This document shows positions 1 through 64,000 of a stretch of DNA of 64,000 bases, one piece after another. Each line of letters begins with the position of its first letter. The stretch's first letter is position 1. Origin of the DNA: Saccharibacillus kuerlensis DSM 22868. GTDB taxonomy: Bacteria; Bacillota; Bacilli; Paenibacillales; Paenibacillaceae. The stretch is from NCBI RefSeq assembly GCF_000378145.1, contig NZ_KB899278.1, positions 1-64,000 of the forward strand. The letters are read 5' to 3'. The translations under genes and the position numbers were made by a program. The notes under the pieces are model-generated. The model was not told where the DNA came from, searched no databases, and saw nothing but the letters and a program-made list of their open reading frames with translations.

Positions 1-89
1 CTCAGTTTTTCGCTGCAAACGGGCTTACCTGGCTTGCAAGGAACGAGGCCGCTGCCTCTTCCTCCTTTCAAGCTTCGCCCGTTCTTGCT

Positions 90-129
90 GACTGATAAGA
101 TCGGACAATACTGTCCGATCTTATCAGTC
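90..129. repeat. 18-bp perfect inverted repeat
   Basis: Two 18-base arms (90-107 and 112-129) are exact reverse complements around the loop ATAC. The outer part reads GACTGATAAGATCGG. No T-run follows on the plus strand, so it is not a textbook terminator. It may end transcription from a gene left of the window, or act as an operator. Confidence 0.6.
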
Positions 130-191
130 CAGTTCAGTATATTACACCTCAACAGTCAACCACAGCCATGTACCCTCACCTACCAACCCCC

Positions 192-218
192 TATAATCTA
201 AATATGTAAGCGGATTCA
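192..218 (+). promoter_or_regulatory. -10 box plus candidate CcpA cre site
   Basis: TATAAT lies at 192-197 and a cre-like sequence TGTAAGCGGATTCA at 205-218, at about the transcription start. It fits the cre pattern TGWNANCGNTNWCA with one mismatch. No convincing -35 box is visible. A cre at the start of a sugar ABC operon would place it under glucose repression. Confidence 0.4.
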
Positions 219-293
219 ATAAATCAATGTTTCCGACGTGTCATTCTAGTCCTCAGCTTTATTATTCAAGTTTGTATCTGGATTCATCATACG

Positions 294-381
294 CATTCAG
301 ACTCAGCTTCATTGTGCCGACTCAGACTCATCGTACACATTCAGACTCAGCTTCACCGTGCCGGCTCAGACTCATTATTCA
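294..381 (+). repeat. 44-nt imperfect direct repeat in leader
   Basis: The units 294-337 and 338-381 are close copies, each beginning CATTCAGACTCAGCTTCA. Degenerate CAGACTCA words continue to about 455. The repeat lies in the presumed 5' leader of the sugar-binding protein. No stable hairpin is obvious, and the open frames through it look like repeat translations. Confidence 0.55.
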
Positions 382-477
382 GATTCACACTGGGATTCAT
401 CGTTCAGACTCGGATTCAGATCAATCATCTAGACTCAGACTCATCATTCAGATCCATCATTCACAGGGGGCGATATT

Positions 478-1800
478 ATGAACAGAAAAACAAGTAAATT
501 TGCAGCAGGACTGCTGGGAGGGCTAGTCGCCATCTCGCTGACGGCATGCGGAGGCAACGCTTCTCCGGGAGGTTCGACGGCAGCAGGCGGAAGCGGGAGC
601 AGCAGCGGAGGAAGCGGGTCAACCATCGAATTGGCCATTTCCAAAAGTTCGCAGGACTCCATATTTGTGCAGCAGGATCTGCTCGATGGTTTCGAGGAAG
701 AAACAGGCATTAAGGTTAATCTGCAGCTCCTCCCGGCTGAACAAACGGCGACCGTACTTCAAACGAAGCTCGCAGTCGACGAGACGCCGGATATTGTCCA
801 ATACAACCTGGCCAGCGCGACAACGGACCTTAATCTGGAGCGCAACTTCGAGATCCTCGACGATGAGCCTTGGGTGAGCCGATTGGAGAACAAGGAAGTG
901 CTCTCCGCTTACGGACATGTTTACAGTTTCCATCTTAGTCAGGATACCGGCATGCAGGGCGTCGTTTATAACAAAGACATGTTTGAAGAGCTTGGCTTGA
1001 CCGTTCCAACGAACTTTGAAGAGTTCCTCGCAGTATGCGAGAAGATCAAAGCTGCAGGCATCACACCGGTATTCATGCCGTTCAAGGACAACTGGGCCGC
1101 CAACGTTTGGCCGGCTGCCGCTTTTGCGGATTATGCGGAAAAGAACGATCCAACGCTCTTCGAAGATATTAACTCCAACAAGAAGAAATGGTCCGAAATA
1201 CCGGCTTTCGCAGACATCCTGCAGCAGCAGTATGAAGTTTACGAAAAAGGCTATACCAACGGCGATATCCTGAGCGACAGTTATGATATGGCGGTAGGCA
1301 AATTCCTGAATAAAGAAGTCGCAATGATGTTTATGGGAGATTGGCTGATCCAGAACGTGAATGACAATGATCCGTCTATGAATCTGGGCGTATTCCCGAT
1401 CCCTTATGCTCCCGATGCCAAACTGGGTGCCAGCCCGCTGGGCGGTCAGCTGTTCATTCCGAAAAAAGCCAAAAACATGGAAGCAGCCAAAAAGTTTTTC
1501 GAGTATGCGGCCCGTAAAGATGTAGCGCAAAAAATCATCGATGAACAGAAATTTGTATCAAACTTCAATGACGTGACAACACCGGAGCTGCCGGAGTACA
1601 AGCAGGAGATCGTCGACAATTACATTACACCGAAAAAAACGGTACTGACCGTAGACGCACACATGCTGGTTGACCGCAGTGAGTTGTATCGTCTGCTCCA
1701 AGACCAATTTGCCGGAGGCATTGACGCCCAGGGCGTGCTTGCCGCTTGGGACGAGAAATTCGCCCAGCTGATGAAGGACAAAGAAGTCGAAGGATTCTAA
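478..1800 (+). CDS. sugar ABC transporter substrate-binding lipoprotein
   Basis: A 440-residue family 1 extracellular solute-binding protein. The N-terminus has a basic start, a hydrophobic stretch and a lipobox (SLTAC, Cys24). A Gly/Ser-rich linker follows, then a two-lobe binding fold, so the mature protein should be lipid-anchored outside the membrane. A GGGGG ribosome site precedes the ATG. Two permease genes follow at once and no ATPase gene is present, as is common for Firmicute oligosaccharide importers that share an MsmK-type ATPase. The substrate cannot be read from the sequence; a sugar or oligosaccharide is inferred from the family and from a cre-like site upstream. Confidence 0.88.
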   Translation: MNRKTSKFAAGLLGGLVAISLTACGGNASPGGSTAAGGSGSSSGGSGSTIELAISKSSQDSIFVQQDLLDGFEEETGIKVNLQLLPAEQTATVLQTKLAVDETPDIVQYNLASATTDLNLERNFEILDDEPWVSRLENKEVLSAYGHVYSFHLSQDTGMQGVVYNKDMFEELGLTVPTNFEEFLAVCEKIKAAGITPVFMPFKDNWAANVWPAAAFADYAEKNDPTLFEDINSNKKKWSEIPAFADILQQQYEVYEKGYTNGDILSDSYDMAVGKFLNKEVAMMFMGDWLIQNVNDNDPSMNLGVFPIPYAPDAKLGASPLGGQLFIPKKAKNMEAAKKFFEYAARKDVAQKIIDEQKFVSNFNDVTTPELPEYKQEIVDNYITPKKTVLTVDAHMLVDRSELYRLLQDQFAGGIDAQGVLAAWDEKFAQLMKDKEVEGF

Positions 1801-1901
1801 TACGCTGCAGTACCGTTTCAAATTTCGTTCAATAAAGACGTCCGAAGGACGGGGGCCGGTCGTTCGGTCCCCTGTTCTCTCGCGCACTGGAGTGTGAAAA
1901 G

Positions 1902-2774
1902 ATGAAAATATCGAGAAAACTGTACTCCTATTACTTGGTCTGGCCTGCCCTGCTGATCTACTGCGTCTTTTTCGTTCTTCCCGCTATTATCGGGCTGTTC
2001 TACTCATTCACGGACTGGCGGCTGGACCGGGTTGGCATCAAGTTCATCGGCTGGGAAAACTTCGAACGCATTTTTACCGACAAAACGCTGCTGCTCGCGA
2101 TCAAAAACACGCTGATCTTCGCAGTCGCTACCGTAATCGGTAAAAATCTGATCGGTCTGGCTCTCGCAATCGGATTGAATATGAGACTCAAATCCCGCAA
2201 TATGCTCCGGGCTATTTTTTACTCTCCATCTATTCTCAGCGTACTGGTCATTAGCATTGTATTTACGCCTATGCTGCGCTCGGAAGGCACGATCAACCGG
2301 ATCTTTGAATCGCTCGGCCTTGATTTCCTGAGTCAGAACTGGCTGACCGATCCGCAGATCGTCATCTGGACCGTAGCCGCAGTTTCGGTCTGGCAGCACG
2401 CCGGTTTTCAGATGGCAATCTACCTGGCTGGTCTGCAGTCCATTTCAAAAGACTACTATGAAGCCGCTACCATTGACGGAGCCGGTGCCTGGAGAAGCTT
2501 CCGCAGCATCACCATTCCTCTCCTACTGCCTGCGATCAATATTAACTTGATGCTGACCCTGATCGGCGGTTTGAAAGTCTTTTCCGAAGTATTCGTTCTT
2601 ACCGGCGGCGGACCGGGCAATGCTTCCCAGGTCGTCGGTACAATCATTCTGCGTTCATTCGGCGAAGGCAGCTGGGGGCTAGGTACGGCGGTCAACACGC
2701 TGTTATTCGCAGCAGTAACGATTATCGCCATACCGCTGCTGATCTTCATGCGCCGCAAGGAGGTATCCGAATAA
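1902..2774 (+). CDS. sugar ABC transporter permease (MalF/UgpA type)
   Basis: A 290-residue integral membrane protein with about six hydrophobic segments, the first at residues 13-33. The EAA loop that contacts the ATPase is visible near residue 190 (EAATIDGAGAWRSF, then IPLLLP). Length and layout match the MalF/UgpA subunit of carbohydrate importers. It follows the binding-protein gene by about 100 bases, and its stop codon overlaps the next start by one base (TAATG), which argues for translational coupling. It should pair with the next permease to form the channel. Confidence 0.9.
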   Translation: MKISRKLYSYYLVWPALLIYCVFFVLPAIIGLFYSFTDWRLDRVGIKFIGWENFERIFTDKTLLLAIKNTLIFAVATVIGKNLIGLALAIGLNMRLKSRNMLRAIFYSPSILSVLVISIVFTPMLRSEGTINRIFESLGLDFLSQNWLTDPQIVIWTVAAVSVWQHAGFQMAIYLAGLQSISKDYYEAATIDGAGAWRSFRSITIPLLLPAININLMLTLIGGLKVFSEVFVLTGGGPGNASQVVGTIILRSFGEGSWGLGTAVNTLLFAAVTIIAIPLLIFMRRKEVSE

Positions 2775-3604
2775 TGAACTATACCCGTCAAATGGCTTGG
2801 CGCAATTATATCGTCGAAGGGTTCCTGCTTCTGGCGTCGCTGATTATCATTCTGCCTATGTTGATTATGATTTTCGGCAGCTTCATGAACAATATCGAAG
2901 TATTGAAATTCACGCTGCGGCTGCCGAGCGAATGGCACTTTTCCAACTATGCTACAGTATTCCGCGAAGGCGGGTTAGCCCGGGCGTTCTGGAACGGCAT
3001 GCTGATCACTGGGGTCTCCTGTGTGGCAAATATTGTTACTTCCTCGGCCGCAGCATTCATTCTGACTCGCCGCGAGAGCAAGCTGTCGAACTTTCTTTAT
3101 ATGTTCTTTTTCATGGGTCTTATCGCACCAATGTCCGTTATTACCACCATTCGCGTTGTGCAGTGGCTCGGTTTTTACGGCAGTATCTCAAGTGTCATCT
3201 TGATCTATGCTTCGCTCAATACGGCGTTCAGCGTCTTCCTGTACAGCGGATTTATTCGTTCTATTCCGAAAGTGCTGGACGAAGTGGCTTTTCTCGAAGG
3301 GGCAGGCACACTCAGCGTGTTTTTCAAAATTGTGACCCCATTGATTCTTCCGGTCAACGCTACAGTAGCGATTATGGTCTTTATGTCGGTCTGGAACGAT
3401 ATTACGATCCCGCTCTATTTCCTGACCGACAGCTCCGATTGGACCATGCCGCTCTCGGTTTATAACTTCTACGGAAAATTCAGCCGCGACTGGAACCTGA
3501 TCTTTGCCGATCTCGTCTTGACGTCGCTGCCGGTATTCATTCTGTATCTGTTCTGTCAGAAGTACATCATCAGCGGGCTGACAGCCGGTGCGGTAAAAGG
3601 CTGA
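2774..3604 (+). CDS. sugar ABC transporter permease (MalG/UgpE type)
   Basis: A 276-residue membrane protein with about six hydrophobic segments. Its EAA loop (EVAFLEGAGTLSVF, then TPLILP) lies near residues 176-198. This is the expected MalG-type partner of the permease just upstream. The start overlaps the upstream stop by one base, and an upstream AAGGAGG lies inside the preceding gene. The operon ends here, and a hairpin terminator follows about 80 bases later. The ATPase subunit is not encoded in the window next to it. Confidence 0.9.
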   Translation: MNYTRQMAWRNYIVEGFLLLASLIIILPMLIMIFGSFMNNIEVLKFTLRLPSEWHFSNYATVFREGGLARAFWNGMLITGVSCVANIVTSSAAAFILTRRESKLSNFLYMFFFMGLIAPMSVITTIRVVQWLGFYGSISSVILIYASLNTAFSVFLYSGFIRSIPKVLDEVAFLEGAGTLSVFFKIVTPLILPVNATVAIMVFMSVWNDITIPLYFLTDSSDWTMPLSVYNFYGKFSRDWNLIFADLVLTSLPVFILYLFCQKYIISGLTAGAVKG

Positions 3605-3686
3605 TCGCCGCTTTCGCGCCTGAATTGACTTGAATAAACTTGCATATGTGATTTTAATAAAAGAATAAAAAGAGAAAGGAAAAGGA

Positions 3687-3720
3687 AACAAGCCCCGATC
3701 TGCGGATCGAGGCTTGTTTT
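3687..3720 (+). terminator. terminator of the sugar ABC operon
   Basis: Arms AACAAGCCCCGATC (3687-3700) and GATCGAGGCTTGTT (3705-3718) pair with one mismatch around TGCG, and a short T-run follows. The A-rich left side would also allow use from the minus strand. Confidence 0.7.
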
Positions 3721-3835
3721 GAGTATGAGTTTGCATAATTGATGGATTAGCCCAATCTACCGAAGGCTGAATCTGGGTGTTTTCCGAACCACTGCCTTAA
3801 AGAGAATCAAGCAGATGTTCCCCTATTCGCTCATA

Positions 3836-5017
3836 TTATTCATTTTTGAATAACACTTCTGCTACCAGATGTGCTGCACGATCCGTACTCAGCTCACCTA
3901 ATCCGATCATCTGCTTGATCTGACCCGCGAAGCTGACTCCCCGGTTGGACAGAATCACAAAGCCGGACTGCAAATCCCGATTGAATGCTGCAAAGCTGCT
4001 CGATCCATAAGTCGCACCGTTATGCCAATGCGTAACGGTACCGTCTTTTCGCATGGAACGCATCCAAGCGTAACCGATCCCTACTCCTTTGGAGGGAGCG
4101 ACGGAAGCCTGCTCATTCTGGCATGCCAGCAGCGAAGACTCAAACGATGCAGCCGCCGGATGTTGGCCAAGCTGTGCTTCCAGGTACGTCAGCATGTCCC
4201 GAGCCGTAGAGCGCACTGCTCCCGCACCGGCCATCGCGGAAGTGAAATCCCAGTGACGTACCGGGCGACCGCCGGGAGCAAAGCCGGGAACCGTCAAGGT
4301 GTCGGATGACGCAGGTTCGTTTCCGCCGGAAACATTTTTAGCCGCCCCACTGCCGGTAGCTTCGTTCGACGAAGAAGTGTTCGGCTGAGTCCCTTCAATG
4401 ACCGGCATAATTGTTGCGTTCATCCCGAGCGGATCGAATAGTTCCCGGCGCAGTGCTTCGTGCAGCGGCACACCGGAAATACGGCCTAAAGCCCAACCAA
4501 GCAGACCGTAACCGTAATTCGAATATTCATGCTTGGACCCGCTGCGGAATTTTTCTTCGAGTACAGCTTCAATCAGATCTTTCTCGGTATAGGCTGCGTA
4601 GGGATTAGTTTTGTCTCTTTTGGCTAAGACTTGGTTTTTCGCAAGTCGAGTCAATCCCGATGTATGCGTGGCCAGCTGCCGAAGTGTAGCCTGACGGGCA
4701 AAATCGCTGCTTTCCAGCTCGGGAATCAGCTTCGCCAACGTGTCGGAAGGCTGCCACAACCCATCCTGCTCCCCCTGCGCCAAGCGGAAAGCAGTCATTG
4801 TTTTCGTGATCGAGCCGATCTCGTACCGGGGCTCGGGCCGCTTTTTATTTTTGTTTTTGTTCTTACTTTGATTTCCCTGCTCAGTCGCATTACCTTCGGG
4901 CGTCCAAAAAAACTTCTCTCCACGGACGATCCAGGCGATCGACGGGGAATGGTTCGGCAGCGCCGACCAACGTTTAATTTTTTTATTGTTTTCCAGCATA
5001 TCTCTAACGGCATCCAT
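3836..5017 (-). CDS. serine hydrolase, beta-lactamase/PBP4 (class C) family
   Basis: A 393-residue protein with the three active-site landmarks of the class C beta-lactamase-like fold. The nucleophile motif S-x-x-K is SITK near residue 69, the Y-x-N motif is YSN near residue 166, and the KTG-equivalent is HNG near residue 332. No signal peptide is visible, so it may be cytoplasmic. Members of this family include D-aminopeptidases and esterases, and true beta-lactamase activity is not implied. There is a Lys/Asn-rich insert near residues 48-58 (KNKNKNKK) and a low-complexity Ser/Gly/Asn segment near 210-238. AGGAGGG lies 8 bases before the ATG. It is transcribed alone. Confidence 0.8.
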   Translation of the reverse strand: MDAVRDMLENNKKIKRWSALPNHSPSIAWIVRGEKFFWTPEGNATEQGNQSKNKNKNKKRPEPRYEIGSITKTMTAFRLAQGEQDGLWQPSDTLAKLIPELESSDFARQATLRQLATHTSGLTRLAKNQVLAKRDKTNPYAAYTEKDLIEAVLEEKFRSGSKHEYSNYGYGLLGWALGRISGVPLHEALRRELFDPLGMNATIMPVIEGTQPNTSSSNEATGSGAAKNVSGGNEPASSDTLTVPGFAPGGRPVRHWDFTSAMAGAGAVRSTARDMLTYLEAQLGQHPAAASFESSLLACQNEQASVAPSKGVGIGYAWMRSMRKDGTVTHWHNGATYGSSSFAAFNRDLQSGFVILSNRGVSFAGQIKQMIGLGELSTDRAAHLVAEVLFKNE

Positions 5018-5044
5018 AAGGAAAGCCCTCCTGTTCTTAATTGA

Positions 5045-5341
5045 CTACGCATGCAGAGGGCAAGTGCTGCATTGGGTCATACCATATAATAAGATCTTCC
5101 AAGCTGCAATCTTCGAGGAGATCCGAAGATGTTTCGCTTTTTCTTCATCTTTGCACTTTAGTAGAGCCGTATCGAAAATAACATCCAACGCAATGCCAAC
5201 AGGCATTCCGAGCGCCAGATTTCCGAAAATAATCCCAGCAGCATGCCGAAGGCTGTTCCGAGTGCAATTCGATGCCGATCTGTCTTTTGTCGGCTGCCTG
5301 CTCCTCTTCTCCCTGCTTGCCCGCATGACGTTACTGATCAT
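5045..5341 (-). pseudogene. glycine-zipper small membrane protein with compensating frameshifts
   Basis: The ATG at 5341 has an AGGAG site 9 bases upstream and opens a 98-codon frame. Its second half contains IIFGNLALGMPVGIAL, typical of small glycine-zipper membrane proteins of Bacilli. The preceding segment (SASNCTRNSLRHAAG) looks random, but the neighbouring frame there reads DRHRIALGTAFGMLLG, which is what the family should have. A one-base gain near 5282 and a one-base loss at the CCC run 5234-5236 would explain this. The frame stays open but about 15 residues are scrambled. It could be a decaying gene or a pair of sequence errors. Confidence 0.55.
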
Positions 5342-5503
5342 TATTCCGGCTCCTGCTCACTCTCCTTCCGGATTCCTGCCGGACAGTCCGGCACTGTCAA
5401 TCTGTCTGCTATCTTTCATGGTAAAGTAACAGGAGTCGGTTTGCAATTTTGGGCAGTAGGAGCGGTGGTTTGTCGGTGTGCTGTAACATTTTATCCCTAA
5501 CAT

Positions 5504-5547
5504 AAAAAGCCTATTTCGAATCTCCCAGGAGACGAAATAGGCTTTTT
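5504..5547 (-). terminator. bidirectional terminator after the FbpC-like gene
   Basis: Arms AAAAAGCCTATTTCG (5504-5518) and CGAAATAGGCTTTTT (5533-5547) are perfect complements with A/T runs at both ends. It lies about 120 bases beyond the stop of the minus-strand ATPase gene and can serve either strand. Confidence 0.8.
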
Positions 5548-5664
5548 ATAACGCATGGATAACAGCTTATTCAACAATCTCACACTCGATTATTGAACAA
5601 GAAACTCCATCTTCATGTAATAAACCATTAGTCATTAGTCCGTACTGAACCGCTTAGTCCGCTG

Positions 5665-6738
5665 CTAGACCTGACTAACATAACGAACATTTGTCTTCCG
5701 CTCCGCCTGAGGCAGTCTGATCGACACTTCTTCGCCCAGCTTGAACGAAGAGGACGAGATCACTTCCCACTGTCCCCGGTCGGTACGAACATCGTAATGG
5801 AATTCCTTGCCCTGGAATTGGACATTGGCAATGACGCCTCTCAGCATTCCGGGTCCAGGCTGTCCAAGTTCCAATTGATCCGGTCTGACCGGATAATGCC
5901 CGCTCTGCCGGAAGCTCTCCGCAACTTCAAGCCCTGCCCAACCGATTGCTATATTCTCGCCCTGGGGTACGAAGATGTCTTCCTGCCAGCTTCCCGGGAT
6001 CAGATTGGACTTAGAAACGAACTGCGCAACGAATTCATTCTGCGGACGCAGGTAGATGTCCTGCGGCGTCCCGCTCTGCTGGATTTCTCCGTCCTTCATG
6101 ACTACAATCCGATCAGCCATCGCAAGCGCCTCTCCCTGGTCGTGTGTCACGTATACGACAGCGGTACCGGTCGTGCGGTGCACTGACTGGATTTCTCTCC
6201 GCATGTCCATGCGCAGCATAGCATCAAGGCTGCTGAGCGGCTCGTCCATCAACAGCAGCGCCGGGCGAGCTGCGATAGCCCGGGCAATGGCGACGCGCTG
6301 TTTCTGTCCGCCGGACAATTCATGCGGCATCCGCTGCGCAAGCTTTTCCAATCCAACCAGCTGCAGCACTTCGTCGATTCTCGCCTTCTCCTGCTTCCGA
6401 ACTTCCGGCGGCGTCTGCTTGTGATTCCGAATCGGGAAACGCACATGTTCGGTTACGTTCATATGCGGCCACAAGGCAAAATTTTGGAACACCATACCGA
6501 TATGACGCTTCTCCGGCGGGAGGCTGTTCGAGGAGGAAGCGACCACTTTCCCATCTATGACGACTTCTCCGCCGGTTGGCCGCTCAAATCCTGCCAGCAG
6601 ACGCAGCAGCGTCGTTTTCCCGCAGCCCGAAGGCCCCAGAATCGCGACAAACTCCCCGTCCCGAATAGACAGATCAATAGATTTAAGCGCACGGAAATCG
6701 CCGAACGATTTCTCTACCCCTTTGATTTCAATACTCAT
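5665..6738 (-). CDS. ABC transporter ATP-binding protein (FbpC/AfuC/PotA type)
   Basis: A 357-residue ATPase. Walker A is GPSGCGKTT near residue 35, the signature LSGGQKQR is near 141, Walker B is LLLMDEP near 162, and the switch histidine is in VTHDQGE. A C-terminal TOBE-like region of about 110 residues matches importers for iron(III), polyamines, thiamine or sugar phosphates. The start overlaps the end of the permease gene by four bases. It is the last gene of the three-gene operon, so with the fused permease and the lipoprotein it should form a complete importer. Confidence 0.92.
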   Translation of the reverse strand: MSIEIKGVEKSFGDFRALKSIDLSIRDGEFVAILGPSGCGKTTLLRLLAGFERPTGGEVVIDGKVVASSSNSLPPEKRHIGMVFQNFALWPHMNVTEHVRFPIRNHKQTPPEVRKQEKARIDEVLQLVGLEKLAQRMPHELSGGQKQRVAIARAIAARPALLLMDEPLSSLDAMLRMDMRREIQSVHRTTGTAVVYVTHDQGEALAMADRIVVMKDGEIQQSGTPQDIYLRPQNEFVAQFVSKSNLIPGSWQEDIFVPQGENIAIGWAGLEVAESFRQSGHYPVRPDQLELGQPGPGMLRGVIANVQFQGKEFHYDVRTDRGQWEVISSSSFKLGEEVSIRLPQAERKTNVRYVSQV

Positions 6739-8438
6739 GACAGTCTCCCCCCTCTCCTGCGGCGCAGCATCTTCTGGGTCAAGCCAAGCAGTCCGGCACC
6801 GACAAAGATCAGGAACACGATCAAGCTGGACAGCGCGGTGGAATAGAGTGTGCTGCCCGCTTGTTCGAATCCGAAGATCGTCACGCCGATTGTCTGCGAA
6901 CCTGACGAATACAATAGAGCCGAGACGGTCAGCTCTGTCAGTGCAGTTAGAAATACGAGCAGTCCTCCGCCAAGCAGCCCGGGCAGAATCAGCGGCAGCA
7001 GTACGGACTGCCAGCGCCTGCGTGTTCCTGCACCCGACACGCTCGCCGCCTCCTCAACCGCCGGATCGATCTGCGAGAACGCCGTCACGCTCGATCGGAT
7101 CTGCAGAATAAGGAAACGGCAGACGTAAGCGATCAGCAGCAGCGTCGTCGTTCCATAGATGCCCGGATTCCAGCCTGGAAGAGGTTCCATCCAGGTCAAG
7201 ATCATCGATAAAGCGAATACGATTCCCGGCAGCGTGTAGGGCACCGAGATGGCCAATTCCGCAAGTCCGTTCATTTTGGAAGGCCGGCGCACGCGGAAAT
7301 AAGCGATAGCTGTTCCAATCAGCAGACAGATCATCAGCGCTGCAATCGACAGCATAAAGCTGTTTTGAATCGAACGCCAGGTGCTTGCATTTTCCAGCAG
7401 AATATACCGGTAATTGTCCAACGTAAGATTACTTAAGCTCAGACTGCCTCCGTAAGATCGGCGCAGCGACAGCAAGATCATCGACAGAAGCGGCACCACA
7501 CTCATCAGCAGCAGACTTCCCCAAGCGAGGGGCATGATCCACAACCGGTGACGGCCCAGAAAATAACGCGGCTGCTCGTCCGGCAGATACGTCTCACCCT
7601 GTTTGCTTTTGCGGACGCTCAACCACTGCAGCAGTGTGCCGACAATGGCAATCAGTCCAAGCACAACCGACAGCGAAGCGCCGCGGGCAAAAGCCGAAGG
7701 GCCAAATCCGATAATTTCTTCATAAATCAAAGTACTCAGCACACTGATATTGACCGGCGTGCCAAGAAAAGCGGGAATTCCGAAATTGTCGAGCGAAGCC
7801 AAAAAGACCAGCAGTCCGCCTGCGGTGATACCCGGCAGCGCCATAGGCAGGGTGATTTTGAACAGCACCTTAAGCCTTCCCGCTCCGCCCGTTCCCGCTG
7901 CCCACTCCAGATCTCTCGAAATTTTCTTAAGCACATTGACCGTGAACAGATAAACGAGCGGAAAATGATGGATACCCATCACGAAGATGATTCCGCCCAT
8001 GCTATAGACACTCCACGGACGTGCTCCCGGATCCAATACATTCAAAATTTGAGCAACCGGCCCCTGAACGCCCATAAATGAAGACCAGGACAAGGTCAAG
8101 ACATAAGACGGCAGGATAAAACACAGCAGAATCAGCAGATGCATCGCTTTCTTCCAGCGAATGTCCGTATAGGCCATCAGCCAGGCAGACGCAGTGCCAA
8201 GCAGCAGCGACAGCAGCGTCGAGCCCAGTACCATAATCGCCGTGTTCCACAGCGCGTCCCAGAACCGCTTCTGTTCCAGCAGCTCAGTGTACACGCCCAG
8301 TGACAAGCCGTTTTCCCCTTGTACACTGAGCAGAACCAGCCGGGCAATCGGCAGTACGAAGAAGAACAATACGGCAGCGGCCGTGAGCAGCATCCAAAGT
8401 TTTCGCGTGTTCATCCTACAGCTTCCTTTCCCGTTCAT
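6735..8438 (-). CDS. ABC transporter fused permease (FbpB/AfuB type)
   Basis: A 567-residue protein made of two permease halves in tandem, with about twelve hydrophobic segments. Each half carries an EAA-like loop: EWAAGTGGAGRLKVLFKITLP near residue 185 and EEAASVSGAGTRRRWQ near 475. Fused permeases of this length are typical of the Fbp/Afu ferric or sugar-phosphate importers. Two starts are possible: the ATG at 8438 with AAGGGAA upstream, or the ATG at 8414 with AAGGAAG upstream, whose N-terminus (MNTRKLWML) looks more usual. Confidence 0.9.
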   Translation of the reverse strand: MNGKGSCRMNTRKLWMLLTAAAVLFFFVLPIARLVLLSVQGENGLSLGVYTELLEQKRFWDALWNTAIMVLGSTLLSLLLGTASAWLMAYTDIRWKKAMHLLILLCFILPSYVLTLSWSSFMGVQGPVAQILNVLDPGARPWSVYSMGGIIFVMGIHHFPLVYLFTVNVLKKISRDLEWAAGTGGAGRLKVLFKITLPMALPGITAGGLLVFLASLDNFGIPAFLGTPVNISVLSTLIYEEIIGFGPSAFARGASLSVVLGLIAIVGTLLQWLSVRKSKQGETYLPDEQPRYFLGRHRLWIMPLAWGSLLLMSVVPLLSMILLSLRRSYGGSLSLSNLTLDNYRYILLENASTWRSIQNSFMLSIAALMICLLIGTAIAYFRVRRPSKMNGLAELAISVPYTLPGIVFALSMILTWMEPLPGWNPGIYGTTTLLLIAYVCRFLILQIRSSVTAFSQIDPAVEEAASVSGAGTRRRWQSVLLPLILPGLLGGGLLVFLTALTELTVSALLYSSGSQTIGVTIFGFEQAGSTLYSTALSSLIVFLIFVGAGLLGLTQKMLRRRRGGRLS

Positions 8439-8470
8439 TCGGCAGTTCCCTTACCGGATATCATCCAATT

Positions 8471-9505
8471 TTAGCCGCCGAACAGCTCCGTAAATTTCTT
8501 TTTGTCGTCTTCGCGTTCAGCAGTCAACGTTTTCAGATCCGCGCTCATCAATTTCATTTCCTCGAGAGCTCTCAGCCCTTGAGGCGGCGCAACGCCTTCG
8601 CGTACCGGTGTATATCCGATTTCAGCCGCCAGAGTCTGACCTTCTTCGGAGAGGACGAAGTCGACAAAATTCTGCGCAGCTTCCATGTTTTTAGCATCTT
8701 TCATAATTCCGATCGGTTCGGTGATAACGGGTACGCCTTCTTCCGGATAGATCAGCTCGATCGGCGATCCTTTTTCCTTCTCGCGGGCAACCATATAGTC
8801 CACGACTACGCCGTAGCTCTTTTCGCCGCCGGCTACCGCTTTCAGTACCGCTCCGTTGCCTTTGATTACGGAAATATTGTTATTTTTCAACGCCTGCATA
8901 TAGTCCCAACCGAATCCGTCTGTCCGTGTAAAAACGCCCACGTTATAAGCGGCCGCTCCCGAATACAGAGGACTCGGCATAATCGCTTCATTTGCCGCTC
9001 CGGCTTCTCCAAGCGCTTTCCATGAATTTGGCAGACTGCTCACTTTGTCCGTATTGGCAGCCAGAATGGTCGCAATAACTTTGGTTCCTGTATAAGTACC
9101 GTCAGGATCGGCCAGTTCGGAAGGGATCTTATCCGCTTCAGGAGATTTGTAAGTCTCCAACATCTCCTGCTCTTTCAACGATTCGAACGTTACGGAATCC
9201 GCTACAAGCAGTACGTCCGCCTGCACCTGTCCCGCCTGTTTCTCCGCCTGCAGCTTGGCTACAACTTCTTCCGTACCGGAGCGGAACGTCTCGACTTTGA
9301 CATCCGGGTAGCGCGCATTGAACGCCGAGACCAATTTGGCCGCGTCTTCTTCCGGCTGCGAGGTGTAGAACGAAATGGAGTCTCCGCCGGATGCTGCGTT
9401 CGACGCTGAACCGGAAGCACTTTCTCCTCCGGCTCCGCATCCGCTGAACAGCATAGCTGCCGATGTGGTCATAAGCAGGGTAGACAGTAGTCTTTTTTTG
9501 AACAT
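8471..9505 (-). CDS. ABC transporter substrate-binding lipoprotein (FbpA/AfuA type)
   Basis: A 344-residue family 1 binding protein with a lipobox (LFSGC, Cys23) and a Gly/Ser/Ala linker. The body resembles Fbp/Afu/phosphonate binding proteins (ISFYTSQPEED at the first strand, later GVPVITEPIGIM). The ATG at 9505 was chosen because AGAGGAGAG lies just upstream and the signal peptide starts there. The longer frame to 9607 adds 34 residues that do not look like a secretion signal. It is first in the operon and divergent from a SorC-type regulator, which hints at a phosphorylated sugar rather than iron, but the ligand is not proven. Confidence 0.88.
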   Translation of the reverse strand: MFKKRLLSTLLMTTSAAMLFSGCGAGGESASGSASNAASGGDSISFYTSQPEEDAAKLVSAFNARYPDVKVETFRSGTEEVVAKLQAEKQAGQVQADVLLVADSVTFESLKEQEMLETYKSPEADKIPSELADPDGTYTGTKVIATILAANTDKVSSLPNSWKALGEAGAANEAIMPSPLYSGAAAYNVGVFTRTDGFGWDYMQALKNNNISVIKGNGAVLKAVAGGEKSYGVVVDYMVAREKEKGSPIELIYPEEGVPVITEPIGIMKDAKNMEAAQNFVDFVLSEEGQTLAAEIGYTPVREGVAPPQGLRALEEMKLMSADLKTLTAEREDDKKKFTELFGG

Positions 9506-9719
9506 GAAGATCTCTCCTCTGTAATGGTAATGTTTTTTTATAATGATCTTTTGTATAACGATCTTCTTCGTAACCGATTCCCATATGTATCTTTCACATT
9601 TGTTCATGGATAAAACAATTGTAACCCTGCTTTATTTGTTCTGCGTCACTCCAATGTAAGGGGGCTGTAAAAGATCCCGGGAGCGAAGCTTTGTTACCCG
9701 GTGCCGCTTTTTTATCATG

Positions 9720-9725
9720 TATACT
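9720..9725 (+). promoter_or_regulatory. candidate -10 box for the SorC-family regulator gene
   Basis: TATACT lies about 75 bases before the regulator start. The best upstream TTG box (TTGTTA, 9691-9696) is 23 bases away, too far for a standard sigma-A promoter. The 293-base gap between the divergent genes should also hold the importer promoter, which could not be assigned. Confidence 0.25.
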
Positions 9726-9798
9726 AATTGAGAAAATAGGGGAAGACCTGTACGGATTGGCGCTTTTCGATTCTTCTACTTAAAAGGTGGGCCAATTT

Positions 9799-10752
9799 AT
9801 GAACATGAAAGACGAACATTTGAAATTGATAACCAAAATTTGCAAGCTCTATTATTATGAAGCGTGGACGCAGGAAAAGCTGGCGGAGAAGTTCGACATT
9901 TCCCGGCCCCAAATCTCCAAAATGATTCAGAAAGCACGAGAGATCGGCATTGTGGAAATTATTGTGCGTGACGACCCCTTTCAAACTTCAGAACTGGAAA
10001 AGGAATTGGAACATCGCTACGGACTTAAGCAGGTTCTTGTCGTACCTACCCGTGATCTCAACAAAGAATCGGTAACGGGGGCAGTTGGGCGCGCGGCAGC
10101 GCATTTTGTACAGAGATTAATTAAAAGCGGCATGCGTATCGGGGTTTCTTGGGGGAATACGCTTTATCATATGGTTCGCGAGTTTCCTCTGGACAAAAAA
10201 GACGACGTTCGAATCCTCCCGCTGATTGGCGGAACCGGAAATGTGCGTACCGAAGTTCACTCCAACTATATCGCTTACGAGCTGTCCAAAAAAATAGGAG
10301 CCTCCTGCGGTTCGCTGTATGCTCCCTTTCTGGTGGAAAGTGATTCGCTGTACACACAGGTTGTCGCAATGCCCGGCGTATCGGACGTACTGCGAGATGC
10401 GCAAAACATTCATCTGGCTCTGGTTGGTATCGGAAATCCATTCTCTATGTCGACGATGGAACGATTCGGATATTTGAGCGAAACTTCGCTGCAAGAACTT
10501 CGGGAGCTCGGCACTGTTGCAGACATTAATTCACGCTTTATTGACGGAAATGGCCGCATTGTCGATCATCCGATCAATCGCAGAATCGTCGGTATGAATC
10601 TGGACCAGCTCAAAGGGGTGAACAATGTGGTCGGTTTCGCATTTGGCCAGCATAAGATCGAATGTATTCGGGCCGCACTGCGAGGCAATTACCTGCATAT
10701 GCTTGTGACGGATGAAGCAACGGCTGCCAAAATTGTTGGAACAACGGATTAA
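9799..10752 (+). CDS. SorC-family (DeoR/SorC sugar-binding) transcriptional regulator
   Basis: A 317-residue regulator. The N-terminal winged helix has a clear helix-turn-helix (WTQEKLAEKFDISRPQISKM, about residues 22-41). The remainder matches the SorC sugar-phosphate sensing domain (VSWGNTLYHM near residue 117, LIGGTGNVRTE near 140). The ATG at 9799 is preferred because AGGTGGG lies 7 bases before it; a GTG at 9787 is also in frame. It is divergent from the fused-permease importer and the two probably share a control region. Known members respond to phosphorylated sugars, so the importer substrate may be one. Confidence 0.85.
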   Translation: MNMKDEHLKLITKICKLYYYEAWTQEKLAEKFDISRPQISKMIQKAREIGIVEIIVRDDPFQTSELEKELEHRYGLKQVLVVPTRDLNKESVTGAVGRAAAHFVQRLIKSGMRIGVSWGNTLYHMVREFPLDKKDDVRILPLIGGTGNVRTEVHSNYIAYELSKKIGASCGSLYAPFLVESDSLYTQVVAMPGVSDVLRDAQNIHLALVGIGNPFSMSTMERFGYLSETSLQELRELGTVADINSRFIDGNGRIVDHPINRRIVGMNLDQLKGVNNVVGFAFGQHKIECIRAALRGNYLHMLVTDEATAAKIVGTTD

Positions 10753-10771
10753 GGCTTTTCTTCCAGCACAA

Positions 10772-10803
10772 AAAGCGTCGGAGGATTTCTCCTCCGACGC
10801 TTT
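10772..10803 (+). terminator. terminator of the SorC-family regulator
   Basis: Arms AAAGCGTCGGAGGA and TCCTCCGACGCTTT close on a short T-rich loop 20 bases after the stop codon. A-rich and T-rich flanks allow use from both strands, including for the convergent DUF4261 operon. Confidence 0.75.
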
Positions 10804-10904
10804 AGGTTATTAAGAAAGTCTTATTCACTGCGGAAACTTAATGACTGCGAGAGAAATTCGTTCCGGTCGCATGTTTGATCGAAAAAAAGGGCATTTTAAA
10901 AGAG

Positions 10905-11810
10905 TTAAAACCCTTCGATCTTCATCGTCATGCCTTCAAGCGCCGCACCTGCCGAACGGTTCAGCGTGAGCGACTGCCCTTCTTTAAACGCAATATTTTC
11001 CCCGCCCTGGAACCGAATACCGCGCTCAATCGAATAGGCTGCCACCGAAAACATCAGCTCGAATGTCTCGGCCGCGGAACGCTGTGTATTCAGCAGTTCC
11101 AGCTCGTCGCCTCCAAAGTCCTGCATACCGTGCGTGTAAGAAGAGCCGCCCTGTTTGCCTCCGTACAGCCCGACAAATACCCACAGATTGATCGGAAGCA
11201 GACCATCCTTCAGCATGTCCGCACTGGCCAGATAAGCTGATCGGCTGACAATCATCGGAGCGGAATAGACGGCCAGCGCATTCGGCATATTCCCAATCAG
11301 CGCAGCAACTACTTTGGTCAGGAACTTGTGCCCTTCTGTCCCGTCTTCAACGTTGATCGCTGTAACCCGCATATGTGCCGCGTATCCTTCGATCTCGGCT
11401 TCGGAATTCGGCCACATCGTGTTATATTTGCAATTCTGCTCCGCTTCCCGGTTCGGCAGCGGATTGGGAACGAAATCGGCCGTAACGGTCATTTCCCGAT
11501 AATGAACAATAATCCGTCCTTCATGAATGCCGCCCCGTACTTCGGCCTCACGCTCACGCAGCGACTGTGCAAACTGCTGCAGACCGAGCTCCGGCGAACG
11601 CAGCAGAATATGACGGACCAACCTTTTCGTTCCCGGCCGCTGTTCCGGTACCCGGGTCCAGTCCTTGCGGATCTCTTCTTCTTCACTCTGCGCGATTCTG
11701 CGGTTTCCAGTCGGCGCATCGGCTCTGTGAGATCCGGTACCGCGTGTCTCTCCAGATGTCTCTGTCTGGTCAGTCTTGTCCTTTTTAAACCATTTCGAAA
11801 AAAAACTCAT
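10905..11810 (-). CDS. DUF4261 domain-containing protein
   Basis: A 301-residue protein. The first 60 residues are charged and Arg/Glu-rich (SEEEEIRKDW). The rest resembles DUF4261: NALAVYSAPMIVS near residue 175, DGLLPINLWVFVGLY near 201, and a C-terminal sandwich-like region. The ATG at 11810 has GAGAGGAG upstream; a longer frame to 12074 only shadows the neighbouring esterase gene. No catalytic motif is recognised and the function is unknown. It lies directly downstream of the esterase gene on the same strand and probably shares its transcript. Confidence 0.7.
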   Translation of the reverse strand: MSFFSKWFKKDKTDQTETSGETRGTGSHRADAPTGNRRIAQSEEEEIRKDWTRVPEQRPGTKRLVRHILLRSPELGLQQFAQSLREREAEVRGGIHEGRIIVHYREMTVTADFVPNPLPNREAEQNCKYNTMWPNSEAEIEGYAAHMRVTAINVEDGTEGHKFLTKVVAALIGNMPNALAVYSAPMIVSRSAYLASADMLKDGLLPINLWVFVGLYGGKQGGSSYTHGMQDFGGDELELLNTQRSAAETFELMFSVAAYSIERGIRFQGGENIAFKEGQSLTLNRSAGAALEGMTMKIEGF

Positions 11811-11899
11811 TCTGTCGGCTCCTCTCCGCCTTACGGCAGTGAACCGACATCCGCCGCACCGGACGTCGGTTCCAGTTGTTCGAAATAATGATCTGCGCC

Positions 11900-12652
11900 C
11901 TACAGCAGCTCGCTCATATAATACCGAATCTGCTTTCTCCACCAATGCCAGTCGTGATCGACGTTGTATCCCCAGAAGTCTACCCTGGCAGGAATAACCT
12001 TGTCCTGCAAAGTGTCCCGCAGCTTCGCCGTCTCGTCGCGCATCTCGTCCTCCCACGCACCTTGACCGCAGCATAAAATAATCCGTTTCCTCCGGTACTG
12101 TTCGAGCAGATTGTCGTCGTTAAGAGCTGGCAGATAATCGAGCGGCGAATTGAAGTAGACCGCTCCATCCCGATAATCGCCGAAGAAATGCTGCACCGAA
12201 TATACCCCGCTCAGCGCCAGCAGCGTATCGAAATACTCCGGATGCCGGAAAAAGAAATTCCCGCTGTAATAAGCTCCCATCGAACAGCCGCTGATCAAAA
12301 TCTTCTGCTCGTCTCCTCCGTTGTTCGCCATATTTTCGCGCAAAATGCCCGGAATCAGCTCCTGGACGATATAAGCGTCATACTGCTCATGGCGGTGAAT
12401 ACGGTCCTGTATATTCCAATGCGGCGAGAAGAACGTTTCTTCGTCAATCGTATCGCACGTCCAGATCTGAAGTTTTCCTGCATCGATCCATTCCGCGAGT
12501 TCTTCGATCATGCCGGAATCTTCGTATTGGTAAAAGCGTCCAAGCGAAGTCGGAAAGACGAGCATCGGCTTGCCCCGGTCTCCATACACTTTATATTCCA
12601 TGTCGCGACCGAGCGCCGGACTGTATTCTTTTCGATAATGTACCGTTACCAT
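11900..12652 (-). CDS. putative esterase, alpha/beta-hydrolase fold
   Basis: A 250-residue protein related to the short predicted esterases (COG4947-like). The nucleophile elbow is GCSMGA near residue 121, an acid lies in the later strand segment, and the likely catalytic His is in NVDHDWHWW near residue 234. No signal peptide is seen. Genes of this family often sit beside an ATP-grasp enzyme, as here, which suggests a joint role in making or trimming a small acylated or peptide-like compound. That role is inference. The substrate is unknown. Confidence 0.75.
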   Translation of the reverse strand: MVTVHYRKEYSPALGRDMEYKVYGDRGKPMLVFPTSLGRFYQYEDSGMIEELAEWIDAGKLQIWTCDTIDEETFFSPHWNIQDRIHRHEQYDAYIVQELIPGILRENMANNGGDEQKILISGCSMGAYYSGNFFFRHPEYFDTLLALSGVYSVQHFFGDYRDGAVYFNSPLDYLPALNDDNLLEQYRRKRIILCCGQGAWEDEMRDETAKLRDTLQDKVIPARVDFWGYNVDHDWHWWRKQIRYYMSELL

Positions 12653-12820
12653 ATTCGCATATCCCGCCCTTCCCGACTAATTGCATATGAACGACAAACG
12701 CAAACACAGCTGCCCAATAGACTATCCGCCCGTTTTACTTTTCTTTTTTTATGAAAAGTCTCTTATTTTAAGTCTATTATTTTACTTTTTTTATTTTAAA
12801 GTTCTTAATTTCAAGGTTCT

Positions 12821-13987
12821 TTATTGTTCCGCTTGAATATAGTCTGCGATTTCACGCACCCGGTCGAGCGAATCGGCACGAAATTGATAGGCACGATTGC
12901 CGCTGGCCCGGCTGAAGATCTCGTCAATCTCATCGTATCGGACCAGTGCCTCGCCTAGTTCACGCTGGATGTCCTCATGACTGTGCGCATAATGCTTCCG
13001 GTCTTTTCGGCTCGCGTAGCCGCTCACGTAACGGCCTGCAGGCGGCTCACCGCTGCCTCCATGTACGATCATCTTTGCCCACAGCGAATAAATGTCCACA
13101 TCATACGAATAATTAATCGCATCCGTCATCCAAGCACCTGGCGGCCGCATATTGACTTCGAGTGCGATCAACCGGCCGTCTTTGTTCGACTTGAACAGCT
13201 CAATATGGAAAAAGCGTTCCCGTATTCCGAAAGCTTCCAAGATACTGCGCCCTGCCTGTTCCACTTCCGGATCGACATCTTTCAAACAAAAATAGCGCAG
13301 ATGATCGTCGTCGTTGACCACTTTCATGATGCTCTGCTCGAAACGGTGGCTTGCCTGAAAACGTACGATTCCGTCCCGATCAATCAAGCCATCATAGGTC
13401 AGGATAATGCCGTCAATATATTCTTCCATAATAAATTCCGTATCCTGCGGCCGAGTGTGAATAAAGTAATCCAGCTGCTCCCAGTCGCTCAGTTTGTACG
13501 TATGACTGGCGCCCGATCCCAAATCCGGCTTGACCACAACCGGAAAGCCATTCTCCTCGATAAACGCAGCCGCGCTTTCCCGATCCGGATTTTTGAGAAA
13601 GCGTACCGTATCAACACCGCTTTTGCGGAAAAAGTCTTTCATTTTTGATTTATGCTTTAAATTTTCCACGAAATCGGCTTTTGTACCGTAGATGTTAAAA
13701 GCTGTGCGCATACGTGCATCGCTCTCCAGCCAGTATTCGTTCATGGACTCGAAGCGGTCGATTCTGCCGTATTTATGCGTGAAAAAGCCGACCGCTCGCA
13801 GCACCTCGTCCTCATTCTCCATAGTGTCGATTCGGTAATATTCCGTCAGAGCCGACTGAAGCCGTGGAGAAAGATGATCATATGCCGCGTCGCCGATGCC
13901 AAGCACCGTCGCGCCTTCCTCGTGCAGCCGAATCACAAATTCGCCGCTGCTCCCGGGGAAATGGGGAGAAAAAAACACAAAATTCAT
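12821..13987 (-). CDS. ATP-grasp domain-containing ligase
   Basis: A 388-residue ATP-grasp enzyme. The N-terminal pre-ATP-grasp domain (about 1-110) is followed by the nucleotide-binding lysine region (FPVVVKPDLGSGA near residue 150), the hinge (FIMEEYIDG near 188) and the metal ligands (LIALEVNMRPPG near 268). This class joins a carboxylate to an amine or thiol through an acyl-phosphate. The acceptor cannot be predicted. Upstream is the terminator of the GNAT gene. Downstream, after an AT-rich gap of 168 bases, come the esterase and the DUF4261 protein, together forming a plausible biosynthetic cassette. Confidence 0.82.
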   Translation of the reverse strand: MNFVFFSPHFPGSSGEFVIRLHEEGATVLGIGDAAYDHLSPRLQSALTEYYRIDTMENEDEVLRAVGFFTHKYGRIDRFESMNEYWLESDARMRTAFNIYGTKADFVENLKHKSKMKDFFRKSGVDTVRFLKNPDRESAAAFIEENGFPVVVKPDLGSGASHTYKLSDWEQLDYFIHTRPQDTEFIMEEYIDGIILTYDGLIDRDGIVRFQASHRFEQSIMKVVNDDDHLRYFCLKDVDPEVEQAGRSILEAFGIRERFFHIELFKSNKDGRLIALEVNMRPPGAWMTDAINYSYDVDIYSLWAKMIVHGGSGEPPAGRYVSGYASRKDRKHYAHSHEDIQRELGEALVRYDEIDEIFSRASGNRAYQFRADSLDRVREIADYIQAEQ

Positions 13988-14073
13988 AACCGGACCGCCT
14001 CCATCGCAAGGTTGTACCTAATTTATCAGTCCTATGCTTGTTCGTCAATTTGACTGCGTTTTCCTGCCTGTGC

Positions 14074-14103
14074 AAAAATGCCGCCGGGCAGAAGCCCGGC
14101 GGC
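14074..14103 (-). terminator. terminator of the GNAT gene
   Basis: GCCGCCGGGC and GCCCGGCGGC pair around a TTCT loop (minus strand), followed by ATTTTTG. It lies about 85 bases beyond the acetyltransferase stop codon. Confidence 0.8.
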
Positions 14104-14188
14104 AAGTTCCTCGGCCTTCCGGCCGAGCTGTAACGGGGATGCACGGACTTGCGGCAGAAGCTGCCGCCGCGCCCGATCCAGCCCGTTC

Positions 14189-15040
14189 CTATAACCTTTT
14201 TTCTAAACGGATGCTCGATTTGACACTCGAAGCATGCGGAGCCAATTTACGTTCTGCTAAACGCAGCATCTCCTCGTTATCGCCTAAGATATTCAGCATG
14301 TGGTGTGCAAAACGTTCCAATAAACCATGCTGACGATCTATTTCTGCGAATAACGCAACTCCGCCTGCATGAAGCGCAAACTCCGGCCTGACATACATGG
14401 ATCGCAGCAGCAGCAGATTCGATGCCAGCTGTTGGATGCCAATCCAGCCCGCAACCTGTCCCCCGATCTTCATCAGTGTACTGAATTCCGGATGCAGCAG
14501 ACGTTCTTCCTGGAACGGATTCAGATCGGTCGGAAGATGAGCTGCAATTACAGCTAACTCGGCTCTTTCGGCCTCGGAAGCCGACAGCAGCGGTTTCAAT
14601 TCAGCTTCCGCAGGCAGATGCAGCTTGTCAAGTCGAGCTTCCTCCCGAATACTGGTAGAACGGACGGTATAAGTACGGTACAGCAGCTTCTCCGATTTAT
14701 AACCACGTTTGCGCAGGAAGTCCAGCTCCGGTGCCGGTTTCTTCCGACGCAGTGTTAGCGTAATACGTGCTTGAGCACAGCCGGATTCAAGCAGCCGGCG
14801 CTCGGCTTCCTGCAGCAGCCGGCTGCCGACACCAATATTGCGGAACGCCTCTACCGTATGCAGAACACTGATGCTGCCCGTTCCGGAGCGTGGATGAGCC
14901 ATAACCAACGCCGTACCGGCTAGCACACCGTCGACTTTGGCCTCCAGACCGATCGCTCCGGGTGGAAGCGGATCATGTAATCCAGGCAGATGAGCCCGGA
15001 AGCGTTCGGCTTCGGCTGGGAGCATGTTGACGATAATCAT
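14189..15040 (-). CDS. GNAT-family N-acetyltransferase
   Basis: A 283-residue protein with an N-terminal acetyltransferase domain. The acetyl-CoA binding region is visible as FRNIGVGSRLLQEAE near residue 66, followed by ARITLTLRRKKPAPEL with the late RKRGYKSEKL element. The second half (about 150-280) looks like a weaker GNAT-like repeat, as in two-domain family members. CGGAGG precedes the ATG. Its own terminator separates it from the ATP-grasp cassette. Substrate unknown. Confidence 0.75.
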   Translation of the reverse strand: MIIVNMLPAEAERFRAHLPGLHDPLPPGAIGLEAKVDGVLAGTALVMAHPRSGTGSISVLHTVEAFRNIGVGSRLLQEAERRLLESGCAQARITLTLRRKKPAPELDFLRKRGYKSEKLLYRTYTVRSTSIREEARLDKLHLPAEAELKPLLSASEAERAELAVIAAHLPTDLNPFQEERLLHPEFSTLMKIGGQVAGWIGIQQLASNLLLLRSMYVRPEFALHAGGVALFAEIDRQHGLLERFAHHMLNILGDNEEMLRLAERKLAPHASSVKSSIRLEKRL

Positions 15041-15388
15041 GATGAATGCCTCCGATTTTTACAAGTGACCAAACAGACTTTTATTCATTCTCTACGCTCC
15101 GACGGTCGTCTCCTTATTATGAGTTCAACGACTCTAATAAGTTTAAAAATGCGACCGGGATCCTCTTTTGCCGCGTCGCTGCAGCACACAGTCATCTTAT
15201 TGGTGTCTTAATAATAGTGTAATTTCCAATAAAATCAATAGCCATTCAGCTTATTATTCTGTATTTGGCATCAGTCCAAGAAATAATTCAAAATTTAAAT
15301 GTGCAAAATGTAAATGATATGAAATCAAATCCTTTTAATGACTATAAAATGCATCAATTAACATTGTTTCGATCTTATGAAAAACAAT
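15041..15388. other. intergenic region without recognisable gene
   Basis: About 350 bases, AT-rich from 15200 on. A nine-codon frame (ATG at about 15088, minus) with no clear purpose precedes the acetyltransferase ribosome site. No RNA gene or repeat was recognised. Confidence 0.4.
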
Positions 15389-15438
15389 AAAAAAGGACCG
15401 ATGAATCCTCCTTATCGGAAGTTCTGTCGGTCCTTTTT
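15389..15438 (-). terminator. terminator after the large secreted-protein operon
   Basis: AAAAAGGACCGA and TCGGTCCTTTTTT form the stem around a 25-base loop that itself holds a weaker hairpin. The segment from 15439 to 15552 towards the gene is unusually T/G-rich on the plus strand (TTTTTTGG words). Confidence 0.65.
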
Positions 15439-15552
15439 TATGCTTTGTTTTGTTTTTTGGTTTTTTTTGGTGTTTGTGTTTGTTTTTTTGGTTTTGTTCG
15501 CCTTGCCTTCTAATACTCTTCTGTGCTTCACTTTCTCTTTTACACTTTACTT

Positions 15553-18500
15553 TTAATGAGGCACCTGCACTTGGAAGTCATCCTTATATGACTTGTCCGC
15601 ATGGAAAAAGACGATGTCTCCGTCCTGCAGCGAGAACGTATTCCCCCAAGAATCCTGCACGCTTCGACGGAACCCTTCCAGATTCCACTGATTCATCAGC
15701 GGCGCATGGATGTACTGCAGATGCGGGCGATCGAGATTTCCGTCCCGAATACTTTCGATGTTGAAGTTCAGGATAATATAGCCGTCCCGCAGGAAAATCG
15801 GGTCGCGCTTGGTCAGGCCGCGATGCGTTCGGCCGTACTCGGCCAGATCTGTTCCTTTGGCGACGACATACGGATCACCGGGCAAACTGTACTCCCCGTA
15901 CCATTTCTGCTCCGCAGCGTTCGCTCGTTCGTAATCAACCGAAGCCGGCAGGCTGCTCTTCGGTCCGATTAAGGTGCGAATCTGTTCCGGCAGCAGAAGC
16001 CGATCATAGCCGCCCACCGGTGTCTTCATTTTAGTGAACCGATAGATGTAGTCGTTGATAAACATCTCCCGGCTAACATTCCCTACCTGCGAGAAACCAT
16101 AATAATGGTTGTATTTATACCGCGCCGTGTCCCTCAGTTCCTCTTCCGGTACATTGCGCAGCCGGTCGTTAAGAATGACATAGCGCGGTTCTGTATCTTC
16201 GGGCGAACCGACTTTAATAAACGTTCGGTGATCGTCGTGATAATACAGATCGACCGGCGTTTTACTTTGGCCGTCCCGGCTGACAAAGGTAAAGCTCGGC
16301 GTGATGCGAATACCGTCCTGTTCGCCGAACATATTGCCTTTCGTCTTCAGATCAAACTTCACATGATAGCCGGTCTTCACCGCGATATTCTTCATGCCTT
16401 CCAATGGATGGCTGCCTGGCAGAATGGGCAGGGTAAATGGCGGCGTGTTGCCTCGAGCGGCGCCGTCAATGCCGTTAAGGCCGGTCCAGTACGTATGACC
16501 GGTGTGCAGCGGGCTGCCTTCCTGTATCCGGAACACCTTTTCCCAGCTGTAGTCAACGATGTCCGTAATGTGGAAGTCATACAATCGGCCGATGACTTCG
16601 ACGTTAACGGTGTCGGAAGCGACGTGGTTGATCAGATCCAGATTGGCATCCCGCTCAGCAGGCTGCACATCCGGTGCATTCTCTGCGATATTCCGAAACT
16701 CGACACTATAGTCGCCTTCATCGACCCAGACCGGCAGGAAGAACGTCTTATCCAGTTGGCTGACCGGAATGTCGATCCAAGTATTCTTCTCATAGAAGAT
16801 CGACTTATCCGCCGTGTACACGTCGAACGGGAAACGGACCTGCTTGGCGCGGAAATACTTGGCATAATCCCGATTTCCATAACCCAGATAGTTAGCATGT
16901 TGTCCGCTGGTCGGTATTCTTACCGTAAACGGCCGGTCGAGAATGAATGCAGCTCGGCTGCCATTGGGCACGGTCTTCTGGTTATGGGCTTGATCGTCGG
17001 TTGCGGAGGAGTAGTTGACGACCGGAGTATGTACGGTGACTGAGTTGATGCTACCGATGGGGTAGGTATCCCCGGGATCAGCATTGTAATTTACGCTTAA
17101 AGGTTTATACGTAATGGCCCCCATCGAAGCCGCTGCGTACCGGTTTGTTTTGGTCATAGGAATCATATGATTTGCACTGTACAGAACATCACGTGTAATG
17201 GCTGTCGGTTCAGGTACACGCTGTGGATCCTGCGTTTTTCGCTCGACCACGTTGTCGTTCATAAGGACTTGACCGTTAAATGTTACTTTATCGTTATTGA
17301 CCTTAATCTGATCGATTTTGTTTTCAGTTTCGCCTTCATACCGACCTAATTCATCGGGAACCGGTGGAGGCGACGTCCCGCCTAAGTCGATCGTTTCTGG
17401 GTCAGCCGTCCAGTTACCGGGGCCTGGATCAGCAACGGCCTTACCGTTTCGGGTAAGTGTCATATTGGGCGGCGTATAGCCGTTTGGCCTTATCGTGATT
17501 CGCTCGCCTTCAAACGCATAGTTTTGAAGAACGGCGTTGTCGATCTCGTAGGCGCCGAGTTTATCAACGATCCAGTGCGAGCCGTATCGTTCGATATGAA
17601 GCTCATATAACTTGGTTTCGCTGTCTTTTTCTTGGACACGTTCTGTTCCCCCCGGAGATCCGTCATCATTGATTATCGGAACGTCGGTGTACCAGATCAA
17701 TTCGTAGGTCTTGCTTACGGTTATTTCGTAAACGCAAGTGGTGAGTTGTTCTTTGAATTTGAATTGATGTAGGTAATTATTGGCGATTACGTTCCCGTAT
17801 AAACTTTCAGATGTCGGAATGCCTTGCAGCACATCGAACATTTCACGGTCACGTTGATCGGCTTTAATGACGGCACTGGCTTCGGGCGTCATTTTTTCAC
17901 CTTCGATAACGCGTCCGTCTCGTACGGTACAACCGAAGATTGGTTCTTGAGGATCTTCAATTTCGGCATCTTCGGTATAGACCCAATACCGGTCTGGATA
18001 CTGATACGTGACCGATGCGGCGGTGAAGTTATACGCCGCGTAGTAAAACGCCATAATTTGCGCGTTTTTCGGATTTCCGTTATACGGGCGCATGCTGCCA
18101 TCTGCGTTTTTTTCAACGTAATAGCGATACGCGCCAATATCGGCATGCTCCTGGTCGAATGTAATTGTAGCGAAGTTTAAATCGCGAGTAGGACCCACCG
18201 TTGTTTGACCGGGTTCTAATCCGACTAACAGTGACACAATGGAAATTTGATTTTTAACAGGATAACCTGTAATTTGCAAATTCGCATTACTAACTTCTTT
18301 ATCTTCATCAATTTCGATTTTGGCTCTATTAGCAGGAAGCTGTGGATTTTTTGACTGTACAATATTTGATCGATTATCGATTAAATACAGCGGGAAAGAT
18401 AAATCGTTAAATGTGCTGGTCCCTTTAAATGGGTTGCTGATCGGATACTTAACGGTCAATCTAGTCTTCCGGCCGGGCGTTGTTTTATAGTTGCCTGTGT

Positions 18501-19020
18501 GAGGTGGGTCTTGGGTTGTGATATTGGTTTCAGTTTCGGGTGCAGATGACGACGGACCTTGATCTGATGCTGAATCACTCTGTCCGGCTACCCATCCGCT
18601 TAGAATCGTTCGGTTCCATGCGAACCATGAGCCGTTTGACCCGTTGTTCTCTGACGCCACTTCAATTGCTTCGCCTGTAAATGTTTCGGTTCCGGAATAG
18701 GTTTGAGAGTTAACCTCGATGGTTTTAACCGCTTCGGTTCCTTTGTAAAACACAATTTTTCGAATCTTTTTCCCGGTGCCTGCGTCTTCGCTGATCCGGG
18801 TTGTTGTTGCGGTTGGCGTTTTACCGAAAGCTACGGCGTTTCGATGGGGGTGAAGTCTTGGGGCGTCATCGCCGCCGGAATAGGTGATTACTTTTTTAAT
18901 CGGCGCAGCGGCGATTTTTCCTTGGAGTGGAAAAAAAACACCCAGCACGCTACTCGCAATGAGTAGCGTGCTGAGTCCGACAAGCGTGAATCGTTTCTTT
19001 CGTTGTCGATTTTCTTTCAT
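15553..19020 (-). CDS. large secreted protein (DUF5704-like, tentative)
   Basis: A 1155-residue protein with an N-terminal signal peptide (basic MKENRQRKKR, hydrophobic core, likely cleavage after KIAAA). The body is rich in beta-strand-like stretches, with many short repeats of charge and aromatic residues, no transmembrane segment and no sortase motif. A Thr/Ser/Gln-rich spacer lies near residues 150-190. I associate it with the large secreted DUF5704 proteins of Paenibacillus, but only tentatively. The start overlaps the stop of the SLH-domain gene by one base. The two are probably translated together, and this protein may be held at the surface by the SLH partner. Confidence 0.7.
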   Translation of the reverse strand: MKENRQRKKRFTLVGLSTLLIASSVLGVFFPLQGKIAAAPIKKVITYSGGDDAPRLHPHRNAVAFGKTPTATTTRISEDAGTGKKIRKIVFYKGTEAVKTIEVNSQTYSGTETFTGEAIEVASENNGSNGSWFAWNRTILSGWVAGQSDSASDQGPSSSAPETETNITTQDPPHTGNYKTTPGRKTRLTVKYPISNPFKGTSTFNDLSFPLYLIDNRSNIVQSKNPQLPANRAKIEIDEDKEVSNANLQITGYPVKNQISIVSLLVGLEPGQTTVGPTRDLNFATITFDQEHADIGAYRYYVEKNADGSMRPYNGNPKNAQIMAFYYAAYNFTAASVTYQYPDRYWVYTEDAEIEDPQEPIFGCTVRDGRVIEGEKMTPEASAVIKADQRDREMFDVLQGIPTSESLYGNVIANNYLHQFKFKEQLTTCVYEITVSKTYELIWYTDVPIINDDGSPGGTERVQEKDSETKLYELHIERYGSHWIVDKLGAYEIDNAVLQNYAFEGERITIRPNGYTPPNMTLTRNGKAVADPGPGNWTADPETIDLGGTSPPPVPDELGRYEGETENKIDQIKVNNDKVTFNGQVLMNDNVVERKTQDPQRVPEPTAITRDVLYSANHMIPMTKTNRYAAASMGAITYKPLSVNYNADPGDTYPIGSINSVTVHTPVVNYSSATDDQAHNQKTVPNGSRAAFILDRPFTVRIPTSGQHANYLGYGNRDYAKYFRAKQVRFPFDVYTADKSIFYEKNTWIDIPVSQLDKTFFLPVWVDEGDYSVEFRNIAENAPDVQPAERDANLDLINHVASDTVNVEVIGRLYDFHITDIVDYSWEKVFRIQEGSPLHTGHTYWTGLNGIDGAARGNTPPFTLPILPGSHPLEGMKNIAVKTGYHVKFDLKTKGNMFGEQDGIRITPSFTFVSRDGQSKTPVDLYYHDDHRTFIKVGSPEDTEPRYVILNDRLRNVPEEELRDTARYKYNHYYGFSQVGNVSREMFINDYIYRFTKMKTPVGGYDRLLLPEQIRTLIGPKSSLPASVDYERANAAEQKWYGEYSLPGDPYVVAKGTDLAEYGRTHRGLTKRDPIFLRDGYIILNFNIESIRDGNLDRPHLQYIHAPLMNQWNLEGFRRSVQDSWGNTFSLQDGDIVFFHADKSYKDDFQVQVPH

Positions 19021-20234
19021 TACTTGATACCTCGAAGTCTGAGCAGGTCAACATTTTTGAACCAAGTACCGCTCGCTGGCGTTTGTAGAACGATACTAAT
19101 ATCGTTCATGCCTTGTACCGTGCCGCTTTTCGGTACGATAACGGCAGGCACATCACCCATCTGATTGCGATATACATACGCCGCTTTGTTCAATTTTCCT
19201 GCTGCGTATGCGTCACCATCTACGTTACCGAATCCAGTGACCTGAAATTGTGCAAACGTACGATTTACGTATCTGGTTCTATCTTTATTGAATACCTGTT
19301 TGCTCTTGAAGTAGATCACGTAAGTGTTGGTGTTACCTTTAATTGGGTTCTTCATCATTTGATTACCATTGAACCATTTTAGCGTGTTGATATCACCCAG
19401 CAAAGCGCGGTTCGGGTCATTCGGATCAGCCATGTCGATCGCGATCAGGGCGTCAAGCTTCGCTTGGTACAGCCCGTCTTTCGACGTGATCGTCATATTT
19501 TTCTCGTTCCACATGTCTTCAATGCCGGTCTTTCCTTTGTTTTTCCAGTCAGATTCCGGTGTGACAAACATTTCCGGCATCACCGTAAAGATGTTGGTAC
19601 CGTGCCACATGATTTCCGCAGCGCCCGTTGCGTACAGATCGGAATCGAGATTGCCGCCGGCATTGCTTGTCAGAATACGCTCGATGATTACAACGGATTG
19701 GGCACGCGTGGTCAGACCTTTTGGAGCAAGCTGCGCTTTACCCATGCCTTTGATCAGACCCTCTTTGGTTGCGAGATACATCCATTTGTCGTTTTCCGAT
19801 GTTTTCTCGCCGATCGCACGGGCCGCAACGCGGGCCATTTCTTCGCGGGTCATCGTTTTGTTCCAAGTGGCTTCGCTATTCGCGAAATCACTTGTCGCGT
19901 ACAGTCCTTTGCTTGCCGCCGCATCCACATAAGGCACATACCATTTGCCCGAAGCTTCTTTCGTTTCAAGTTTCATCGCCGATACGACCATCTTCACGAA
20001 CTCTGCCCGGGTCACACTTGCATCAGGCTTGAATGTACCATTGGTGTAGCCGTCGACATAGCCTTTGGATACCCCTTTTGCAATGGCGCTCTCGGCCCAA
20101 TGCCCCGCTTTCACATCTGAAAATGCCGAACTGGCAGCCTGAACATCCGGTGCGTAACCCGTTCCCCATACGGCCCCCGCCGTTAGCACCGCTGCTAATA
20201 CCAATCCCGCTTGTTTCATCCAACTATTTTTCAT
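19020..20234 (-). CDS. S-layer homology (SLH) domain protein
   Basis: A 404-residue exported protein. The signal peptide ends near VQA. It is followed by three SLH-type modules: FSDVKAGHWAESAI near residue 38, WYVPYVDAAASKGLY near 100, and a third near 150-190 ending in LTTRAQSVVII. SLH modules bind pyruvylated cell-wall polymer. The C-terminal 200 residues are not recognised. The start at 20234 follows AGGGGGAGAGG; a GTG at 20237 is also possible. It is first in the operon, upstream of the 1155-residue secreted protein. Confidence 0.85.
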   Translation of the reverse strand: MKNSWMKQAGLVLAAVLTAGAVWGTGYAPDVQAASSAFSDVKAGHWAESAIAKGVSKGYVDGYTNGTFKPDASVTRAEFVKMVVSAMKLETKEASGKWYVPYVDAAASKGLYATSDFANSEATWNKTMTREEMARVAARAIGEKTSENDKWMYLATKEGLIKGMGKAQLAPKGLTTRAQSVVIIERILTSNAGGNLDSDLYATGAAEIMWHGTNIFTVMPEMFVTPESDWKNKGKTGIEDMWNEKNMTITSKDGLYQAKLDALIAIDMADPNDPNRALLGDINTLKWFNGNQMMKNPIKGNTNTYVIYFKSKQVFNKDRTRYVNRTFAQFQVTGFGNVDGDAYAAGKLNKAAYVYRNQMGDVPAVIVPKSGTVQGMNDISIVLQTPASGTWFKNVDLLRLRGIK

Positions 20235-20456
20235 CACAATCCTCTCCCCCTCAATCTTGTTTATTGCATCATGCCGTTCTATCACTTGATGCAGACCAGG
20301 CACCTTCCGCCAGGTCCATCTTTTCTATTGTCGCTTGGTTGCAGCAATTGGGAAAGTCCCATTTTCTGTTTTCAAAGAACCTCGAATTTTGTCGTCAACA
20401 CTTCTTTGCCGTCAACGCCTCATTGTCGTCTGATCTTCTCAAATCAAATGAACGCA

Positions 20457-20505
20457 AAAAAGCGGACGCGTCCCTTCTGAATCCAGAAGAGAAAACGTCC
20501 GCGTG
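20457..20505 (-). terminator. hairpin terminator behind a 25-codon ORF
   Basis: On the minus strand GCGGACG and CGTCCGC close a stem with an inner hairpin (CTTCTG / CAGAAG), and TTTTTTG follows. It ends the small transcript before the SLH gene, or acts as an attenuator in the SLH leader. There is no T-run on the plus strand. Confidence 0.6.
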
Positions 20506-20535
20506 CTTCGCGGTGTATAAGCTGATAATTTCAAT

Positions 20536-20613
20536 TTACCAAATCATCTGCCAGCAAGCAAGTATTTCTTTACAACATAAATTCGCTTTCGGCAGCATAT
20601 CTTTACTTTTCAA
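20536..20613 (-). CDS. candidate 25-residue peptide or leader ORF
   Basis: A TTG start at 20613 is preceded by an extended AAAGGAGGGGAGG site. It opens a 25-codon frame ending in CWQMIW, with three Cys (NLCCKEI, LACWQ), then TAA. A T-run terminator follows 30 bases later. Strong ribosome site, frame and terminator together form a compact unit. It could be a short peptide gene or a regulatory leader for the SLH operon. No family is recognised, and with so few codons chance cannot be excluded. Confidence 0.35.
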   Translation of the reverse strand: MKSKDMLPKANLCCKEILACWQMIW

Positions 20614-20680
20614 AGCGTTCCTCCCCTCCTTTGGGCAGACTATTATGGCGTACAGATTGTTTCCATTAGAAATCTCTGTC

Positions 20681-20712
20681 TATCCGTCTATCCGTCTATC
20701 CGTCTATTCGCT
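20681..20712 (+). repeat. 8-bp tandem repeat (TATCCGTC)
   Basis: Three exact copies of TATCCGTC and one degenerate copy lie in a pyrimidine-rich stretch (20670-20775) upstream of the alanyl-tRNA editing gene. Such short repeats can slip during replication. Confidence 0.6.
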
Positions 20713-20894
20713 GTCCATTTGTCCATCTATCCGTATTTCTGTGTTTCTGTACCTCCATCTTTCCCTCTACCCAATTGCCCGATTGTCCAATATGGGATAC
20801 CATTCAAACAGACCCTCCGGAGCTTGGATTCTTTAGGCAAATGCTCAAGCAGCCGGAATTGAAAAGGAAAGAAACGAAGATAAAGGAGAACGTC

Positions 20895-22100
20895 ATGACG
20901 CATAAAAAATATTACGATTCCTCTTATACCCGCGAATGGACAGCCAAGATTCAACATATAATGAAGCGGGAAGACGGTCTGTACGTCCTCCTGGACGAAA
21001 CAGCGTTCTATCCGGAAGGCGGCGGACAGCCGGGTGATACCGGAATGATCGGTGAATCGCGTGTGGTCGATACGATTACGGAAAATGGAGATGTTCTGCA
21101 CCGGATCGAAGCTTCATCGAATTTGCCGGACGAACCGGGAACCGAAGTGTCCTGCGTGATCGATTGGGAACGCCGCTTCGATCATATGCAGCAGCACAGC
21201 GGACAGCATCTGCTCTCGGCGACCTGTCTTGATCTGCTTCAGGCACCAACTCTCAGCTTCCACCTCGGCGAGGAATACGCTACGATCGATATCGATCGCG
21301 CTCAATGGACAGAAGAAGAACTGGATCAAGTCGAACAGGAAGTCAATACGCGCATTATGCGCAATCTTCCTGTGAAAAGCTATTGGGTCAGCCGCGAAGA
21401 GGCCGATCGGCTTCCGCTGGTTAAAGCTCCGTCAGTCGAAGGCAATATTCGCATCGTCGAGATCGAAGGCATCGAGTACAATGCCTGCGGCGGGACGCAT
21501 GTGAGTGCGACCGGCGAACTCGGCCTGATCAAGCTGCTGCGTGCCGAAAAGCAAAAAGGCCATCTGCGTCTGACTTTCAAAGTCGGCTTCCGCGCACTGC
21601 GCGAATTCGCCATCCAAACGAAGGTGCTGAGTGCTTTGTCCGCCAAACTGAGCGTACCGAAGGAAGAACTGGTCGAACGGCTTGAGAAGTTTTCCGAAGA
21701 AGACCGCCGCAAGCAGGCCGAGCTCCATGCGCTTCGGAAGCAGCTTGATGAATACACTGTACGTGAACTACTTGAAGCGGCAGAGCGTACCGGAGGACCT
21801 GTTGCAGAGCTGTTCAGCGACCGGACAACGAAGGACCTGCAGTCTCTGGCTGCCGCGCTGACCTCCCGGACCGCGCAGCCTGTTCTTCTGGGTTCCCTAT
21901 CGGAACACAAACTGATTCTCGCGCATGGAGGCGAAACAGGATTCTCCTGCGGCAGCTTGTTTAAGGAGACACTGTCTTCATCCGGCGGTCGGGGCGGTGG
22001 AAATGATAAGTCTGCTCAGGCGGCATTTGGATCGGAATCCGAACTGACAGCATTTTATGAGATGCTGAAGGTACGGTTAAATGGCGGCGCACAGGACTAA
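20895..22100 (+). CDS. alanyl-tRNA editing protein (AlaX, long form)
   Basis: A 401-residue free-standing editing protein related to the AlaRS editing domain, which removes Ser or Gly wrongly attached to tRNA-Ala. The two zinc/active-site motifs are present: HSGQH near residue 101 and CGGTH near 199. The GGGQPGD loop is near residue 38. A coiled-coil and DHHA1-like C-terminal part (about 260-400) includes GGRGGG. The ATG at 20895 has AAAGGAGAA upstream; the frame open to 20775 lies in the pyrimidine-rich leader and is unlikely to be translated. Confidence 0.88.
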   Translation: MTHKKYYDSSYTREWTAKIQHIMKREDGLYVLLDETAFYPEGGGQPGDTGMIGESRVVDTITENGDVLHRIEASSNLPDEPGTEVSCVIDWERRFDHMQQHSGQHLLSATCLDLLQAPTLSFHLGEEYATIDIDRAQWTEEELDQVEQEVNTRIMRNLPVKSYWVSREEADRLPLVKAPSVEGNIRIVEIEGIEYNACGGTHVSATGELGLIKLLRAEKQKGHLRLTFKVGFRALREFAIQTKVLSALSAKLSVPKEELVERLEKFSEEDRRKQAELHALRKQLDEYTVRELLEAAERTGGPVAELFSDRTTKDLQSLAAALTSRTAQPVLLGSLSEHKLILAHGGETGFSCGSLFKETLSSSGGRGGGNDKSAQAAFGSESELTAFYEMLKVRLNGGAQD

Positions 22101-22137
22101 TTAATCATTATTAAAGTATGAACATATCCGAATGCTA

Positions 22138-22182
22138 TAAAAGAGGCAGCGCGAAAACAATACTCCCTGCTGCCTCTTTCTT
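22138..22182 (+). terminator. terminator of the AlaX gene
   Basis: AAAGAGGCAGC and GCTGCCTCTTT pair around a 16-base loop; TCTTCATTTT follows. Confidence 0.75.
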
Positions 22183-22315
22183 CATTTTCAACTTGCCCAT
22201 TTGCTCATTTGCACGCTAAGATAGAGAATGATTCTCAGTAAAATTTGTTTGAAACGTACTGATTTTTGTTTGAAGCGCACCAATTATAAAGAAATGAGGG
22301 ATTGGCATCGATATT

Positions 22316-24028
22316 TTGAAACGTTTTTTCGCTTATTACCGCCCTTATAAAGGGCTGTTTATGCTTGATTTTTGCTGTGCCGTTTTTGCTGGTCTGCTTG
22401 AACTTACCTTCCCGCTCGCAGTCAATGTCTTTATCGACGATCTGCTGCCGGGAGGCAACTGGAGTCTGATTATGATCGCATGCCTTGCACTGCTCGCGAT
22501 CTATGCACTGAATACGGCCATGCAGTATGTCGTGACTTATTGGGGACATATGCTTGGAATCAACATCGAGACCGATATGCGCAAAAATTTGTTCACCAAG
22601 CTGCAAAAGTTATCGTTTCGCTTCTATGACAACCACAAAACAGGTCACTTGATCGGACGCGTCACGACCGACTTGAACGATATTGGCGAATTGGCCCACC
22701 ACGGACCCGAAGATGTCTTTATCGCAATCATGACGCTGATCGGCTCATTCATCCTGATGTACAATATCAGCCCGTCGCTCGCAATCATTACTTTTATCAT
22801 TATTCCAGTTATGGCCTGGCTCATTATCTTCTTCGGCCGTCGTATGACCCGTACGTACGGTCGGCTGTTCGGCAACGTCGGCAGCTTCAACTCCCGTATT
22901 GAAGAAAACATCGGCGGCATTCGCGTCGTACAGTCGTTCGCCAATGAGGAGCACGAAGGCAAGCTGTTTGATCTTGAGAACAAGGCCTTCCGTAAAACCA
23001 AGCTGCTTGCTTACAAAACGATGGCCGGCAGCATGTCTGTCAATTATATGATGATGCGTCTGATCAGCGTCCTTGTCTTGATCTTTGGCGCCCTCTTCTT
23101 TATCCGCGGAGAGATTCTGATCGGCGAATTCGTCGCTTTCCAGCTGCTCGCAAATGTGTTCTTCCGGCCGATCGAGAAGATCAATGCCGTTATTGAAAGC
23201 TATCCCAAAGGCATTGCAGGTTTCCGCCGCTATCTCGAAATTATGGATACCGAGCCTGATATTCAGGACAAGCCCGATGCCAAGACCGCCGATTCATTGA
23301 GCGGCAATATTCGATTCAATCATGTCTCGTTCGGCTATGAACATGGACGCCGGATTCTCGAAGATATCAGCTTACAGATCCAGCCGGGAGAGACGATCGC
23401 TTTCGTAGGGCCCTCAGGTGCCGGAAAGACGACCATTTGCAGTCTGCTCCCCCGCTTCTACGATGTGGAAGCCGGATCGATTACAGTGGACGGCATGGAT
23501 ATCCGCGATCTGAAGTTGGAGTCGCTGCGCAAACAGATCGGCATTGTCCAGCAGGATGTCTTCCTATTCTCGGGAACAATCCGAGAAAACATCTCCTACG
23601 GCAAGCTTGACGCTACAATCGAAGAAGTTTGGGATGCTGCCGAGCGCGCGCATTTGACCGACGTTATTCAATCCATGCCGGAAGGCATGGAAACGATCAT
23701 TGGCGAGCGCGGAGTGAAGCTCTCAGGCGGACAGAAGCAGCGTATGGCCATTGCACGTATGTTCCTCAAAAATCCGCCGATCCTTATTCTCGACGAAGCG
23801 ACTTCCGCACTTGATACCGAGACAGAAGTCGCCATTCAGAAATCGTTGGCCGAGCTGGCCGAAGGCCGAACCACTCTTGTAATTGCACACCGCTTGGCAA
23901 CTATTCGAAACGCGGATCGTATTGTGGTGGTCAACAAAGACGGCATTGCGGAGCAGGGCAAGCATCACGAACTGATCAAATCCGGCGGAATCTACAGTCG
24001 TCTGCACCAAGCACAGTTTGGTAGCTAA
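22316..24028 (+). CDS. ABC exporter, fused membrane and ATPase domains
   Basis: A 570-residue half-transporter. Six membrane helices span about residues 12-300 and the ATPase domain covers about 330-565. Walker A is GPSGAGKTT near 365, the signature is LSGGQKQR near 467, Walker B is ILILDEATSALD near 486, and the H-loop is VIAHRLAT near 521. It should work as a homodimer or heterodimer for drug or lipid export. The start appears to be TTG at 22316, because the protein begins naturally at LKRFFAYYRP. The GAGGG site is rather far away (15 bases). Two YtxH-type genes follow on the same strand. Confidence 0.88.
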   Translation: MKRFFAYYRPYKGLFMLDFCCAVFAGLLELTFPLAVNVFIDDLLPGGNWSLIMIACLALLAIYALNTAMQYVVTYWGHMLGINIETDMRKNLFTKLQKLSFRFYDNHKTGHLIGRVTTDLNDIGELAHHGPEDVFIAIMTLIGSFILMYNISPSLAIITFIIIPVMAWLIIFFGRRMTRTYGRLFGNVGSFNSRIEENIGGIRVVQSFANEEHEGKLFDLENKAFRKTKLLAYKTMAGSMSVNYMMMRLISVLVLIFGALFFIRGEILIGEFVAFQLLANVFFRPIEKINAVIESYPKGIAGFRRYLEIMDTEPDIQDKPDAKTADSLSGNIRFNHVSFGYEHGRRILEDISLQIQPGETIAFVGPSGAGKTTICSLLPRFYDVEAGSITVDGMDIRDLKLESLRKQIGIVQQDVFLFSGTIRENISYGKLDATIEEVWDAAERAHLTDVIQSMPEGMETIIGERGVKLSGGQKQRMAIARMFLKNPPILILDEATSALDTETEVAIQKSLAELAEGRTTLVIAHRLATIRNADRIVVVNKDGIAEQGKHHELIKSGGIYSRLHQAQFGS

Positions 24029-24091
24029 CCAAACAGGGTTAATGTAGAGAAGAAGTCAATCGCTTGAATCGACAAGGAGATGTGATGTTCG

Positions 24092-24454
24092 ATGAACAAA
24101 ATGGCGAAAAAGCGCATGGCACGCATTATGGTCGGCACGTTGGCGGGAGCGGGAGCCGTCTTGTTCCTTTCTTCTCAAAAAGGTGCCGGAACTCGCAATC
24201 AAATTCGGAAGATGGCCGTGCAAACCAAAGACCTCGGTATGGAACTGGGCCATGAGACGGCTGAGAAAGCCCGCGATTTGATTGCGCTCGGCAAGGAAAT
24301 TTCGCACGACGAAGACTGGATTGAAGCGATTGAAACTTTGGAGATTCATCCTTCGACCGACAAATCCTCCAATTCCGATGAGCGCTCCCATTCCGAACCT
24401 CATCTCAAGATTGTGCCGCCTTCCGAACCGAAACATGACTCCGATAAGGCGTAA
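24092..24454 (+). CDS. YtxH-like small protein
   Basis: A 120-residue protein. A short hydrophobic N-terminal segment (GTLAGAGAVLFLSS, about 15-28) is followed by the YtxH-type turn (KGAGTRNQIRKM) and an amphipathic helix. The C-terminal 40 residues are disordered and Ser/His/Glu-rich. YtxH-type proteins are membrane-linked and often stress-induced, with no defined biochemical role. It lies 63 bases after the ABC exporter and has its own terminator. Confidence 0.6.
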   Translation: MNKMAKKRMARIMVGTLAGAGAVLFLSSQKGAGTRNQIRKMAVQTKDLGMELGHETAEKARDLIALGKEISHDEDWIEAIETLEIHPSTDKSSNSDERSHSEPHLKIVPPSEPKHDSDKA

Positions 24455-24462
24455 ACAAAATT

Positions 24463-24493
24463 GACGTGCTCTTGGCGAGTGCGTCTTTTTTTT
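24463..24493 (+). terminator. terminator between the two YtxH-type genes
   Basis: GACGTGCTC and GAGTGCGTC pair with two wobbles around TTGGC, followed by eight T. Confidence 0.75.
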
Positions 24494-24574
24494 GCTAATT
24501 GCCCGCTGACTCTGTTCAGAAACGTATGTCTGGGTAATACTAGAGGAGAACCTTTTTGGACAGGAGGATTACAT

Positions 24575-25156
24575 ATGTCGAATCAAACATTAAAATTCAT
24601 TGCCGGACTGGCAGCGGGTGCCGCTGTAGGCGGCGCAGCCGCTCTGCTGCTTGCACCTAAGCGGGGAACGGAGACTCGTCAGATCCTGGCGGAAACAGCT
24701 GTTGATCTGAAGGACAAAAGTCTTGATCTGAAAGACAAGGGCGTCATTGCGGCTATTGATCTGAAGGATAAGAGCATCTCGACCGCTATCGACTTGAAGG
24801 ACAAAAGCGTAACGACGGCCGCTTCGCTTCGCGACAAGGGACAGTCTTCGTTCAACATTGCCATGGAAAAAGGGCAAAGCGCACTCGAAATTCTGCGCAT
24901 CAAAGGCCAAATCGCTGCAGACAAGAGCCGAGAATTGATCGCTTTCGGCAAAGAAGTCGGCGAAGTCGCTATGGAATGGAAGACCGAGATCGAAGCTGCC
25001 GTTCAAGATCTCAAAGTCGAACTGGAACGATTCCAGCGCGAACAGGAGAATGACACACAGCTTCAGGACGATATCAACAAGCTGAAGAAGCAAACGCAGG
25101 AAACGGCTGCCGTTCTCAAAAATGCGCAGACTCGCATTTCCAACGCGGGAAGCTGA
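24575..25156 (+). CDS. YtxH domain protein with LKDK repeats
   Basis: A 193-residue protein. It begins with a small-residue membrane segment (GLAAGAAVGGAAALLLAPKR, about 9-28) that defines the YtxH domain. A repeated region follows (about 43-90) in which DLKDK recurs four times with 7-14 residue spacing, giving an amphipathic LEA-like helix. The C-terminal 70 residues are predicted coiled coil. CAGGAGG precedes the ATG. The repeat suggests expansion by duplication. A protective or envelope-stress role is inferred only from the family. Confidence 0.75.
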   Translation: MSNQTLKFIAGLAAGAAVGGAAALLLAPKRGTETRQILAETAVDLKDKSLDLKDKGVIAAIDLKDKSISTAIDLKDKSVTTAASLRDKGQSSFNIAMEKGQSALEILRIKGQIAADKSRELIAFGKEVGEVAMEWKTEIEAAVQDLKVELERFQREQENDTQLQDDINKLKKQTQETAAVLKNAQTRISNAGS

Positions 25157-25192
25157 GCGAAACCGTACTATTCATTTGCTATCATTCAACTG

Positions 25193-25223
25193 AAAAAAAG
25201 CTTCCCTCAAGGGAAGCTTTTTT
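25193..25223 (+). terminator. terminator of the YtxH repeat gene
   Basis: AAAAAGCTTCCCT and AGGGAAGCTTTTTT pair around CA. It is symmetric, so it also serves the convergent glycosyltransferase gene. Confidence 0.85.
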
Positions 25224-25255
25224 CGTCCAAAACATATAAATTTTCCATTTTCCCT

Positions 25256-26344
25256 CTAATTATTCGGCTTGACGGCTTGAATGGGAGGAGTTTGAGGAGG
25301 CTTGGATGGTCTTCCCTTCTTAATCCTGTTCTTCACTCGGGAAGCCGCGCCAAACACATGCATGTAGCAGGCCGCCGGCAGCAGCCAACCGTGACCGGAC
25401 AGACGTGCAAAAATACGCATTGGAAGCCAAATTTCATGATCTGAAGCGGCTTTCCGCATGCTCTGCTCAAACAATTCATGACGTTTAGCTTCACGAAGCT
25501 CTTTCCATGTATTCCCTACTCGACCGCGCTGCTCCAAATTGTACATGCAGCTGTTCTGCACACGTTCGAAGAACAATCGCAGCCTCATCCGTTCGCGAAT
25601 ATCTTCGTGAGGGTAAGAAGCGTAGTATTCGGAGAATCGGTCGACAAGAAACAGCTCGCGCTTCAAGTGATCGGGCTTGATACTGTTCATCAAGGAACCC
25701 GGACGCTGCTGAAAATAGTTATAATACGAACCTTCGACCGAAGAAGCCGTATCGATATGACGCAGGAAACACAAATTGAACAGGACGTCTTCGCTAAACA
25801 CATTCCGAGTCGATTCAAATCTCAGCCCGTACTCTTCGATAACCGACCGGCGAAAAATTTTGTTCCAGATTACGGCAGCAAATTTCTTCTCGAACCACAT
25901 TCGATCAAGCCCATATTTCGAAATGCTTAATGTTCCATTTTTTAATCCAAGTACATGCGGCTCGCTTCGATCTTCGTAAACAAAGCTGTAATCGCAGGCG
26001 CAAAAATCCGCATCATCTGACTTGGCTCGTGTATAAAGGGCTTCGAACATCCCCGGTTCCGCCCAATCATCCGGATCTGCAAATCCTATGTATTCTCCTG
26101 AAGCGGCATTTAATCCCGCGTTGCGCGCTCCACTTACTCCTTGGTTCTCTTGATGAATCACTCGAATCCGGCCGTCCTGCTTGGCGCATTCGGAAGCAAC
26201 TGCAAACGAACCGTCTGTCGAACCATCATCCACCACAATAATTTCGATCTCACGCAGCGTTTGCGCAGACAAACTTTCCAGACACTTGCGCAAATAATCC
26301 TCCACGTTAAATACGGGCACGATGACACTTACGCTGGGCTTCAC
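25256..26344 (-). CDS. glycosyltransferase family 2
   Basis: A 362-residue GT-A fold enzyme. The nucleotide-sugar binding region is SVIVPVFN at the N-terminus and VVDDGSTDGS near residue 37. The metal-binding acidic motif is FADPDDW near residue 87. The C-terminal half has the EDVLFN element near 181. A GTG start at 26344 is preferred because AAGGAGGG lies 8 bases before it and the fold begins there; an ATG at 26386 would add a basic tail of 14 residues. The gene stands alone, and sugar and acceptor are unknown. Confidence 0.85.
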   Translation of the reverse strand: MKPSVSVIVPVFNVEDYLRKCLESLSAQTLREIEIIVVDDGSTDGSFAVASECAKQDGRIRVIHQENQGVSGARNAGLNAASGEYIGFADPDDWAEPGMFEALYTRAKSDDADFCACDYSFVYEDRSEPHVLGLKNGTLSISKYGLDRMWFEKKFAAVIWNKIFRRSVIEEYGLRFESTRNVFSEDVLFNLCFLRHIDTASSVEGSYYNYFQQRPGSLMNSIKPDHLKRELFLVDRFSEYYASYPHEDIRERMRLRLFFERVQNSCMYNLEQRGRVGNTWKELREAKRHELFEQSMRKAASDHEIWLPMRIFARLSGHGWLLPAACYMHVFGAASRVKNRIKKGRPSKPPQTPPIQAVKPNN

Positions 26345-26494
26345 CCGTTTATCCCTCCTTTTATCGCGAATCATATCTAAGCACACCAGATCCTATAGAT
26401 AAACTTCATCCGTTATTAACCGGGACAAATGAAAAACGAATCAATTTGACTGAAATTTTTCATTTTATCTTGCAAACTATTTTTTATCACAATA

Positions 26495-26529
26495 AAGAAG
26501 CCCTTCCTTATATAAGGAAGGGCTTCTTA
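26495..26529 (-). terminator. terminator 3' of the fruA remnant
   Basis: AAGAAGCCCTTCCTT and its exact complement surround a 5-base loop, 45 bases beyond the stop of the remnant. It probably was the original end of the fructose operon. Confidence 0.7.
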
Positions 26530-26574
26530 GGCATGTTGTATTATGCTGTATTCTTTATCAAGACGCCGATAAAT

Positions 26575-26685
26575 TTAAGCTGCTTTTTGAGATGCAGCAG
26601 CTTCGCGCTGTGCCAGCGTCTTCTTCCAGAAGCCAAGAATCAGACCGGAGATTACGGCACCGATCACAACCGTCAGCAGGAACAA
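26575..26685 (-). pseudogene. stranded 3' end of a fructose PTS gene (fruA remnant)
   Basis: Thirty-six minus-strand codons read as the end of an EIIC domain: LFLLTVVIGAVISG, then LILGFWKKTLAQ, then an Ala/Gln-rich tail and TAA. The intact fruA in this window ends similarly (LFLLSVLIGTVVS, LILGFWKKPLS), but the DNA is clearly different. Homology stops abruptly at about 26686, where the frame runs into TAG. Its base use matches the GC-richer flanks, not the AT-rich DNA next to it. This looks like the host's original fruA end, cut off by the AT-rich block; a leftover of a second fruA copy is the alternative. Confidence 0.75.
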
Positions 26686-26689
26686 CCTA

Positions 26690-27337
26690 TACTATACATA
26701 TAACGCCTAAATCATACAAGCCGACTTGATAATATAAATTTGAGTTTCTCTAAATATGATTAATTACAAATTGATTTCTCTTAATTTCCTTACAAAGTTT
26801 TTATTTATAAAAATAATTTATGGAGATCCTTTTCCTTAGATAGAATTAAATCGGTTACATGATGTTTTTCTAAGTTAGAGAGAGAGTCAATACCTATTTG
26901 CGCTTCTCAGCGCACAGTCTGTATATATCATTTTGAAAAAGCATTAGCCTAAATATTTAGTGTTTCTTTATTTTATATTAACTAAACTACACTATTATCT
27001 AATGAATTTTAATTTAGTAAATTTAGTTTTTCAAGTTTATATACATAATACAGTTAAAATAATTATCTAAATTTTGTATTTCTCATAACTATATAGTCAA
27101 AAAAGTTGTTAATAAAATAAAGATGTTTTTCATTGATCTATTGCAATCTTAATTTAATTAATAGTCTTTTGAAATAAGTCTTTGAAACCACTAAAAATTA
27201 ATAAAAGTAGTTTTTTTAAAAATAATGTTTTATATATCCTTTTATGGTTAATTATAAGTATTCGCTTCTTCAGTTTTTGTTGCGAATGTTAAATGCTTCA
27301 AAATAAGATTTATAATACTTTTAGGGAGGAATTATGA
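26690..27337. other. AT-rich noncoding DNA
   Basis: About 650 bases of very AT-rich sequence between the fruA remnant and the orphan secreted protein. No frame with a ribosome site was seen. A small hairpin (TGCGC / GCGCA, about 26898) is the only GC-rich feature. Its composition differs sharply from the flanks and matches the downstream orphan gene. Confidence 0.6.
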
Positions 27338-27796
27338 ATGAAGAATACTATTAAAGGAAAAGGCAAAAAAGTTGTCATTTCACTAGCTGCTAGTATGCTA
27401 GCCTTTGGAAGTGGGCTTGCTACTTCTGAGAGCTTTGCAGCTTCTTCTAACGCAGTGACTCCATCACAGATCCCACCTTCTCAAGGTGTACCTGTACAGC
27501 GTTGGACTATCAACGCCCACTTTACTAATGCTGAAGCTAAGCATGTTGTTGCTCAAGGAACACAATTAGCTAAGTATTCTGATCGGGGCAGTTGGATAGG
27601 TTTGTTGTCAAAGTTCACTGGTCTGGGCGCAGCATTGAATTTATACGGAAAATCAGTTACTGCACAAATGACACCTTTTAAAACTGCAATTGCTAAGGGA
27701 ACCGGGGTAACTTTCAAATATGATTATGTTCTCCCTGCCAGTGTATCCGGAGGATCAGGATACATTGAAAATAGATCAGTTATATATGAGAAATAA
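27338..27796 (+). CDS. orphan small secreted protein
   Basis: A 152-residue protein with a clear signal peptide (basic KGKGKK, hydrophobic core, likely cleavage after SFA at residue 34). The mature part of about 118 residues is Pro/Gln/Ser-rich at first. It then has a small-residue hydrophobic stretch (SWIGLLSKFTGLGAALNLYG, about 87-106) and a Tyr/Gly/Ser-rich end. AGGGAGGA lies 7 bases before the ATG. No family is recognised. Size, export and hydrophobic core would suit a bacteriocin-like or surface protein, but no immunity or export gene is beside it. It lies in the AT-rich block and is probably foreign. Confidence 0.65.
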   Translation: MKNTIKGKGKKVVISLAASMLAFGSGLATSESFAASSNAVTPSQIPPSQGVPVQRWTINAHFTNAEAKHVVAQGTQLAKYSDRGSWIGLLSKFTGLGAALNLYGKSVTAQMTPFKTAIAKGTGVTFKYDYVLPASVSGGSGYIENRSVIYEK

Positions 27797-27860
27797 GTTG
27801 TTGTAAAAACAGCCAATTTTCGATATTTATATTCATAATTTATTAATCGGAATCAGTGTT

Positions 27861-27906
27861 AAATATCAAAATGACATCGATAAATATCGATGTCATTTTG
27901 ATATTT
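27861..27906. terminator. perfect 22-bp inverted repeat between convergent genes
   Basis: The arms 27861-27882 and 27885-27906 are exact complements with a nominal two-base loop. It begins with AAATATCAAAATGACATCG. It lies between the orphan secreted-protein gene and fruA and can terminate both. The length and perfection of the stem are unusual. Confidence 0.7.
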
Positions 27907-27955
27907 ATATTAAACTGTAAATACTTAACTAATAATTTAATATCACACCAACTGT

Positions 27956-29920
27956 TTACTTAATCTTATAACTTAAGGGTTTTTTCCAAAATCCTAAGAT
28001 AAGACAAGATACAACTGTACCTATCAATACCGAAAGTAAGAATAAAACTATATGATTAGATAAAAAGGCAACAAATATACCACCGTGAGGAGCAGGAACA
28101 TTAATATTCCAAAATTGTGTTAGTCCGCCAGCTATGGATGAACCTATAATACATGAGGTCAATACACGTAAAGGATCAGCCGCAGCAAAAGGAATTGCCC
28201 CTTCAGTAATAAAACTAAGTCCTAACACATAATTTGTGACTCCAGATTTACGCTCTTGTTCAGTAAATTTATTTTTGAAAAATGTTGTGGCAAAAGCGAT
28301 TGCTAAAGGAGGAACCATCCCTCCTGCCATAACTGCTGCCATCATCAGACCATTTGTATTACCACTCGAGGTGAAAACTCCGATAGCAAAAGCATAAGCT
28401 GCTTTATTAAATGGTCCTCCCATATCAATGGCCATCATACCGCCGAGAATTAGACCTAAAAGTATTGCATTACCCGTACCCAAATTCGCTAATGCACTGT
28501 TAAGGCCTGTGTTAATCCAACTAAATAATGGATCAAAAACATAATACATCACTGTGCCTGTTAAAAGCAAACCAAACACTGGGTATAATAAAATTGGTTT
28601 TAAACCATCCAGTGTTTTTGGTAGACCTCTGAATAATTTACGCAGTACCACTACAATATAACCAGCCAAGAATCCGGCAGCCAAACCACCTAAAAATCCA
28701 GCATCAGCAGTATCAGCCATGTATCCTGCAACTATACCAGGCATTAGAGCAGGACGGTCACCGATGCTCATAGCGATAAAACCAGCTAAAATTGCAATAA
28801 GAAAATGGAAAGCACCTGCACCGCCGATTTCCATCAGCAATTTGAAAATTGGATTGTCAGCACCATAAATTTGCTCGAACAAGAACGAGATTGCGATCAG
28901 GATACCGCCGCCTACAACGAACGGAAGCATGTGCGAAATACCGTTCATCAGATCTTTATAGATCTTACCGCCTACGCTGACTTTGCCGCCTGCATCCGAA
29001 CCGCCCGCAGCCGCTCCGCCTTCATGGCGATAGATTGGCGCTTCGCCATTTGCCGCTTTGCGAATCAGTTCTTCCGGCTTGCGAATACCGTCGCTAACTT
29101 TGCGCTGCAGAACCGGCTTGCCGTCAAAGCGTGCCATCTCTACATTTTTATCTGCTGCAACGATAACGCCGCTTGCACGGGCAATTTCGGCTGCTGTCAG
29201 CGGATTGCCGACCCCTTCGGAACCATTTGTTTCAACGCGAATATTGATGCCAAGCTCTTTTGCTTTCTTTTTCAACGCGTCTTCCGCCATGAACGTATGC
29301 GCAATGCCGGTCGGACAAGCCGTTACAGCGACAACGAATTGGTCGGAATCCGGATTGCCGACGATCACATCCGCCATTCCGGAAGCACTGCCTCCCACGG
29401 AAGAATCGGATTGTCTGGCCGCTTCGGCCTTTTTGCCTTGTGCAGCCGCTTCCGAAGCTTCGGATTCCGCCTGCGCCGAGTTGAACAATGCAGTGACTTC
29501 AGCCGGCGTCTTCACTTCGCGCAGTCGGCCCAGGAAGTCTGCGTCGAGCAGCATGCGCGACAGCACTTTGAGTGCCTGCAAATGCAGATTGGACTCGCCT
29601 TCCGGTACAGCGATCATGAAGAAGAAGTGCGCAGGCTGTTCGTCGAGCGATTCATATTCTACACCTCTCGAGCTTTTACCAAATACAATTGTCGGCTCAT
29701 TAACTGCACTTGTCTTCGCATGCGGCATAGCGATTCCTTCGCCGATTCCAGTGCTGGACTGTGCTTCACGAGCAAGAATCGCCTGCTTGAATGCATAGGC
29801 ATCGTTGATTCTTCCGCTTTTATTTAAAGATGCGATCAATTCGTCGATAACGGCTTCTTTTGTGGCGGACCGCAGGTCCAAGATCATGACGGGTTCGATC
29901 ATCAGATCCGTAATTCTCAT
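27956..29920 (-). CDS. fruA: fructose PTS permease, EIIA-EIIB-EIIC
   Basis: A 654-residue fusion. EIIA covers about residues 1-150 with the phosphorylated His in AMPHAKT. A low-complexity linker covers about 155-190, and EIIB (about 195-295) has its active Cys in VTACPTGIAHT. EIIC (about 320-650) is the membrane channel with MPFVVGGGI and GGPFNKAAYAF. It imports fructose and phosphorylates it to fructose-1-phosphate for FruK. The coding sequence changes abruptly from GC-rich to AT-rich between about 28880 and 28800, so the 3' 850-900 bases have a different origin, although the frame is intact and conserved motifs are present. Confidence 0.95.
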   Translation of the reverse strand: MRITDLMIEPVMILDLRSATKEAVIDELIASLNKSGRINDAYAFKQAILAREAQSSTGIGEGIAMPHAKTSAVNEPTIVFGKSSRGVEYESLDEQPAHFFFMIAVPEGESNLHLQALKVLSRMLLDADFLGRLREVKTPAEVTALFNSAQAESEASEAAAQGKKAEAARQSDSSVGGSASGMADVIVGNPDSDQFVVAVTACPTGIAHTFMAEDALKKKAKELGINIRVETNGSEGVGNPLTAAEIARASGVIVAADKNVEMARFDGKPVLQRKVSDGIRKPEELIRKAANGEAPIYRHEGGAAAGGSDAGGKVSVGGKIYKDLMNGISHMLPFVVGGGILIAISFLFEQIYGADNPIFKLLMEIGGAGAFHFLIAILAGFIAMSIGDRPALMPGIVAGYMADTADAGFLGGLAAGFLAGYIVVVLRKLFRGLPKTLDGLKPILLYPVFGLLLTGTVMYYVFDPLFSWINTGLNSALANLGTGNAILLGLILGGMMAIDMGGPFNKAAYAFAIGVFTSSGNTNGLMMAAVMAGGMVPPLAIAFATTFFKNKFTEQERKSGVTNYVLGLSFITEGAIPFAAADPLRVLTSCIIGSSIAGGLTQFWNINVPAPHGGIFVAFLSNHIVLFLLSVLIGTVVSCLILGFWKKPLSYKIK

Positions 29921-30013
29921 CTTCTTCCACTCCTCTGGAGGTCATGTCGGCACGCGATTCGCGCACCGTTAATTCGCCCTTCCGGGCATTACTCTCAATC
30001 TATCGGCAGTACG

Positions 30014-30925
30014 TTATATAGGATTGACTTGAACCTGCGGAAGCAGCGAATCGATCTTCGCCAGTTCAGCCAGATCATCGGAAAAAGCGGTGGCGCTGCC
30101 CGAAGCCGTACCGGTACGAAGCGCTTCCAGCGGGTCCCCTGTCTTCGACAGCGTACCGACGAATCCGGCAATCATGGAGTCGCCCGCGCCAACCGAGTTT
30201 TTCACTTCGCCTTTCGGCACGTTGGCGTGATAGACCTGCTCTTCAGTTACGAGCAGTGCGCCATCGCCGGCCATTGAGATCAGCACATTTTCCGCGCCCA
30301 TCTCCAGCAGTTTACGACCGTACTTGATTAGATCTTCCTGGCCTTCAATCTCTACGCCGAACAGTTCCGCCAATTCATGATGATTCGGCTTTACGAGCAG
30401 TGGTCCATGCGGCAATGCCTTCAGAAGAGCTTCTCCCGTTGTGTCAATTACAAAACGCGCTCCCTGTTCTTTGATAACGGCGATGAGCCGTTCATAGAAC
30501 GAACCTCCAAGCGAAGGCGGTACACTGCCGGACAGTACGACGACATCCTCTTTGGTAAGCGCTCTCAGCTTCTGCACTAATGCATCAGCTTCCGTATTTC
30601 CTATTTGTGGACCTTGTCCGTTGATCTCGGTCTCACTGCCGTGTTTGAGCTTAATATTGATACGCGTATCATCCTGAACATTCACGAATTCGGTTACAAT
30701 CGATTCCGATTGCAGCACGTCTTCGATAAAACGGCCAGTAAATCCGCCCAGAAATCCAAGTGCCGTGTTCTCAACACCCAGTCGGCTAAGAATACGTGAT
30801 ACATTGATCCCTTTTCCTCCGGGAAGCTTCAGATCGCGCTTCATACGATTCAAAGCATCCAGCTGCAGATTTTCCACTTCCACGATATAGTCGATAGAAG
30901 GGTTTAGCGTTACGGTATAGATCAT
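30014..30925 (-). CDS. fruK: 1-phosphofructokinase
   Basis: A 303-residue PfkB-family kinase that phosphorylates fructose-1-phosphate to fructose-1,6-bisphosphate. It has the substrate signature GGKGINVSR near residue 37 and the catalytic GAGDSMIAGF near 247 with the base Asp. Length is normal. It sits three bases after fruR and about 90 bases before fruA, in the standard Firmicute order. GC content matches the host flanks, unlike the fruA 3' part. Confidence 0.95.
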   Translation of the reverse strand: MIYTVTLNPSIDYIVEVENLQLDALNRMKRDLKLPGGKGINVSRILSRLGVENTALGFLGGFTGRFIEDVLQSESIVTEFVNVQDDTRINIKLKHGSETEINGQGPQIGNTEADALVQKLRALTKEDVVVLSGSVPPSLGGSFYERLIAVIKEQGARFVIDTTGEALLKALPHGPLLVKPNHHELAELFGVEIEGQEDLIKYGRKLLEMGAENVLISMAGDGALLVTEEQVYHANVPKGEVKNSVGAGDSMIAGFVGTLSKTGDPLEALRTGTASGSATAFSDDLAELAKIDSLLPQVQVNPI

Positions 30926-30928
30926 GGT

Positions 30929-31675
30929 TTATCCCTCGATTATTTTGGTTTTCTCAAAAATAGGCTTTCTCCACCGCTCCGGAATCGAATCCGTAATAAT
31001 GGTAGCTTCCTTGAGATCGAACAGTTTCGCAAAAGCGACTTCTCCGAACTTACTGGCATCCGCAAGTACGTACGAGCGTTCCGAGAGCTGCCGGGCTCGA
31101 CGCTTAATAAGCGCTTCTTCCGGATCTGGTGTCGTAAAACCGAATTCGGTATTGACGCCATTCGTACCGATGAAGGCTTTATCGAATCTGAAGTTATCCA
31201 TGTTCTGGAGTGCAATACTTCCGATGACGGCTTTGGTATGGCTTTTCATCATACCGCCAAGCAGATAAGCACGAATGTTTTTGCTCACTAAGGCTTCCAC
31301 GTGGGAAAGGCCATTGGTTACAACAGTAATATTCTGCGCTTCGATAAAAGGAATCATGGCCAGCGTCGTTGTTCCCGCATCGATATAAATGCATTCTCCA
31401 TCCCGCAGCTGATCGGCAGCCGCTCGGCCTACCGTATTCTTCTGTTGAACGTTTTTGAATGTTTTCTCTTCCATGCCGGGTTCTTCGCTTCGCCGATGCA
31501 GTAGAGAAGCTCCACCGTGAACCCGCTTAAGCAAATGCTGCGATTCCAGGTCAATCAAGTCGCGCCGTACTGTCGATTCAGAAGTTCCAAGCAGCTCGAC
31601 AAGCTCTTGCAATTTCACAATCCCCGAAACTTGTAAGCGCTGTAATATGATTCGGTATCTTTCTTCTGTAAGCAT
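30929..31675 (-). CDS. fruR: DeoR-family repressor of the fructose operon
   Basis: A 248-residue regulator. The N-terminal helix-turn-helix reads LQELVELLGTSESTVRRDLI (about residues 20-39). The C-terminal sensor contains DAGTTT near 95 and TNGLSHVEAL near 117, typical for DeoR proteins that bind phosphorylated sugars. The ATG at 31675 was chosen because ATGGAGGA lies just upstream. First gene of fruR-fruK-fruA. Regulation by fructose-1-phosphate is known for the family and assumed here. A cre-like sequence (TGTAAGCGCTGTAA, 31632-31645) lies within its first codons. Confidence 0.88.
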   Translation of the reverse strand: MLTEERYRIILQRLQVSGIVKLQELVELLGTSESTVRRDLIDLESQHLLKRVHGGASLLHRRSEEPGMEEKTFKNVQQKNTVGRAAADQLRDGECIYIDAGTTTLAMIPFIEAQNITVVTNGLSHVEALVSKNIRAYLLGGMMKSHTKAVIGSIALQNMDNFRFDKAFIGTNGVNTEFGFTTPDPEEALIKRRARQLSERSYVLADASKFGEVAFAKLFDLKEATIITDSIPERWRKPIFEKTKIIEG

Positions 31676-31698
31676 TTTGATTCCTCCATCTAACACTC

Positions 31699-31727
31699 AT
31701 TGTAACTTACGAGCTTTTAAAAAACAA
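31699..31727 (-). promoter_or_regulatory. promoter of fruR-fruK-fruA
   Basis: TTGTTT (31727-31722) and TACAAT (31704-31699) are separated by 17 bases on the minus strand, 24 bases before the fruR start. Upstream, the words TTGAAC and TTGAAT recur about 10 bases apart and may be FruR half-sites. Confidence 0.55.
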
Positions 31728-32037
31728 TCACTTTTATTCAAAAACGTTCAAATAAATTCATTCTATTTCCTGAAGTAGTGGAACCACTAATCCTTTACCC
31801 TATAAGGATGATGACGCTTCCCTTTTTTTACCGTTTTCTTTCTTTTTCCGTCAATCATTCACTTTAATGCTCATGTTTACCTTCAATATCGGTTGGTAAC
31901 TCTCAAAGTTGAAGCCAATAATACGATTCCGCCTCCTATTTTCGCTTTCATTCACAAAAAACCTGAGAAGTCTCTCCCTCATGCCTGCTCACTTTTTTGC
32001 CGATATAAAGAAGTAAAAGAAAGAACACGGCCGCCTT

Positions 32038-33432
32038 ATGCGACCGGGAAAGGAGACGCTTATCAATATTCCGGATATGAACCAAAATGTCGGCGCATTG
32101 TTGAACAATATGCAGGATCATGAAAACGGCGAGGCCCTTCTCCGTGCAACCCTGGACCTTGTTCCCGATCTGATTGTATTGAAAGACGGAGCGGGACGCT
32201 GGCTGTTCGCCAATCGTCTTGTACTGGAAACCCACAGCCTGACTGAAGAACAGTGTCTGAAGCGCACGGATCTTGAGCTGATTCTCATCAGACCCGAGCT
32301 TCAGGAGATATTCGAAAAAAATGTAGAGGCCGATGAAAAAGCATGGGCAGCAGGCAGTCCGCTGTTGAACGAAAAGATACTGACCGGCTCGAATGGAAAG
32401 CTTACTTATTGGGAAGTTGTAAAAACCCCTATTTTCGACGCTGAAGGAGAGCGGAAATGTCTAATCGTGGTCAGTCGAAATATTACGGAACGCAAGGAAA
32501 ATGAAAAGGCACTCAAAGCTCAGGAGCTTCAGTACCGACTCATTGCCAATCATATGACGGATATTGTTTCCATGATGAAGCCCAACGGCGAGATTATATA
32601 CGTTTCTCCATCGCTGAAGCGAGTGCTCGGTCACTCTCCGGACAGCCTTGAAGGCAGTCAGCAGTTGAAGCTTGTTCATCCGGAAGATACTGACAAACTG
32701 ACTGTCCTCATTCGAGAGACGGCCAGCAAGATCCAAAATGCGGGCAGAGAAGATATTCGCCTGCTTCATCGCTGCGGCTTGTATATTTGGTTTGAAATTG
32801 CGGTTTCTCTCGTTCAACAGAATGAAAGAGAAGAAGATTTTCTGCTGGTTACAGCACGTGATATTAGTATAAAAAAGGATTATGAGCTGCAGCTGCAGTC
32901 GATGGCCTTCCGTGACTCGCTTACCGGCATCGCGAATAGACGTCATTTGATGACCCGGCTGGAAGAAGAGTTGGGGTTGACAGACAATACGCCTTCTCCT
33001 CTGGCAATCCTGTATCTGGACGTCGATAAATTCAAAAAAATAAACGATACATTGGGACACGCTGTCGGAGATGAGCTGCTGCAGCAAATCGCCCAGCGAA
33101 TCGGAGACAATCTGCGCGAAGGCGATCTGGTCGCTCGGATCGGAGGAGACGAATTTGTCGTTCTGCTGCCCAATACTGATTGTGCCGAGCAGATCGAGGG
33201 TATTGCCAAGCGTCTGTGCGCTGCACTAAGCAGACCCTGGCAAATCGGTGGTCACGAATTCTCGTCAACTTCTTCGCTCGGTATTGCCTTATCCCCCCAG
33301 CATGGACAGACCCCTGCGGAACTGCTTCATTGTGCCGATCGTGCACTCTATGCCGCCAAACGGGAAGGACGGGCCTGTACACGGTTTTACCAGGAAGCCG
33401 ATGAACCGGGAGACTCAGACGTTCTCATTTAA
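32038..33432 (+). CDS. PAS-PAS-GGDEF diguanylate cyclase
   Basis: A 464-residue soluble sensor enzyme. Two PAS domains (about 30-155 and 165-285) precede a GGDEF domain (about 290-450). The active motif GGDEF is intact near residue 370. RxxD lies five residues before it (REGD), so product inhibition by c-di-GMP at an I-site is likely. No transmembrane segment is present, so the signal is intracellular. The start is uncertain. The ATG at 32038 has no good ribosome site, while AAAGGAGA at 32048 would suit a non-ATG start near 32060; the next in-frame ATG is at 32077. Confidence 0.88.
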   Translation: MRPGKETLINIPDMNQNVGALLNNMQDHENGEALLRATLDLVPDLIVLKDGAGRWLFANRLVLETHSLTEEQCLKRTDLELILIRPELQEIFEKNVEADEKAWAAGSPLLNEKILTGSNGKLTYWEVVKTPIFDAEGERKCLIVVSRNITERKENEKALKAQELQYRLIANHMTDIVSMMKPNGEIIYVSPSLKRVLGHSPDSLEGSQQLKLVHPEDTDKLTVLIRETASKIQNAGREDIRLLHRCGLYIWFEIAVSLVQQNEREEDFLLVTARDISIKKDYELQLQSMAFRDSLTGIANRRHLMTRLEEELGLTDNTPSPLAILYLDVDKFKKINDTLGHAVGDELLQQIAQRIGDNLREGDLVARIGGDEFVVLLPNTDCAEQIEGIAKRLCAALSRPWQIGGHEFSSTSSLGIALSPQHGQTPAELLHCADRALYAAKREGRACTRFYQEADEPGDSDVLI

Positions 33433-33453
33433 TATTTTCCTGCATCGAACCTC

Positions 33454-33486
33454 AAAAGCCTTCGGAGTTATTCCGAAGGCTTTTTG
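33454..33486 (+). terminator. terminator of the GGDEF gene
   Basis: AAAAGCCTTCGGA and TCCGAAGGCTTTTT pair around GTTAT. It is usable from both strands and also ends the convergent SUFU gene. Confidence 0.8.
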
Positions 33487-33534
33487 ATTTCATTTTATTC
33501 AACTTTTTATCCGACCTTGCTTGATTCAATCGTA

Positions 33535-34617
33535 TTATCCGATCGTCTCTACCACATTCCCATCGGGGTCGCGCAGCAAAGTTTTGACGATTCGAATGCT
33601 CAAGCTCTTCATCGTATCGAGTTTAAATTCACTTTCCCTTGGTGTCAGACGCCGGGAAAGCTCGGCTGCCGCCTCCGCATTGAGATAGAGCTGAAGCTCT
33701 TCCCTCACTTCGACGATCCGATTTTGCAAGTCCGGAATCATGACCACTTGGGTATTCGGGCCAATTAACGTCAAGTCACGATCATGCATCAGTCTGCCTG
33801 TCAGAATGCGAGCCAGCGACTCCGCCTGCTTGGCTCCAAGCTGAAGCACGTATGAACGCCCCTTCAGCATACTTTTGCGTTCTTCCCAGATCAGACTCTC
33901 GAGGTATAAATGTCCGGTACTCGAGCCTTCCGTCCGCACACTCAGCTCCGCGGCGCTGCGCAGTTCGGAATCAGCAAGCAGCGACTGCCTGTTCAGATCC
34001 GTTACATAGAGCGGCAGACGGTTCTTGGCTAATTCCAAAAAGCTTCGCGTATTCCATACCTTAATCAGATCCAATTCGTCTGCGGTGATCCCGACAACCT
34101 GCACAAATCGGAACTGTCCAAACGGCGAGACTGTACTTTCCAGCTCCGGATCTTCGACAAGAGCAATAGCCGTTATCGGTGTGGCCCGGTCGGATTCGAT
34201 TGGGCCATTCGCATCAAGATGATGGCCCGGGTGCAAGACGTTCCCGCTGTTGAATACATAACGGGCCAGGTTTTGCAGAAAATTGATCGCCCATACCGGC
34301 GGTTCTTCTTCGCTTTCGCAAACCAGTCTGAATGTCAGTTCGAATCCGAAGCCGCTGTATTCCGCATTCTTTGATTCTTTTTCATGCAGCTCCGTGAATC
34401 CGTAAGTTACGTAATGCCAGTGGGGAACAGGTTCTTCACGCTTATAAACGCTGACTCCCTCGAGCGGATCGGGTCCTCCCAACCGGTAGGAAATTAGAGT
34501 CCCATAATGAAACGGCTCGATACCGGCATACAGCCTACTTAACGAATTGTCGATTGCAATCCAGCCCGGCGATTCCGCCTTGTCTTCCGGTTTCTGTACG
34601 TGTTCGTTCTCGCTCAT
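33535..34617 (-). CDS. suppressor-of-fused (SUFU) domain protein
   Basis: A 360-residue cytoplasmic protein. The N-terminal 200 residues match the bacterial SUFU-like domain (HYGTLISYRLGG near residue 37, VPHWHYVTYGF near 64, GFGFELTFRL near 88). The remaining 160 residues are an extra region with a long helical end. Bacterial SUFU proteins are often immunity or partner proteins in toxin systems, but no toxin gene is adjacent here. GAGAGGTGA precedes the ATG. Function not assigned. Confidence 0.78.
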   Translation of the reverse strand: MSENEHVQKPEDKAESPGWIAIDNSLSRLYAGIEPFHYGTLISYRLGGPDPLEGVSVYKREEPVPHWHYVTYGFTELHEKESKNAEYSGFGFELTFRLVCESEEEPPVWAINFLQNLARYVFNSGNVLHPGHHLDANGPIESDRATPITAIALVEDPELESTVSPFGQFRFVQVVGITADELDLIKVWNTRSFLELAKNRLPLYVTDLNRQSLLADSELRSAAELSVRTEGSSTGHLYLESLIWEERKSMLKGRSYVLQLGAKQAESLARILTGRLMHDRDLTLIGPNTQVVMIPDLQNRIVEVREELQLYLNAEAAAELSRRLTPRESEFKLDTMKSLSIRIVKTLLRDPDGNVVETIG

Positions 34618-34723
34618 TACTCACCTCTCCCTTCTGTTCTCCGATGAGGCGCAGCTTTTCCGACCGTCACCCATCCGATTCCAGTTTAACCCAAGCAGGG
34701 CTTTTTGAAAAATGAACGCGGCA

Positions 34724-34768
34724 GAAAGCCGGTTTTCGCAAGCGCAGGTGCTGCAAAAACCGGCTTTC
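34724..34768 (-). terminator. terminator behind the chemoreceptor remnant
   Basis: AAAGCCGGTTTT and its complement pair around an 18-base loop holding a weaker inner stem. It lies about 50 bases after the stop of the chemoreceptor remnant. Confidence 0.6.
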
Positions 34769-34819
34769 ATTGGAATTAATTACTTAATATCTTCACTGCC
34801 TTGGTCAGCGTTTATTTCT

Positions 34820-34912
34820 TTACTCCGTTTTGAATCTGGAGATTCTGACACGCAGCTCATCGGCGCTGGCAGAAACTTCGTCCGACAAACTGGAGATGCT
34901 GGCGATACGCAA
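34820..34912 (-). pseudogene. 3' remnant of a methyl-accepting chemotaxis protein (tentative)
   Basis: About 30 minus-strand codons end in ADELRVRISRFKTE followed by TAA, preceded by RIASISSLSDEVSAS. This is the usual look of the last helix of a chemoreceptor. Upstream of about 34912 the similarity stops. The remnant lies between the SPFH terminator and its own terminator, so the 5' part of the gene has been lost. The match is by eye on a short helical segment. Confidence 0.45.
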
Positions 34913-34972
34913 TAAATAGGATACCAAGCGGCGTAATTGTTTTTAATAAAGACGTCATTGCAAAATCATTGC

Positions 34973-35021
34973 AAAAGCCGGAATAACTCGCATCGATTAA
35001 TCTTCAACGAGTCGTTCCGGC
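34973..35021 (-). terminator. terminator of the SPFH gene
   Basis: GCCGGAACGACTCG and CGAGTTATTCCGGC (minus strand) form an imperfect 14-bp stem followed by TTTTGC, 25 bases after the stop codon. Confidence 0.65.
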
Positions 35022-35045
35022 ATATTATCTACTTCCCGTCAAACT

Positions 35046-36368
35046 TCAGCCGATCTCTCTGCGTTCCTCCCCATTACGCAGACCCAGCAGACCATTCATT
35101 TGCTCCAACAGATTGCTGCCTCCGCCTAGAGAAATCGTCCCTATCTTTTCACAGATTTTCTCAACGAACTCCAGCTCTTTGAGTCGGTACAGTGTCGCAT
35201 TTTCGTCCATTAACTTCGCCGTATTCAGCAGGCTCCGGGTCGAAGCCGTCTCCTCTCGCCGGGTGATCATGTTGGCTTGGGCTTTCTTCTCGGCCAGCAG
35301 CACCGTATTGAGAATCGCGCGGATCTCGCCCGGCAGAATCACATCTTTGAGTCCGGCATTCAAAAATTCGACCCCATATTCCGTGCCGCTGCGCTTAAGG
35401 CGATCCAGCACAAAGTCACCGATCTCCTGCTTCATGCGCAGCAGATCGTCCAATTTGAGTGTGCCGACATATTCGCGCAGCAGCAGTTGAAGCTGAACGT
35501 ACACCTGTTCTTCAAAGTTTTTGATCTCTGCCGCCTGCAGAGGATCGACAATTCGATATTGACAGACGAAATTCAACCGCAGCGAAATTTTGTCTTCTGT
35601 CAAAATCTCTTGGCCTGTCATATCGAGCTGCTGACGACGCAGATCGAACTTTTTGAGCGTCACCGACGTCGGACCATTCCAGAAAAAGCTTCGTCCCGGC
35701 GCAAGCTGACGCTGCAGCTGATTATCGAAGTAGAGCAGGCCAGTCTCGTGGCTTGCCACTTCGATCATTTGAACATAAGGCAGATTGATCTTTTCTAACA
35801 AAGCACGTCCAATATCCGCTCCAATCTCCGGATTTTGGATATCGGACCGAATGAAGGTATGCTCTCGAGATTCGTTCCAATAGGCGTACCGTCCGGCCGT
35901 CAGCAGGCTTTTGAAACGTCCATTTTCCAGATGCAGCACGTATTCGCTGTCTCCAACCTCGATTATGGTCAGCCGCTTCATCAGCTCGGCATCCTCGGCG
36001 AACAGGCGAACGTCCATGTCCGGTATTCCGTATACATTGAGCCCGCTTCCCACCCAACCGTTCGAAGGGTTATATTCAAACGGATCCGATATTCTTTTGA
36101 ATACCAGTCTTCGAACACTGCTTGACCAATTGAAAAAGCGGTATCTGCCCGGCATAAGGAGGCGCTCGTAGCGGCCACGCTCGAACAACAGCGCGCGTTC
36201 GCCGTCGAGGACTTCGACGGTTCGCAAGCCCGCGCCAAGTTCGAGTATGCCCGGAATTGCGGGATTACCGTTCAGTGTCTCTGAAGGACGGATATCTTTC
36301 CCGGGCATCCCTGGAATTTTACGACCGTGCAGCAGATTTATGTTCGATTGATTTTGATTGTAATTCAT
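35046..36368 (-). CDS. SPFH/Band 7 (slipin-like) protein without membrane anchor
   Basis: A 440-residue protein. Residues 60-200 hold repeated beta-rich segments of the type LLEPGRYxFWN (LMPGRYRFFNW, LTAGRYAYWNE, LAPGRSFFWNG). They are followed by an SPFH core (about 215-390) and a coiled-coil-like tail with AEKKAQANMITRREETA. No transmembrane segment is seen, unlike true slipins. AAGGAGGAAC precedes the ATG at 36368. It is preceded by about 520 bases of hairpin-rich DNA containing a permuted tRNA-like sequence, probably its own transcript leader. Such proteins usually form oligomeric scaffolds; the role here is unknown. Confidence 0.75.
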   Translation of the reverse strand: MNYNQNQSNINLLHGRKIPGMPGKDIRPSETLNGNPAIPGILELGAGLRTVEVLDGERALLFERGRYERLLMPGRYRFFNWSSSVRRLVFKRISDPFEYNPSNGWVGSGLNVYGIPDMDVRLFAEDAELMKRLTIIEVGDSEYVLHLENGRFKSLLTAGRYAYWNESREHTFIRSDIQNPEIGADIGRALLEKINLPYVQMIEVASHETGLLYFDNQLQRQLAPGRSFFWNGPTSVTLKKFDLRRQQLDMTGQEILTEDKISLRLNFVCQYRIVDPLQAAEIKNFEEQVYVQLQLLLREYVGTLKLDDLLRMKQEIGDFVLDRLKRSGTEYGVEFLNAGLKDVILPGEIRAILNTVLLAEKKAQANMITRREETASTRSLLNTAKLMDENATLYRLKELEFVEKICEKIGTISLGGGSNLLEQMNGLLGLRNGEERREIG

Positions 36369-36893
36369 AAGTTTGTTCCTCCTTGGAACCTTTGCGGTGG
36401 AAGTTCGCACACCCTTATGCGCGGAGTCCGGCTTGAGCCGGCATCAGCTGCGCAGGGAAAGCGGGAGACTGACAGAAATGGACGCCGATCCCGACTTCAG
36501 ATCGACATTATCTCCGCTGCTCTTCGCTTCCGAGCCTCAGCTTCAGCCGGCGGGATCCGCCGGAGCTGCAAAGCGCGTTCGGATGCCGGGCCCCATAGAA
36601 GCAGCACCGACGGAACTTCCTTCCCCAAAGATCATGATTTGTATGGCTCCATTAAAAGTGGAGTGCTCTACCAAGAGCTTGCGCCTAAGCAAGTAGGGAT
36701 TCGAACCCAATAATCGCTTTTCCTGTGCGAACGCTTCTTCCGGCATGCCGAAGCGCAGCGCGCCCGGCACCGCCGGACCATATCAATGTCCTGGCCTGAA
36801 GGGGAAGGCGCTCGCGAATCCCTGCTCGGGATCTAAAGCCATTGTCACCTATTCCGTGGACAGGGAACAGGGCAGAAATATGGCGATCCCCTA
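36369..36893 (-). ncRNA. presumed structured leader or ncRNA upstream of the SPFH gene
   Basis: About 520 bases without a credible protein frame, starting just after a possible promoter (TATACT at 36906-36901; best -35 TTGTTC 15 bases upstream, weak). Stems seen by eye: GGGATC/GATCCC plus GCCAT/ATGGC (36828-36890), enclosing CCTGTTCC/GGAATAGG; a tRNA-like part (36647-36710); CCGGCGG/CCGCCGG (36547-36563); CCGGC/GCCGG (36429-36442). It ends at the SPFH ribosome site. It could be a cis-acting leader or an independent RNA. No known RNA class was recognised. Confidence 0.4.
36647..36710 (-). ncRNA. circularly permuted tRNA-like sequence
   Basis: Read on the minus strand, tRNA parts occur in the order T arm, acceptor, D arm, anticodon arm. 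The T arm (36710-36694) has the loop TTCGAAT closed by GGG/CCC. CTTGC and GCAAG (36693-36678) form a capped acceptor-like stem with loop TTAGGC. The D arm is GCTC-TTGGTA-GAGC (36678-36665). The anticodon arm is CTCCA-CTTTTAA-TGGAG (36663-36647), giving anticodon TTT (Lys). The D loop lacks two usual bases and the T stem has one mismatch. A normal tRNA cannot be read in either orientation. A decayed tRNA pair is the main alternative. Confidence 0.55.
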
Positions 36894-36964
36894 TACGCCT
36901 AGTATATTTCGCGCCGTGCCGGAACAATGGCGATTCAATGCATCGCCTTTTCTGCATATACGTA

Positions 36965-37000
36965 AAAAAGCCCCGAAGGAGTTACCCCCGGGGCTTTTAA
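36965..37000 (-). terminator. terminator of recG
   Basis: AAAAGCCCCG and CGGGGCTTTT form the stem, with TTTTTTA on the minus strand. It separates recG from the downstream leader of the SPFH gene. Confidence 0.8.
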
Positions 37001-37195
37001 TCAATCTCATATCAGTTTATATCGGGAATCGTTCCCGTTATAATCAGATCCCTTTCGTTTGCGGGTTAAGCCGCATACCTTTGCCGCGAGCATCTTTACC
37101 GGCCGTTTCCTGCGTGGGCTCCGGCACTTCCGAAGCATCTGCGGCTGCAACCGCCGTTACGGACTTCGGCGCTTTTACAAACCGATAGAAAAGGA

Positions 37196-39247
37196 TCAGT
37201 CGATCAATTCGCCCCGGAACGCTTCTTCCTTTTCCAGATTGCCTCGCAGCGTCTCGTACGTCGGCGATGTCCAGAAGAATGGGTCCTCCACCAGCTTCGC
37301 CGCGTCGTCGCGAGCCTGCTCCAGCACTTTGAAGTCGGCGACCATATCCGCAACTTTGAACTCCGGCAGACCGCTCTGCTTGGTGCCGAAAAAGTCGCCC
37401 GGACCGCGCAGCTCCAGATCTCGCCGAGATACTTCAAATCCGTCGTTGGTGTCTGTCATAACTCCCATACGTTGACGGCCGAGCTCCGATTTGGGATCGG
37501 CGATCAATACGCAGTACGATGCATGTTCGCCCCGACCAACGCGGCCGCGCAGCTGATGCAGCTGCGACAATCCGAAGCGGTCCGCGTCCATGATCACCAT
37601 AAGCGTCGCGTTTGGCACATCGACCCCGACTTCGACGACAGTCGTCGAGACGAGCAGCTGCGTCTCTCCGTCGTAGAACTGGCGCATTGTTTCCTCTTTC
37701 TCCGCAGCGCTCATCCGTCCATGCAGCAGACCTACCTTATAATCCGGCAAAGCCTGGCTCATCTGCATATGCAGATCGATCGCGTTCTGCACATCCAACT
37801 TCTCCGATTCCTCAATCAATGGACAGATCATATACGCCTGTCGCCCCTGACTGACCTCGCGGCGAATAAAACCAAGCACTCTTTCCATCATCTCGTGCTT
37901 GACCCAATAGGTCTCGATCGGAACCCGTCCTTTCGGACGCTCAGCGATGGTGGAAACATCCATATCGCCAAACGCCGTAATCGCGAGCGTACGCGGAATC
38001 GGAGTAGCCGTCATGGTCAGTACGTCAGGGTTATAGCCTTTACGGCGCAGCACACTGCGCTGATTGACGCCGAATCGATGCTGTTCGTCGGTAACGACGA
38101 GGCCCAGCGCCCGGAAATTGACTTCCTCCTGAATCAGCGCGTGCGTACCGACCAGAATATCGATCAATCCCATCTGCAGCGCGGCGAGCAGATCTTTCCG
38201 TTTGCGGCCGGTTACGCTGCTCGTCAGCAGACCGACCGTAATACCAAACGGCTCGAACATTTTGGTCAGCGAACGGGAATGCTGCTCTGCCAAAATTTCG
38301 GTCGGAACCATAAGCGCTCCCTGGAAACCAGAGCGTACGCTTGTGAACAAGGCGATTGCGGCAACAGCCGTTTTACCCGAACCGACATCGCCCTGCAGCA
38401 ATCGGTTCATGCAGGATTCCGATCTCATGTCTTTGAGTATTTCCAGCTCGACGTTCTTCTGCGCATCGGTAAGCTCGAACGGCAGGCTGCGCACAAATTC
38501 GCGAATGACCGCGTTTGGCGTCGTATGCAGTACGCCGTCGCGCCGATCGCGATTGAGGGAGCGGTACGCCTGCAGCTTAAGCTGGAACAGAAACAATTCT
38601 TCATAAACCATACGCTTGCGTGCTTCCTGGCCTTCCTCAAGATCGCCAGGTTGGTGCAGCAGACGGATCGCCTGCGGACGCGGCATCAGATTGTACTTCG
38701 ATACCAAGTCTTCCGGCAGCACTTCTTCAAGCCGGTCCCCGAATTGATCCAATGCGTTTGCAATCGCTTTACGCAGCGAGTTCTGGGTCAGATCTCCACC
38801 TATTGAATAGACAGGCTGGAGCGAACCGCTACGAATGACACCCCGGTCCGGAAACTCCGAATGTGTAACGTTCATCTGGAGCCGCCGACCGTCCCATTTG
38901 CCTGTCAGAATAATCTCTCGATCCAGTTCCAACTGATCTTTCAAATAATTACGGTTAAACCATACAGCCGTAAACATCGAATAATCCGCCAGCATCTTGC
39001 AGCTCAGCTTCGTCTTCTTGCCGAAGCGCTGCACGATAGGCATTCCGACGATCTTTGCCTGCACGGTCGCTTTATCTCCGTCTTTCACGTCGCCAAGAGG
39101 CTTCTGACGGTAATCTTCATAACGGAAAGGAAAATATTCGATGAGGTCTTTCACGGTAAAAATGCCAACGGCGTGAAGCTCCTCCACTTTGCGGGCGCCC
39201 ACACCGTTGACCTCTTTCACCGGGATTTGATCCAGGCGTATGTTCAT
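37196..39247 (-). CDS. recG: ATP-dependent DNA helicase RecG
   Basis: A 683-residue helicase that remodels stalled forks and Holliday junctions. The N-terminal wedge (OB) domain covers about 1-240. Helicase motifs follow: GDVGSGKT near residue 290, TDEQHRFG near 395, TATPIPRT near 418, and QLRGRVGRG near 565 of motif VI. Length is normal. It lies 12 bases after the FakB gene. Downstream is about 150 bases of coding-like sequence in another frame (to 37044) without a clear start, then a terminator. Confidence 0.95.
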   Translation of the reverse strand: MNIRLDQIPVKEVNGVGARKVEELHAVGIFTVKDLIEYFPFRYEDYRQKPLGDVKDGDKATVQAKIVGMPIVQRFGKKTKLSCKMLADYSMFTAVWFNRNYLKDQLELDREIILTGKWDGRRLQMNVTHSEFPDRGVIRSGSLQPVYSIGGDLTQNSLRKAIANALDQFGDRLEEVLPEDLVSKYNLMPRPQAIRLLHQPGDLEEGQEARKRMVYEELFLFQLKLQAYRSLNRDRRDGVLHTTPNAVIREFVRSLPFELTDAQKNVELEILKDMRSESCMNRLLQGDVGSGKTAVAAIALFTSVRSGFQGALMVPTEILAEQHSRSLTKMFEPFGITVGLLTSSVTGRKRKDLLAALQMGLIDILVGTHALIQEEVNFRALGLVVTDEQHRFGVNQRSVLRRKGYNPDVLTMTATPIPRTLAITAFGDMDVSTIAERPKGRVPIETYWVKHEMMERVLGFIRREVSQGRQAYMICPLIEESEKLDVQNAIDLHMQMSQALPDYKVGLLHGRMSAAEKEETMRQFYDGETQLLVSTTVVEVGVDVPNATLMVIMDADRFGLSQLHQLRGRVGRGEHASYCVLIADPKSELGRQRMGVMTDTNDGFEVSRRDLELRGPGDFFGTKQSGLPEFKVADMVADFKVLEQARDDAAKLVEDPFFWTSPTYETLRGNLEKEEAFRGELID

Positions 39248-39258
39248 TATGCTCTCCC

Positions 39259-40122
39259 TTATTTGACGGAAGGCCAGATATAGATCGCATTGCAGCCCGG
39301 CCCAACATGTGTACCGACGACAGATCCGATATGCGAATAGACGACATCTCCAACTTCGAAATGCTGGCGCAGCAGTGCAAGAATCTCATCCGCTGTAGCC
39401 GGATCGGCGGTATGTCCAATGGCTACATCGACCTTTCCGGCACTACCGAGTTCCTGCTTGAACAGCTCCACAACCCGTGCCAACGCCTTTTTGCGTCCTC
39501 TGGCCTTCTCTACCGCGTAAATAACGCCTTCCTTGTCGATCGACAGGATCGGCTTAATGTTCAGCAGCGTACCCAGCACCGCTGCAGCACGACCGATTCG
39601 GCCGCCTTTTTGCAAATATTCCAGCGTATCGACGAGGAAATACAGGCTCCTCACCGACTTTAACCTTTCCACTTCGGCTTCGATCTCCTGCGGCGTGCTT
39701 CCAGACTGCGCCATCTCCGCCGCGCGAACGACCATTAAACCAAAGCCGTACGAAGCCGAGCGTGAATCAATCATTGTAATCTCCGCTGTCTCGTTCTCCA
39801 GCATGGATTTCCCAAGCGCTGCAGATTGAAATGTTCCACTCATTCCGGTTGAAATATGAATCGAAATGATCGGTGCACCCGGATATTCTTCCAGGATCCG
39901 CTGATACACGGCGGTAAAGTCCGCCGGGGAAGGCTGCGATGTCGTCGGCAGTTTCCCTGCCGCGACAAGCCGCCGGTAGAACTCCGGCGCCTTGATATCG
40001 ATACCGTCAAGCAGTGCCTCATCACCGAACATGACTTTAAGCGGCACAACATGAATACCAAGCCGCTCGATCATTTCTTCGGGAATATCTGCCGTACTGT
40101 CAGTTACGATAATCGGATTCAT
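39259..40122 (-). CDS. fakB: DegV-family fatty-acid-binding protein (FakB)
   Basis: A 287-residue DegV protein. Typical features are IIVTDSTADIP at the start, TTSQPSPADF near residue 60, HISTGMSGTFQSA near 88 and GRIGRA near 176. FakB proteins bind a fatty acid and present it to the kinase FakA for phosphorylation and use in membrane lipids. The fakA gene lies directly upstream on the same strand, which supports the FakB assignment. The ATG at 40122 (MNPIIV) was chosen over an upstream in-frame ATG because of AAAGGACGG before it. Confidence 0.85.
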   Translation of the reverse strand: MNPIIVTDSTADIPEEMIERLGIHVVPLKVMFGDEALLDGIDIKAPEFYRRLVAAGKLPTTSQPSPADFTAVYQRILEEYPGAPIISIHISTGMSGTFQSAALGKSMLENETAEITMIDSRSASYGFGLMVVRAAEMAQSGSTPQEIEAEVERLKSVRSLYFLVDTLEYLQKGGRIGRAAAVLGTLLNIKPILSIDKEGVIYAVEKARGRKKALARVVELFKQELGSAGKVDVAIGHTADPATADEILALLRQHFEVGDVVYSHIGSVVGTHVGPGCNAIYIWPSVK

Positions 40123-40189
40123 CCTGTCACCGTCCTTTAAGTTGGGAAGGGCTTGCTTCAATAAGCCGGATTGTCAGGCAAATAAGAAA

Positions 40190-41959
40190 TTAGGCCTCAA
40201 CCGAGAACATGTAATCGTAGACCGGCTGGCCTCCGCTGTGGAATTCCACTTCGGCATCCGGATATTCAGTCGCCAGCCACTCGGCAAGATCGGCTGTTTC
40301 CGCTTCCGAAGCATCTTCTCCGGCAAGCAGCGTAATGATTTCGTCGCCGCTTTCGATCATGGACGCAAGCAGATTCCGGCTTGTAGTCAGACGATCGGCT
40401 GCAGTTGCTACGATCTTGGAATTATAAATTCCGATATAATGCCCGGCAGTAATCTCCAGATCGTCGAATGTTGTATCTCTTACGGCATGGGTAACCTGAC
40501 CGGTCTTGACCCGCTTGATCGCTTCAGTCATCTGTGCTTCATTCGCTTCAGGACTTTCGTCTTCCTGGAAGGCCAGCGCAGCCGCGATTCCCTGCGGAAT
40601 GCTCTTGCAAGGTACAACCGTGATCTGGCGTTCTCCTTCCAGCAGATCGCGCGCCTGCTGAGCCGCAAGTACGATGTTGGAATTGTTCGGCAGAAGGAAG
40701 ATGTGCTGCGCGGACAACTCTCCAATCGCATTGACGAAATCTTCCGTGCTCGGATTCATTGTCTGTCCGCCGGACAGAACGACATCAACGCCGAGGCTTT
40801 TGAAGATTTCTTCAATGCCCGCACCACTGGCGATAGCGATGAAGCCGTACGGAGCTACTTCATCGGCAGGCAGAGCGGCATGCTCTTCTGGAACAGCAGC
40901 AGGCGTCGGAATATCGGCAAACAGTTCTGGCGGAGCAGCTCCGTCCATACCGGCATGCAGCAGATCGCGATGCTGCTCGCGCATATTCAGAATATGAATT
41001 TGCGTGATTTCTCCGTAACGAAGAGCTAGCGTCATAACTTCGCCCGGCGTCTTGGAGTGAACATGCACCTTAACGATGTCGTCGTCCGAAATAATGATAA
41101 TCGAATCGCCGTTGACGGATAATGCCCGGCGGAAAGCTTCTTCATCAAATCGCTCTCTCGACCCGTCTCCAAGTCCCAAATTAATGAAAAATTCCATATC
41201 ATAAAGGAATTCAATATTTTCAGTTTCCAGCTGAGCCTGTGCCGAAGCCTGAACATGGGCTGCAGCCGTTACGTTCGTCGTCTGGGATGGTTCTTGACGA
41301 GTTGTTGGCAAAGCAGCCTGCTTATCTGTCCCGGTCGATGTGCCATTCTCCAAATAATCCAGGAAGCCTTCGTAAATGTACACAAGGCCCTGTCCTCCCG
41401 AGTCGACAACACCGACCTGCTTCAGCACCGGCAGCTGCTCGGGTGTACGGTCAAGCGCATATTGGGCTCTTGCAAGCACCTCTCGCATCAGTTCAACCAC
41501 ATCCGTTGTACGACGGGCATAGGTTCCCGCATGCTTTGCCGCTTCGCGGGCAACGGTCAGGATTGTTCCCTCAACCGGTTTGACTACTGCTTTATAAGCT
41601 GTATCGACGCCCACCTGTAACGCCGCCGCAAACTGAATTGCATTTAACTCTGCATGTGAAGCTGCATAACGGCCGAATCCTCGGAATAACTGCGATAGGA
41701 TTACACCGGAATTTCCGCGTGCACCCATCAGCAATCCTTTGGAAAGAACCGTTGCCGCCTGACCCATTGAAGCCGAGCTGCGTTCCCGAAGTTCGGTTAC
41801 GCCCGCCGTCATCGTCAAATTCATATTTGTACCCGTATCGCCGTCCGGCACTGGAAATACGTTAAGCGCATTGACATGCTCCGCCTGGCGCGAAAGTTTC
41901 TCCGCACCTGCCAATACCATGCCAGTAAAATCAGTTCCATTAATCGAACGCCTGCTCAA
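40190..41959 (-). CDS. fakA: DAK2-domain fatty acid kinase (FakA/YloV)
   Basis: A 589-residue kinase. The N-terminal DAK2-like domain (about 1-205) carries NVFPVPDGDTGTNM near residue 33 and GARGNSGVILSQ near 80 for ATP and metal binding. The C-terminal DAK1-related region covers about 270-589. A TTG start at 41959 with AAGGGG upstream gives MSRRSING. In Bacilli yloV usually follows rpmB and the Asp23-type gene yloU; here rpmB is divergent and no yloU is present. Together with the next gene it forms a FakA/FakB pair. Confidence 0.9.
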   Translation of the reverse strand: MSRRSINGTDFTGMVLAGAEKLSRQAEHVNALNVFPVPDGDTGTNMNLTMTAGVTELRERSSASMGQAATVLSKGLLMGARGNSGVILSQLFRGFGRYAASHAELNAIQFAAALQVGVDTAYKAVVKPVEGTILTVAREAAKHAGTYARRTTDVVELMREVLARAQYALDRTPEQLPVLKQVGVVDSGGQGLVYIYEGFLDYLENGTSTGTDKQAALPTTRQEPSQTTNVTAAAHVQASAQAQLETENIEFLYDMEFFINLGLGDGSRERFDEEAFRRALSVNGDSIIIISDDDIVKVHVHSKTPGEVMTLALRYGEITQIHILNMREQHRDLLHAGMDGAAPPELFADIPTPAAVPEEHAALPADEVAPYGFIAIASGAGIEEIFKSLGVDVVLSGGQTMNPSTEDFVNAIGELSAQHIFLLPNNSNIVLAAQQARDLLEGERQITVVPCKSIPQGIAAALAFQEDESPEANEAQMTEAIKRVKTGQVTHAVRDTTFDDLEITAGHYIGIYNSKIVATAADRLTTSRNLLASMIESGDEIITLLAGEDASEAETADLAEWLATEYPDAEVEFHSGGQPVYDYMFSVEA

Positions 41960-42311
41960 TGAAAATTCCCCTTCCTAAACCTGCTGGATACGCAAACGTC
42001 ATTCATCTGCGACGCCTGCTCTCTATTTGATGTTGAGATCCTTATGTTCATTCGCCTTAGACTCGCAATCTCTTGCTTGTCTGACGAGCACCGGAAACCG
42101 GGTTTCCGTCCCCCGTGACGACGCATAGGACACTTACAGCTGGTTCTGCGTACCGGCTATAAGACTTCTATACGGGCAACCCGGCTTATGGTCCCATACA
42201 CCATGAGCCTTTTGCAAAATCCGGGCAAAGGTTTAAATCAGATTTTGCAAAAGGCCCCACCTGATATTGTACTATAAGCGCACGTAGAAATAAATAAAGT
42301 TTTTAGAACCG
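41960..42311. other. noncoding region between fakA and rpmB
   Basis: No gene was recognised; the Asp23-type gene expected here in Bacilli is absent. The region holds an exact 15-bp inverted repeat, GCCTTTTGCAAAATC (42207-42221) and its complement (42241-42255), with a 19-base loop. It also holds a smaller hairpin GGAAAC/GTTTCC (about 42092-42108). These may be regulatory structures for fakA or rpmB. Confidence 0.45.
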
Positions 42312-42341
42312 TTGACGCGGCTTTTTTTATTGTGTTATGAT
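42312..42341 (+). promoter_or_regulatory. rpmB promoter
   Basis: TTGACG (42312-42317) and TATGAT (42336-42341) with an 18-base spacer, 50 bases before the rpmB start. Confidence 0.7.
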
Positions 42342-42391
42342 GTTCTAAGTGTTGCTTATGTATGTTTTATCTAAGCAAGGAGGTGTCATTC

Positions 42392-42580
42392 ATGGCTCGC
42401 AGATGTTTTGTATCGGGTAAAAAACCAAGCTCCGGCAATCACGTTTCCCACGCTAACAACCGCAACCGTCGTACTTGGGGAGTTAACGTCCAGAAGGTTC
42501 GCATCCTCGTAAACGGCAAACCGAAACGCGTATACGTCAGCACCCGGGCTCTCAAATCCGGTAAAGTGACTCGCGTTTAA
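42392..42580 (+). CDS. rpmB: 50S ribosomal protein L28
   Basis: A 62-residue protein starting [16 protein letters not shown], with the conserved Cys early on, [12 protein letters not shown] in the middle and a basic C-terminus. AAGGAGGTG precedes the ATG. Full normal length. It is transcribed alone from a good promoter and ends in its own terminator. Confidence 0.97.
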
Positions 42581-42596
42581 TCCAGATATAGACGAG

Positions 42597-42624
42597 AAAA
42601 CACCCTTTTTGGAGGGTGTTTTTT
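42597..42624 (+). terminator. rpmB terminator
   Basis: AAAACACCC and GGGTGTTTT close a hairpin followed by T residues, 16 bases after the rpmB stop codon. Confidence 0.85.
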
Positions 42625-42700
42625 AGTTTGTATTTGCCTGTAAGACTGTTTGTGGGGTTCCATGTACGAAATCCGACAGCAAAAACCTTTTTTATTGATG

Positions 42701-42747
42701 AAAAAAGCCGAAAGTGCGCTTTCCCCGAGCACACTTTCGGCTTTTTT
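42701..42747 (-). terminator. terminator of the def-to-rpe block
   Basis: An exact 16-bp stem (AAAAAAGCCGAAAGTG and complement) with runs of A and T on both sides. It lies beyond the last minus-strand gene of the housekeeping block and is bidirectional. Confidence 0.85.
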
Positions 42748-42748
42748 C

Positions 42749-42778
42749 GTTTCTGTTTCTGTTTCTGTTTCTGTTTCT
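42749..42778 (+). repeat. hexanucleotide tandem repeat (GTTTCT)5
   Basis: Five exact copies of GTTTCT directly next to the 16-bp terminator stem. Likely prone to slippage; noncoding. Confidence 0.85.
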
Positions 42779-42814
42779 GTTCAATCTATTTGTTCTCAAC
42801 TTTTCAATCGAGTT

Positions 42815-43066
42815 TCAAATGAGTCCCATTCGGTAACGAATAGCTGCAATCAGCACAGTGAAGAACAAGAAATAAACAACTGTCCAGATAATGAACGCGA
42901 TTCGTGCGCCACGTCCTTCGGTTTTGCGGAAGTACCAGATGACCAGGCCAGCCGCGAGCAGACCGAGCAATGCGTTGAAAGGCACCGGTAAAAACGCGAA
43001 GACTGCAACCATCAGGCCGACAACCGACGTGACCAGCGCGAGCATTAGAGTGGACTTTAAGTTCAT
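42815..43066 (-). CDS. small conserved-looking membrane protein
   Basis: An 83-residue protein with two to three hydrophobic helices (about 7-25, 29-46 and 56-77) and a basic loop (YFRKTEGRGAR). The start overlaps the rpe stop (ATGA), so translation is coupled to rpe. It is the last gene before the terminator. No family was recognised. In Bacilli this position often has spoVM or a thiamine pyrophosphokinase gene, which it does not resemble. Confidence 0.7.
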   Translation of the reverse strand: MNLKSTLMLALVTSVVGLMVAVFAFLPVPFNALLGLLAAGLVIWYFRKTEGRGARIAFIIWTVVYFLFFTVLIAAIRYRMGLI

Positions 43067-43728
43067 ATGCCGCGCTCCGCGCTCTCGCGAATATTCTGAA
43101 TTGCCTCGCTGCGGTCACTTGCTCCATATACCGCACTACCAGCAACCAAAACATCAGCTCCGGCAGCAGCTACTTTCCCTGCCGTATCGGCAGCTATACC
43201 ACCATCCACTTCGATATGAAGTCCGCTCATGCCGAGCGAGTTCGCCAATGATCGCGTTTCACGAATTTTATTTAAAGTACGTTCGATAAATGCTTGACCG
43301 CCAAACCCCGGATTAACCGTCATGATCAGCACAAGATCAAGATCTTCCAGCACTTCGCGGATTGCTGATACCGGTGTACCCGGATTGAGCGCTACTCCCG
43401 CCTTCACACCATGTTCTTTGATCAGATGCACAACCCGGTGCAGATGAGTGCAGGCTTCAGCGTGCACGGTAATGAAGGAGGCGCCCGCTTTAGCGAACTC
43501 CGGTATGTAATTCTCCGGATTTTCAATCATAAGGTGTACATCGAGAGGCAGCTTTGTGAGCGGCGCAATCGAGCGCATAATGGGTGCACCGAACGAAATA
43601 TTCGGCACAAAGTGTCCGTCCATAACATCTACGTGCAGCCAATCCGCACCGCCGTTTTCTACTTCTTTGACATCCGATCCCAGTTTCGAGAAATCCGCGG
43701 CCAAGATTGAAGGAGCAATCAATACCAT
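43063..43728 (-). CDS. rpe: ribulose-phosphate 3-epimerase
   Basis: A 221-residue TIM-barrel enzyme of the pentose phosphate pathway, converting ribulose-5-phosphate to xylulose-5-phosphate. Conserved parts are IAPSILAADF at the start, HVDVMDGHFVPNISFG near residue 34 with catalytic Asp and metal His, MTVNPGFGGQ near 139 and EVDGGI near 175 with the second Asp. Full length. It lies three bases after rsgA in the housekeeping block. Confidence 0.97.
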   Translation of the reverse strand: MVLIAPSILAADFSKLGSDVKEVENGGADWLHVDVMDGHFVPNISFGAPIMRSIAPLTKLPLDVHLMIENPENYIPEFAKAGASFITVHAEACTHLHRVVHLIKEHGVKAGVALNPGTPVSAIREVLEDLDLVLIMTVNPGFGGQAFIERTLNKIRETRSLANSLGMSGLHIEVDGGIAADTAGKVAAAGADVLVAGSAVYGASDRSEAIQNIRESAERGI

Positions 43729-43731
43729 AGT

Positions 43732-44640
43732 TCAGTACCTCCGTTTTCTATCTTTGATTTCTTGGTGAAAAGCTAAATAGTGCTTGTACCGGCTGGCGGC
43801 TATTTCTCCCCGCTCCAAAGCGGCAAGCACCTTGCACCCCGGTTCATGGGTATGTGTACAGCCGCGGAATTTGCACCCTTCCGCTAACGGAACAAACTCG
43901 CGGAAACAGCTAGCCAGCTCTTCAACGTCAAGCTCGAGGAAGTCAAGCTGACTGAACCCCGGCGTATCTGCGATATATCCTCCACCTTCCAGCTCAACCA
44001 ATTCTACATGCCGGGTCGTATGTCTGCCTCGTCCCAGCCGCAAACTGATTTCGCTCGTCAGCAGATCGAGTCTTGGGAACATGGCATTAAGCAGCGAGGA
44101 CTTGCCGACGCCAGATTGACCCGAGAAAACGCTGATTTCGCCCACCAGGCGTTCTCTAAGCTGATCGGCTCCCAGCCCTTGGGGCGAACTCGTCTCTAAC
44201 ACCTCATAGCCAATCGATGTGTAAAGTTCTTTTGCACGCTGTACCTCTTCTCGGGTCTGCGTGTCCTCCTCATCAATCAGATCCATTTTGGTCAAACAGA
44301 TCAGTGCGTCCAAGCCTTCATGTTCAATATGAACCAGAAACTTGTCGAGCAGATTGAGGCTTAGATCAGGCTCTTTGACCGAAAAAACAAGCACAGCCAG
44401 ATTAATGTTCGCTACTTGAGGACGAATCAGCTCCGATGTGCGAGGTTTAATTTCCGTCACCGTGCCCTCACCGTTTTCGGTCAGTTCGTACACGACGCGA
44501 TCGCCAACAAGCGGCGGCTTGCCTTTAAGACGAAATATTCCGCGCGCCCGACACTGTGTTGTCGGCTCCCCCGGAGCCGCCTTATCGTCTTTCACATAAT
44601 AATAGCCGCTTAACGCTTTAACAATAAGTCCTTCCGGCAT
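43732..44640 (-). CDS. rsgA: ribosome small subunit-dependent GTPase RsgA
   Basis: A 302-residue circularly permuted GTPase that helps 30S subunits mature. An N-terminal OB domain (about 1-80) precedes the GTPase domain with permuted order: LTKMDL near 118, then GQSGVGKSSLLN near 178 and DTPGF near 225. The C-terminal zinc-binding cluster is CKFRGCTHTHEPGC near 263. Full length. It follows prkC by about 50 bases in a conserved order. Confidence 0.96.
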   Translation of the reverse strand: MPEGLIVKALSGYYYVKDDKAAPGEPTTQCRARGIFRLKGKPPLVGDRVVYELTENGEGTVTEIKPRTSELIRPQVANINLAVLVFSVKEPDLSLNLLDKFLVHIEHEGLDALICLTKMDLIDEEDTQTREEVQRAKELYTSIGYEVLETSSPQGLGADQLRERLVGEISVFSGQSGVGKSSLLNAMFPRLDLLTSEISLRLGRGRHTTRHVELVELEGGGYIADTPGFSQLDFLELDVEELASCFREFVPLAEGCKFRGCTHTHEPGCKVLAALERGEIAASRYKHYLAFHQEIKDRKRRY

Positions 44641-44692
44641 GATTCACCTTCCTTTGGTTTAACGGGAGAGAGCCGGACTTGCGTCCGGCATC

Positions 44693-46996
44693 TCACTTGC
44701 CCGTTGGATTTTCGACCGTCTTGCCCTTGGTTTTTTCGCTGCCTTTATTTTTATCTTTACCGTTACCGTTGTTTCGAAGTGAAGCATTCGCGGCTTCACC
44801 GGAAGATACGGCTTTGCCTGGCGGCACAAAAGCAGACGGATCGCCTTCTTCCGCTTCCGTCTCCTCTTCGCCTTCCTGTCCATCTTCCGGTGCGTTTTCC
44901 GCATTCGCCCCTTCATCCGAAGCGCTGCCCTCTCCCTCAGTCCCACCTTCTTCACCGCTCTGATTCCCACTGCCTTCGGCAGGTGCGGGAGTCGCTGGCT
45001 CCTCTGAAGGCTCTGTTGGTTCAGACTGCTTCTGAGGAACCTCCGGCTGTTGGAACGTACCTCTTGCCGCCTCAGTGTAATCCACCGGATACGACTGGCG
45101 CTCGCCATCACGATACACGGTAATGACACCGTTGCGGTTTGGTGCAAGTACAAGTGACACTGGGAAAATTCGAAGCGAAGAGATGGTGTCTGTGCCCCAC
45201 TCGATTCGCTCGCCGCGGGCATCGCTGTATTCAATGCGAACTTTGGTCGCCGTTCCTTCCTGTGAAGGCTCTACCGGCACTTGAACCGTAAAGTTCAATG
45301 CTTCTGGCGGATAGCCGGAACTGACGATAAATCGGACGACTCCGCCCGGTTTGAGTTCCGCTCCCGCTTCCGGATCCTGACTGATGACTTTGCCCGATTC
45401 GACCGTAAAGCTTGGCTCCTCGGTCGAAGATGGCGCAAGAGCCTGTCCGTGGATCGCATCGAGCGCACCTTGACGCGTCTTGCCGACTACGTCCGGTACC
45501 TGTTTGTTCTCCACACCCTTGCTGACAGTCAAAGTTACGGTGGCCTGCTCCGGATCGAATTCTTCTCCCGATTTTGGAGACTGATCAATAACGGTGTTTA
45601 CAGCCGCTTCGCTGAACTGCTCATTTCGAGTAATCCGATCTTCGGTTACGCCCAGCGCCGCCAGCTGTCTGCGTGCCTCGTCGTAATCCGAATCGGTAAG
45701 CTGAGGCATCTCTTCCAGCGGTTTTTCCGAACCGACCGTAAGCAGCACCGAAGCGCCTTCTCTGACGCTTAACCCTTCCGGCTTGCTCTGCTTGAATACG
45801 ACTCCCGCTTCTGTAGACGGATCATATTCGTACTTGACGCCTTCGACTTCCAGATTTTGTGCTGCCAACGTATTGCGCGCTTCATCTTCGGTCATACCGA
45901 GCACATTGGGCACCGTCGTTTCCGGCACAACAAACTGTTGGCTCCAACGCATAACGACAAAAAATATAATCGCAAGTATCAGCAGGGTTGATCCGATAAT
46001 AATCGCAGGTTTTTTCCAGTTCTTTTTTCCTGAAGGTTGATCTTTGCTTTTTCCCGCCGCATCTCCGCGCTGCATCTCACCGCCAGAAGACGTATAGGAA
46101 GAACGGATAGCGGGAACGACCAGCGTCCGATCCGCATCGTCCGTTTCATCAAAGTCGATTTTTTGTTCATTGCGCCGTGAAGGCAGCAGGCAGGTATCGA
46201 GGTCGCTCTGCATCTCAGCCGCCGAAACGTAGCGCTCGGACGGATTTTTACGCATGGCTTTAACAATAATATTTTCCACGCTCTGAGGAATCATCGGATT
46301 AAGCTTGCGCGGCTCTTCGAACTCGTCCTGCAAATGCTTCAGCGCGACACTGATCGGACTTTCCCCCTCGTACGGAAGTGCCCCCGTCAGCATCTGGTAC
46401 AGTACGATGCCCAGCGAATACAGGTCGGACTTCTCACCCGCGGTCACGCCTTTGGCATGCTCGGGCGAAAAATAATGCACCGAGCCCACAACCGAACCGG
46501 TCTGGGTGATTGTCGTTGACGTAACGGCTCGGGCGATACCGAAATCCGTTACTTTTACCCTGCCGCCGCGGCCGATCAAAATGTTATGAGGCTTGATATC
46601 CCGGTGAATGATCTGGTTGCTGTGCGCGTGATCAAGTGCATCGCAAATCTGCGATGCAATGCGAACCGCTTCGTCCGTAGGCAGAGGCGCACGTTCTTTG
46701 ATAACCTCATCCAAATCTTGACCTTCGATGTACTCCATAACGATATACTGAACTTCGCCTTCCTGGCCTACATCGTAGATGCTGACAATGTTTGGGTGGG
46801 ACAATGATGCGGCGGACTGCGCTTCCCGCCGGAAACGGCGAATGAACTCTTCGTCATGCATAAACTGCTGACGCAGCACTTTGACCGCGACGAAGCGGTT
46901 CAGCAGCAGATCAAGCGCCTTGTACACCAACGCCATTCCTCCGCCGCCTACACGTTCCTGAATCTCGTAGCGGCCGCTGAACACCTGACCGATCAT
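44693..46996 (-). CDS. prkC: Ser/Thr protein kinase with PASTA domains
   Basis: A 767-residue membrane kinase that senses muropeptides. The kinase domain covers about 5-265, with the glycine loop RVGGGGMALVY, AVKVL (Lys near 40), HRDIKPHN near 132 and DFGIA near 153. One transmembrane helix (about 331-350) is followed by three PASTA domains (about 357-560) and an extracellular beta-rich region. The last 110 residues form an acidic Glu/Gly/Ala-rich tail ending in a basic patch, unusual for PrkC. The ATG at 46996 overlaps the prpC stop (ATGA) and has AAGGAG upstream. Confidence 0.95.
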   Translation of the reverse strand: MIGQVFSGRYEIQERVGGGGMALVYKALDLLLNRFVAVKVLRQQFMHDEEFIRRFRREAQSAASLSHPNIVSIYDVGQEGEVQYIVMEYIEGQDLDEVIKERAPLPTDEAVRIASQICDALDHAHSNQIIHRDIKPHNILIGRGGRVKVTDFGIARAVTSTTITQTGSVVGSVHYFSPEHAKGVTAGEKSDLYSLGIVLYQMLTGALPYEGESPISVALKHLQDEFEEPRKLNPMIPQSVENIIVKAMRKNPSERYVSAAEMQSDLDTCLLPSRRNEQKIDFDETDDADRTLVVPAIRSSYTSSGGEMQRGDAAGKSKDQPSGKKNWKKPAIIIGSTLLILAIIFFVVMRWSQQFVVPETTVPNVLGMTEDEARNTLAAQNLEVEGVKYEYDPSTEAGVVFKQSKPEGLSVREGASVLLTVGSEKPLEEMPQLTDSDYDEARRQLAALGVTEDRITRNEQFSEAAVNTVIDQSPKSGEEFDPEQATVTLTVSKGVENKQVPDVVGKTRQGALDAIHGQALAPSSTEEPSFTVESGKVISQDPEAGAELKPGGVVRFIVSSGYPPEALNFTVQVPVEPSQEGTATKVRIEYSDARGERIEWGTDTISSLRIFPVSLVLAPNRNGVITVYRDGERQSYPVDYTEAARGTFQQPEVPQKQSEPTEPSEEPATPAPAEGSGNQSGEEGGTEGEGSASDEGANAENAPEDGQEGEEETEAEEGDPSAFVPPGKAVSSGEAANASLRNNGNGKDKNKGSEKTKGKTVENPTGK

Positions 46997-47772
46997 TGTA
47001 CCCACTCCTTCGTCGCCGCATCTTGACCGGCCCGCCCGTTTTCGAACAAGGCCACGGTAATATTATCATCGCCGCCCGAATTCAGCGCCATGCGCACCAG
47101 CTTGTGTGCACGGTCGTCAAGTGCGGCTCCCGGCTTCAATACGGCCCTCATCATTTCAGCTTCGGCTACGAAGTTACTGAGCCCATCGCTGCATAGAACG
47201 AGCGCTTCCCCCGCATTGAGCACAATACGCCCCAAGTCGACCTTTACCTCCGCATCGGTTCCCAGCGCTCTTGTCAATACATTGCGGCGCGGATGCGCTC
47301 CCGCTTCCTGCGGAGTGATCTGTCCGCTTTTAAGCAGCTCGTTGACAAGCGTATGGTCCTCTGTCAGACGTAGGATGCCCGAAGAAGTTACCTTATAGGC
47401 ACGGCTGTCTCCAATATGTCCAACGACTCCTTCGATGCCTTTGAACAGCACAGCTACGACTGTAGTCCCCATATTGTGGTAACGAATATCGGACTCGCCT
47501 TTGCGGTATACGACTTCGTTGGCGTGCAAGATGGCGTCGCCAAGCGCTGCCTCGCAGGCTTCAATCGACAATTCCGGTTCCAGTCCTCCAAGATCAGCGA
47601 CGATCGTTTCGACCGCCAGCCGACTTGCCGTATCTCCAGCCAGATGTCCACCCATTCCATCGGCCACAATACCCAGCGTGTATCCGCCCGGCTTAATCCG
47701 GCCGACCCACGACAAGTCTTCGTTTACGGTGCGTACATTTCCGATATGCGTTGCATGAACGGTATGAATCAC
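46993..47772 (-). CDS. prpC: PP2C-type Ser/Thr phosphatase
   Basis: A 259-residue metal-dependent phosphatase that reverses PrkC phosphorylation. Metal-binding motifs are VNEDLSW near residue 17, VADGMGGHLAGD near 36, GDSRAYKV near 120 and the terminal GGDDNITVALF near 232. The stop overlaps the prkC start by four bases, giving the usual tight phosphatase-kinase pair. Confidence 0.96.
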   Translation of the reverse strand: MIHTVHATHIGNVRTVNEDLSWVGRIKPGGYTLGIVADGMGGHLAGDTASRLAVETIVADLGGLEPELSIEACEAALGDAILHANEVVYRKGESDIRYHNMGTTVVAVLFKGIEGVVGHIGDSRAYKVTSSGILRLTEDHTLVNELLKSGQITPQEAGAHPRRNVLTRALGTDAEVKVDLGRIVLNAGEALVLCSDGLSNFVAEAEMMRAVLKPGAALDDRAHKLVRMALNSGGDDNITVALFENGRAGQDAATKEWVQ

Positions 47773-47777
47773 CTAAC

Positions 47778-48836
47778 TCACCTCGCAGCCTTTTCCTGTC
47801 CTTTTTCCATATGCTTGGCACGCAGCTGTCCGCAGGCAGCCGCGATATCGTGTCCTTGTTCGCGGCGAATCGTCGCATTGATTCCGTTCTCGGTCAGAAT
47901 GCGCTGGAAATTGAAAATGTCGCTGCGCGATGTGCGTACATATTTACGCTCCGGCACATGGTTGACTGGAATCAGATTGACGTGTGCCATGCGGGTTTTC
48001 AATACATCCGCAAGTTCTTGTGCATGCTCGGCCTGGTCATTTACTCCGCCGATCAGCGCGTATTCGAACGTCAGACGGCGGCCTGTTTTCTCAAAGTAAT
48101 AATCCAGCGAGGCGATTACATCGTCGAACGGATAACGGCGATTGACAGGCATCAGCTTGGAACGCAGCTTGTCGTTAGGCGCATGGATGGAGATGGCCAG
48201 GTTGATCTGCGTATCTTCGTCAGCAAATTTATAGATATTCGGTACGATACCGCTCGTAGAAACGGTAATATGACGCTGGCCGATGTTCAAGCCTTTTTCG
48301 TGAATCATAATACGTAGGAATGTCATTGTCGCATCGTAGTTCTCAAACGGTTCGCCCGAGCCCATGATAACAATACTGCTGACGCGCTCTCCGTCCTTGT
48401 CGAGCATCTTCTGTGCTTCGACAACCTGAGCGACAATCTCGCCCGCTGTCAGATTCCGCTTCAATCCGCCCAATGTGGATGCGCAGAATGTGCAGCCGAT
48501 CCGGCAGCCGACCTGAGTCGTTACACAGACGCTGTTGCCGTAATTGTGCTTCATGATAACCGTTTCGATCGCATGCTCGTCATGCAGACCAAACAGGAAC
48601 TTCACCGTGCCGTCTTTGGACTGGAACTTAGTGATTTCGTTAAGCGTTACGAATGCAAACTGCTCGTCCAATTTGGTTCTCAGCGTTTTGGACAAATTGG
48701 TCATCTCTTCAAAGCTGGACACTCTTTTGACGTACAGCCAGTCGAAGATTTGATCGGCGCGGAATGCCGCCTCGCCATTCTCTTTGACCCACTGCTGCAG
48801 ATCATCGAGGTTATAATCGTATATGAAAGGTTTCAT
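47778..48836 (-). CDS. rlmN: 23S rRNA/tRNA (adenine C2) methyltransferase RlmN
   Basis: A 352-residue radical SAM enzyme that methylates A2503 of 23S rRNA and A37 of some tRNAs. The iron-sulfur motif CxxxCxxC is CRIGCTFC near 111, [10 protein letters not shown] is near 157, and the catalytic C-terminal Cys is in AAACGQL near 338. The ATG at 48836 (MKPFIYDYN) gives the usual N-terminus; in-frame ATGs at 48887 and 48944 would add up to 36 residues. It lies six bases before prpC. Confidence 0.94.
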
Positions 48837-49027
48837 GTTGTTGGATATCCCCTGTTCGTTGAATTTATTGAATTTATCGCTTTCCATCTTACCTATATTA
48901 GCACAAAAGGTCTTCATGCTAAAGAGGAACCCCCGCCGGCTCATGTCAAGCTTTGGCGGAAGTCCCTCATTATTATCGGATAAACATCTCTTTTTGCTGT
49001 GTATTCCGCTAAAAATTGTCTCTATAT

Positions 49028-51007
49028 TTATCCTCTGCGCCGCAGGCGAGCAATGTAGAATCCATCCGAGCCGAATTGATGCGGCAAAATCTGTACTCCC
49101 GCTCCGCCGGCCTGCGGAATATTTTCCAAGGCTGGTATATCAAACGGCTCGGCAACGAAATCGGCATGGTCGCGCAGGAATTCCGCAACCGCCCGCTGGT
49201 TTTCCTCACGTTCGATCGTACATGTGCTGTAAACGAGGATACCGCCGGGCTTTACCAAGCCGGCTACGCTGCTCAGCAGCTGCCGTTGAAGCCTGGCAAT
49301 AGCCGCCGCATCATCCGGCGTTTTGGCCCAGCGCAGGTCTGGTTTCCGGCGAATGACGCCAAACCCGGAACAAGGCGCATCCAGCAGCACCCGATCGAAC
49401 GAAGCCTGTTCAAAGCGATCTTTCAGCGACAGAGCGTCACCGACACTTGTTTCGATTGCGGATAGACCGAGGCGCTCAGCTTGCTCGGCAATCAATTTTT
49501 GTTTGTGTTCGTGCAGATCGTTTGCCACGATCCGGCCGTGATTTTTCATCTTCTCGGCGATATGGACCGTCTTGCCTCCCGGCGCTGCGCAGCAGTCCAG
49601 CACACTCATGCCAGGCTCCGGCGCCAATGCTTCGGCAACCAGCATAGAACTCTCGTCTTGAATACTGAACCTTCCATCCCGGTAAAAGCGATCGTTCGCC
49701 ATGTTGCCGCCGCTCTCAACGATGACACCTTGTGGAGACAGCTCAGAAGCGCGAACGCTCCGGCCTTCATCCGTCAATTCCTGCAGCAGTTCCTCACGGC
49801 TTCCGCGCAGCGAATTAATTCGGATACTGACCTTGGGCGGCTCGTTATTTGCTGCACAGACGGCTTCTGCCGTTTCTTCGCCGTACTGGGCGATCCAGCG
49901 CTCAACCAGCCACTGTGGATGCGAATGCTGAAGTGCAATCCGCTCATTTGTGGGCAGGTCGTTCGGGATCTCCAAGACATCGCCTTCACGCAGAACGCTG
50001 CGCAGTACACCGTTGACCATCGATGCGATACCTTGATGGCCTCTCTTCTTGGCAATCTCGACCGCCTCGTTCACTGCCGCATGCGGCGGAATCCGATCCA
50101 GATACTTGATCTGATACAAAGACATGCGCATAAGACCGCGTACCCACGGGTTCAGACGCTTGACACCGCTCTTGATGAAGAGGTTTAAGAAATAATCCAG
50201 CGTCGCTTGACGGGCGATTGTACCGTATACCAGTTCCGTCGCAAGTCCCGCATCGGCCGGGCTCAATTCCGCCTGCTGCAGCGTACGATTGAGCAGCAGG
50301 TTGCTGTATGCGCCGCTTTCGTCGACGCCGGCCAGTACGTTCAGTGCAGCTTCGCGCGCCGTAACCTGCATTTTGCGTCTGCGGGGAGCTTCACCGCCAC
50401 GTCCGCTTCCCGGTGCATCAATACCGGCGGAACGATCGCTGTCGCCACGTCCCGGGATCGGCTTTGTCCGTGAAGCTTCGCCGGCGCTTCCCGATTTCTT
50501 GGCTGTAACGCGCTCGGCCGCGCTCGTCGGTTTGCTGCGCTGCGGCGCCTTGACGGCTTCTCTAGCGGAAGTTGGAGATTGGGCGGGCGTACGGCCGACC
50601 GCTGTGGATCTTGCCTCTGTTCGAGCTCCCGTTTCCGCAGGCTTTTGTGCCGATTGTGCAGGTCGTTTCCCTACAGTTTCCGCCGGCTTGGACTGGCGTT
50701 TTGCCGCAGTTTCCGTCTCCGGTTTTGCATTTGCTCCTGGCTTTGTGCCTGTTCCCAGCGCCTTTGCAGATGGAGCCTTTGACCACGGCTTTGCTCCCGG
50801 TTTCTTGTTCGTTCCCGCCGAAGTCGATCTTTTTGTAGGCCCGTATTTTTTTTTGCGATCGTCTGCTTTCTTACCGCTTGCAGGCTGCTTGCGCTCCGGC
50901 GCTTTGTTGGGATCAAAACTGCCGTTTGCAGACGATTTCGATCCTGTTCCGAACATGCGGATCCCCGAACCTTCGGGTTTATTACCGTTTTCTCCTGTTC
51001 CGCTCAT
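49028..51007 (-). CDS. rsmB: 16S rRNA (cytosine 967-C5) methyltransferase RsmB with long N-terminal extension
   Basis: A 659-residue protein. The last 447 residues are a normal RsmB: a NusB-like domain from [13 protein letters not shown] (residue 213), then the methyltransferase with CCAAPGGKT near 468, LDAPCSGFG near 537 and [11 protein letters not shown] near 588 (the two catalytic Cys). The first 212 residues are a disordered Lys/Ala/Pro/Ser/Thr-rich basic tail. The ATG at 51007 overlaps the fmt stop (ATGA). An internal start at 50371 would give normal length but has no ribosome site. The tail may be an RNA-binding addition. Confidence 0.9.
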
Positions 51008-51945
51008 GCCAACACCGCCCCTGCCTGCATGGTTGCACCGCGGGCGAAATCGGACACGGACATGGCTTTTTTGCCAGCCGGCTGTACTTTCTTCAATCGA
51101 ACCGCGCCTCCACCGCAAGCTACGACGATCGCCGTCTCGCTCACGTCCATCACCGTTCCCGGAGCCGCACCCGCTTCTGGAGCGTTATCCTCCGGACGTT
51201 CAACTTCCCAGATCTTGAATACTTCGCCGTTCCACATCGCGTAACCCCCAGAGAACGGGGACAGGCCGCGTACTTGATTGAAAATTTCGCGAGGAGAACG
51301 CGTCCAGTCGATCCGCTCGTCTTCGCGCGTCAGATTCGGCGCATAGGAAGCCAACGACTCATCCTGCGGCTCGGCTTCCACACGACCTTCCAGCAGACGC
51401 GGCAGCTCACGCTTCAGCAGCGCAGCTCCGGCCTCTGCCATTTTCTCAAACAGCGTACCCGAAGTGTCCTCGTCCGTAATCTCCACTTCAGTCTTGGCGA
51501 TCATGTCGCCAGTATCCAGCCCTTCAGCCATATACATCAGTGTAATTCCCGTCTGCGTTTCGCCGTTAATGATCGACCGTTGAATGGGAGCTCCGCCGCG
51601 ATAAGCAGGCAGCAGCGAACCGTGTACGTTCACACAGCCCAGCTCCGGTACATTCAGCAGCGACTTCGGCAGTATTTGTCCGTAAGCCGCCGTTACAATC
51701 AGATCCGGATGGAACGAAGCCAACTCTTCGACTGCATCCTTATCCCGCATACGCTGCGGCTGCAGTACAGGCAGGTGATGCTTTAACGCCGCTTCTTTGA
51801 CAGGCGAGGGTGTCAGCACCTTCTTGCGTCCCTGCGGACGGTCCGGCTGGGTTACAACCGCTACCACATTGCATTCGGATTCCAGCAGCGTCTCCAGACA
51901 AGATACCGCAAACTGCGGGGTTCCCATAAATACGACTCTTTTCAT
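51004..51945 (-). CDS. fmt: methionyl-tRNA formyltransferase
   Basis: A 313-residue enzyme that formylates initiator Met-tRNA. It starts MKRVVFMGTPQFA. The formyl-folate site is seen as NVHGSLLPAYRGGAPIQ near residue 106 with catalytic Asn and His, and the late LDTGD is near 144. The C-terminal anticodon-side domain covers about 205-310. AAAGGAG lies 8 bases before the ATG at 51945; def ends just upstream. Confidence 0.96.
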   Translation of the reverse strand: MKRVVFMGTPQFAVSCLETLLESECNVVAVVTQPDRPQGRKKVLTPSPVKEAALKHHLPVLQPQRMRDKDAVEELASFHPDLIVTAAYGQILPKSLLNVPELGCVNVHGSLLPAYRGGAPIQRSIINGETQTGITLMYMAEGLDTGDMIAKTEVEITDEDTSGTLFEKMAEAGAALLKRELPRLLEGRVEAEPQDESLASYAPNLTREDERIDWTRSPREIFNQVRGLSPFSGGYAMWNGEVFKIWEVERPEDNAPEAGAAPGTVMDVSETAIVVACGGGAVRLKKVQPAGKKAMSVSDFARGATMQAGAVLA

Positions 51946-51950
51946 TCCGC

Positions 51951-52433
51951 TCACTCCTTTGCCGCGCTTTCGCGGGTCAGTTCATATACTTTATCGGCCA
52001 CATCCGTAAACAGAATGCCGTCCAGATGATCGATCTCGTGCTGGAATGCGCGTGCTAACAGACCGCTTCCCGTCACTGTAAACTCTTCGCCGTCCCGGTT
52101 CATGCCTTTTACCGTCACCGTCATTGCCCGGCGCACGTTACCGTTCAGACCCGGGATGCTCAGACAGCCTTCCGCACCCAGCTGCTCGCCTTCACGCTCT
52201 ATAATTTCGGGATTGATCATCGCAATCAGTCCGTTTTCGTCACCCACATCAATCACGATAATCCGTTTCAGAATGCCAACCTGCGGTGCGGCAAGGCCGA
52301 CGCCGTCCGCATCATACATCGTTTCCGCCATATCGGTCATTAATTTTTGGACATTGGGTGTTATCTTTGTAACTTCTTTCGCTTTTTTGTGCAAAACCTC
52401 ATCGGGTTCTTTTACGATCAATCGAATAGCCAT
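51951..52433 (-). CDS. def: peptide deformylase
   Basis: A 160-residue metal enzyme that removes the N-formyl group from new proteins. Motif 1 is GVGLAAPQVG near 45, motif 2 EGCLSIPG near 88 with the metal Cys, motif 3 QHEIDHLDG near 131 with two metal His. AAGGAAGG precedes the ATG at 52433. It is the first gene of the def-fmt-rsmB-rlmN-prpC-prkC-rsgA-rpe block, after the priA terminator. Confidence 0.96.
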   Translation of the reverse strand: MAIRLIVKEPDEVLHKKAKEVTKITPNVQKLMTDMAETMYDADGVGLAAPQVGILKRIIVIDVGDENGLIAMINPEIIEREGEQLGAEGCLSIPGLNGNVRRAMTVTVKGMNRDGEEFTVTGSGLLARAFQHEIDHLDGILFTDVADKVYELTRESAAKE

Positions 52434-52501
52434 TGTCAAGCACCTTCCTTAAAGCTGTAGTCTAGTCATTCCATGTTACTGAATCCGTTCATGCTGCCCA
52501 T

Positions 52502-52526
52502 GAAAAAGACGCGGAGGACCGCGTCA
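52502..52526 (-). terminator. priA terminator overlapping its stop codon
   Basis: GACGCGG and CCGCGTC around TCCT, followed by TTTTTC. The stem starts inside the priA stop codon (52524-52526). Confidence 0.8.
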
Positions 52527-55097
52527 CATCATGACCTGAGGGTCCACGTCGATACTGATGAGCAGATCCTGCTCTTTCGCCGTGTCTTCCAGTTCATCCG
52601 CGATTTCCCGCGCCAGCAGGGCGGCGTCCATTTCTCCACGCCATTTTATCATACATTGAAATCGGTATCTATTTTTGATCCGAGGAATCGGAGAAGCGAT
52701 CGGACCAAGCAGATCAAGCACATTTGGAGCAAGCTTGTCCATTCCGGCCAACCAACCGCGCGCACGCGCTTTTTCCTTGACCATTGCCGCATAATTTTCC
52801 GCCATGCGTACGACAACCGGCAGCTGTTCGTGCGAGAAAGTCACAAGAATCAGCCGACAGTAAGGCGGATAGCCGAGTTTGCGCCGATGTCCCAATTCTT
52901 CCCTTACAAAAGAATGATAATCGTGCTTCGAAGCGTGAATAATCGAATAATGGTCCGGGTTGTAGGATTGGATGAACACTTCGCCTGGCAAATGATGTCG
53001 TCCCGCTCTTCCCGCAACCTGCGTCAGAAGTTGGAACGTCTTTTCTCCCGCTCGAAAATCGGGAAGATTTAATGCCGAATCCGCTGCAATGACGCCGACC
53101 AGTGTCACATCAGGGAAATCGAGCCCTTTTGCGACCATCTGCGTACCGAGCAGCACGTCCGCCTTTTTGTCGCGGAACTGCTGAAGCAGCTTCTCGTGCG
53201 ATCCCTTCTCGCTTGTCGTATCCACGTCCATCCGCACCACTCGTATCCCCGGGAACAGCTTGGCCAGCTCTTCTTCAACCCGCTGGGTACCGGTACCAAA
53301 ATACCGAATATGTTCGCTGGTGCATTCCGGACATGTATCCGGAAGCGGCTCGGCATGACCGCAGTAGTGACAGCGCAAATTATTGGAACGCTGGTGAAAC
53401 GTAAGGGAGATATCGCAGTTCGGACACTCCGCCACATAACCGCAGGTGCGGCACATGACAAAGGTTGAATAGCCCCGGCGGTTTAAGAGCAGCACGGTCT
53501 GTTCCTTGCGCTCCAATCGCTGTTCGATCGCACTGTGCAGATCTCGGCTGAACATCGAACGATTGCCTTCCTTGAGTTCCTCCCGCATATCGACGATCTT
53601 GACCCCCGGCAGTTCGCTGCCCAGAGCCCGAAGCGAAATTTCGGCCAATACGGGCGAGAAATGCGGATCGATCTGGGAACGCGCAGCATGATACGTTTCG
53701 AGCGACGGGGTAGCCGAACCCAGGATTACGACCGCATTATGCTGCTCCGCCCGTTTGACCGCGACGTTGCGGGCATGGTATCTCGGGCTTTCCTCCTGCT
53801 TGTAGGAAGACTCGTGCTCTTCGTCCATTACAATCAGACCGATATCTTTGAACGGAGCAAAGATCGCGGAGCGTGCTCCGATCGCTACCTGTACTCGGCC
53901 TTCGCGAATTTTGCGCCATTCGTCATAGCGTTCACCGCCGGACAGCCTGCTGTGCATAACGGCAACTTTTGAGCCAAAGCGACTTTTGAAGCGTTCCACC
54001 ATCTGCGGCGTCAGCGAAATTTCCGGCACAAGCACGATAGCCTGCCGATCCTGTGCAATACAGCGCTCGATACACTGCAGATAGACTTCCGTCTTGCCGC
54101 TGCCGGTAATACCGTGCAGCAGAAATACGCCTTCACGCCGCGCGTTCAACCGGCTGATTACGGAATCGTAGACCTGCTGCTGCTCGCCGGTTAGCTTAGG
54201 AGCCGTACTGGGCTTAAAGTTTCGTCCCGCATATGGGTCGCGGAACACCTCCACGTCCTCAAAGCGAACCAGTCCCTTCTCTTCAAGCGACTTTACTGTG
54301 CTCGCGGTTACGCCGAGAACGCTCAATACTTCCTTCAGTGACATTGGCACGCCAAGTTCCATCAGAAATGCAAAAACTTCTTTCTGTTTCTTCGCTCTGG
54401 CCGGGAAATTTTCAAGTTCTTCTGCTGCCCGCTGTGCATCAACATTTAGTACGACCGTCTTCACCGTCTTGCGGCCCATACGATCACGAATTTCCTGGCT
54501 CTCAAACAGCAGACCGCCGCGAATCAGTGCCTGAATCGTTTTTTCACGACCTGGGAAATTCTGCCGCAGCTGTTCGGCTTTCACCTGTCCGCGGCTGCGC
54601 ACATGCTCCATAATTTCGCGCGCTGAGGGCACATCGGAAGCCGAAGGTGTTCCGAACAGCGAGAGTTCTCCTGTTTCTTCCGGTAGGTTTTCCAGCAGTC
54701 GTTCAATTTCCGCGCTTTCCTGCTCGTCTTCTTCCGGCTGTGCCGCATGAATAAAACGTTCGGCTTTGCCTTTGAGCGCGCCAGGAATCATCGCCTGCAG
54801 CGCGGTCGACTTATGGCAGGCATACTTATCCGCGATCCACCCTCCAAGTTCAACCAGATCTTCTGGCAGCGGCGGAACCAGATCGAGCAGATCGCGAATT
54901 GCCTTGATTCGTCCATGCTTATACTCGCTCTCGTCCGTAAGACCAACGACAAATCCCTGAACGGTCCGGCCGCCAAATGGCACTCCGACACGGCTGCCGA
55001 CAGCGATCCACTCCCTCATCTCCGGAGGAATCCGGTAATCGAACGGCCGGCTGACCGCCCGTACCGGCACGTCTACAATGACACGCGCGAAATTCAT
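52524..55097 (-). CDS. priA: primosomal protein N' (replication restart helicase PriA)
   Basis: An 857-residue helicase. The N-terminal DNA-binding part covers about 1-290. Helicase motifs are GITGSGKTEVY near 345, MDEEHESSYKQ near 439 and GSATPSLETY near 470. The zinc clusters CRTCGYVAECPNC and CHYCGH, CPEC lie between about 560 and 605, and QVAGRAGR is near 695. It is longer than E. coli PriA by about 120 residues, mostly in the N-terminal third (Glu-rich segment near 140-165). The start overlaps the coaBC stop (ATGA). Confidence 0.95.
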   Translation of the reverse strand: MNFARVIVDVPVRAVSRPFDYRIPPEMREWIAVGSRVGVPFGGRTVQGFVVGLTDESEYKHGRIKAIRDLLDLVPPLPEDLVELGGWIADKYACHKSTALQAMIPGALKGKAERFIHAAQPEEDEQESAEIERLLENLPEETGELSLFGTPSASDVPSAREIMEHVRSRGQVKAEQLRQNFPGREKTIQALIRGGLLFESQEIRDRMGRKTVKTVVLNVDAQRAAEELENFPARAKKQKEVFAFLMELGVPMSLKEVLSVLGVTASTVKSLEEKGLVRFEDVEVFRDPYAGRNFKPSTAPKLTGEQQQVYDSVISRLNARREGVFLLHGITGSGKTEVYLQCIERCIAQDRQAIVLVPEISLTPQMVERFKSRFGSKVAVMHSRLSGGERYDEWRKIREGRVQVAIGARSAIFAPFKDIGLIVMDEEHESSYKQEESPRYHARNVAVKRAEQHNAVVILGSATPSLETYHAARSQIDPHFSPVLAEISLRALGSELPGVKIVDMREELKEGNRSMFSRDLHSAIEQRLERKEQTVLLLNRRGYSTFVMCRTCGYVAECPNCDISLTFHQRSNNLRCHYCGHAEPLPDTCPECTSEHIRYFGTGTQRVEEELAKLFPGIRVVRMDVDTTSEKGSHEKLLQQFRDKKADVLLGTQMVAKGLDFPDVTLVGVIAADSALNLPDFRAGEKTFQLLTQVAGRAGRHHLPGEVFIQSYNPDHYSIIHASKHDYHSFVREELGHRRKLGYPPYCRLILVTFSHEQLPVVVRMAENYAAMVKEKARARGWLAGMDKLAPNVLDLLGPIASPIPRIKNRYRFQCMIKWRGEMDAALLAREIADELEDTAKEQDLLISIDVDPQVMM

Positions 55098-56545
55098 CGC
55101 GATGCCCCCCGATACATACGACGTGAAGCTTCAAGTAAAATATCTCGCGCAGTATCGTATTTGGACTGCTTCGGCAGATCGGCAATGCGTCCTTCGGGTC
55201 CGAACAGCCGGACAATATTCGTATCGGAACCGAAACCTGCACCTTCTTGGGTCACATCGTTGGCAACCAACAGATCGCAATTTTTGCGCTGCAGCTTTTC
55301 CGCCGCGTAGGTATCCAAATCATGCGTCTCAGCAGCAAAGCCGATTAGAAACTGTTTTTCCTTCTGCGTACCGAGCGTTTGCAGAACATCAACCGTTTTG
55401 ACCAGTTCGAGCGCCATCGTCTCGCCGGATTTCTTGATTTTGCGCGGGGAACTGGATTTCGGCCGATAATCGGCGATCGCGGCGGACATGATCAGCATAT
55501 CGGTATCGGACCATTCGTTCAGACAAGCTTCATACATTTCTTCTGCCGATTCGACTCGAATAGTATCGATGCCTTCTGGAAGCGGAATTTGTATTTTGCC
55601 CACGATCAGCTTCACTTTGGCGCCCAGATCGCGTGCAGCCTGAGCTAAAGCCGCCCCCATTTTGCCCGATGAATCATTCGTAATATAACGCACCGGATCG
55701 ATACGCTCGATCGTGCCTCCTGCCGTCACCACAATTTTTTTTCCTTTTAGGATGAGGTCGGAATGTTCACTTCCGCTGTTTGGCAGGAGTTCTCCGCTCG
55801 GATTCGCCCCAATGCCCGCCAACCCGAATTCCGCCGCTCCTCCCGCAGTCGAGAACAGAGTCTCCTGGCTGCCTGATTCGCCGGACGTTTGAACAGATTC
55901 GGCAGCATAAAGCTCTGGGCCCGGATCAAGAAACGTTTTTTCTGCTGACTCCTGTTTTCCCTGGATTGAAGCACTCCCGGAAAACGTTCCTTCCTTGTCA
56001 GCTCCCGCAAAGAACTGTCGCAGCACCTCAACGATCGACTCCGGCTCTTCCATACGCCCTTTGCCCACATAGCCGCAGGCCAGCATACCGTCGCCAGGTT
56101 CGATCATCATCACGCCGCGATCTACCAAAGTCTGCATGTTGTGTACGACTGCCGGATGACTGTACATATGCACATTCATCGCCGGTGCCACCATAACAGG
56201 AGCAGTGACAGCTAAGAGCGTCGTGGACAGCATATCATCGGCAAGTCCGTTCGCCAGCTTGCCGATCGCGTTTGCTGTAGCCGGTGCAATTAAGACCAGA
56301 TCCGCCCAATCAGCGAGATCAATATGATTGACGACTTTTGGGTTTCGTTCGTCGAACGTATCCGTATGGACCGCATTACGGGTGAGTACCTGCAGCGTCA
56401 GCGCCGGAATAAACTGCTGCGCCGATTCCGTCATAATGACCTGAACGTCTGCCCCAGCCTTCGTCAGCTGACTGCACAGCGTTGCAGCCTTATAGGCGGC
56501 AATTCCCCCGGTTACACCAAGCAGAATCTTTTTCCCCTTTAACAT
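55094..56545 (-). CDS. coaBC: phosphopantothenoylcysteine decarboxylase/synthetase CoaBC
   Basis: A 483-residue bifunctional enzyme of coenzyme A synthesis. The CoaC half (about 1-180) shows GGIAAYKA, the active His in NHIDLADWADL near 72, PAMNVHMY near 122 and ACGYVGKGRM near 155. The CoaB half (about 275-483) shows VVTAGGTIERIDPVRYITN and SAAIADYRP. The linker between them is about 90 residues, Gly/Ser/Glu-rich, much longer than usual. AGGAGG precedes the ATG at 56545. A promoter and a LexA-like palindrome lie upstream. Confidence 0.94.
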   Translation of the reverse strand: MLKGKKILLGVTGGIAAYKAATLCSQLTKAGADVQVIMTESAQQFIPALTLQVLTRNAVHTDTFDERNPKVVNHIDLADWADLVLIAPATANAIGKLANGLADDMLSTTLLAVTAPVMVAPAMNVHMYSHPAVVHNMQTLVDRGVMMIEPGDGMLACGYVGKGRMEEPESIVEVLRQFFAGADKEGTFSGSASIQGKQESAEKTFLDPGPELYAAESVQTSGESGSQETLFSTAGGAAEFGLAGIGANPSGELLPNSGSEHSDLILKGKKIVVTAGGTIERIDPVRYITNDSSGKMGAALAQAARDLGAKVKLIVGKIQIPLPEGIDTIRVESAEEMYEACLNEWSDTDMLIMSAAIADYRPKSSSPRKIKKSGETMALELVKTVDVLQTLGTQKEKQFLIGFAAETHDLDTYAAEKLQRKNCDLLVANDVTQEGAGFGSDTNIVRLFGPEGRIADLPKQSKYDTARDILLEASRRMYRGASR

Positions 56546-56679
56546 GGCTAATTCCACCTCCTGAAAAAATAGCGACCTCGCCGTTTGCGACCGCTCCGTC
56601 CGAGAAATGAAAGCTTGCTGTTTCGCGGATCCGCCGCCTCTTATCCACGACCGATTTATCCTGAGCATAACAAAATGGA

Positions 56680-56691
56680 GAACAATTGTTC
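56680..56691. promoter_or_regulatory. palindromic operator candidate (LexA-like)
   Basis: GAACAATTGTTC is an exact 12-bp palindrome three bases after the coaBC -10 box, at the transcription start. It fits the GAAC-N4-GTTC core of the Gram-positive LexA (DinR) box, though not every position of the full consensus. Confidence 0.4.
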
Positions 56692-56693
56692 CC

Positions 56694-56722
56694 AGTATAA
56701 TTTATTGTTCACTCCTCGTCAA
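56694..56722 (-). promoter_or_regulatory. coaBC-priA promoter
   Basis: TTGACG (56722-56717) and TATACT (56699-56694) with a 17-base spacer on the minus strand, about 150 bases before coaBC and after the rpoZ terminator. Confidence 0.75.
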
Positions 56723-56726
56723 AGAA

Positions 56727-56781
56727 GAAAAACCGCTGCCATTTATCCCACCATTTGGAGAATGGGGGACTCTAGCAGCGG
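56727..56781 (-). terminator. rpoZ terminator
   Basis: CCGCTGC and GCAGCGG form the base of a long hairpin (about 35-base inner part), followed by TTTTTC on the minus strand. It separates the yicC-remA-gmk-rpoZ unit from coaBC. Confidence 0.65.
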
Positions 56782-56872
56782 ATTGTTAAAATAAAGCTTG
56801 CAGCTTATTCGATCTAATCAAAGAGCCGCATCCCGCGATTTATCTGCCGCCGGGATTAGCAAGACGGCAACC

Positions 56873-57112
56873 TTACAGGTTACGCTTGCCTTTCTGCTCC
56901 TCGACAACTTCGTTCTCGTCACGGGCTTCCAGCTTGATGTAGTCGCCGTAAATTTCTTCAAGCGCTACGCCGACCTGCTTGTGCGACCGTGGACGCAGAA
57001 GTTCGGATTCCGAACCTTCACGCAATTGTCTGGCCCGTCTGCTGGCAGCTACTACCAGGGAATACTTACTGTCTACCTTGGTCATGATTTTATCGATAGA
57101 AGGATACAACAT
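56873..57112 (-). CDS. rpoZ: RNA polymerase omega subunit
   Basis: A 79-residue protein starting [10 protein letters not shown], with the conserved [16 protein letters not shown] near residue 15 and the helical [10 protein letters not shown] near 45. The C-terminus is acidic and basic in blocks. It binds the beta' subunit and helps assembly. It follows gmk in the usual order and has a terminator behind it. Confidence 0.95.
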
Positions 57113-57208
57113 AATTTATCGTCCTCTCTGTATGTCCCCTCCCGGCCGCATAAATGCGGTCCGAAGGAGAAGGCCCGGTTCTCCGGCAATCTGTTTGATA
57201 ATTGGGTT

Positions 57209-57781
57209 TTACTTGGTGATCCGGCAGTGTTCCGCAACAATGATCGATTCGATCCGCATACAGGCCTTATCTACTTCATCGTTAACAACAGCGTAATCGT
57301 AATGCCGCATTAGTGCAATCTCTTCCTCGGCTACGGATAGACGGTTATGAATCACCGACTCTGTCTCTGTACCTCGTCCGACAATCCGGTCTTTCAATTC
57401 TTTAAGCGAAGGCGGCGTTAAGAAAATGAATACACCTTCAGGGAAAGTCTCCTTCACCTTAAGCGCGCCCTGTACCTCGATTTCCAAAATAATATCGTTC
57501 CCCGCTTCAATCGTCTGTTCGACGAAATCCCGCGGAGTTCCATAAAAGTTGTCTACGTACTGCGCATATTCCAACAATTGATTCCCCGCGATCATCTCAC
57601 GGAACTCTTCCTGACTCTTGAAAAAATAGTTCACGCCGTGCTGTTCTCCTTCACGAGGCGAACGAGTCGTCGCTGAGACCGAATAGACAAGCCCAGGCAA
57701 TCTTTTCCGCAGCGCACTGCATACGGTTCCTTTTCCGACTCCCGACGGTCCGGACAATACAATTAATAACCCTTTAGACAT
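57209..57781 (-). CDS. gmk: guanylate kinase
   Basis: A 190-residue kinase converting GMP to GDP. The P-loop is [12 protein letters not shown] near residue 8. The GMP-binding region reads [19 protein letters not shown] near 36-54, and the lid is near 130. The ATG at 57781 has ATGGAGAGA upstream; the longer frame to 57793 is less likely. It lies 12 bases after remA. Confidence 0.96.
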
Positions 57782-57793
57782 AGTTCTCTCCAT

Positions 57794-58054
57794 TTATTCG
57801 TCGTTATCGTCATCTTTGGTCGACAGGCGGTGAGCGACCGTCTCCGGCTGTACAGCAGACAAAATTACATGATCGCTGTCAGTAATAATAACAGCTCGAG
57901 TTCTGCGACCGTATGTTGCGTCAATAAGCATATGCCTATCACGCGCCTCCTGAATAATCCGCTTAATCGGTGCGGACTCCGGGCTTACGATGGAAATGAT
58001 TCGGTTAGCCGATACAATGTTCCCGAAGCCGATATTGATAAGCTTGATTGCCAT
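57794..58054 (-). CDS. remA: extracellular matrix regulator RemA (DUF370)
   Basis: An 86-residue DNA-binding regulator that in B. subtilis activates matrix and osmoprotection operons. It contains [20 protein letters not shown] and [16 protein letters not shown], near-invariant in the family. The last residues are acidic (DDDNDE). Gene position between yicC and gmk is the standard one. Confidence 0.95.
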
Positions 58055-58117
58055 GTCCAGGTTTTCCCCCTATTTAGTTGGTCCTTTTTCTGCAAGTCGG
58101 GCCCCAGCACCCGGCCG

Positions 58118-59014
58118 TTATTCGAGATTGGCAGCCTGTTCTCGCATTTTCTCGAGCTCAGCTTTCATCTCGACGACATGGCCTCCGAGCGCCAGGTGGT
58201 TCGCCTTCGAGCCGATCGTATTGACTTCTCTATTCATTTCCTGAATCAGAAAGTCCAGCTTGCGTCCCTTCGGTTCACTGCTGCCAAGCAGCTCTCCACA
58301 CTGGTTGAAATGGCTGCTCAGCCTTGCCAGTTCTTCATCAATGCTGCAGCGATCCGCAAACAGGGCGACTTCCATACCGAGACGATGTTCATCCAGCAGA
58401 AAGCTCCCGTCCCGCAGTTCGACAATTCGCTGCCGGAGCTTATTCCTGTAATCTTCGACAACAGCCGGTGCCAACCGGGTAAGTTCCGCATGTGCCGCTA
58501 ACAAATTGTCCAGTCTCAGCCGGCAGTCTTGAATCAAGTGGACACCTTCCGCTCGGCGCATGGCTACCAGTTCCTGAAGAGCCTGCTCCAGTCCTTCCCA
58601 AAGAACCGCTTCCCAGTCCGTCTCATTGTCCTCATCCGTAAGTGTAACTTCCGCAGGAAGCATCACATCAGGAAGAGCCAGCAGTTCCGCCGCTCCAAGC
58701 CTACCATCGATTCCATAAGCGAGCTCCAGCTCTTGAGCCGCACGGATATACGATTCGGCCGCCGTACGATTAAGCTGCATGGCGTTTCCCGCAGATTCGC
58801 TTTCCCTTGTAACATATACGTCAATCCGTCCGCGCCTGACATGCTGCTGTACAAGCCGCCGGAGACCTTCCTCGAAGCTGTTCCATTCCCGGGGCATCCG
58901 TAGCACGACTTCACAGTAGCGATGATTGACGGACTTGACTTCAAATTGAATTTTGTATCCGCCGCGCTGCATGGCGAATTGACCATAACCGGTCATGCTG
59001 AAAGACATCGTCAT
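58118..59014 (-). CDS. yicC: YicC/YloC-family endoribonuclease
   Basis: A protein of about 298 residues with an N-terminal YicC domain (SMTGYGQ near the start, VKSVNHRYCEVVLRMPR near 27) and a C-terminal DUF1732-type region ending in LGGHVVEMKAELEKMREQAANLE. Family members are RNases. Several starts are possible (GTG 59017, ATG 59014, ATG 59008); the true N-terminus is probably MSFSMTGYG or a few residues longer. It is first in yicC-remA-gmk-rpoZ. Confidence 0.9.
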   Translation of the reverse strand: MTMSFSMTGYGQFAMQRGGYKIQFEVKSVNHRYCEVVLRMPREWNSFEEGLRRLVQQHVRRGRIDVYVTRESESAGNAMQLNRTAAESYIRAAQELELAYGIDGRLGAAELLALPDVMLPAEVTLTDEDNETDWEAVLWEGLEQALQELVAMRRAEGVHLIQDCRLRLDNLLAAHAELTRLAPAVVEDYRNKLRQRIVELRDGSFLLDEHRLGMEVALFADRCSIDEELARLSSHFNQCGELLGSSEPKGRKLDFLIQEMNREVNTIGSKANHLALGGHVVEMKAELEKMREQAANLE

Positions 59015-59106
59015 CACATCCGTTACCCTATTTTAATGGATTATGCAGTTCTAAACAAGAGGTAAACAAGAGAGCCGGCGTACGTTTGCAAAATTGCGTT
59101 TCGGCC

Positions 59107-59135
59107 TTGCATATCTTGAAATGAAGATATATACT
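59107..59135 (+). promoter_or_regulatory. promoter with MhqR-type operator in the spacer
   Basis: TTGCAT (59107-59112) and TATACT (59130-59135) lie 17 bases apart. The palindrome TATCTTGAAATGAAGATA (59112-59129) fills the spacer. It resembles the MhqR box of B. subtilis (TATCTCGAAnnCGAGATA type). MhqR controls quinone-responsive dioxygenases like the gene that follows. Confidence 0.65.
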
Positions 59136-59222
59136 GAAATTAATAAAGCAGCTTTATATTTTTCTTTATTGAAAATCCCCGCACTTCTTTTGCTTCTTCC
59201 AAATATAAGGAGATGAATCCTC

Positions 59223-60188
59223 ATGCAACTGCTTGGACAACACCATGTTTCTCTTATGACCGGGCAAGCCGAGAAAAACTTTGATTTCTTTACCCGTGTG
59301 CTCGGTATGCGTTTGGTCAAGAAATCGGTCAACCAAGACAATACGACTTCTTATCATCTGTTTTACGGAGATGCCGTCGCAAGTCCCGGTACTGAAGTCA
59401 CTTATTTTGATTACCCGGGAATAGGTCCTTCCTATCCGGGCGTTTCCAGCATTTCTTCTACTTCTTTGCGTGTGCCCACAACAGCCTCATTGGAATTCTG
59501 GGCCTCCCGTTTCGATGCATTAGGAATCAAGCGCGGCGAATTCGTCAAACGCGCAGGCAGAGACACGCTCTTCTTTGAAGACTTTGAAGGTACGCAGCTG
59601 ATCCTTGCCGCCGACAATGGCGAAAAGGGTGTAGCTCCCGGGCAGCCATGGACAGCGGAAGAGATTCCGCTCGAGCATGCGATCGTCGGACTTGGTCCGG
59701 TTACGCTGACTGTAGCCGATCCCAAACCAACCGCCCTCGTACTCACGCAGCTAATGGGATTCCGCAGAATCGGCACTTATCCTTCGCCTGCCGGAAACTT
59801 CGCCGAAATCGAAGTGTTTGCCACTGGCGAAGGCGGTTCAGGCGCCGAGGTGCATCTGGAATCTCGTCCCGACCTGCCCAAGTTCCGCTTGGGACGGGGA
59901 GGCGCCCATCATGTAGCTTTCCGCATTCCGAACGAAGAAGAATATGCCAAGTGGGTCAATCGCATTGCCGCAAGCGGTATGCCGAATTCCGGCGAGGTGG
60001 ACCGCGATTACTTCCGCGCGCTGTACTTCCGCGAGCCGAACGGCATTCTGTTCGAATTGTCTACCGACACGCCAGGATTCGATATCGATGAGCCGATCGA
60101 TTCTTTGGGAGAGAAGCTCGGACTGCCGTCATTCCTGGAGCACCGGCGCGCCGAAATCGAAGCGAAACTTCGCCCGCTGAAATTTTAA
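59223..60188 (+). CDS. ring-cleaving dioxygenase, MhqO/MhqE-like (VOC superfamily)
   Basis: A 321-residue protein of two paired glyoxalase/VOC modules (about 1-145 and 150-320). Metal ligands are likely His8 (GQHHVSLMTG), His220-221 (GGAHHVAFRI) and the Glu near 278 (ILFELSTDTPG). Such enzymes open hydroquinone or catechol rings and protect against quinones. AAGGAGATG precedes the ATG. A quinone-responsive operator in its promoter supports the assignment. It is transcribed alone. Confidence 0.85.
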   Translation: MQLLGQHHVSLMTGQAEKNFDFFTRVLGMRLVKKSVNQDNTTSYHLFYGDAVASPGTEVTYFDYPGIGPSYPGVSSISSTSLRVPTTASLEFWASRFDALGIKRGEFVKRAGRDTLFFEDFEGTQLILAADNGEKGVAPGQPWTAEEIPLEHAIVGLGPVTLTVADPKPTALVLTQLMGFRRIGTYPSPAGNFAEIEVFATGEGGSGAEVHLESRPDLPKFRLGRGGAHHVAFRIPNEEEYAKWVNRIAASGMPNSGEVDRDYFRALYFREPNGILFELSTDTPGFDIDEPIDSLGEKLGLPSFLEHRRAEIEAKLRPLKF

Positions 60189-60218
60189 AATCACTGCTGT
60201 GTTTCGTAGAAAAACACA

Positions 60219-60281
60219 AAAGCCGCAGGTTCGCGGTGCCGCTGCGTTCTCACGTAAACGTGACGAACGCAAGCGGCTTTT
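60219..60281. terminator. terminator between the dioxygenase and dapF
   Basis: AAAAGCCGC and GCGGCTTTT form the outer stem. Inside, GCGTTCTCACGT and its complement (with one bulge) form a strong second stem. It lies between convergent genes and can serve both. Confidence 0.7.
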
Positions 60282-60403
60282 CCGCGTTCCTGCGGCTTTG
60301 CCGATAAGTCTTAGGCTCGGACAGATCGGACAACAATTTGCTGAAGAACTGCCGGGAAGCAGCTCTTCCAGGCAGTCTGTCCGCAAGGCCTGACAGGGCT
60401 CCC

Positions 60404-61240
60404 TTACTCGGTCAGTTTGCCCGTATAGACAAATTCGGCCGGTCCCGTCATATAGACGTGATTGTCGGCTTCGTTCCATTCGATAAACAGATCTCCGCCC
60501 TTAAGCGACACTGTCGCTTCCCGGTCGCTGTGCCCGTTCAATACGGAAGATACCAGCGTCGCGCAGGCACCTGTACCACATGCCAAAGTCGGTCCCGCTC
60601 CACGTTCCCAGACGCGCATATCGATCTGCTTCCGGCTGTTAACGGTAGCGAACTCAACATTGACCTTTTTCGGGAACAAAGGATGCTTCTCCAAGGCCGG
60701 TCCCCACTTGGCGAGATCGAAATTCACTGCGTCGTCGACATAGATTACACAGTGCGGATTGCCCATCGAGACAGCCGTAAACCGGAAGCTTTCGTCCAGC
60801 GCTTCGATCGGCTGATCAACGACCTGCTCTCCATCCATGGCAACCGGAATTTTCGCTCCTTCGAGAATCGGAGCTCCCATATCAACGCGAACCGTCTTGG
60901 CGACACCGTTATCCGCGCTGATTGTCAAAGGCTGTACGCCTGCTCCGATCGTCTCAATCGTAATACTCTCGCTTGAAGTCAACTTATGATCGTAAACGTA
61001 TTTGGCAACGCAGCGAATCGCATTGCCGCACTGCTCCGCTTCAGAACCGTCCGAGTTCATAATGCGCATCATGAAGTCCGCTTTTTCCGAAGGCAAAATA
61101 TAGACGAGACCATCGGCGCCTACGCCGAAGAAACGGTCGCATACTTTGACTGCAAGCTCGGCTGCATTTGCCGGCAGTTCCTTTTCTCCGTATACGATAA
61201 CAAAGTCGTTACCCAGTCCTTGCATTTTCGTAAATTCCAT
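60404..61240 (-). CDS. dapF: diaminopimelate epimerase
   Basis: A 278-residue enzyme interconverting LL- and meso-diaminopimelate for lysine and peptidoglycan. The two catalytic Cys are in SEAEQCGNAIRC near residue 75 and TLACGTGACA near 222. The start MEFTKMQGLGNDF is the usual N-terminus. The ATG at 61240 is preceded by AAGGAG at a rather long distance (13 bases); an upstream ATG at 61264 is in frame but adds a non-family tail. Confidence 0.94.
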   Translation of the reverse strand: MEFTKMQGLGNDFVIVYGEKELPANAAELAVKVCDRFFGVGADGLVYILPSEKADFMMRIMNSDGSEAEQCGNAIRCVAKYVYDHKLTSSESITIETIGAGVQPLTISADNGVAKTVRVDMGAPILEGAKIPVAMDGEQVVDQPIEALDESFRFTAVSMGNPHCVIYVDDAVNFDLAKWGPALEKHPLFPKKVNVEFATVNSRKQIDMRVWERGAGPTLACGTGACATLVSSVLNGHSDREATVSLKGGDLFIEWNEADNHVYMTGPAEFVYTGKLTE

Positions 61241-61593
61241 GAGTTCACTTTCACTCCTTATCATTTTCGAAACAGGATCGTCAGACTTCTTTGCACTTGG
61301 CAAAAAGTTGACGAAACCCCCGGTTTCGCTCAATATAGATCATACCGTGTCCGTTTGCGAACGCCATCTTTAGATGCGTTCGGCTGCGGACTTTTCCGCG
61401 GATCACCACATCAACTCCGATGTAACCGCCGCATCAACGACGGATGCCAGGAGATGTATGGGCCGCGAAGCTCCATTAACTAAGATACCCGAACCGGCGC
61501 GCGATTGCTATTAATTTTCTGTGTGAAACTTTGTGTTTTTCCGCGCGCCAGTCTCGAAATCATCCTGCTTGTATAGAAAGAAGGTCGTTATAG
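61241..61593. other. intergenic region between dapF and rqcH
   Basis: About 350 bases between divergent genes. Hairpins GAAACC/GGTTTC (about 61303-61319) and CGAACG..CATC/GATGCGTTCG (61357-61381) are visible. No gene or known RNA was recognised and promoter calls are too weak to list. Confidence 0.4.
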
Positions 61594-63348
61594 ATGGCAT
61601 TGGACGGAATCGTTACACGCGCAATCTCCGCCGAGCTCGCTGCACTCCAAGGCGCACGCATCGGCAAAGTACATCAGCCCTCGGCCAGCGATATCGTCTT
61701 CCAAATCCGCTCCCGTGCAGGCAACAAGAAGCTGCTGCTGTCCGCAAGCCTTACCTATCCGCGAGTACAGTTCACCGAACAATCTTATATGAATCCTCCT
61801 GAAGCTCCCATGTTCTGTATGCTGCTGCGCAAACACTGCGAAGGCGGCGTAATCGAAAAAATCGAGCAGGTCGGCATGGAGCGCATTTTGCATTTCTGGA
61901 TCCGCCAGCGCGACGAAGTAGGCGACGTGTCGCTCAAAAAGCTTGTGATCGAATTAATGGGTCGGCACAGCAACATCATTCTGCTTGACGCTGTGACGGG
62001 CGTTATCTTGGACGGCATTCATCATGTCACTCCTGCGATCAGCAGTTTCCGTGTCGTAATGCCGGGTTTTCAGTATCAGGAACCTCCTCAGCAGCATAAG
62101 CTAAATCCGCTGGAAACAAGCGAAGAACAGTTTGCGCAAAAATGGAACGAAAATGTAGTCACTCCTCCCGTAAACCGGCTTGTTGACGCCTACACGGGCC
62201 TCAGTCCGTTGATTGCCCAGGAAGTGCTCCACCGGGCAGCGTCAGGGAATCCGGAAGAAGAATCCGGCACTGACTCCTCTGCAGTCTGGCAGGCATTTGA
62301 CGTTCTGATGAGCGATGTTCGCGCAGGAAAATTCTCTCCAACCAGCGGCCTTAACGCGCGCGGCAAGCTTGTGTTCTCCGCTGTGCCGCTGACGCTGATC
62401 GAAGGCGAGCTTCGCCAATTCGATTCCATCAGCACCTGTATGGAACATTATTACGGAGACAAAGCCGACCGGGATACCGTCAAACAAAAGGTTGGCGACC
62501 TGATCAAGTTTCTTCAGAACGAGCGCAGTAAAAACGTTAAGAAGCTTGACCATCTGGACAAGGACCTCGAAGAAGCGCAGGACGCCGAGCAGTACCGGAT
62601 TTACGGCGAGCTGCTGTTTGCTTCGCTGCACCTGCTGAAGCGCGGCATGAAAGAGATCGAGCTGGTCAACTTCTACGACGAGGAACAGCGTACGGTCAAA
62701 GTTCAACTCGATCCTCTTCTCGGTCCGTCGGACAATGCCCAGCGCTATTTCAAAAAGTACAACAAATACAAAAACAGTCTGGCCGTCATCGATGAACAGG
62801 TCAAAAAAACGCATGAAGAGATCGCGTACATGGATAATCTGCTGCAGCAGCTTAATGATGCCTCGCTGCGTGACGTCGATGAGATTCGTGCCGAGCTTGC
62901 GGAACAAGGATATGTACGCAACCGTGTTTCGCGCGGCGCCAAAAAGAAAAAGAAGAACGACAAGCCGACCCTGCATATGTATACATCGTCAGAAGGCATT
63001 GAAATTTATGTCGGTAAAAATAACTTGCAGAACGAATTCATCACCAACCGTCTGGCGCATTCCAGCGATACCTGGCTGCACACTAAGGATATTCCGGGTT
63101 CGCACGTTGTTATCCGCAGCGCGGAATATGGCGAAGATACGCTGAACGAAGCCGCCCAGCTGGCCGCTTATTTCAGTCAAGCCAAGCATTCCAGCAGCGT
63201 ACCGGTCGACATGACTCAAATTCGCCATGTTCGCAAACCAAGCGGATCAAAGCCAGGCTTTGTCATCTACGATCATCAAAAAACGCTCTTCGTTACGCCG
63301 GATGAAGATTTGATCAAATCTCTTCCAAATGCAGTAAAGAACGGGTAA
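61594..63348 (+). CDS. rqcH: ribosome quality control protein RqcH (NFACT family)
   Basis: A 584-residue protein that binds stalled 50S subunits with peptidyl-tRNA and adds C-terminal alanine tails. The NFACT-N domain (about 1-200) starts MALDGIVTRAI with GKVHQPSASDIVFQIR. A helical and coiled-coil part covers about 290-435. The NFACT-R domain (about 450-560) has EIYVGKNNLQNE and HTKDIPGSHVVI, including the DxPGSHV motif. A basic Lys run (KKKKKND) lies between them. The ATG follows GAAGG. Confidence 0.93.
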   Translation: MALDGIVTRAISAELAALQGARIGKVHQPSASDIVFQIRSRAGNKKLLLSASLTYPRVQFTEQSYMNPPEAPMFCMLLRKHCEGGVIEKIEQVGMERILHFWIRQRDEVGDVSLKKLVIELMGRHSNIILLDAVTGVILDGIHHVTPAISSFRVVMPGFQYQEPPQQHKLNPLETSEEQFAQKWNENVVTPPVNRLVDAYTGLSPLIAQEVLHRAASGNPEEESGTDSSAVWQAFDVLMSDVRAGKFSPTSGLNARGKLVFSAVPLTLIEGELRQFDSISTCMEHYYGDKADRDTVKQKVGDLIKFLQNERSKNVKKLDHLDKDLEEAQDAEQYRIYGELLFASLHLLKRGMKEIELVNFYDEEQRTVKVQLDPLLGPSDNAQRYFKKYNKYKNSLAVIDEQVKKTHEEIAYMDNLLQQLNDASLRDVDEIRAELAEQGYVRNRVSRGAKKKKKNDKPTLHMYTSSEGIEIYVGKNNLQNEFITNRLAHSSDTWLHTKDIPGSHVVIRSAEYGEDTLNEAAQLAAYFSQAKHSSSVPVDMTQIRHVRKPSGSKPGFVIYDHQKTLFVTPDEDLIKSLPNAVKNG

Positions 63349-63409
63349 ATACCGACTTAATAGAAATTCTTAATTACCCAGAGATCTCCAGATTTTGTGC
63401 GACTGAAAG

Positions 63410-63449
63410 AAAAAGCGTATTCGCCGTTTTGGCCGAATACGCTTTTTTG
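63410..63449 (+). terminator. rqcH terminator
   Basis: AAAAAGCGTATTCGCC and GGCCGAATACGCTTTTTT form a long stem around GTTTT, with T residues after it; the stem is symmetric enough to serve the convergent PHP gene. Confidence 0.85.
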
Positions 63450-63578
63450 CATTCCTTAACTTATTCAGCGGTTTTACGCAGTTCCTTTTCGCGATTGCTC
63501 TTGCTCAGCCGCTTACAGACCAGCACCACTTTGCTTTGATCCGCTGTCTCTGCCAGTTTTTTTGGAATTATGCAAACT

Positions 63579-64000
63579 TCACTGCTGACTCAACTGCCGA
63601 AGAGTATCAACTACCGCTGCTTCAACCGTATAAGCGCCGAGCTCTCCATGGAACACTTTGCCCTGCCGAACTCCGTGGTAATCGGAACCGGCTGTCGTCA
63701 GCAGACCGTATTCTTCAGCCAGCTTCCGGTAACGCTCCTCGTCATCCGACATATGGTCGGGATGACGAACTTCAATACCGGCCGGCTTGGCCGCTTCCAA
63801 CACCGTGCGTACAAGTTCATCGTCACCGTACAGGCCCGGATGAGCCAGCACCGGTATCCCGCCTGCTTCGCGGATCCAATCCGCTGCTTCGACAGGTGTA
63901 ATACGCGGCGGAGACACATAAGCCGCCGCTCCTTCAGCCAGATATTTATCAAAAGCATCCCGAAGATCGGACGCATACCCTTTGCGTACCAGCACATCGG
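63579..64000 (-). CDS. PHP-domain phosphoesterase, partial (C-terminal part)
   Basis: The last 140 residues of a PHP-type hydrolase related to 3',5'-nucleotide phosphatases/RNase AM. It contains AGGIPVLAHPGLYG with a metal His, then TTAGSDYHG, the late PHP metal motif. The frame is open to the right edge of the window, so the start and the first half lie outside. The Met sometimes drawn at 63995 is a GTG inside the gene. It ends with LRQLSQQ and TGA. Confidence 0.85.
   Translation of the reverse strand, partial: DVLVRKGYASDLRDAFDKYLAEGAAAYVSPPRITPVEAADWIREAGGIPVLAHPGLYGDDELVRTVLEAAKPAGIEVRHPDHMSDDEERYRKLAEEYGLLTTAGSDYHGVRQGKVFHGELGAYTVEAAVVDTLRQLSQQ

Follow-up and report, generated by a model that had tools for sequence, protein, structure and literature searches.

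On the minus strand of the window, the whole stretch of 64,000 nucleotides that was analysed, parts of a tRNA occur in permuted order between recG, which was recognised by sequence, and the gene for a 440-aa SPFH/band-7 protein. This arrangement raises the question whether the element is a gene for a working tRNA, the remnant of tRNA genes or an RNA structure with a task of its own. The following features define the locus.

36964 to 36998, minus strand: terminator-like hairpin with a T run after recG, which separates the element from recG (direct sequence reading)
36647 to 36710, minus strand: permuted tRNA-like module (sequence; covariation in 71 loci; covariance model R1, 89.0 bits, a score that is high by construction as the window's own copy is part of the model)
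36378 to 36384, minus strand: Shine-Dalgarno-like AAGGAGG of the SPFH gene (sequence and alignment)
35046 to 36368, minus strand: SPFH/band-7 (slipin-like) protein of 440 aa (Pfam PF01145, 8.3e-21; PDB stomatin chains, best 2e-15)
33535 to 34617, minus strand: SUFU-domain protein, the next gene downstream of SPFH (Pfam PF05076, 3.1e-43); in some relatives RlaP or RtcB is found there

Read from the sequence, the module consists of a T arm (GGG TTCGAAT CCC, 36708-36696), a capped acceptor-like stem (CTTGC/GCAAG, 36693-36678, with a loop of 6 nt), a D arm (CTC TTGGTA GAG, 36677-36666) and an anticodon arm (CTCCA CTTTTAA TGGAG, 36663-36647), in this order on the minus strand. The T stem comprises 3 bp followed by a T-T mismatch, compared to 4-5 bp in most relatives, and G36678 and C36665 may form a fourth pair of the D stem. 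The order of the arms is that of the Y RNA YrlA; a UA linker is absent from the window's copy. ARAGORN detected neither a tRNA nor a tmRNA in the whole window, and between positions 35500 and 38000 no match to the Rfam models of tRNA, YrlA, tmRNA or T-box was obtained at an E value of 1. A match to sR035 at 0.016 (19.9 bits, gathering score 233) falls on the recG terminator region. The hairpin at 36964-36998, whose loop is longer than the terminator scan allows, was missing from that scan. Folded alone, the 64-mer reached -17.6 kcal/mol (z -1.02), a value that 26 of 200 shuffles equalled. Since this energy is ordinary, the single sequence does not stand out from chance by energy and the proof has to be supplied by comparison.

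A BLAST search with a query of 121 nt gave long matches in nine relatives of the same genus and in G053, a genome from a different family of this order. In a plain MAFFT alignment of 11 loci (9 distinct rows), 99.3% of the stem cells paired and five pairs revealed a double-sided change. Out of 500 shuffles, none reached four of the five covariation measures, whereas 467 reached the fifth, that of further pair types. When the structure was slid along this alignment, pairing dropped to 32-54%. Covariance model R1 was run against 296 genomes of the order, and 71 of 73 loci aligned to it matched. These 71 comprise the 11 loci from BLAST, 20 further loci from the R1 search and 40 stretches chosen from the match list, for which matches of at least 43 bits were picked together with five of 65-71 nt that scored lower (40.9-42.3 bits). 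The two unmatched loci (L080 and L081) had been added as SPFH loci and give only an 18-bit match. Fourteen listed R1 matches of at least 43 bits were left out of the 71, three of them (G122, G132, G135) with an adjoining SPFH gene. At an E value of 0.001 R1 matches 295 of the 296 genomes, so that this tally is not specific; to judge from their length, matches of 73-88 nt and up to about 42 bits presumably are neighbouring ordinary tRNA genes, the T arm being taken from one and the D and anticodon arms from the next.

For the 71 loci, which give 65 distinct rows, the alignment was made to fit the model and is thus biased towards the structure. Gapped cells were excluded from the count; at one pair they affect as many as 25 of 65 rows, and several come from rows with a misaligned capped stem. 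Counted in this way, 99.4% of the stem cells are paired, and a double-sided change is seen at 12 of 17 pairs. There were 92 double-change cells, compared to 16.0 in shuffles, all five measures were reached by 0 of 500 shuffles, and double changes occurred in each of the four helices. In fuller copies, among them L117 and L097, the T stem and the capped stem comprise 5 bp each, the UA linker known from tRNA is present, the D loop reads AGTGGTA and the anticodon arm pairs perfectly. A clean anticodon arm (5-bp stem, 7-nt loop) is present in 53 of the 71 loci, with U33 in 50 and U at position 34 in 45 of them, while the triplet at the anticodon position varies (ten triplets in the 53 arms; TTT, TCT, TTC, TCA and GTT within the genus). 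As compensatory changes affect all four stems across families, the sequence comparison indicates that the fold of the module is kept by selection. Thus, the permuted tRNA parts that the original prediction had claimed at these positions are confirmed by both sequence and covariation, since the stems covary in the set of 11 as well as in that of 71 loci. Two adjacent ordinary tRNA genes, the arrangement that the same prediction named as speaking against it, were found by ARAGORN at none of 57 SPFH loci; the program made two calls in all, one overlapping the module (L082), the other lying inside the SPFH gene (L121).

In all 71 loci an SPFH homologue is located on the same strand, 156-521 nt downstream of the module (distances to its aligned part); one copy, that of L053, is broken. 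Within the genus, 11 of 16 genomes contain the SPFH gene, and the element was found in the same 11, ten times by BLAST and once (G013) by R1 with 41.6 bits. The other five showed neither, the only BLAST result being a tRNA-like match of 33 bases in G014. In a sample of 119 genomes of the order, SPFH occurred in 36; among the matches listed, an R1 match of at least 39.9 bits lay beside it in 28 of these and none in the other eight, one of which (G059) has retained the T arm and the capped stem with the rest degraded (29.6 bits). In a sample of 348 genomes of the phylum, the SPFH protein was detected in eight at 1e-25. Six of them lie outside the family of the window's strain, and of these loci only G393 matches R1 well (48.6 bits); in L134 a T arm and a capped stem are visible by eye. 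The phage records searched contained none with this SPFH protein. A ring or cage would be in keeping with the PDB, where several stomatin relatives are deposited as entries of at least 16 chains.

The module itself is the core of a conserved RNA of about 480 nt, which has folded 5' and 3' domains and ends at the ribosome-binding site of SPFH. In three clades the module is flanked by conserved blocks on either side, and the gaps in these alignments have lengths that are not divisible by three. The two domains are as follows.

36711 to 36864, minus strand: 5' domain, hairpins including a conserved CGGUGCC...GGCAU hairpin (GCAGUGC...GUAU in relatives); consensus folds of 24, 11 and 15 loci, boundaries approximate
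36389 to 36633, minus strand: 3' domain, closed by a long-range helix (5' arm about 36633-36612, 3' arm about 36406-36389); consensus folds in three clades, boundaries approximate

For the 5' hairpins, the consensus fold of 40 of the 71 loci predicts 16 pairs, 7 of which have double changes; in the 3' domain, 17 loci from a single clade have them at 13 of 53 pairs. The long-range helix, which ends just before the Shine-Dalgarno sequence, has a duplex energy of -26.1 kcal/mol in the window. For 59 of the 71 loci the median was -28.4 with the arms of the same locus, -23.2 with arms of different loci and -19.2 with shuffled letters; 32 of the 59 beat all 50 shuffles and 41 at least 48 of them. 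The remaining 12 loci, including that of the window, were left out of this assay as the script missed the start codon. The 482 nt of the window fold with a z value of -2.42, which corresponds to 2 of 100 shuffles being equally good, and in the unconstrained fold the T and D hairpins form, the acceptor-like stem and the anticodon arm do not. At the 3' end of the RNA the terminator scan listed no terminator-like site; it gave one internal site on the minus strand and two in all, compared to 1.3 expected.

A link to RNA repair is suggested by gene neighbourhoods. SPFH adjoins RtcB or RlaP (Pfam) in 4 of 14 neighbourhoods examined, in the orders RtcB, SPFH, RlaP, RtcB (L137), SPFH, RlaP, RtcB (L139), SPFH, RtcB (L144) and RtcB, SPFH (L149). 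Nine neighbourhoods contained no member of the RtcB and RlaP clusters within about 5 kb, and in the last one (L148) no SPFH gene was called by the script. The end of an RtcB gene lies right upstream in 9 of the 71 loci, and in the window SPFH is followed by the SUFU gene instead of RtcB or RlaP. The mere presence of RtcB was rejected as a signal of co-occurrence: it is found in 16 of 16 genomes of the genus, with or without SPFH, and therefore does not track the element. Near the locus of one relative, L113:3192-3441 matches the Rfam family BsrG above its gathering score (72.2 vs 55 bits).

Transfer RNA-like sequences were also found upstream of SPFH homologues in Citrobacter (34% identity), E. 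coli, Burkholderia, Photobacterium and Subdoligranulum, where R1 scored 13.6-23.2 bits; the arm order was judged there by eye and, for units in ordinary order, by ARAGORN. In Citrobacter and E. coli a T arm, a capped stem and a degenerate D part can be made out by eye, and the anticodon arm is degenerate. Subdoligranulum has an additional T arm followed by a permuted unit with a capped stem of 7 bp (by eye), Burkholderia a T-arm/acceptor unit followed by one tRNA-like unit in ordinary order (the latter according to ARAGORN). In Photobacterium two tandem ordinary-order units precede slipin (L129:4779-4920), and RtcB (Pfam) lies downstream. The order in Citrobacter is RtcR, tRNA-like sequence, slipin and RlaP-like, rtcR (Pfam) being divergent and the nucleotidyltransferase of the RlaP cluster located downstream. 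An excerpt of PMC7824862 characterises RlaP as a nucleotidyltransferase associated with RNA ligase. Before several of these slipin loci a TGGCAC-type, sigma-54-like promoter was seen by eye. The tRNA-like stretch of E. coli (L126:4480-4810) coincides with no annotated feature in strain WAT, and DNA similar to this slipin locus with a related tRNA-like stretch is present in 1624 of 5426 complete E. coli genomes. The comparison suggests that the permuted form may have been derived from a tandem of ordinary-order units, of which Photobacterium may show the ancestral arrangement.

Upstream of the RNA a further conserved sequence was identified.

36865 to 36886, minus strand: 22-nt upstream box (TCGYMATANTTNCRCCMTGTTC, 1 mismatch), present in 59 of 71 loci with at most 2 mismatches

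In these 59 loci the box precedes the module by 155-228 nt. In nine of the 12 loci lacking it, an RtcB gene ends directly upstream, and in G195 it stands before the upstream RtcB gene rather than before the RNA. In ten genomes scanned, the box was found at 20 places in nine of them, compared to five for the reversed control. Eight places lie before the RNA, one before RtcB (G195) and 11 elsewhere, nine of which were inspected (L151-L159). According to Pfam, genes behind the box encode TROVE proteins (L155, L157), Hen1 and Pnkp ligase (L152), RlaP (L153) and a WYL/WCX regulator (L156); L154 resembles L152, for the RtcB genes of L153 and L155 the assignment is based solely on similarity or position, and the first protein of L151 (G053) had no Pfam match. 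The second box of the window's own genome (G000:C3:293341-293362, 2 mismatches) precedes a WYL gene that is 88.6% identical to that of L156. Behind the box, YrlA-like modules were detected in G053 (43.0 bits, L151:307-369), G012 (36.9 bits) and, weakly, G009 (26.9 bits), all below the Rfam gathering score. Those of G012 and G009, at L157:3102-3210 and L155:3502-3563 on the minus strand, precede Ro60/TROVE genes, and in G053 a possible one follows. RtcB-query matches at box-bearing loci were not counted, the start of the query being wrongly extended so that it runs over the box. Since the box recurs before other RNA-repair genes, it is probably a promoter or operator and not part of the RNA. 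Being common to SPFH, TROVE, RlaP, RtcB, Pnkp-Hen1 and WYL-regulator genes, it looks like the site of an RNA-repair regulon in Paenibacillales.

Due to the conserved fold and the position directly before an SPFH gene that in some relatives is part of RNA-repair operons, the element most likely serves an RNA-repair system as RNA partner or leader and is not a decayed tRNA. With a probability of roughly two thirds, the module is the tRNA-mimicking core of a structured noncoding RNA or 5' leader of about 480 nt that works with SPFH/slipin in a bacterial RNA-repair response, a function that we infer from the context. Upon RNA damage, transcription would be induced through the box. The T loop and D loop might dock as in tRNA and in the similarly permuted YrlA module, and the 5' and 3' domains could bind or organise an oligomer of SPFH. 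When tRNAs are cut, the tRNA-like core may attract an enzyme that handles tRNA (ligase, RlaP, PNPase or a modification enzyme); SPFH and the RNA would thereby scaffold the repair or decay of cleaved tRNAs, as is thought for Ro60 and Y RNA.

The main rival is a leader with a solely cis-regulatory task, i.e. a 5' UTR that senses the state of tRNA or the SPFH protein and controls SPFH translation, the RNA having no separate role. The position of the RNA directly upstream of the gene on the same strand (71 of 71 loci), the closing helix of the 3' domain next to the Shine-Dalgarno sequence and the lack of a listed terminator-like site at the end are consistent with such a leader, which is a serious though rather unlikely explanation, as a size of about 480 nt and the complexity of the fold go beyond usual leaders and as Y RNA, which shares the permuted core, acts as the RNA partner of a protein according to an excerpt of PMC8394870. 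That the module is matured into a decoding tRNA, the first option of the original prediction, is extremely improbable. It is true that all arms covary, that U33 is almost invariant in the clean loops and that the Rfam tRNA model reaches its gathering score of 29 in three relatives (L097, 36.3; L093, 34.3; L115, 29.0), and permuted tRNA genes do exist in algae and archaea. However, the acceptor-like stem has only about 5 bp and is capped, the module forms part of a larger conserved RNA, neither ARAGORN nor Rfam makes a call in the window, and the triplet is not conserved even within the genus. The number of triplets and the prevalence of U34 argue against decoding and leave room for a role as bait or sensor.

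In such a role, the anticodon loop would be cut by tRNA-cleaving toxins, and the cut leader would trigger or prime repair. Loops of the U34 type are cut by several anticodon nucleases, and a full anticodon arm, which YrlA does not have, has been kept, with RlaP or RtcB adjoining in some relatives. Nevertheless, this explanation is very unlikely, since Citrobacter and E. coli have a degenerate arm and 18 of the 71 loci one that is not clean; in Salmonella, moreover, YrlA was not cut by the nuclease according to an excerpt of PMC7790460. A decaying relic of two neighbouring tRNA genes, another option of the original prediction, has hardly any probability left. The tandem units before the homologous slipin gene of Photobacterium speak for it, but compensatory change in all four stems across families is the mark of selection for the fold. 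What may hold is the origin from two tRNA units, to which the Photobacterium tandem and the units of Burkholderia point. Hence, the circular permutation, the reality of the structure and the idea of a mimic in a leader have stood, the working tRNA and the decay have not. A bolder combination, conceivable but improbable as a whole, starts from a permuted form that arose from an ordinary-order tandem: the RNA of about 480 nt, docked on a cage of SPFH, would belong to a second, Ro60-independent class of Y-RNA-like RNPs, in which the anticodon arm of the U34 type retained by the permuted core serves as bait or gauge for anticodon nucleases, and cleavage of the RNA or the binding of repair enzymes to it couples tRNA damage to repair by RtcB and RlaP.

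Returning to the tRNA-mimicking RNA that works with SPFH, several known systems can be compared. We know of no role established for slipin proteins in bacterial RNA-repair systems. The abstract of Burroughs and Aravind (2016) reportedly mentions SPFH/band-7 modules with a cognate novel tRNA-like molecule, and these authors are said to have placed a tRNA-like RNA beside the SPFH gene in systems with RtcB, RlaP and RtcR. The element shares the tRNA-like RNA beside an SPFH gene with this description; an operon context with RtcB, RlaP or RtcR is found in 4 of the 14 relatives, in Citrobacter and in Photobacterium, whereas the window has SUFU. Most likely, the RNA, whose tRNA-like part is here permuted and set in a much larger structure, belongs to this kind. 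A literature search, which did not cover the text of the 2016 paper, yielded no description of the RNA, which is no proof of its absence in print. Permuted tRNA genes of algae and archaea, which mature into decoding tRNAs, have the circular permutation in common with the element, but differ from it by its short capped stem and variable triplet. Like tmRNA, the element is a large RNA with a tRNA-like part, but the arm order of tmRNA is different, and neither ARAGORN nor Rfam gave a tmRNA match. With T-box leaders it shares the structured leader tied to tRNA biology, but it mimics tRNA instead of binding it, and Rfam revealed no T-box in the window's element or in 12 relatives scanned.

YrlA (Rfam RF02553, PDB 6CU1) has the same permuted order of T arm, capped acceptor, UA and D arm, and as an excerpt of PMC11472068 describes this Y RNA as circularly permuted relative to tRNA, the assumption that bacteria offer no permuted precedent was too strong. 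According to excerpts, YrlA consists of T, D and acceptor arms and a basal stem that binds a Ro60-like protein, and it has a role with PNPase (PMC8394870); in Salmonella its operon also holds rtcBA (PMC7790460). It is thus the partner of an RNA-binding scaffold protein, encoded in some bacteria within RNA-repair operons (excerpts of PMC11472068, PMC8394870 and PMC7790460). By contrast, in the element an anticodon arm after the D arm replaces the basal stem, the module is embedded in about 480 nt and SPFH takes the place of Ro60 as partner gene. Of 12 relatives scanned, six gave YrlA matches, four with E values below 0.01 (L117, 43.0 bits, E 1e-6; L093, 39.2 bits; L097, 32 bits; L115, 30.4 bits) and two above 0.1. 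The gathering score of 69 bits was reached by none of them, and the other six as well as the window's sequence had no match. The basal stem, which is the Ro60 site, is missing, since the anticodon arm after the D arm is closed and the flanks pair mostly within the separate 5' and 3' domains; a TROVE match was not found in the window's genome. As gathering score, basal stem and link to Ro60 all fail, the element was rejected as a Y RNA proper and is not classed as YrlA despite the likeness of the module. This likeness suggests that the permuted tRNA architecture of Y RNA is not limited to Ro60. The RNA is a defined, alignable candidate for the partner of slipin proteins in bacterial RNA-repair systems, and the simple upstream box, which links it to genes for Ro60, Pnkp-Hen1 and RlaP in Paenibacillales, makes the putative regulon directly testable.
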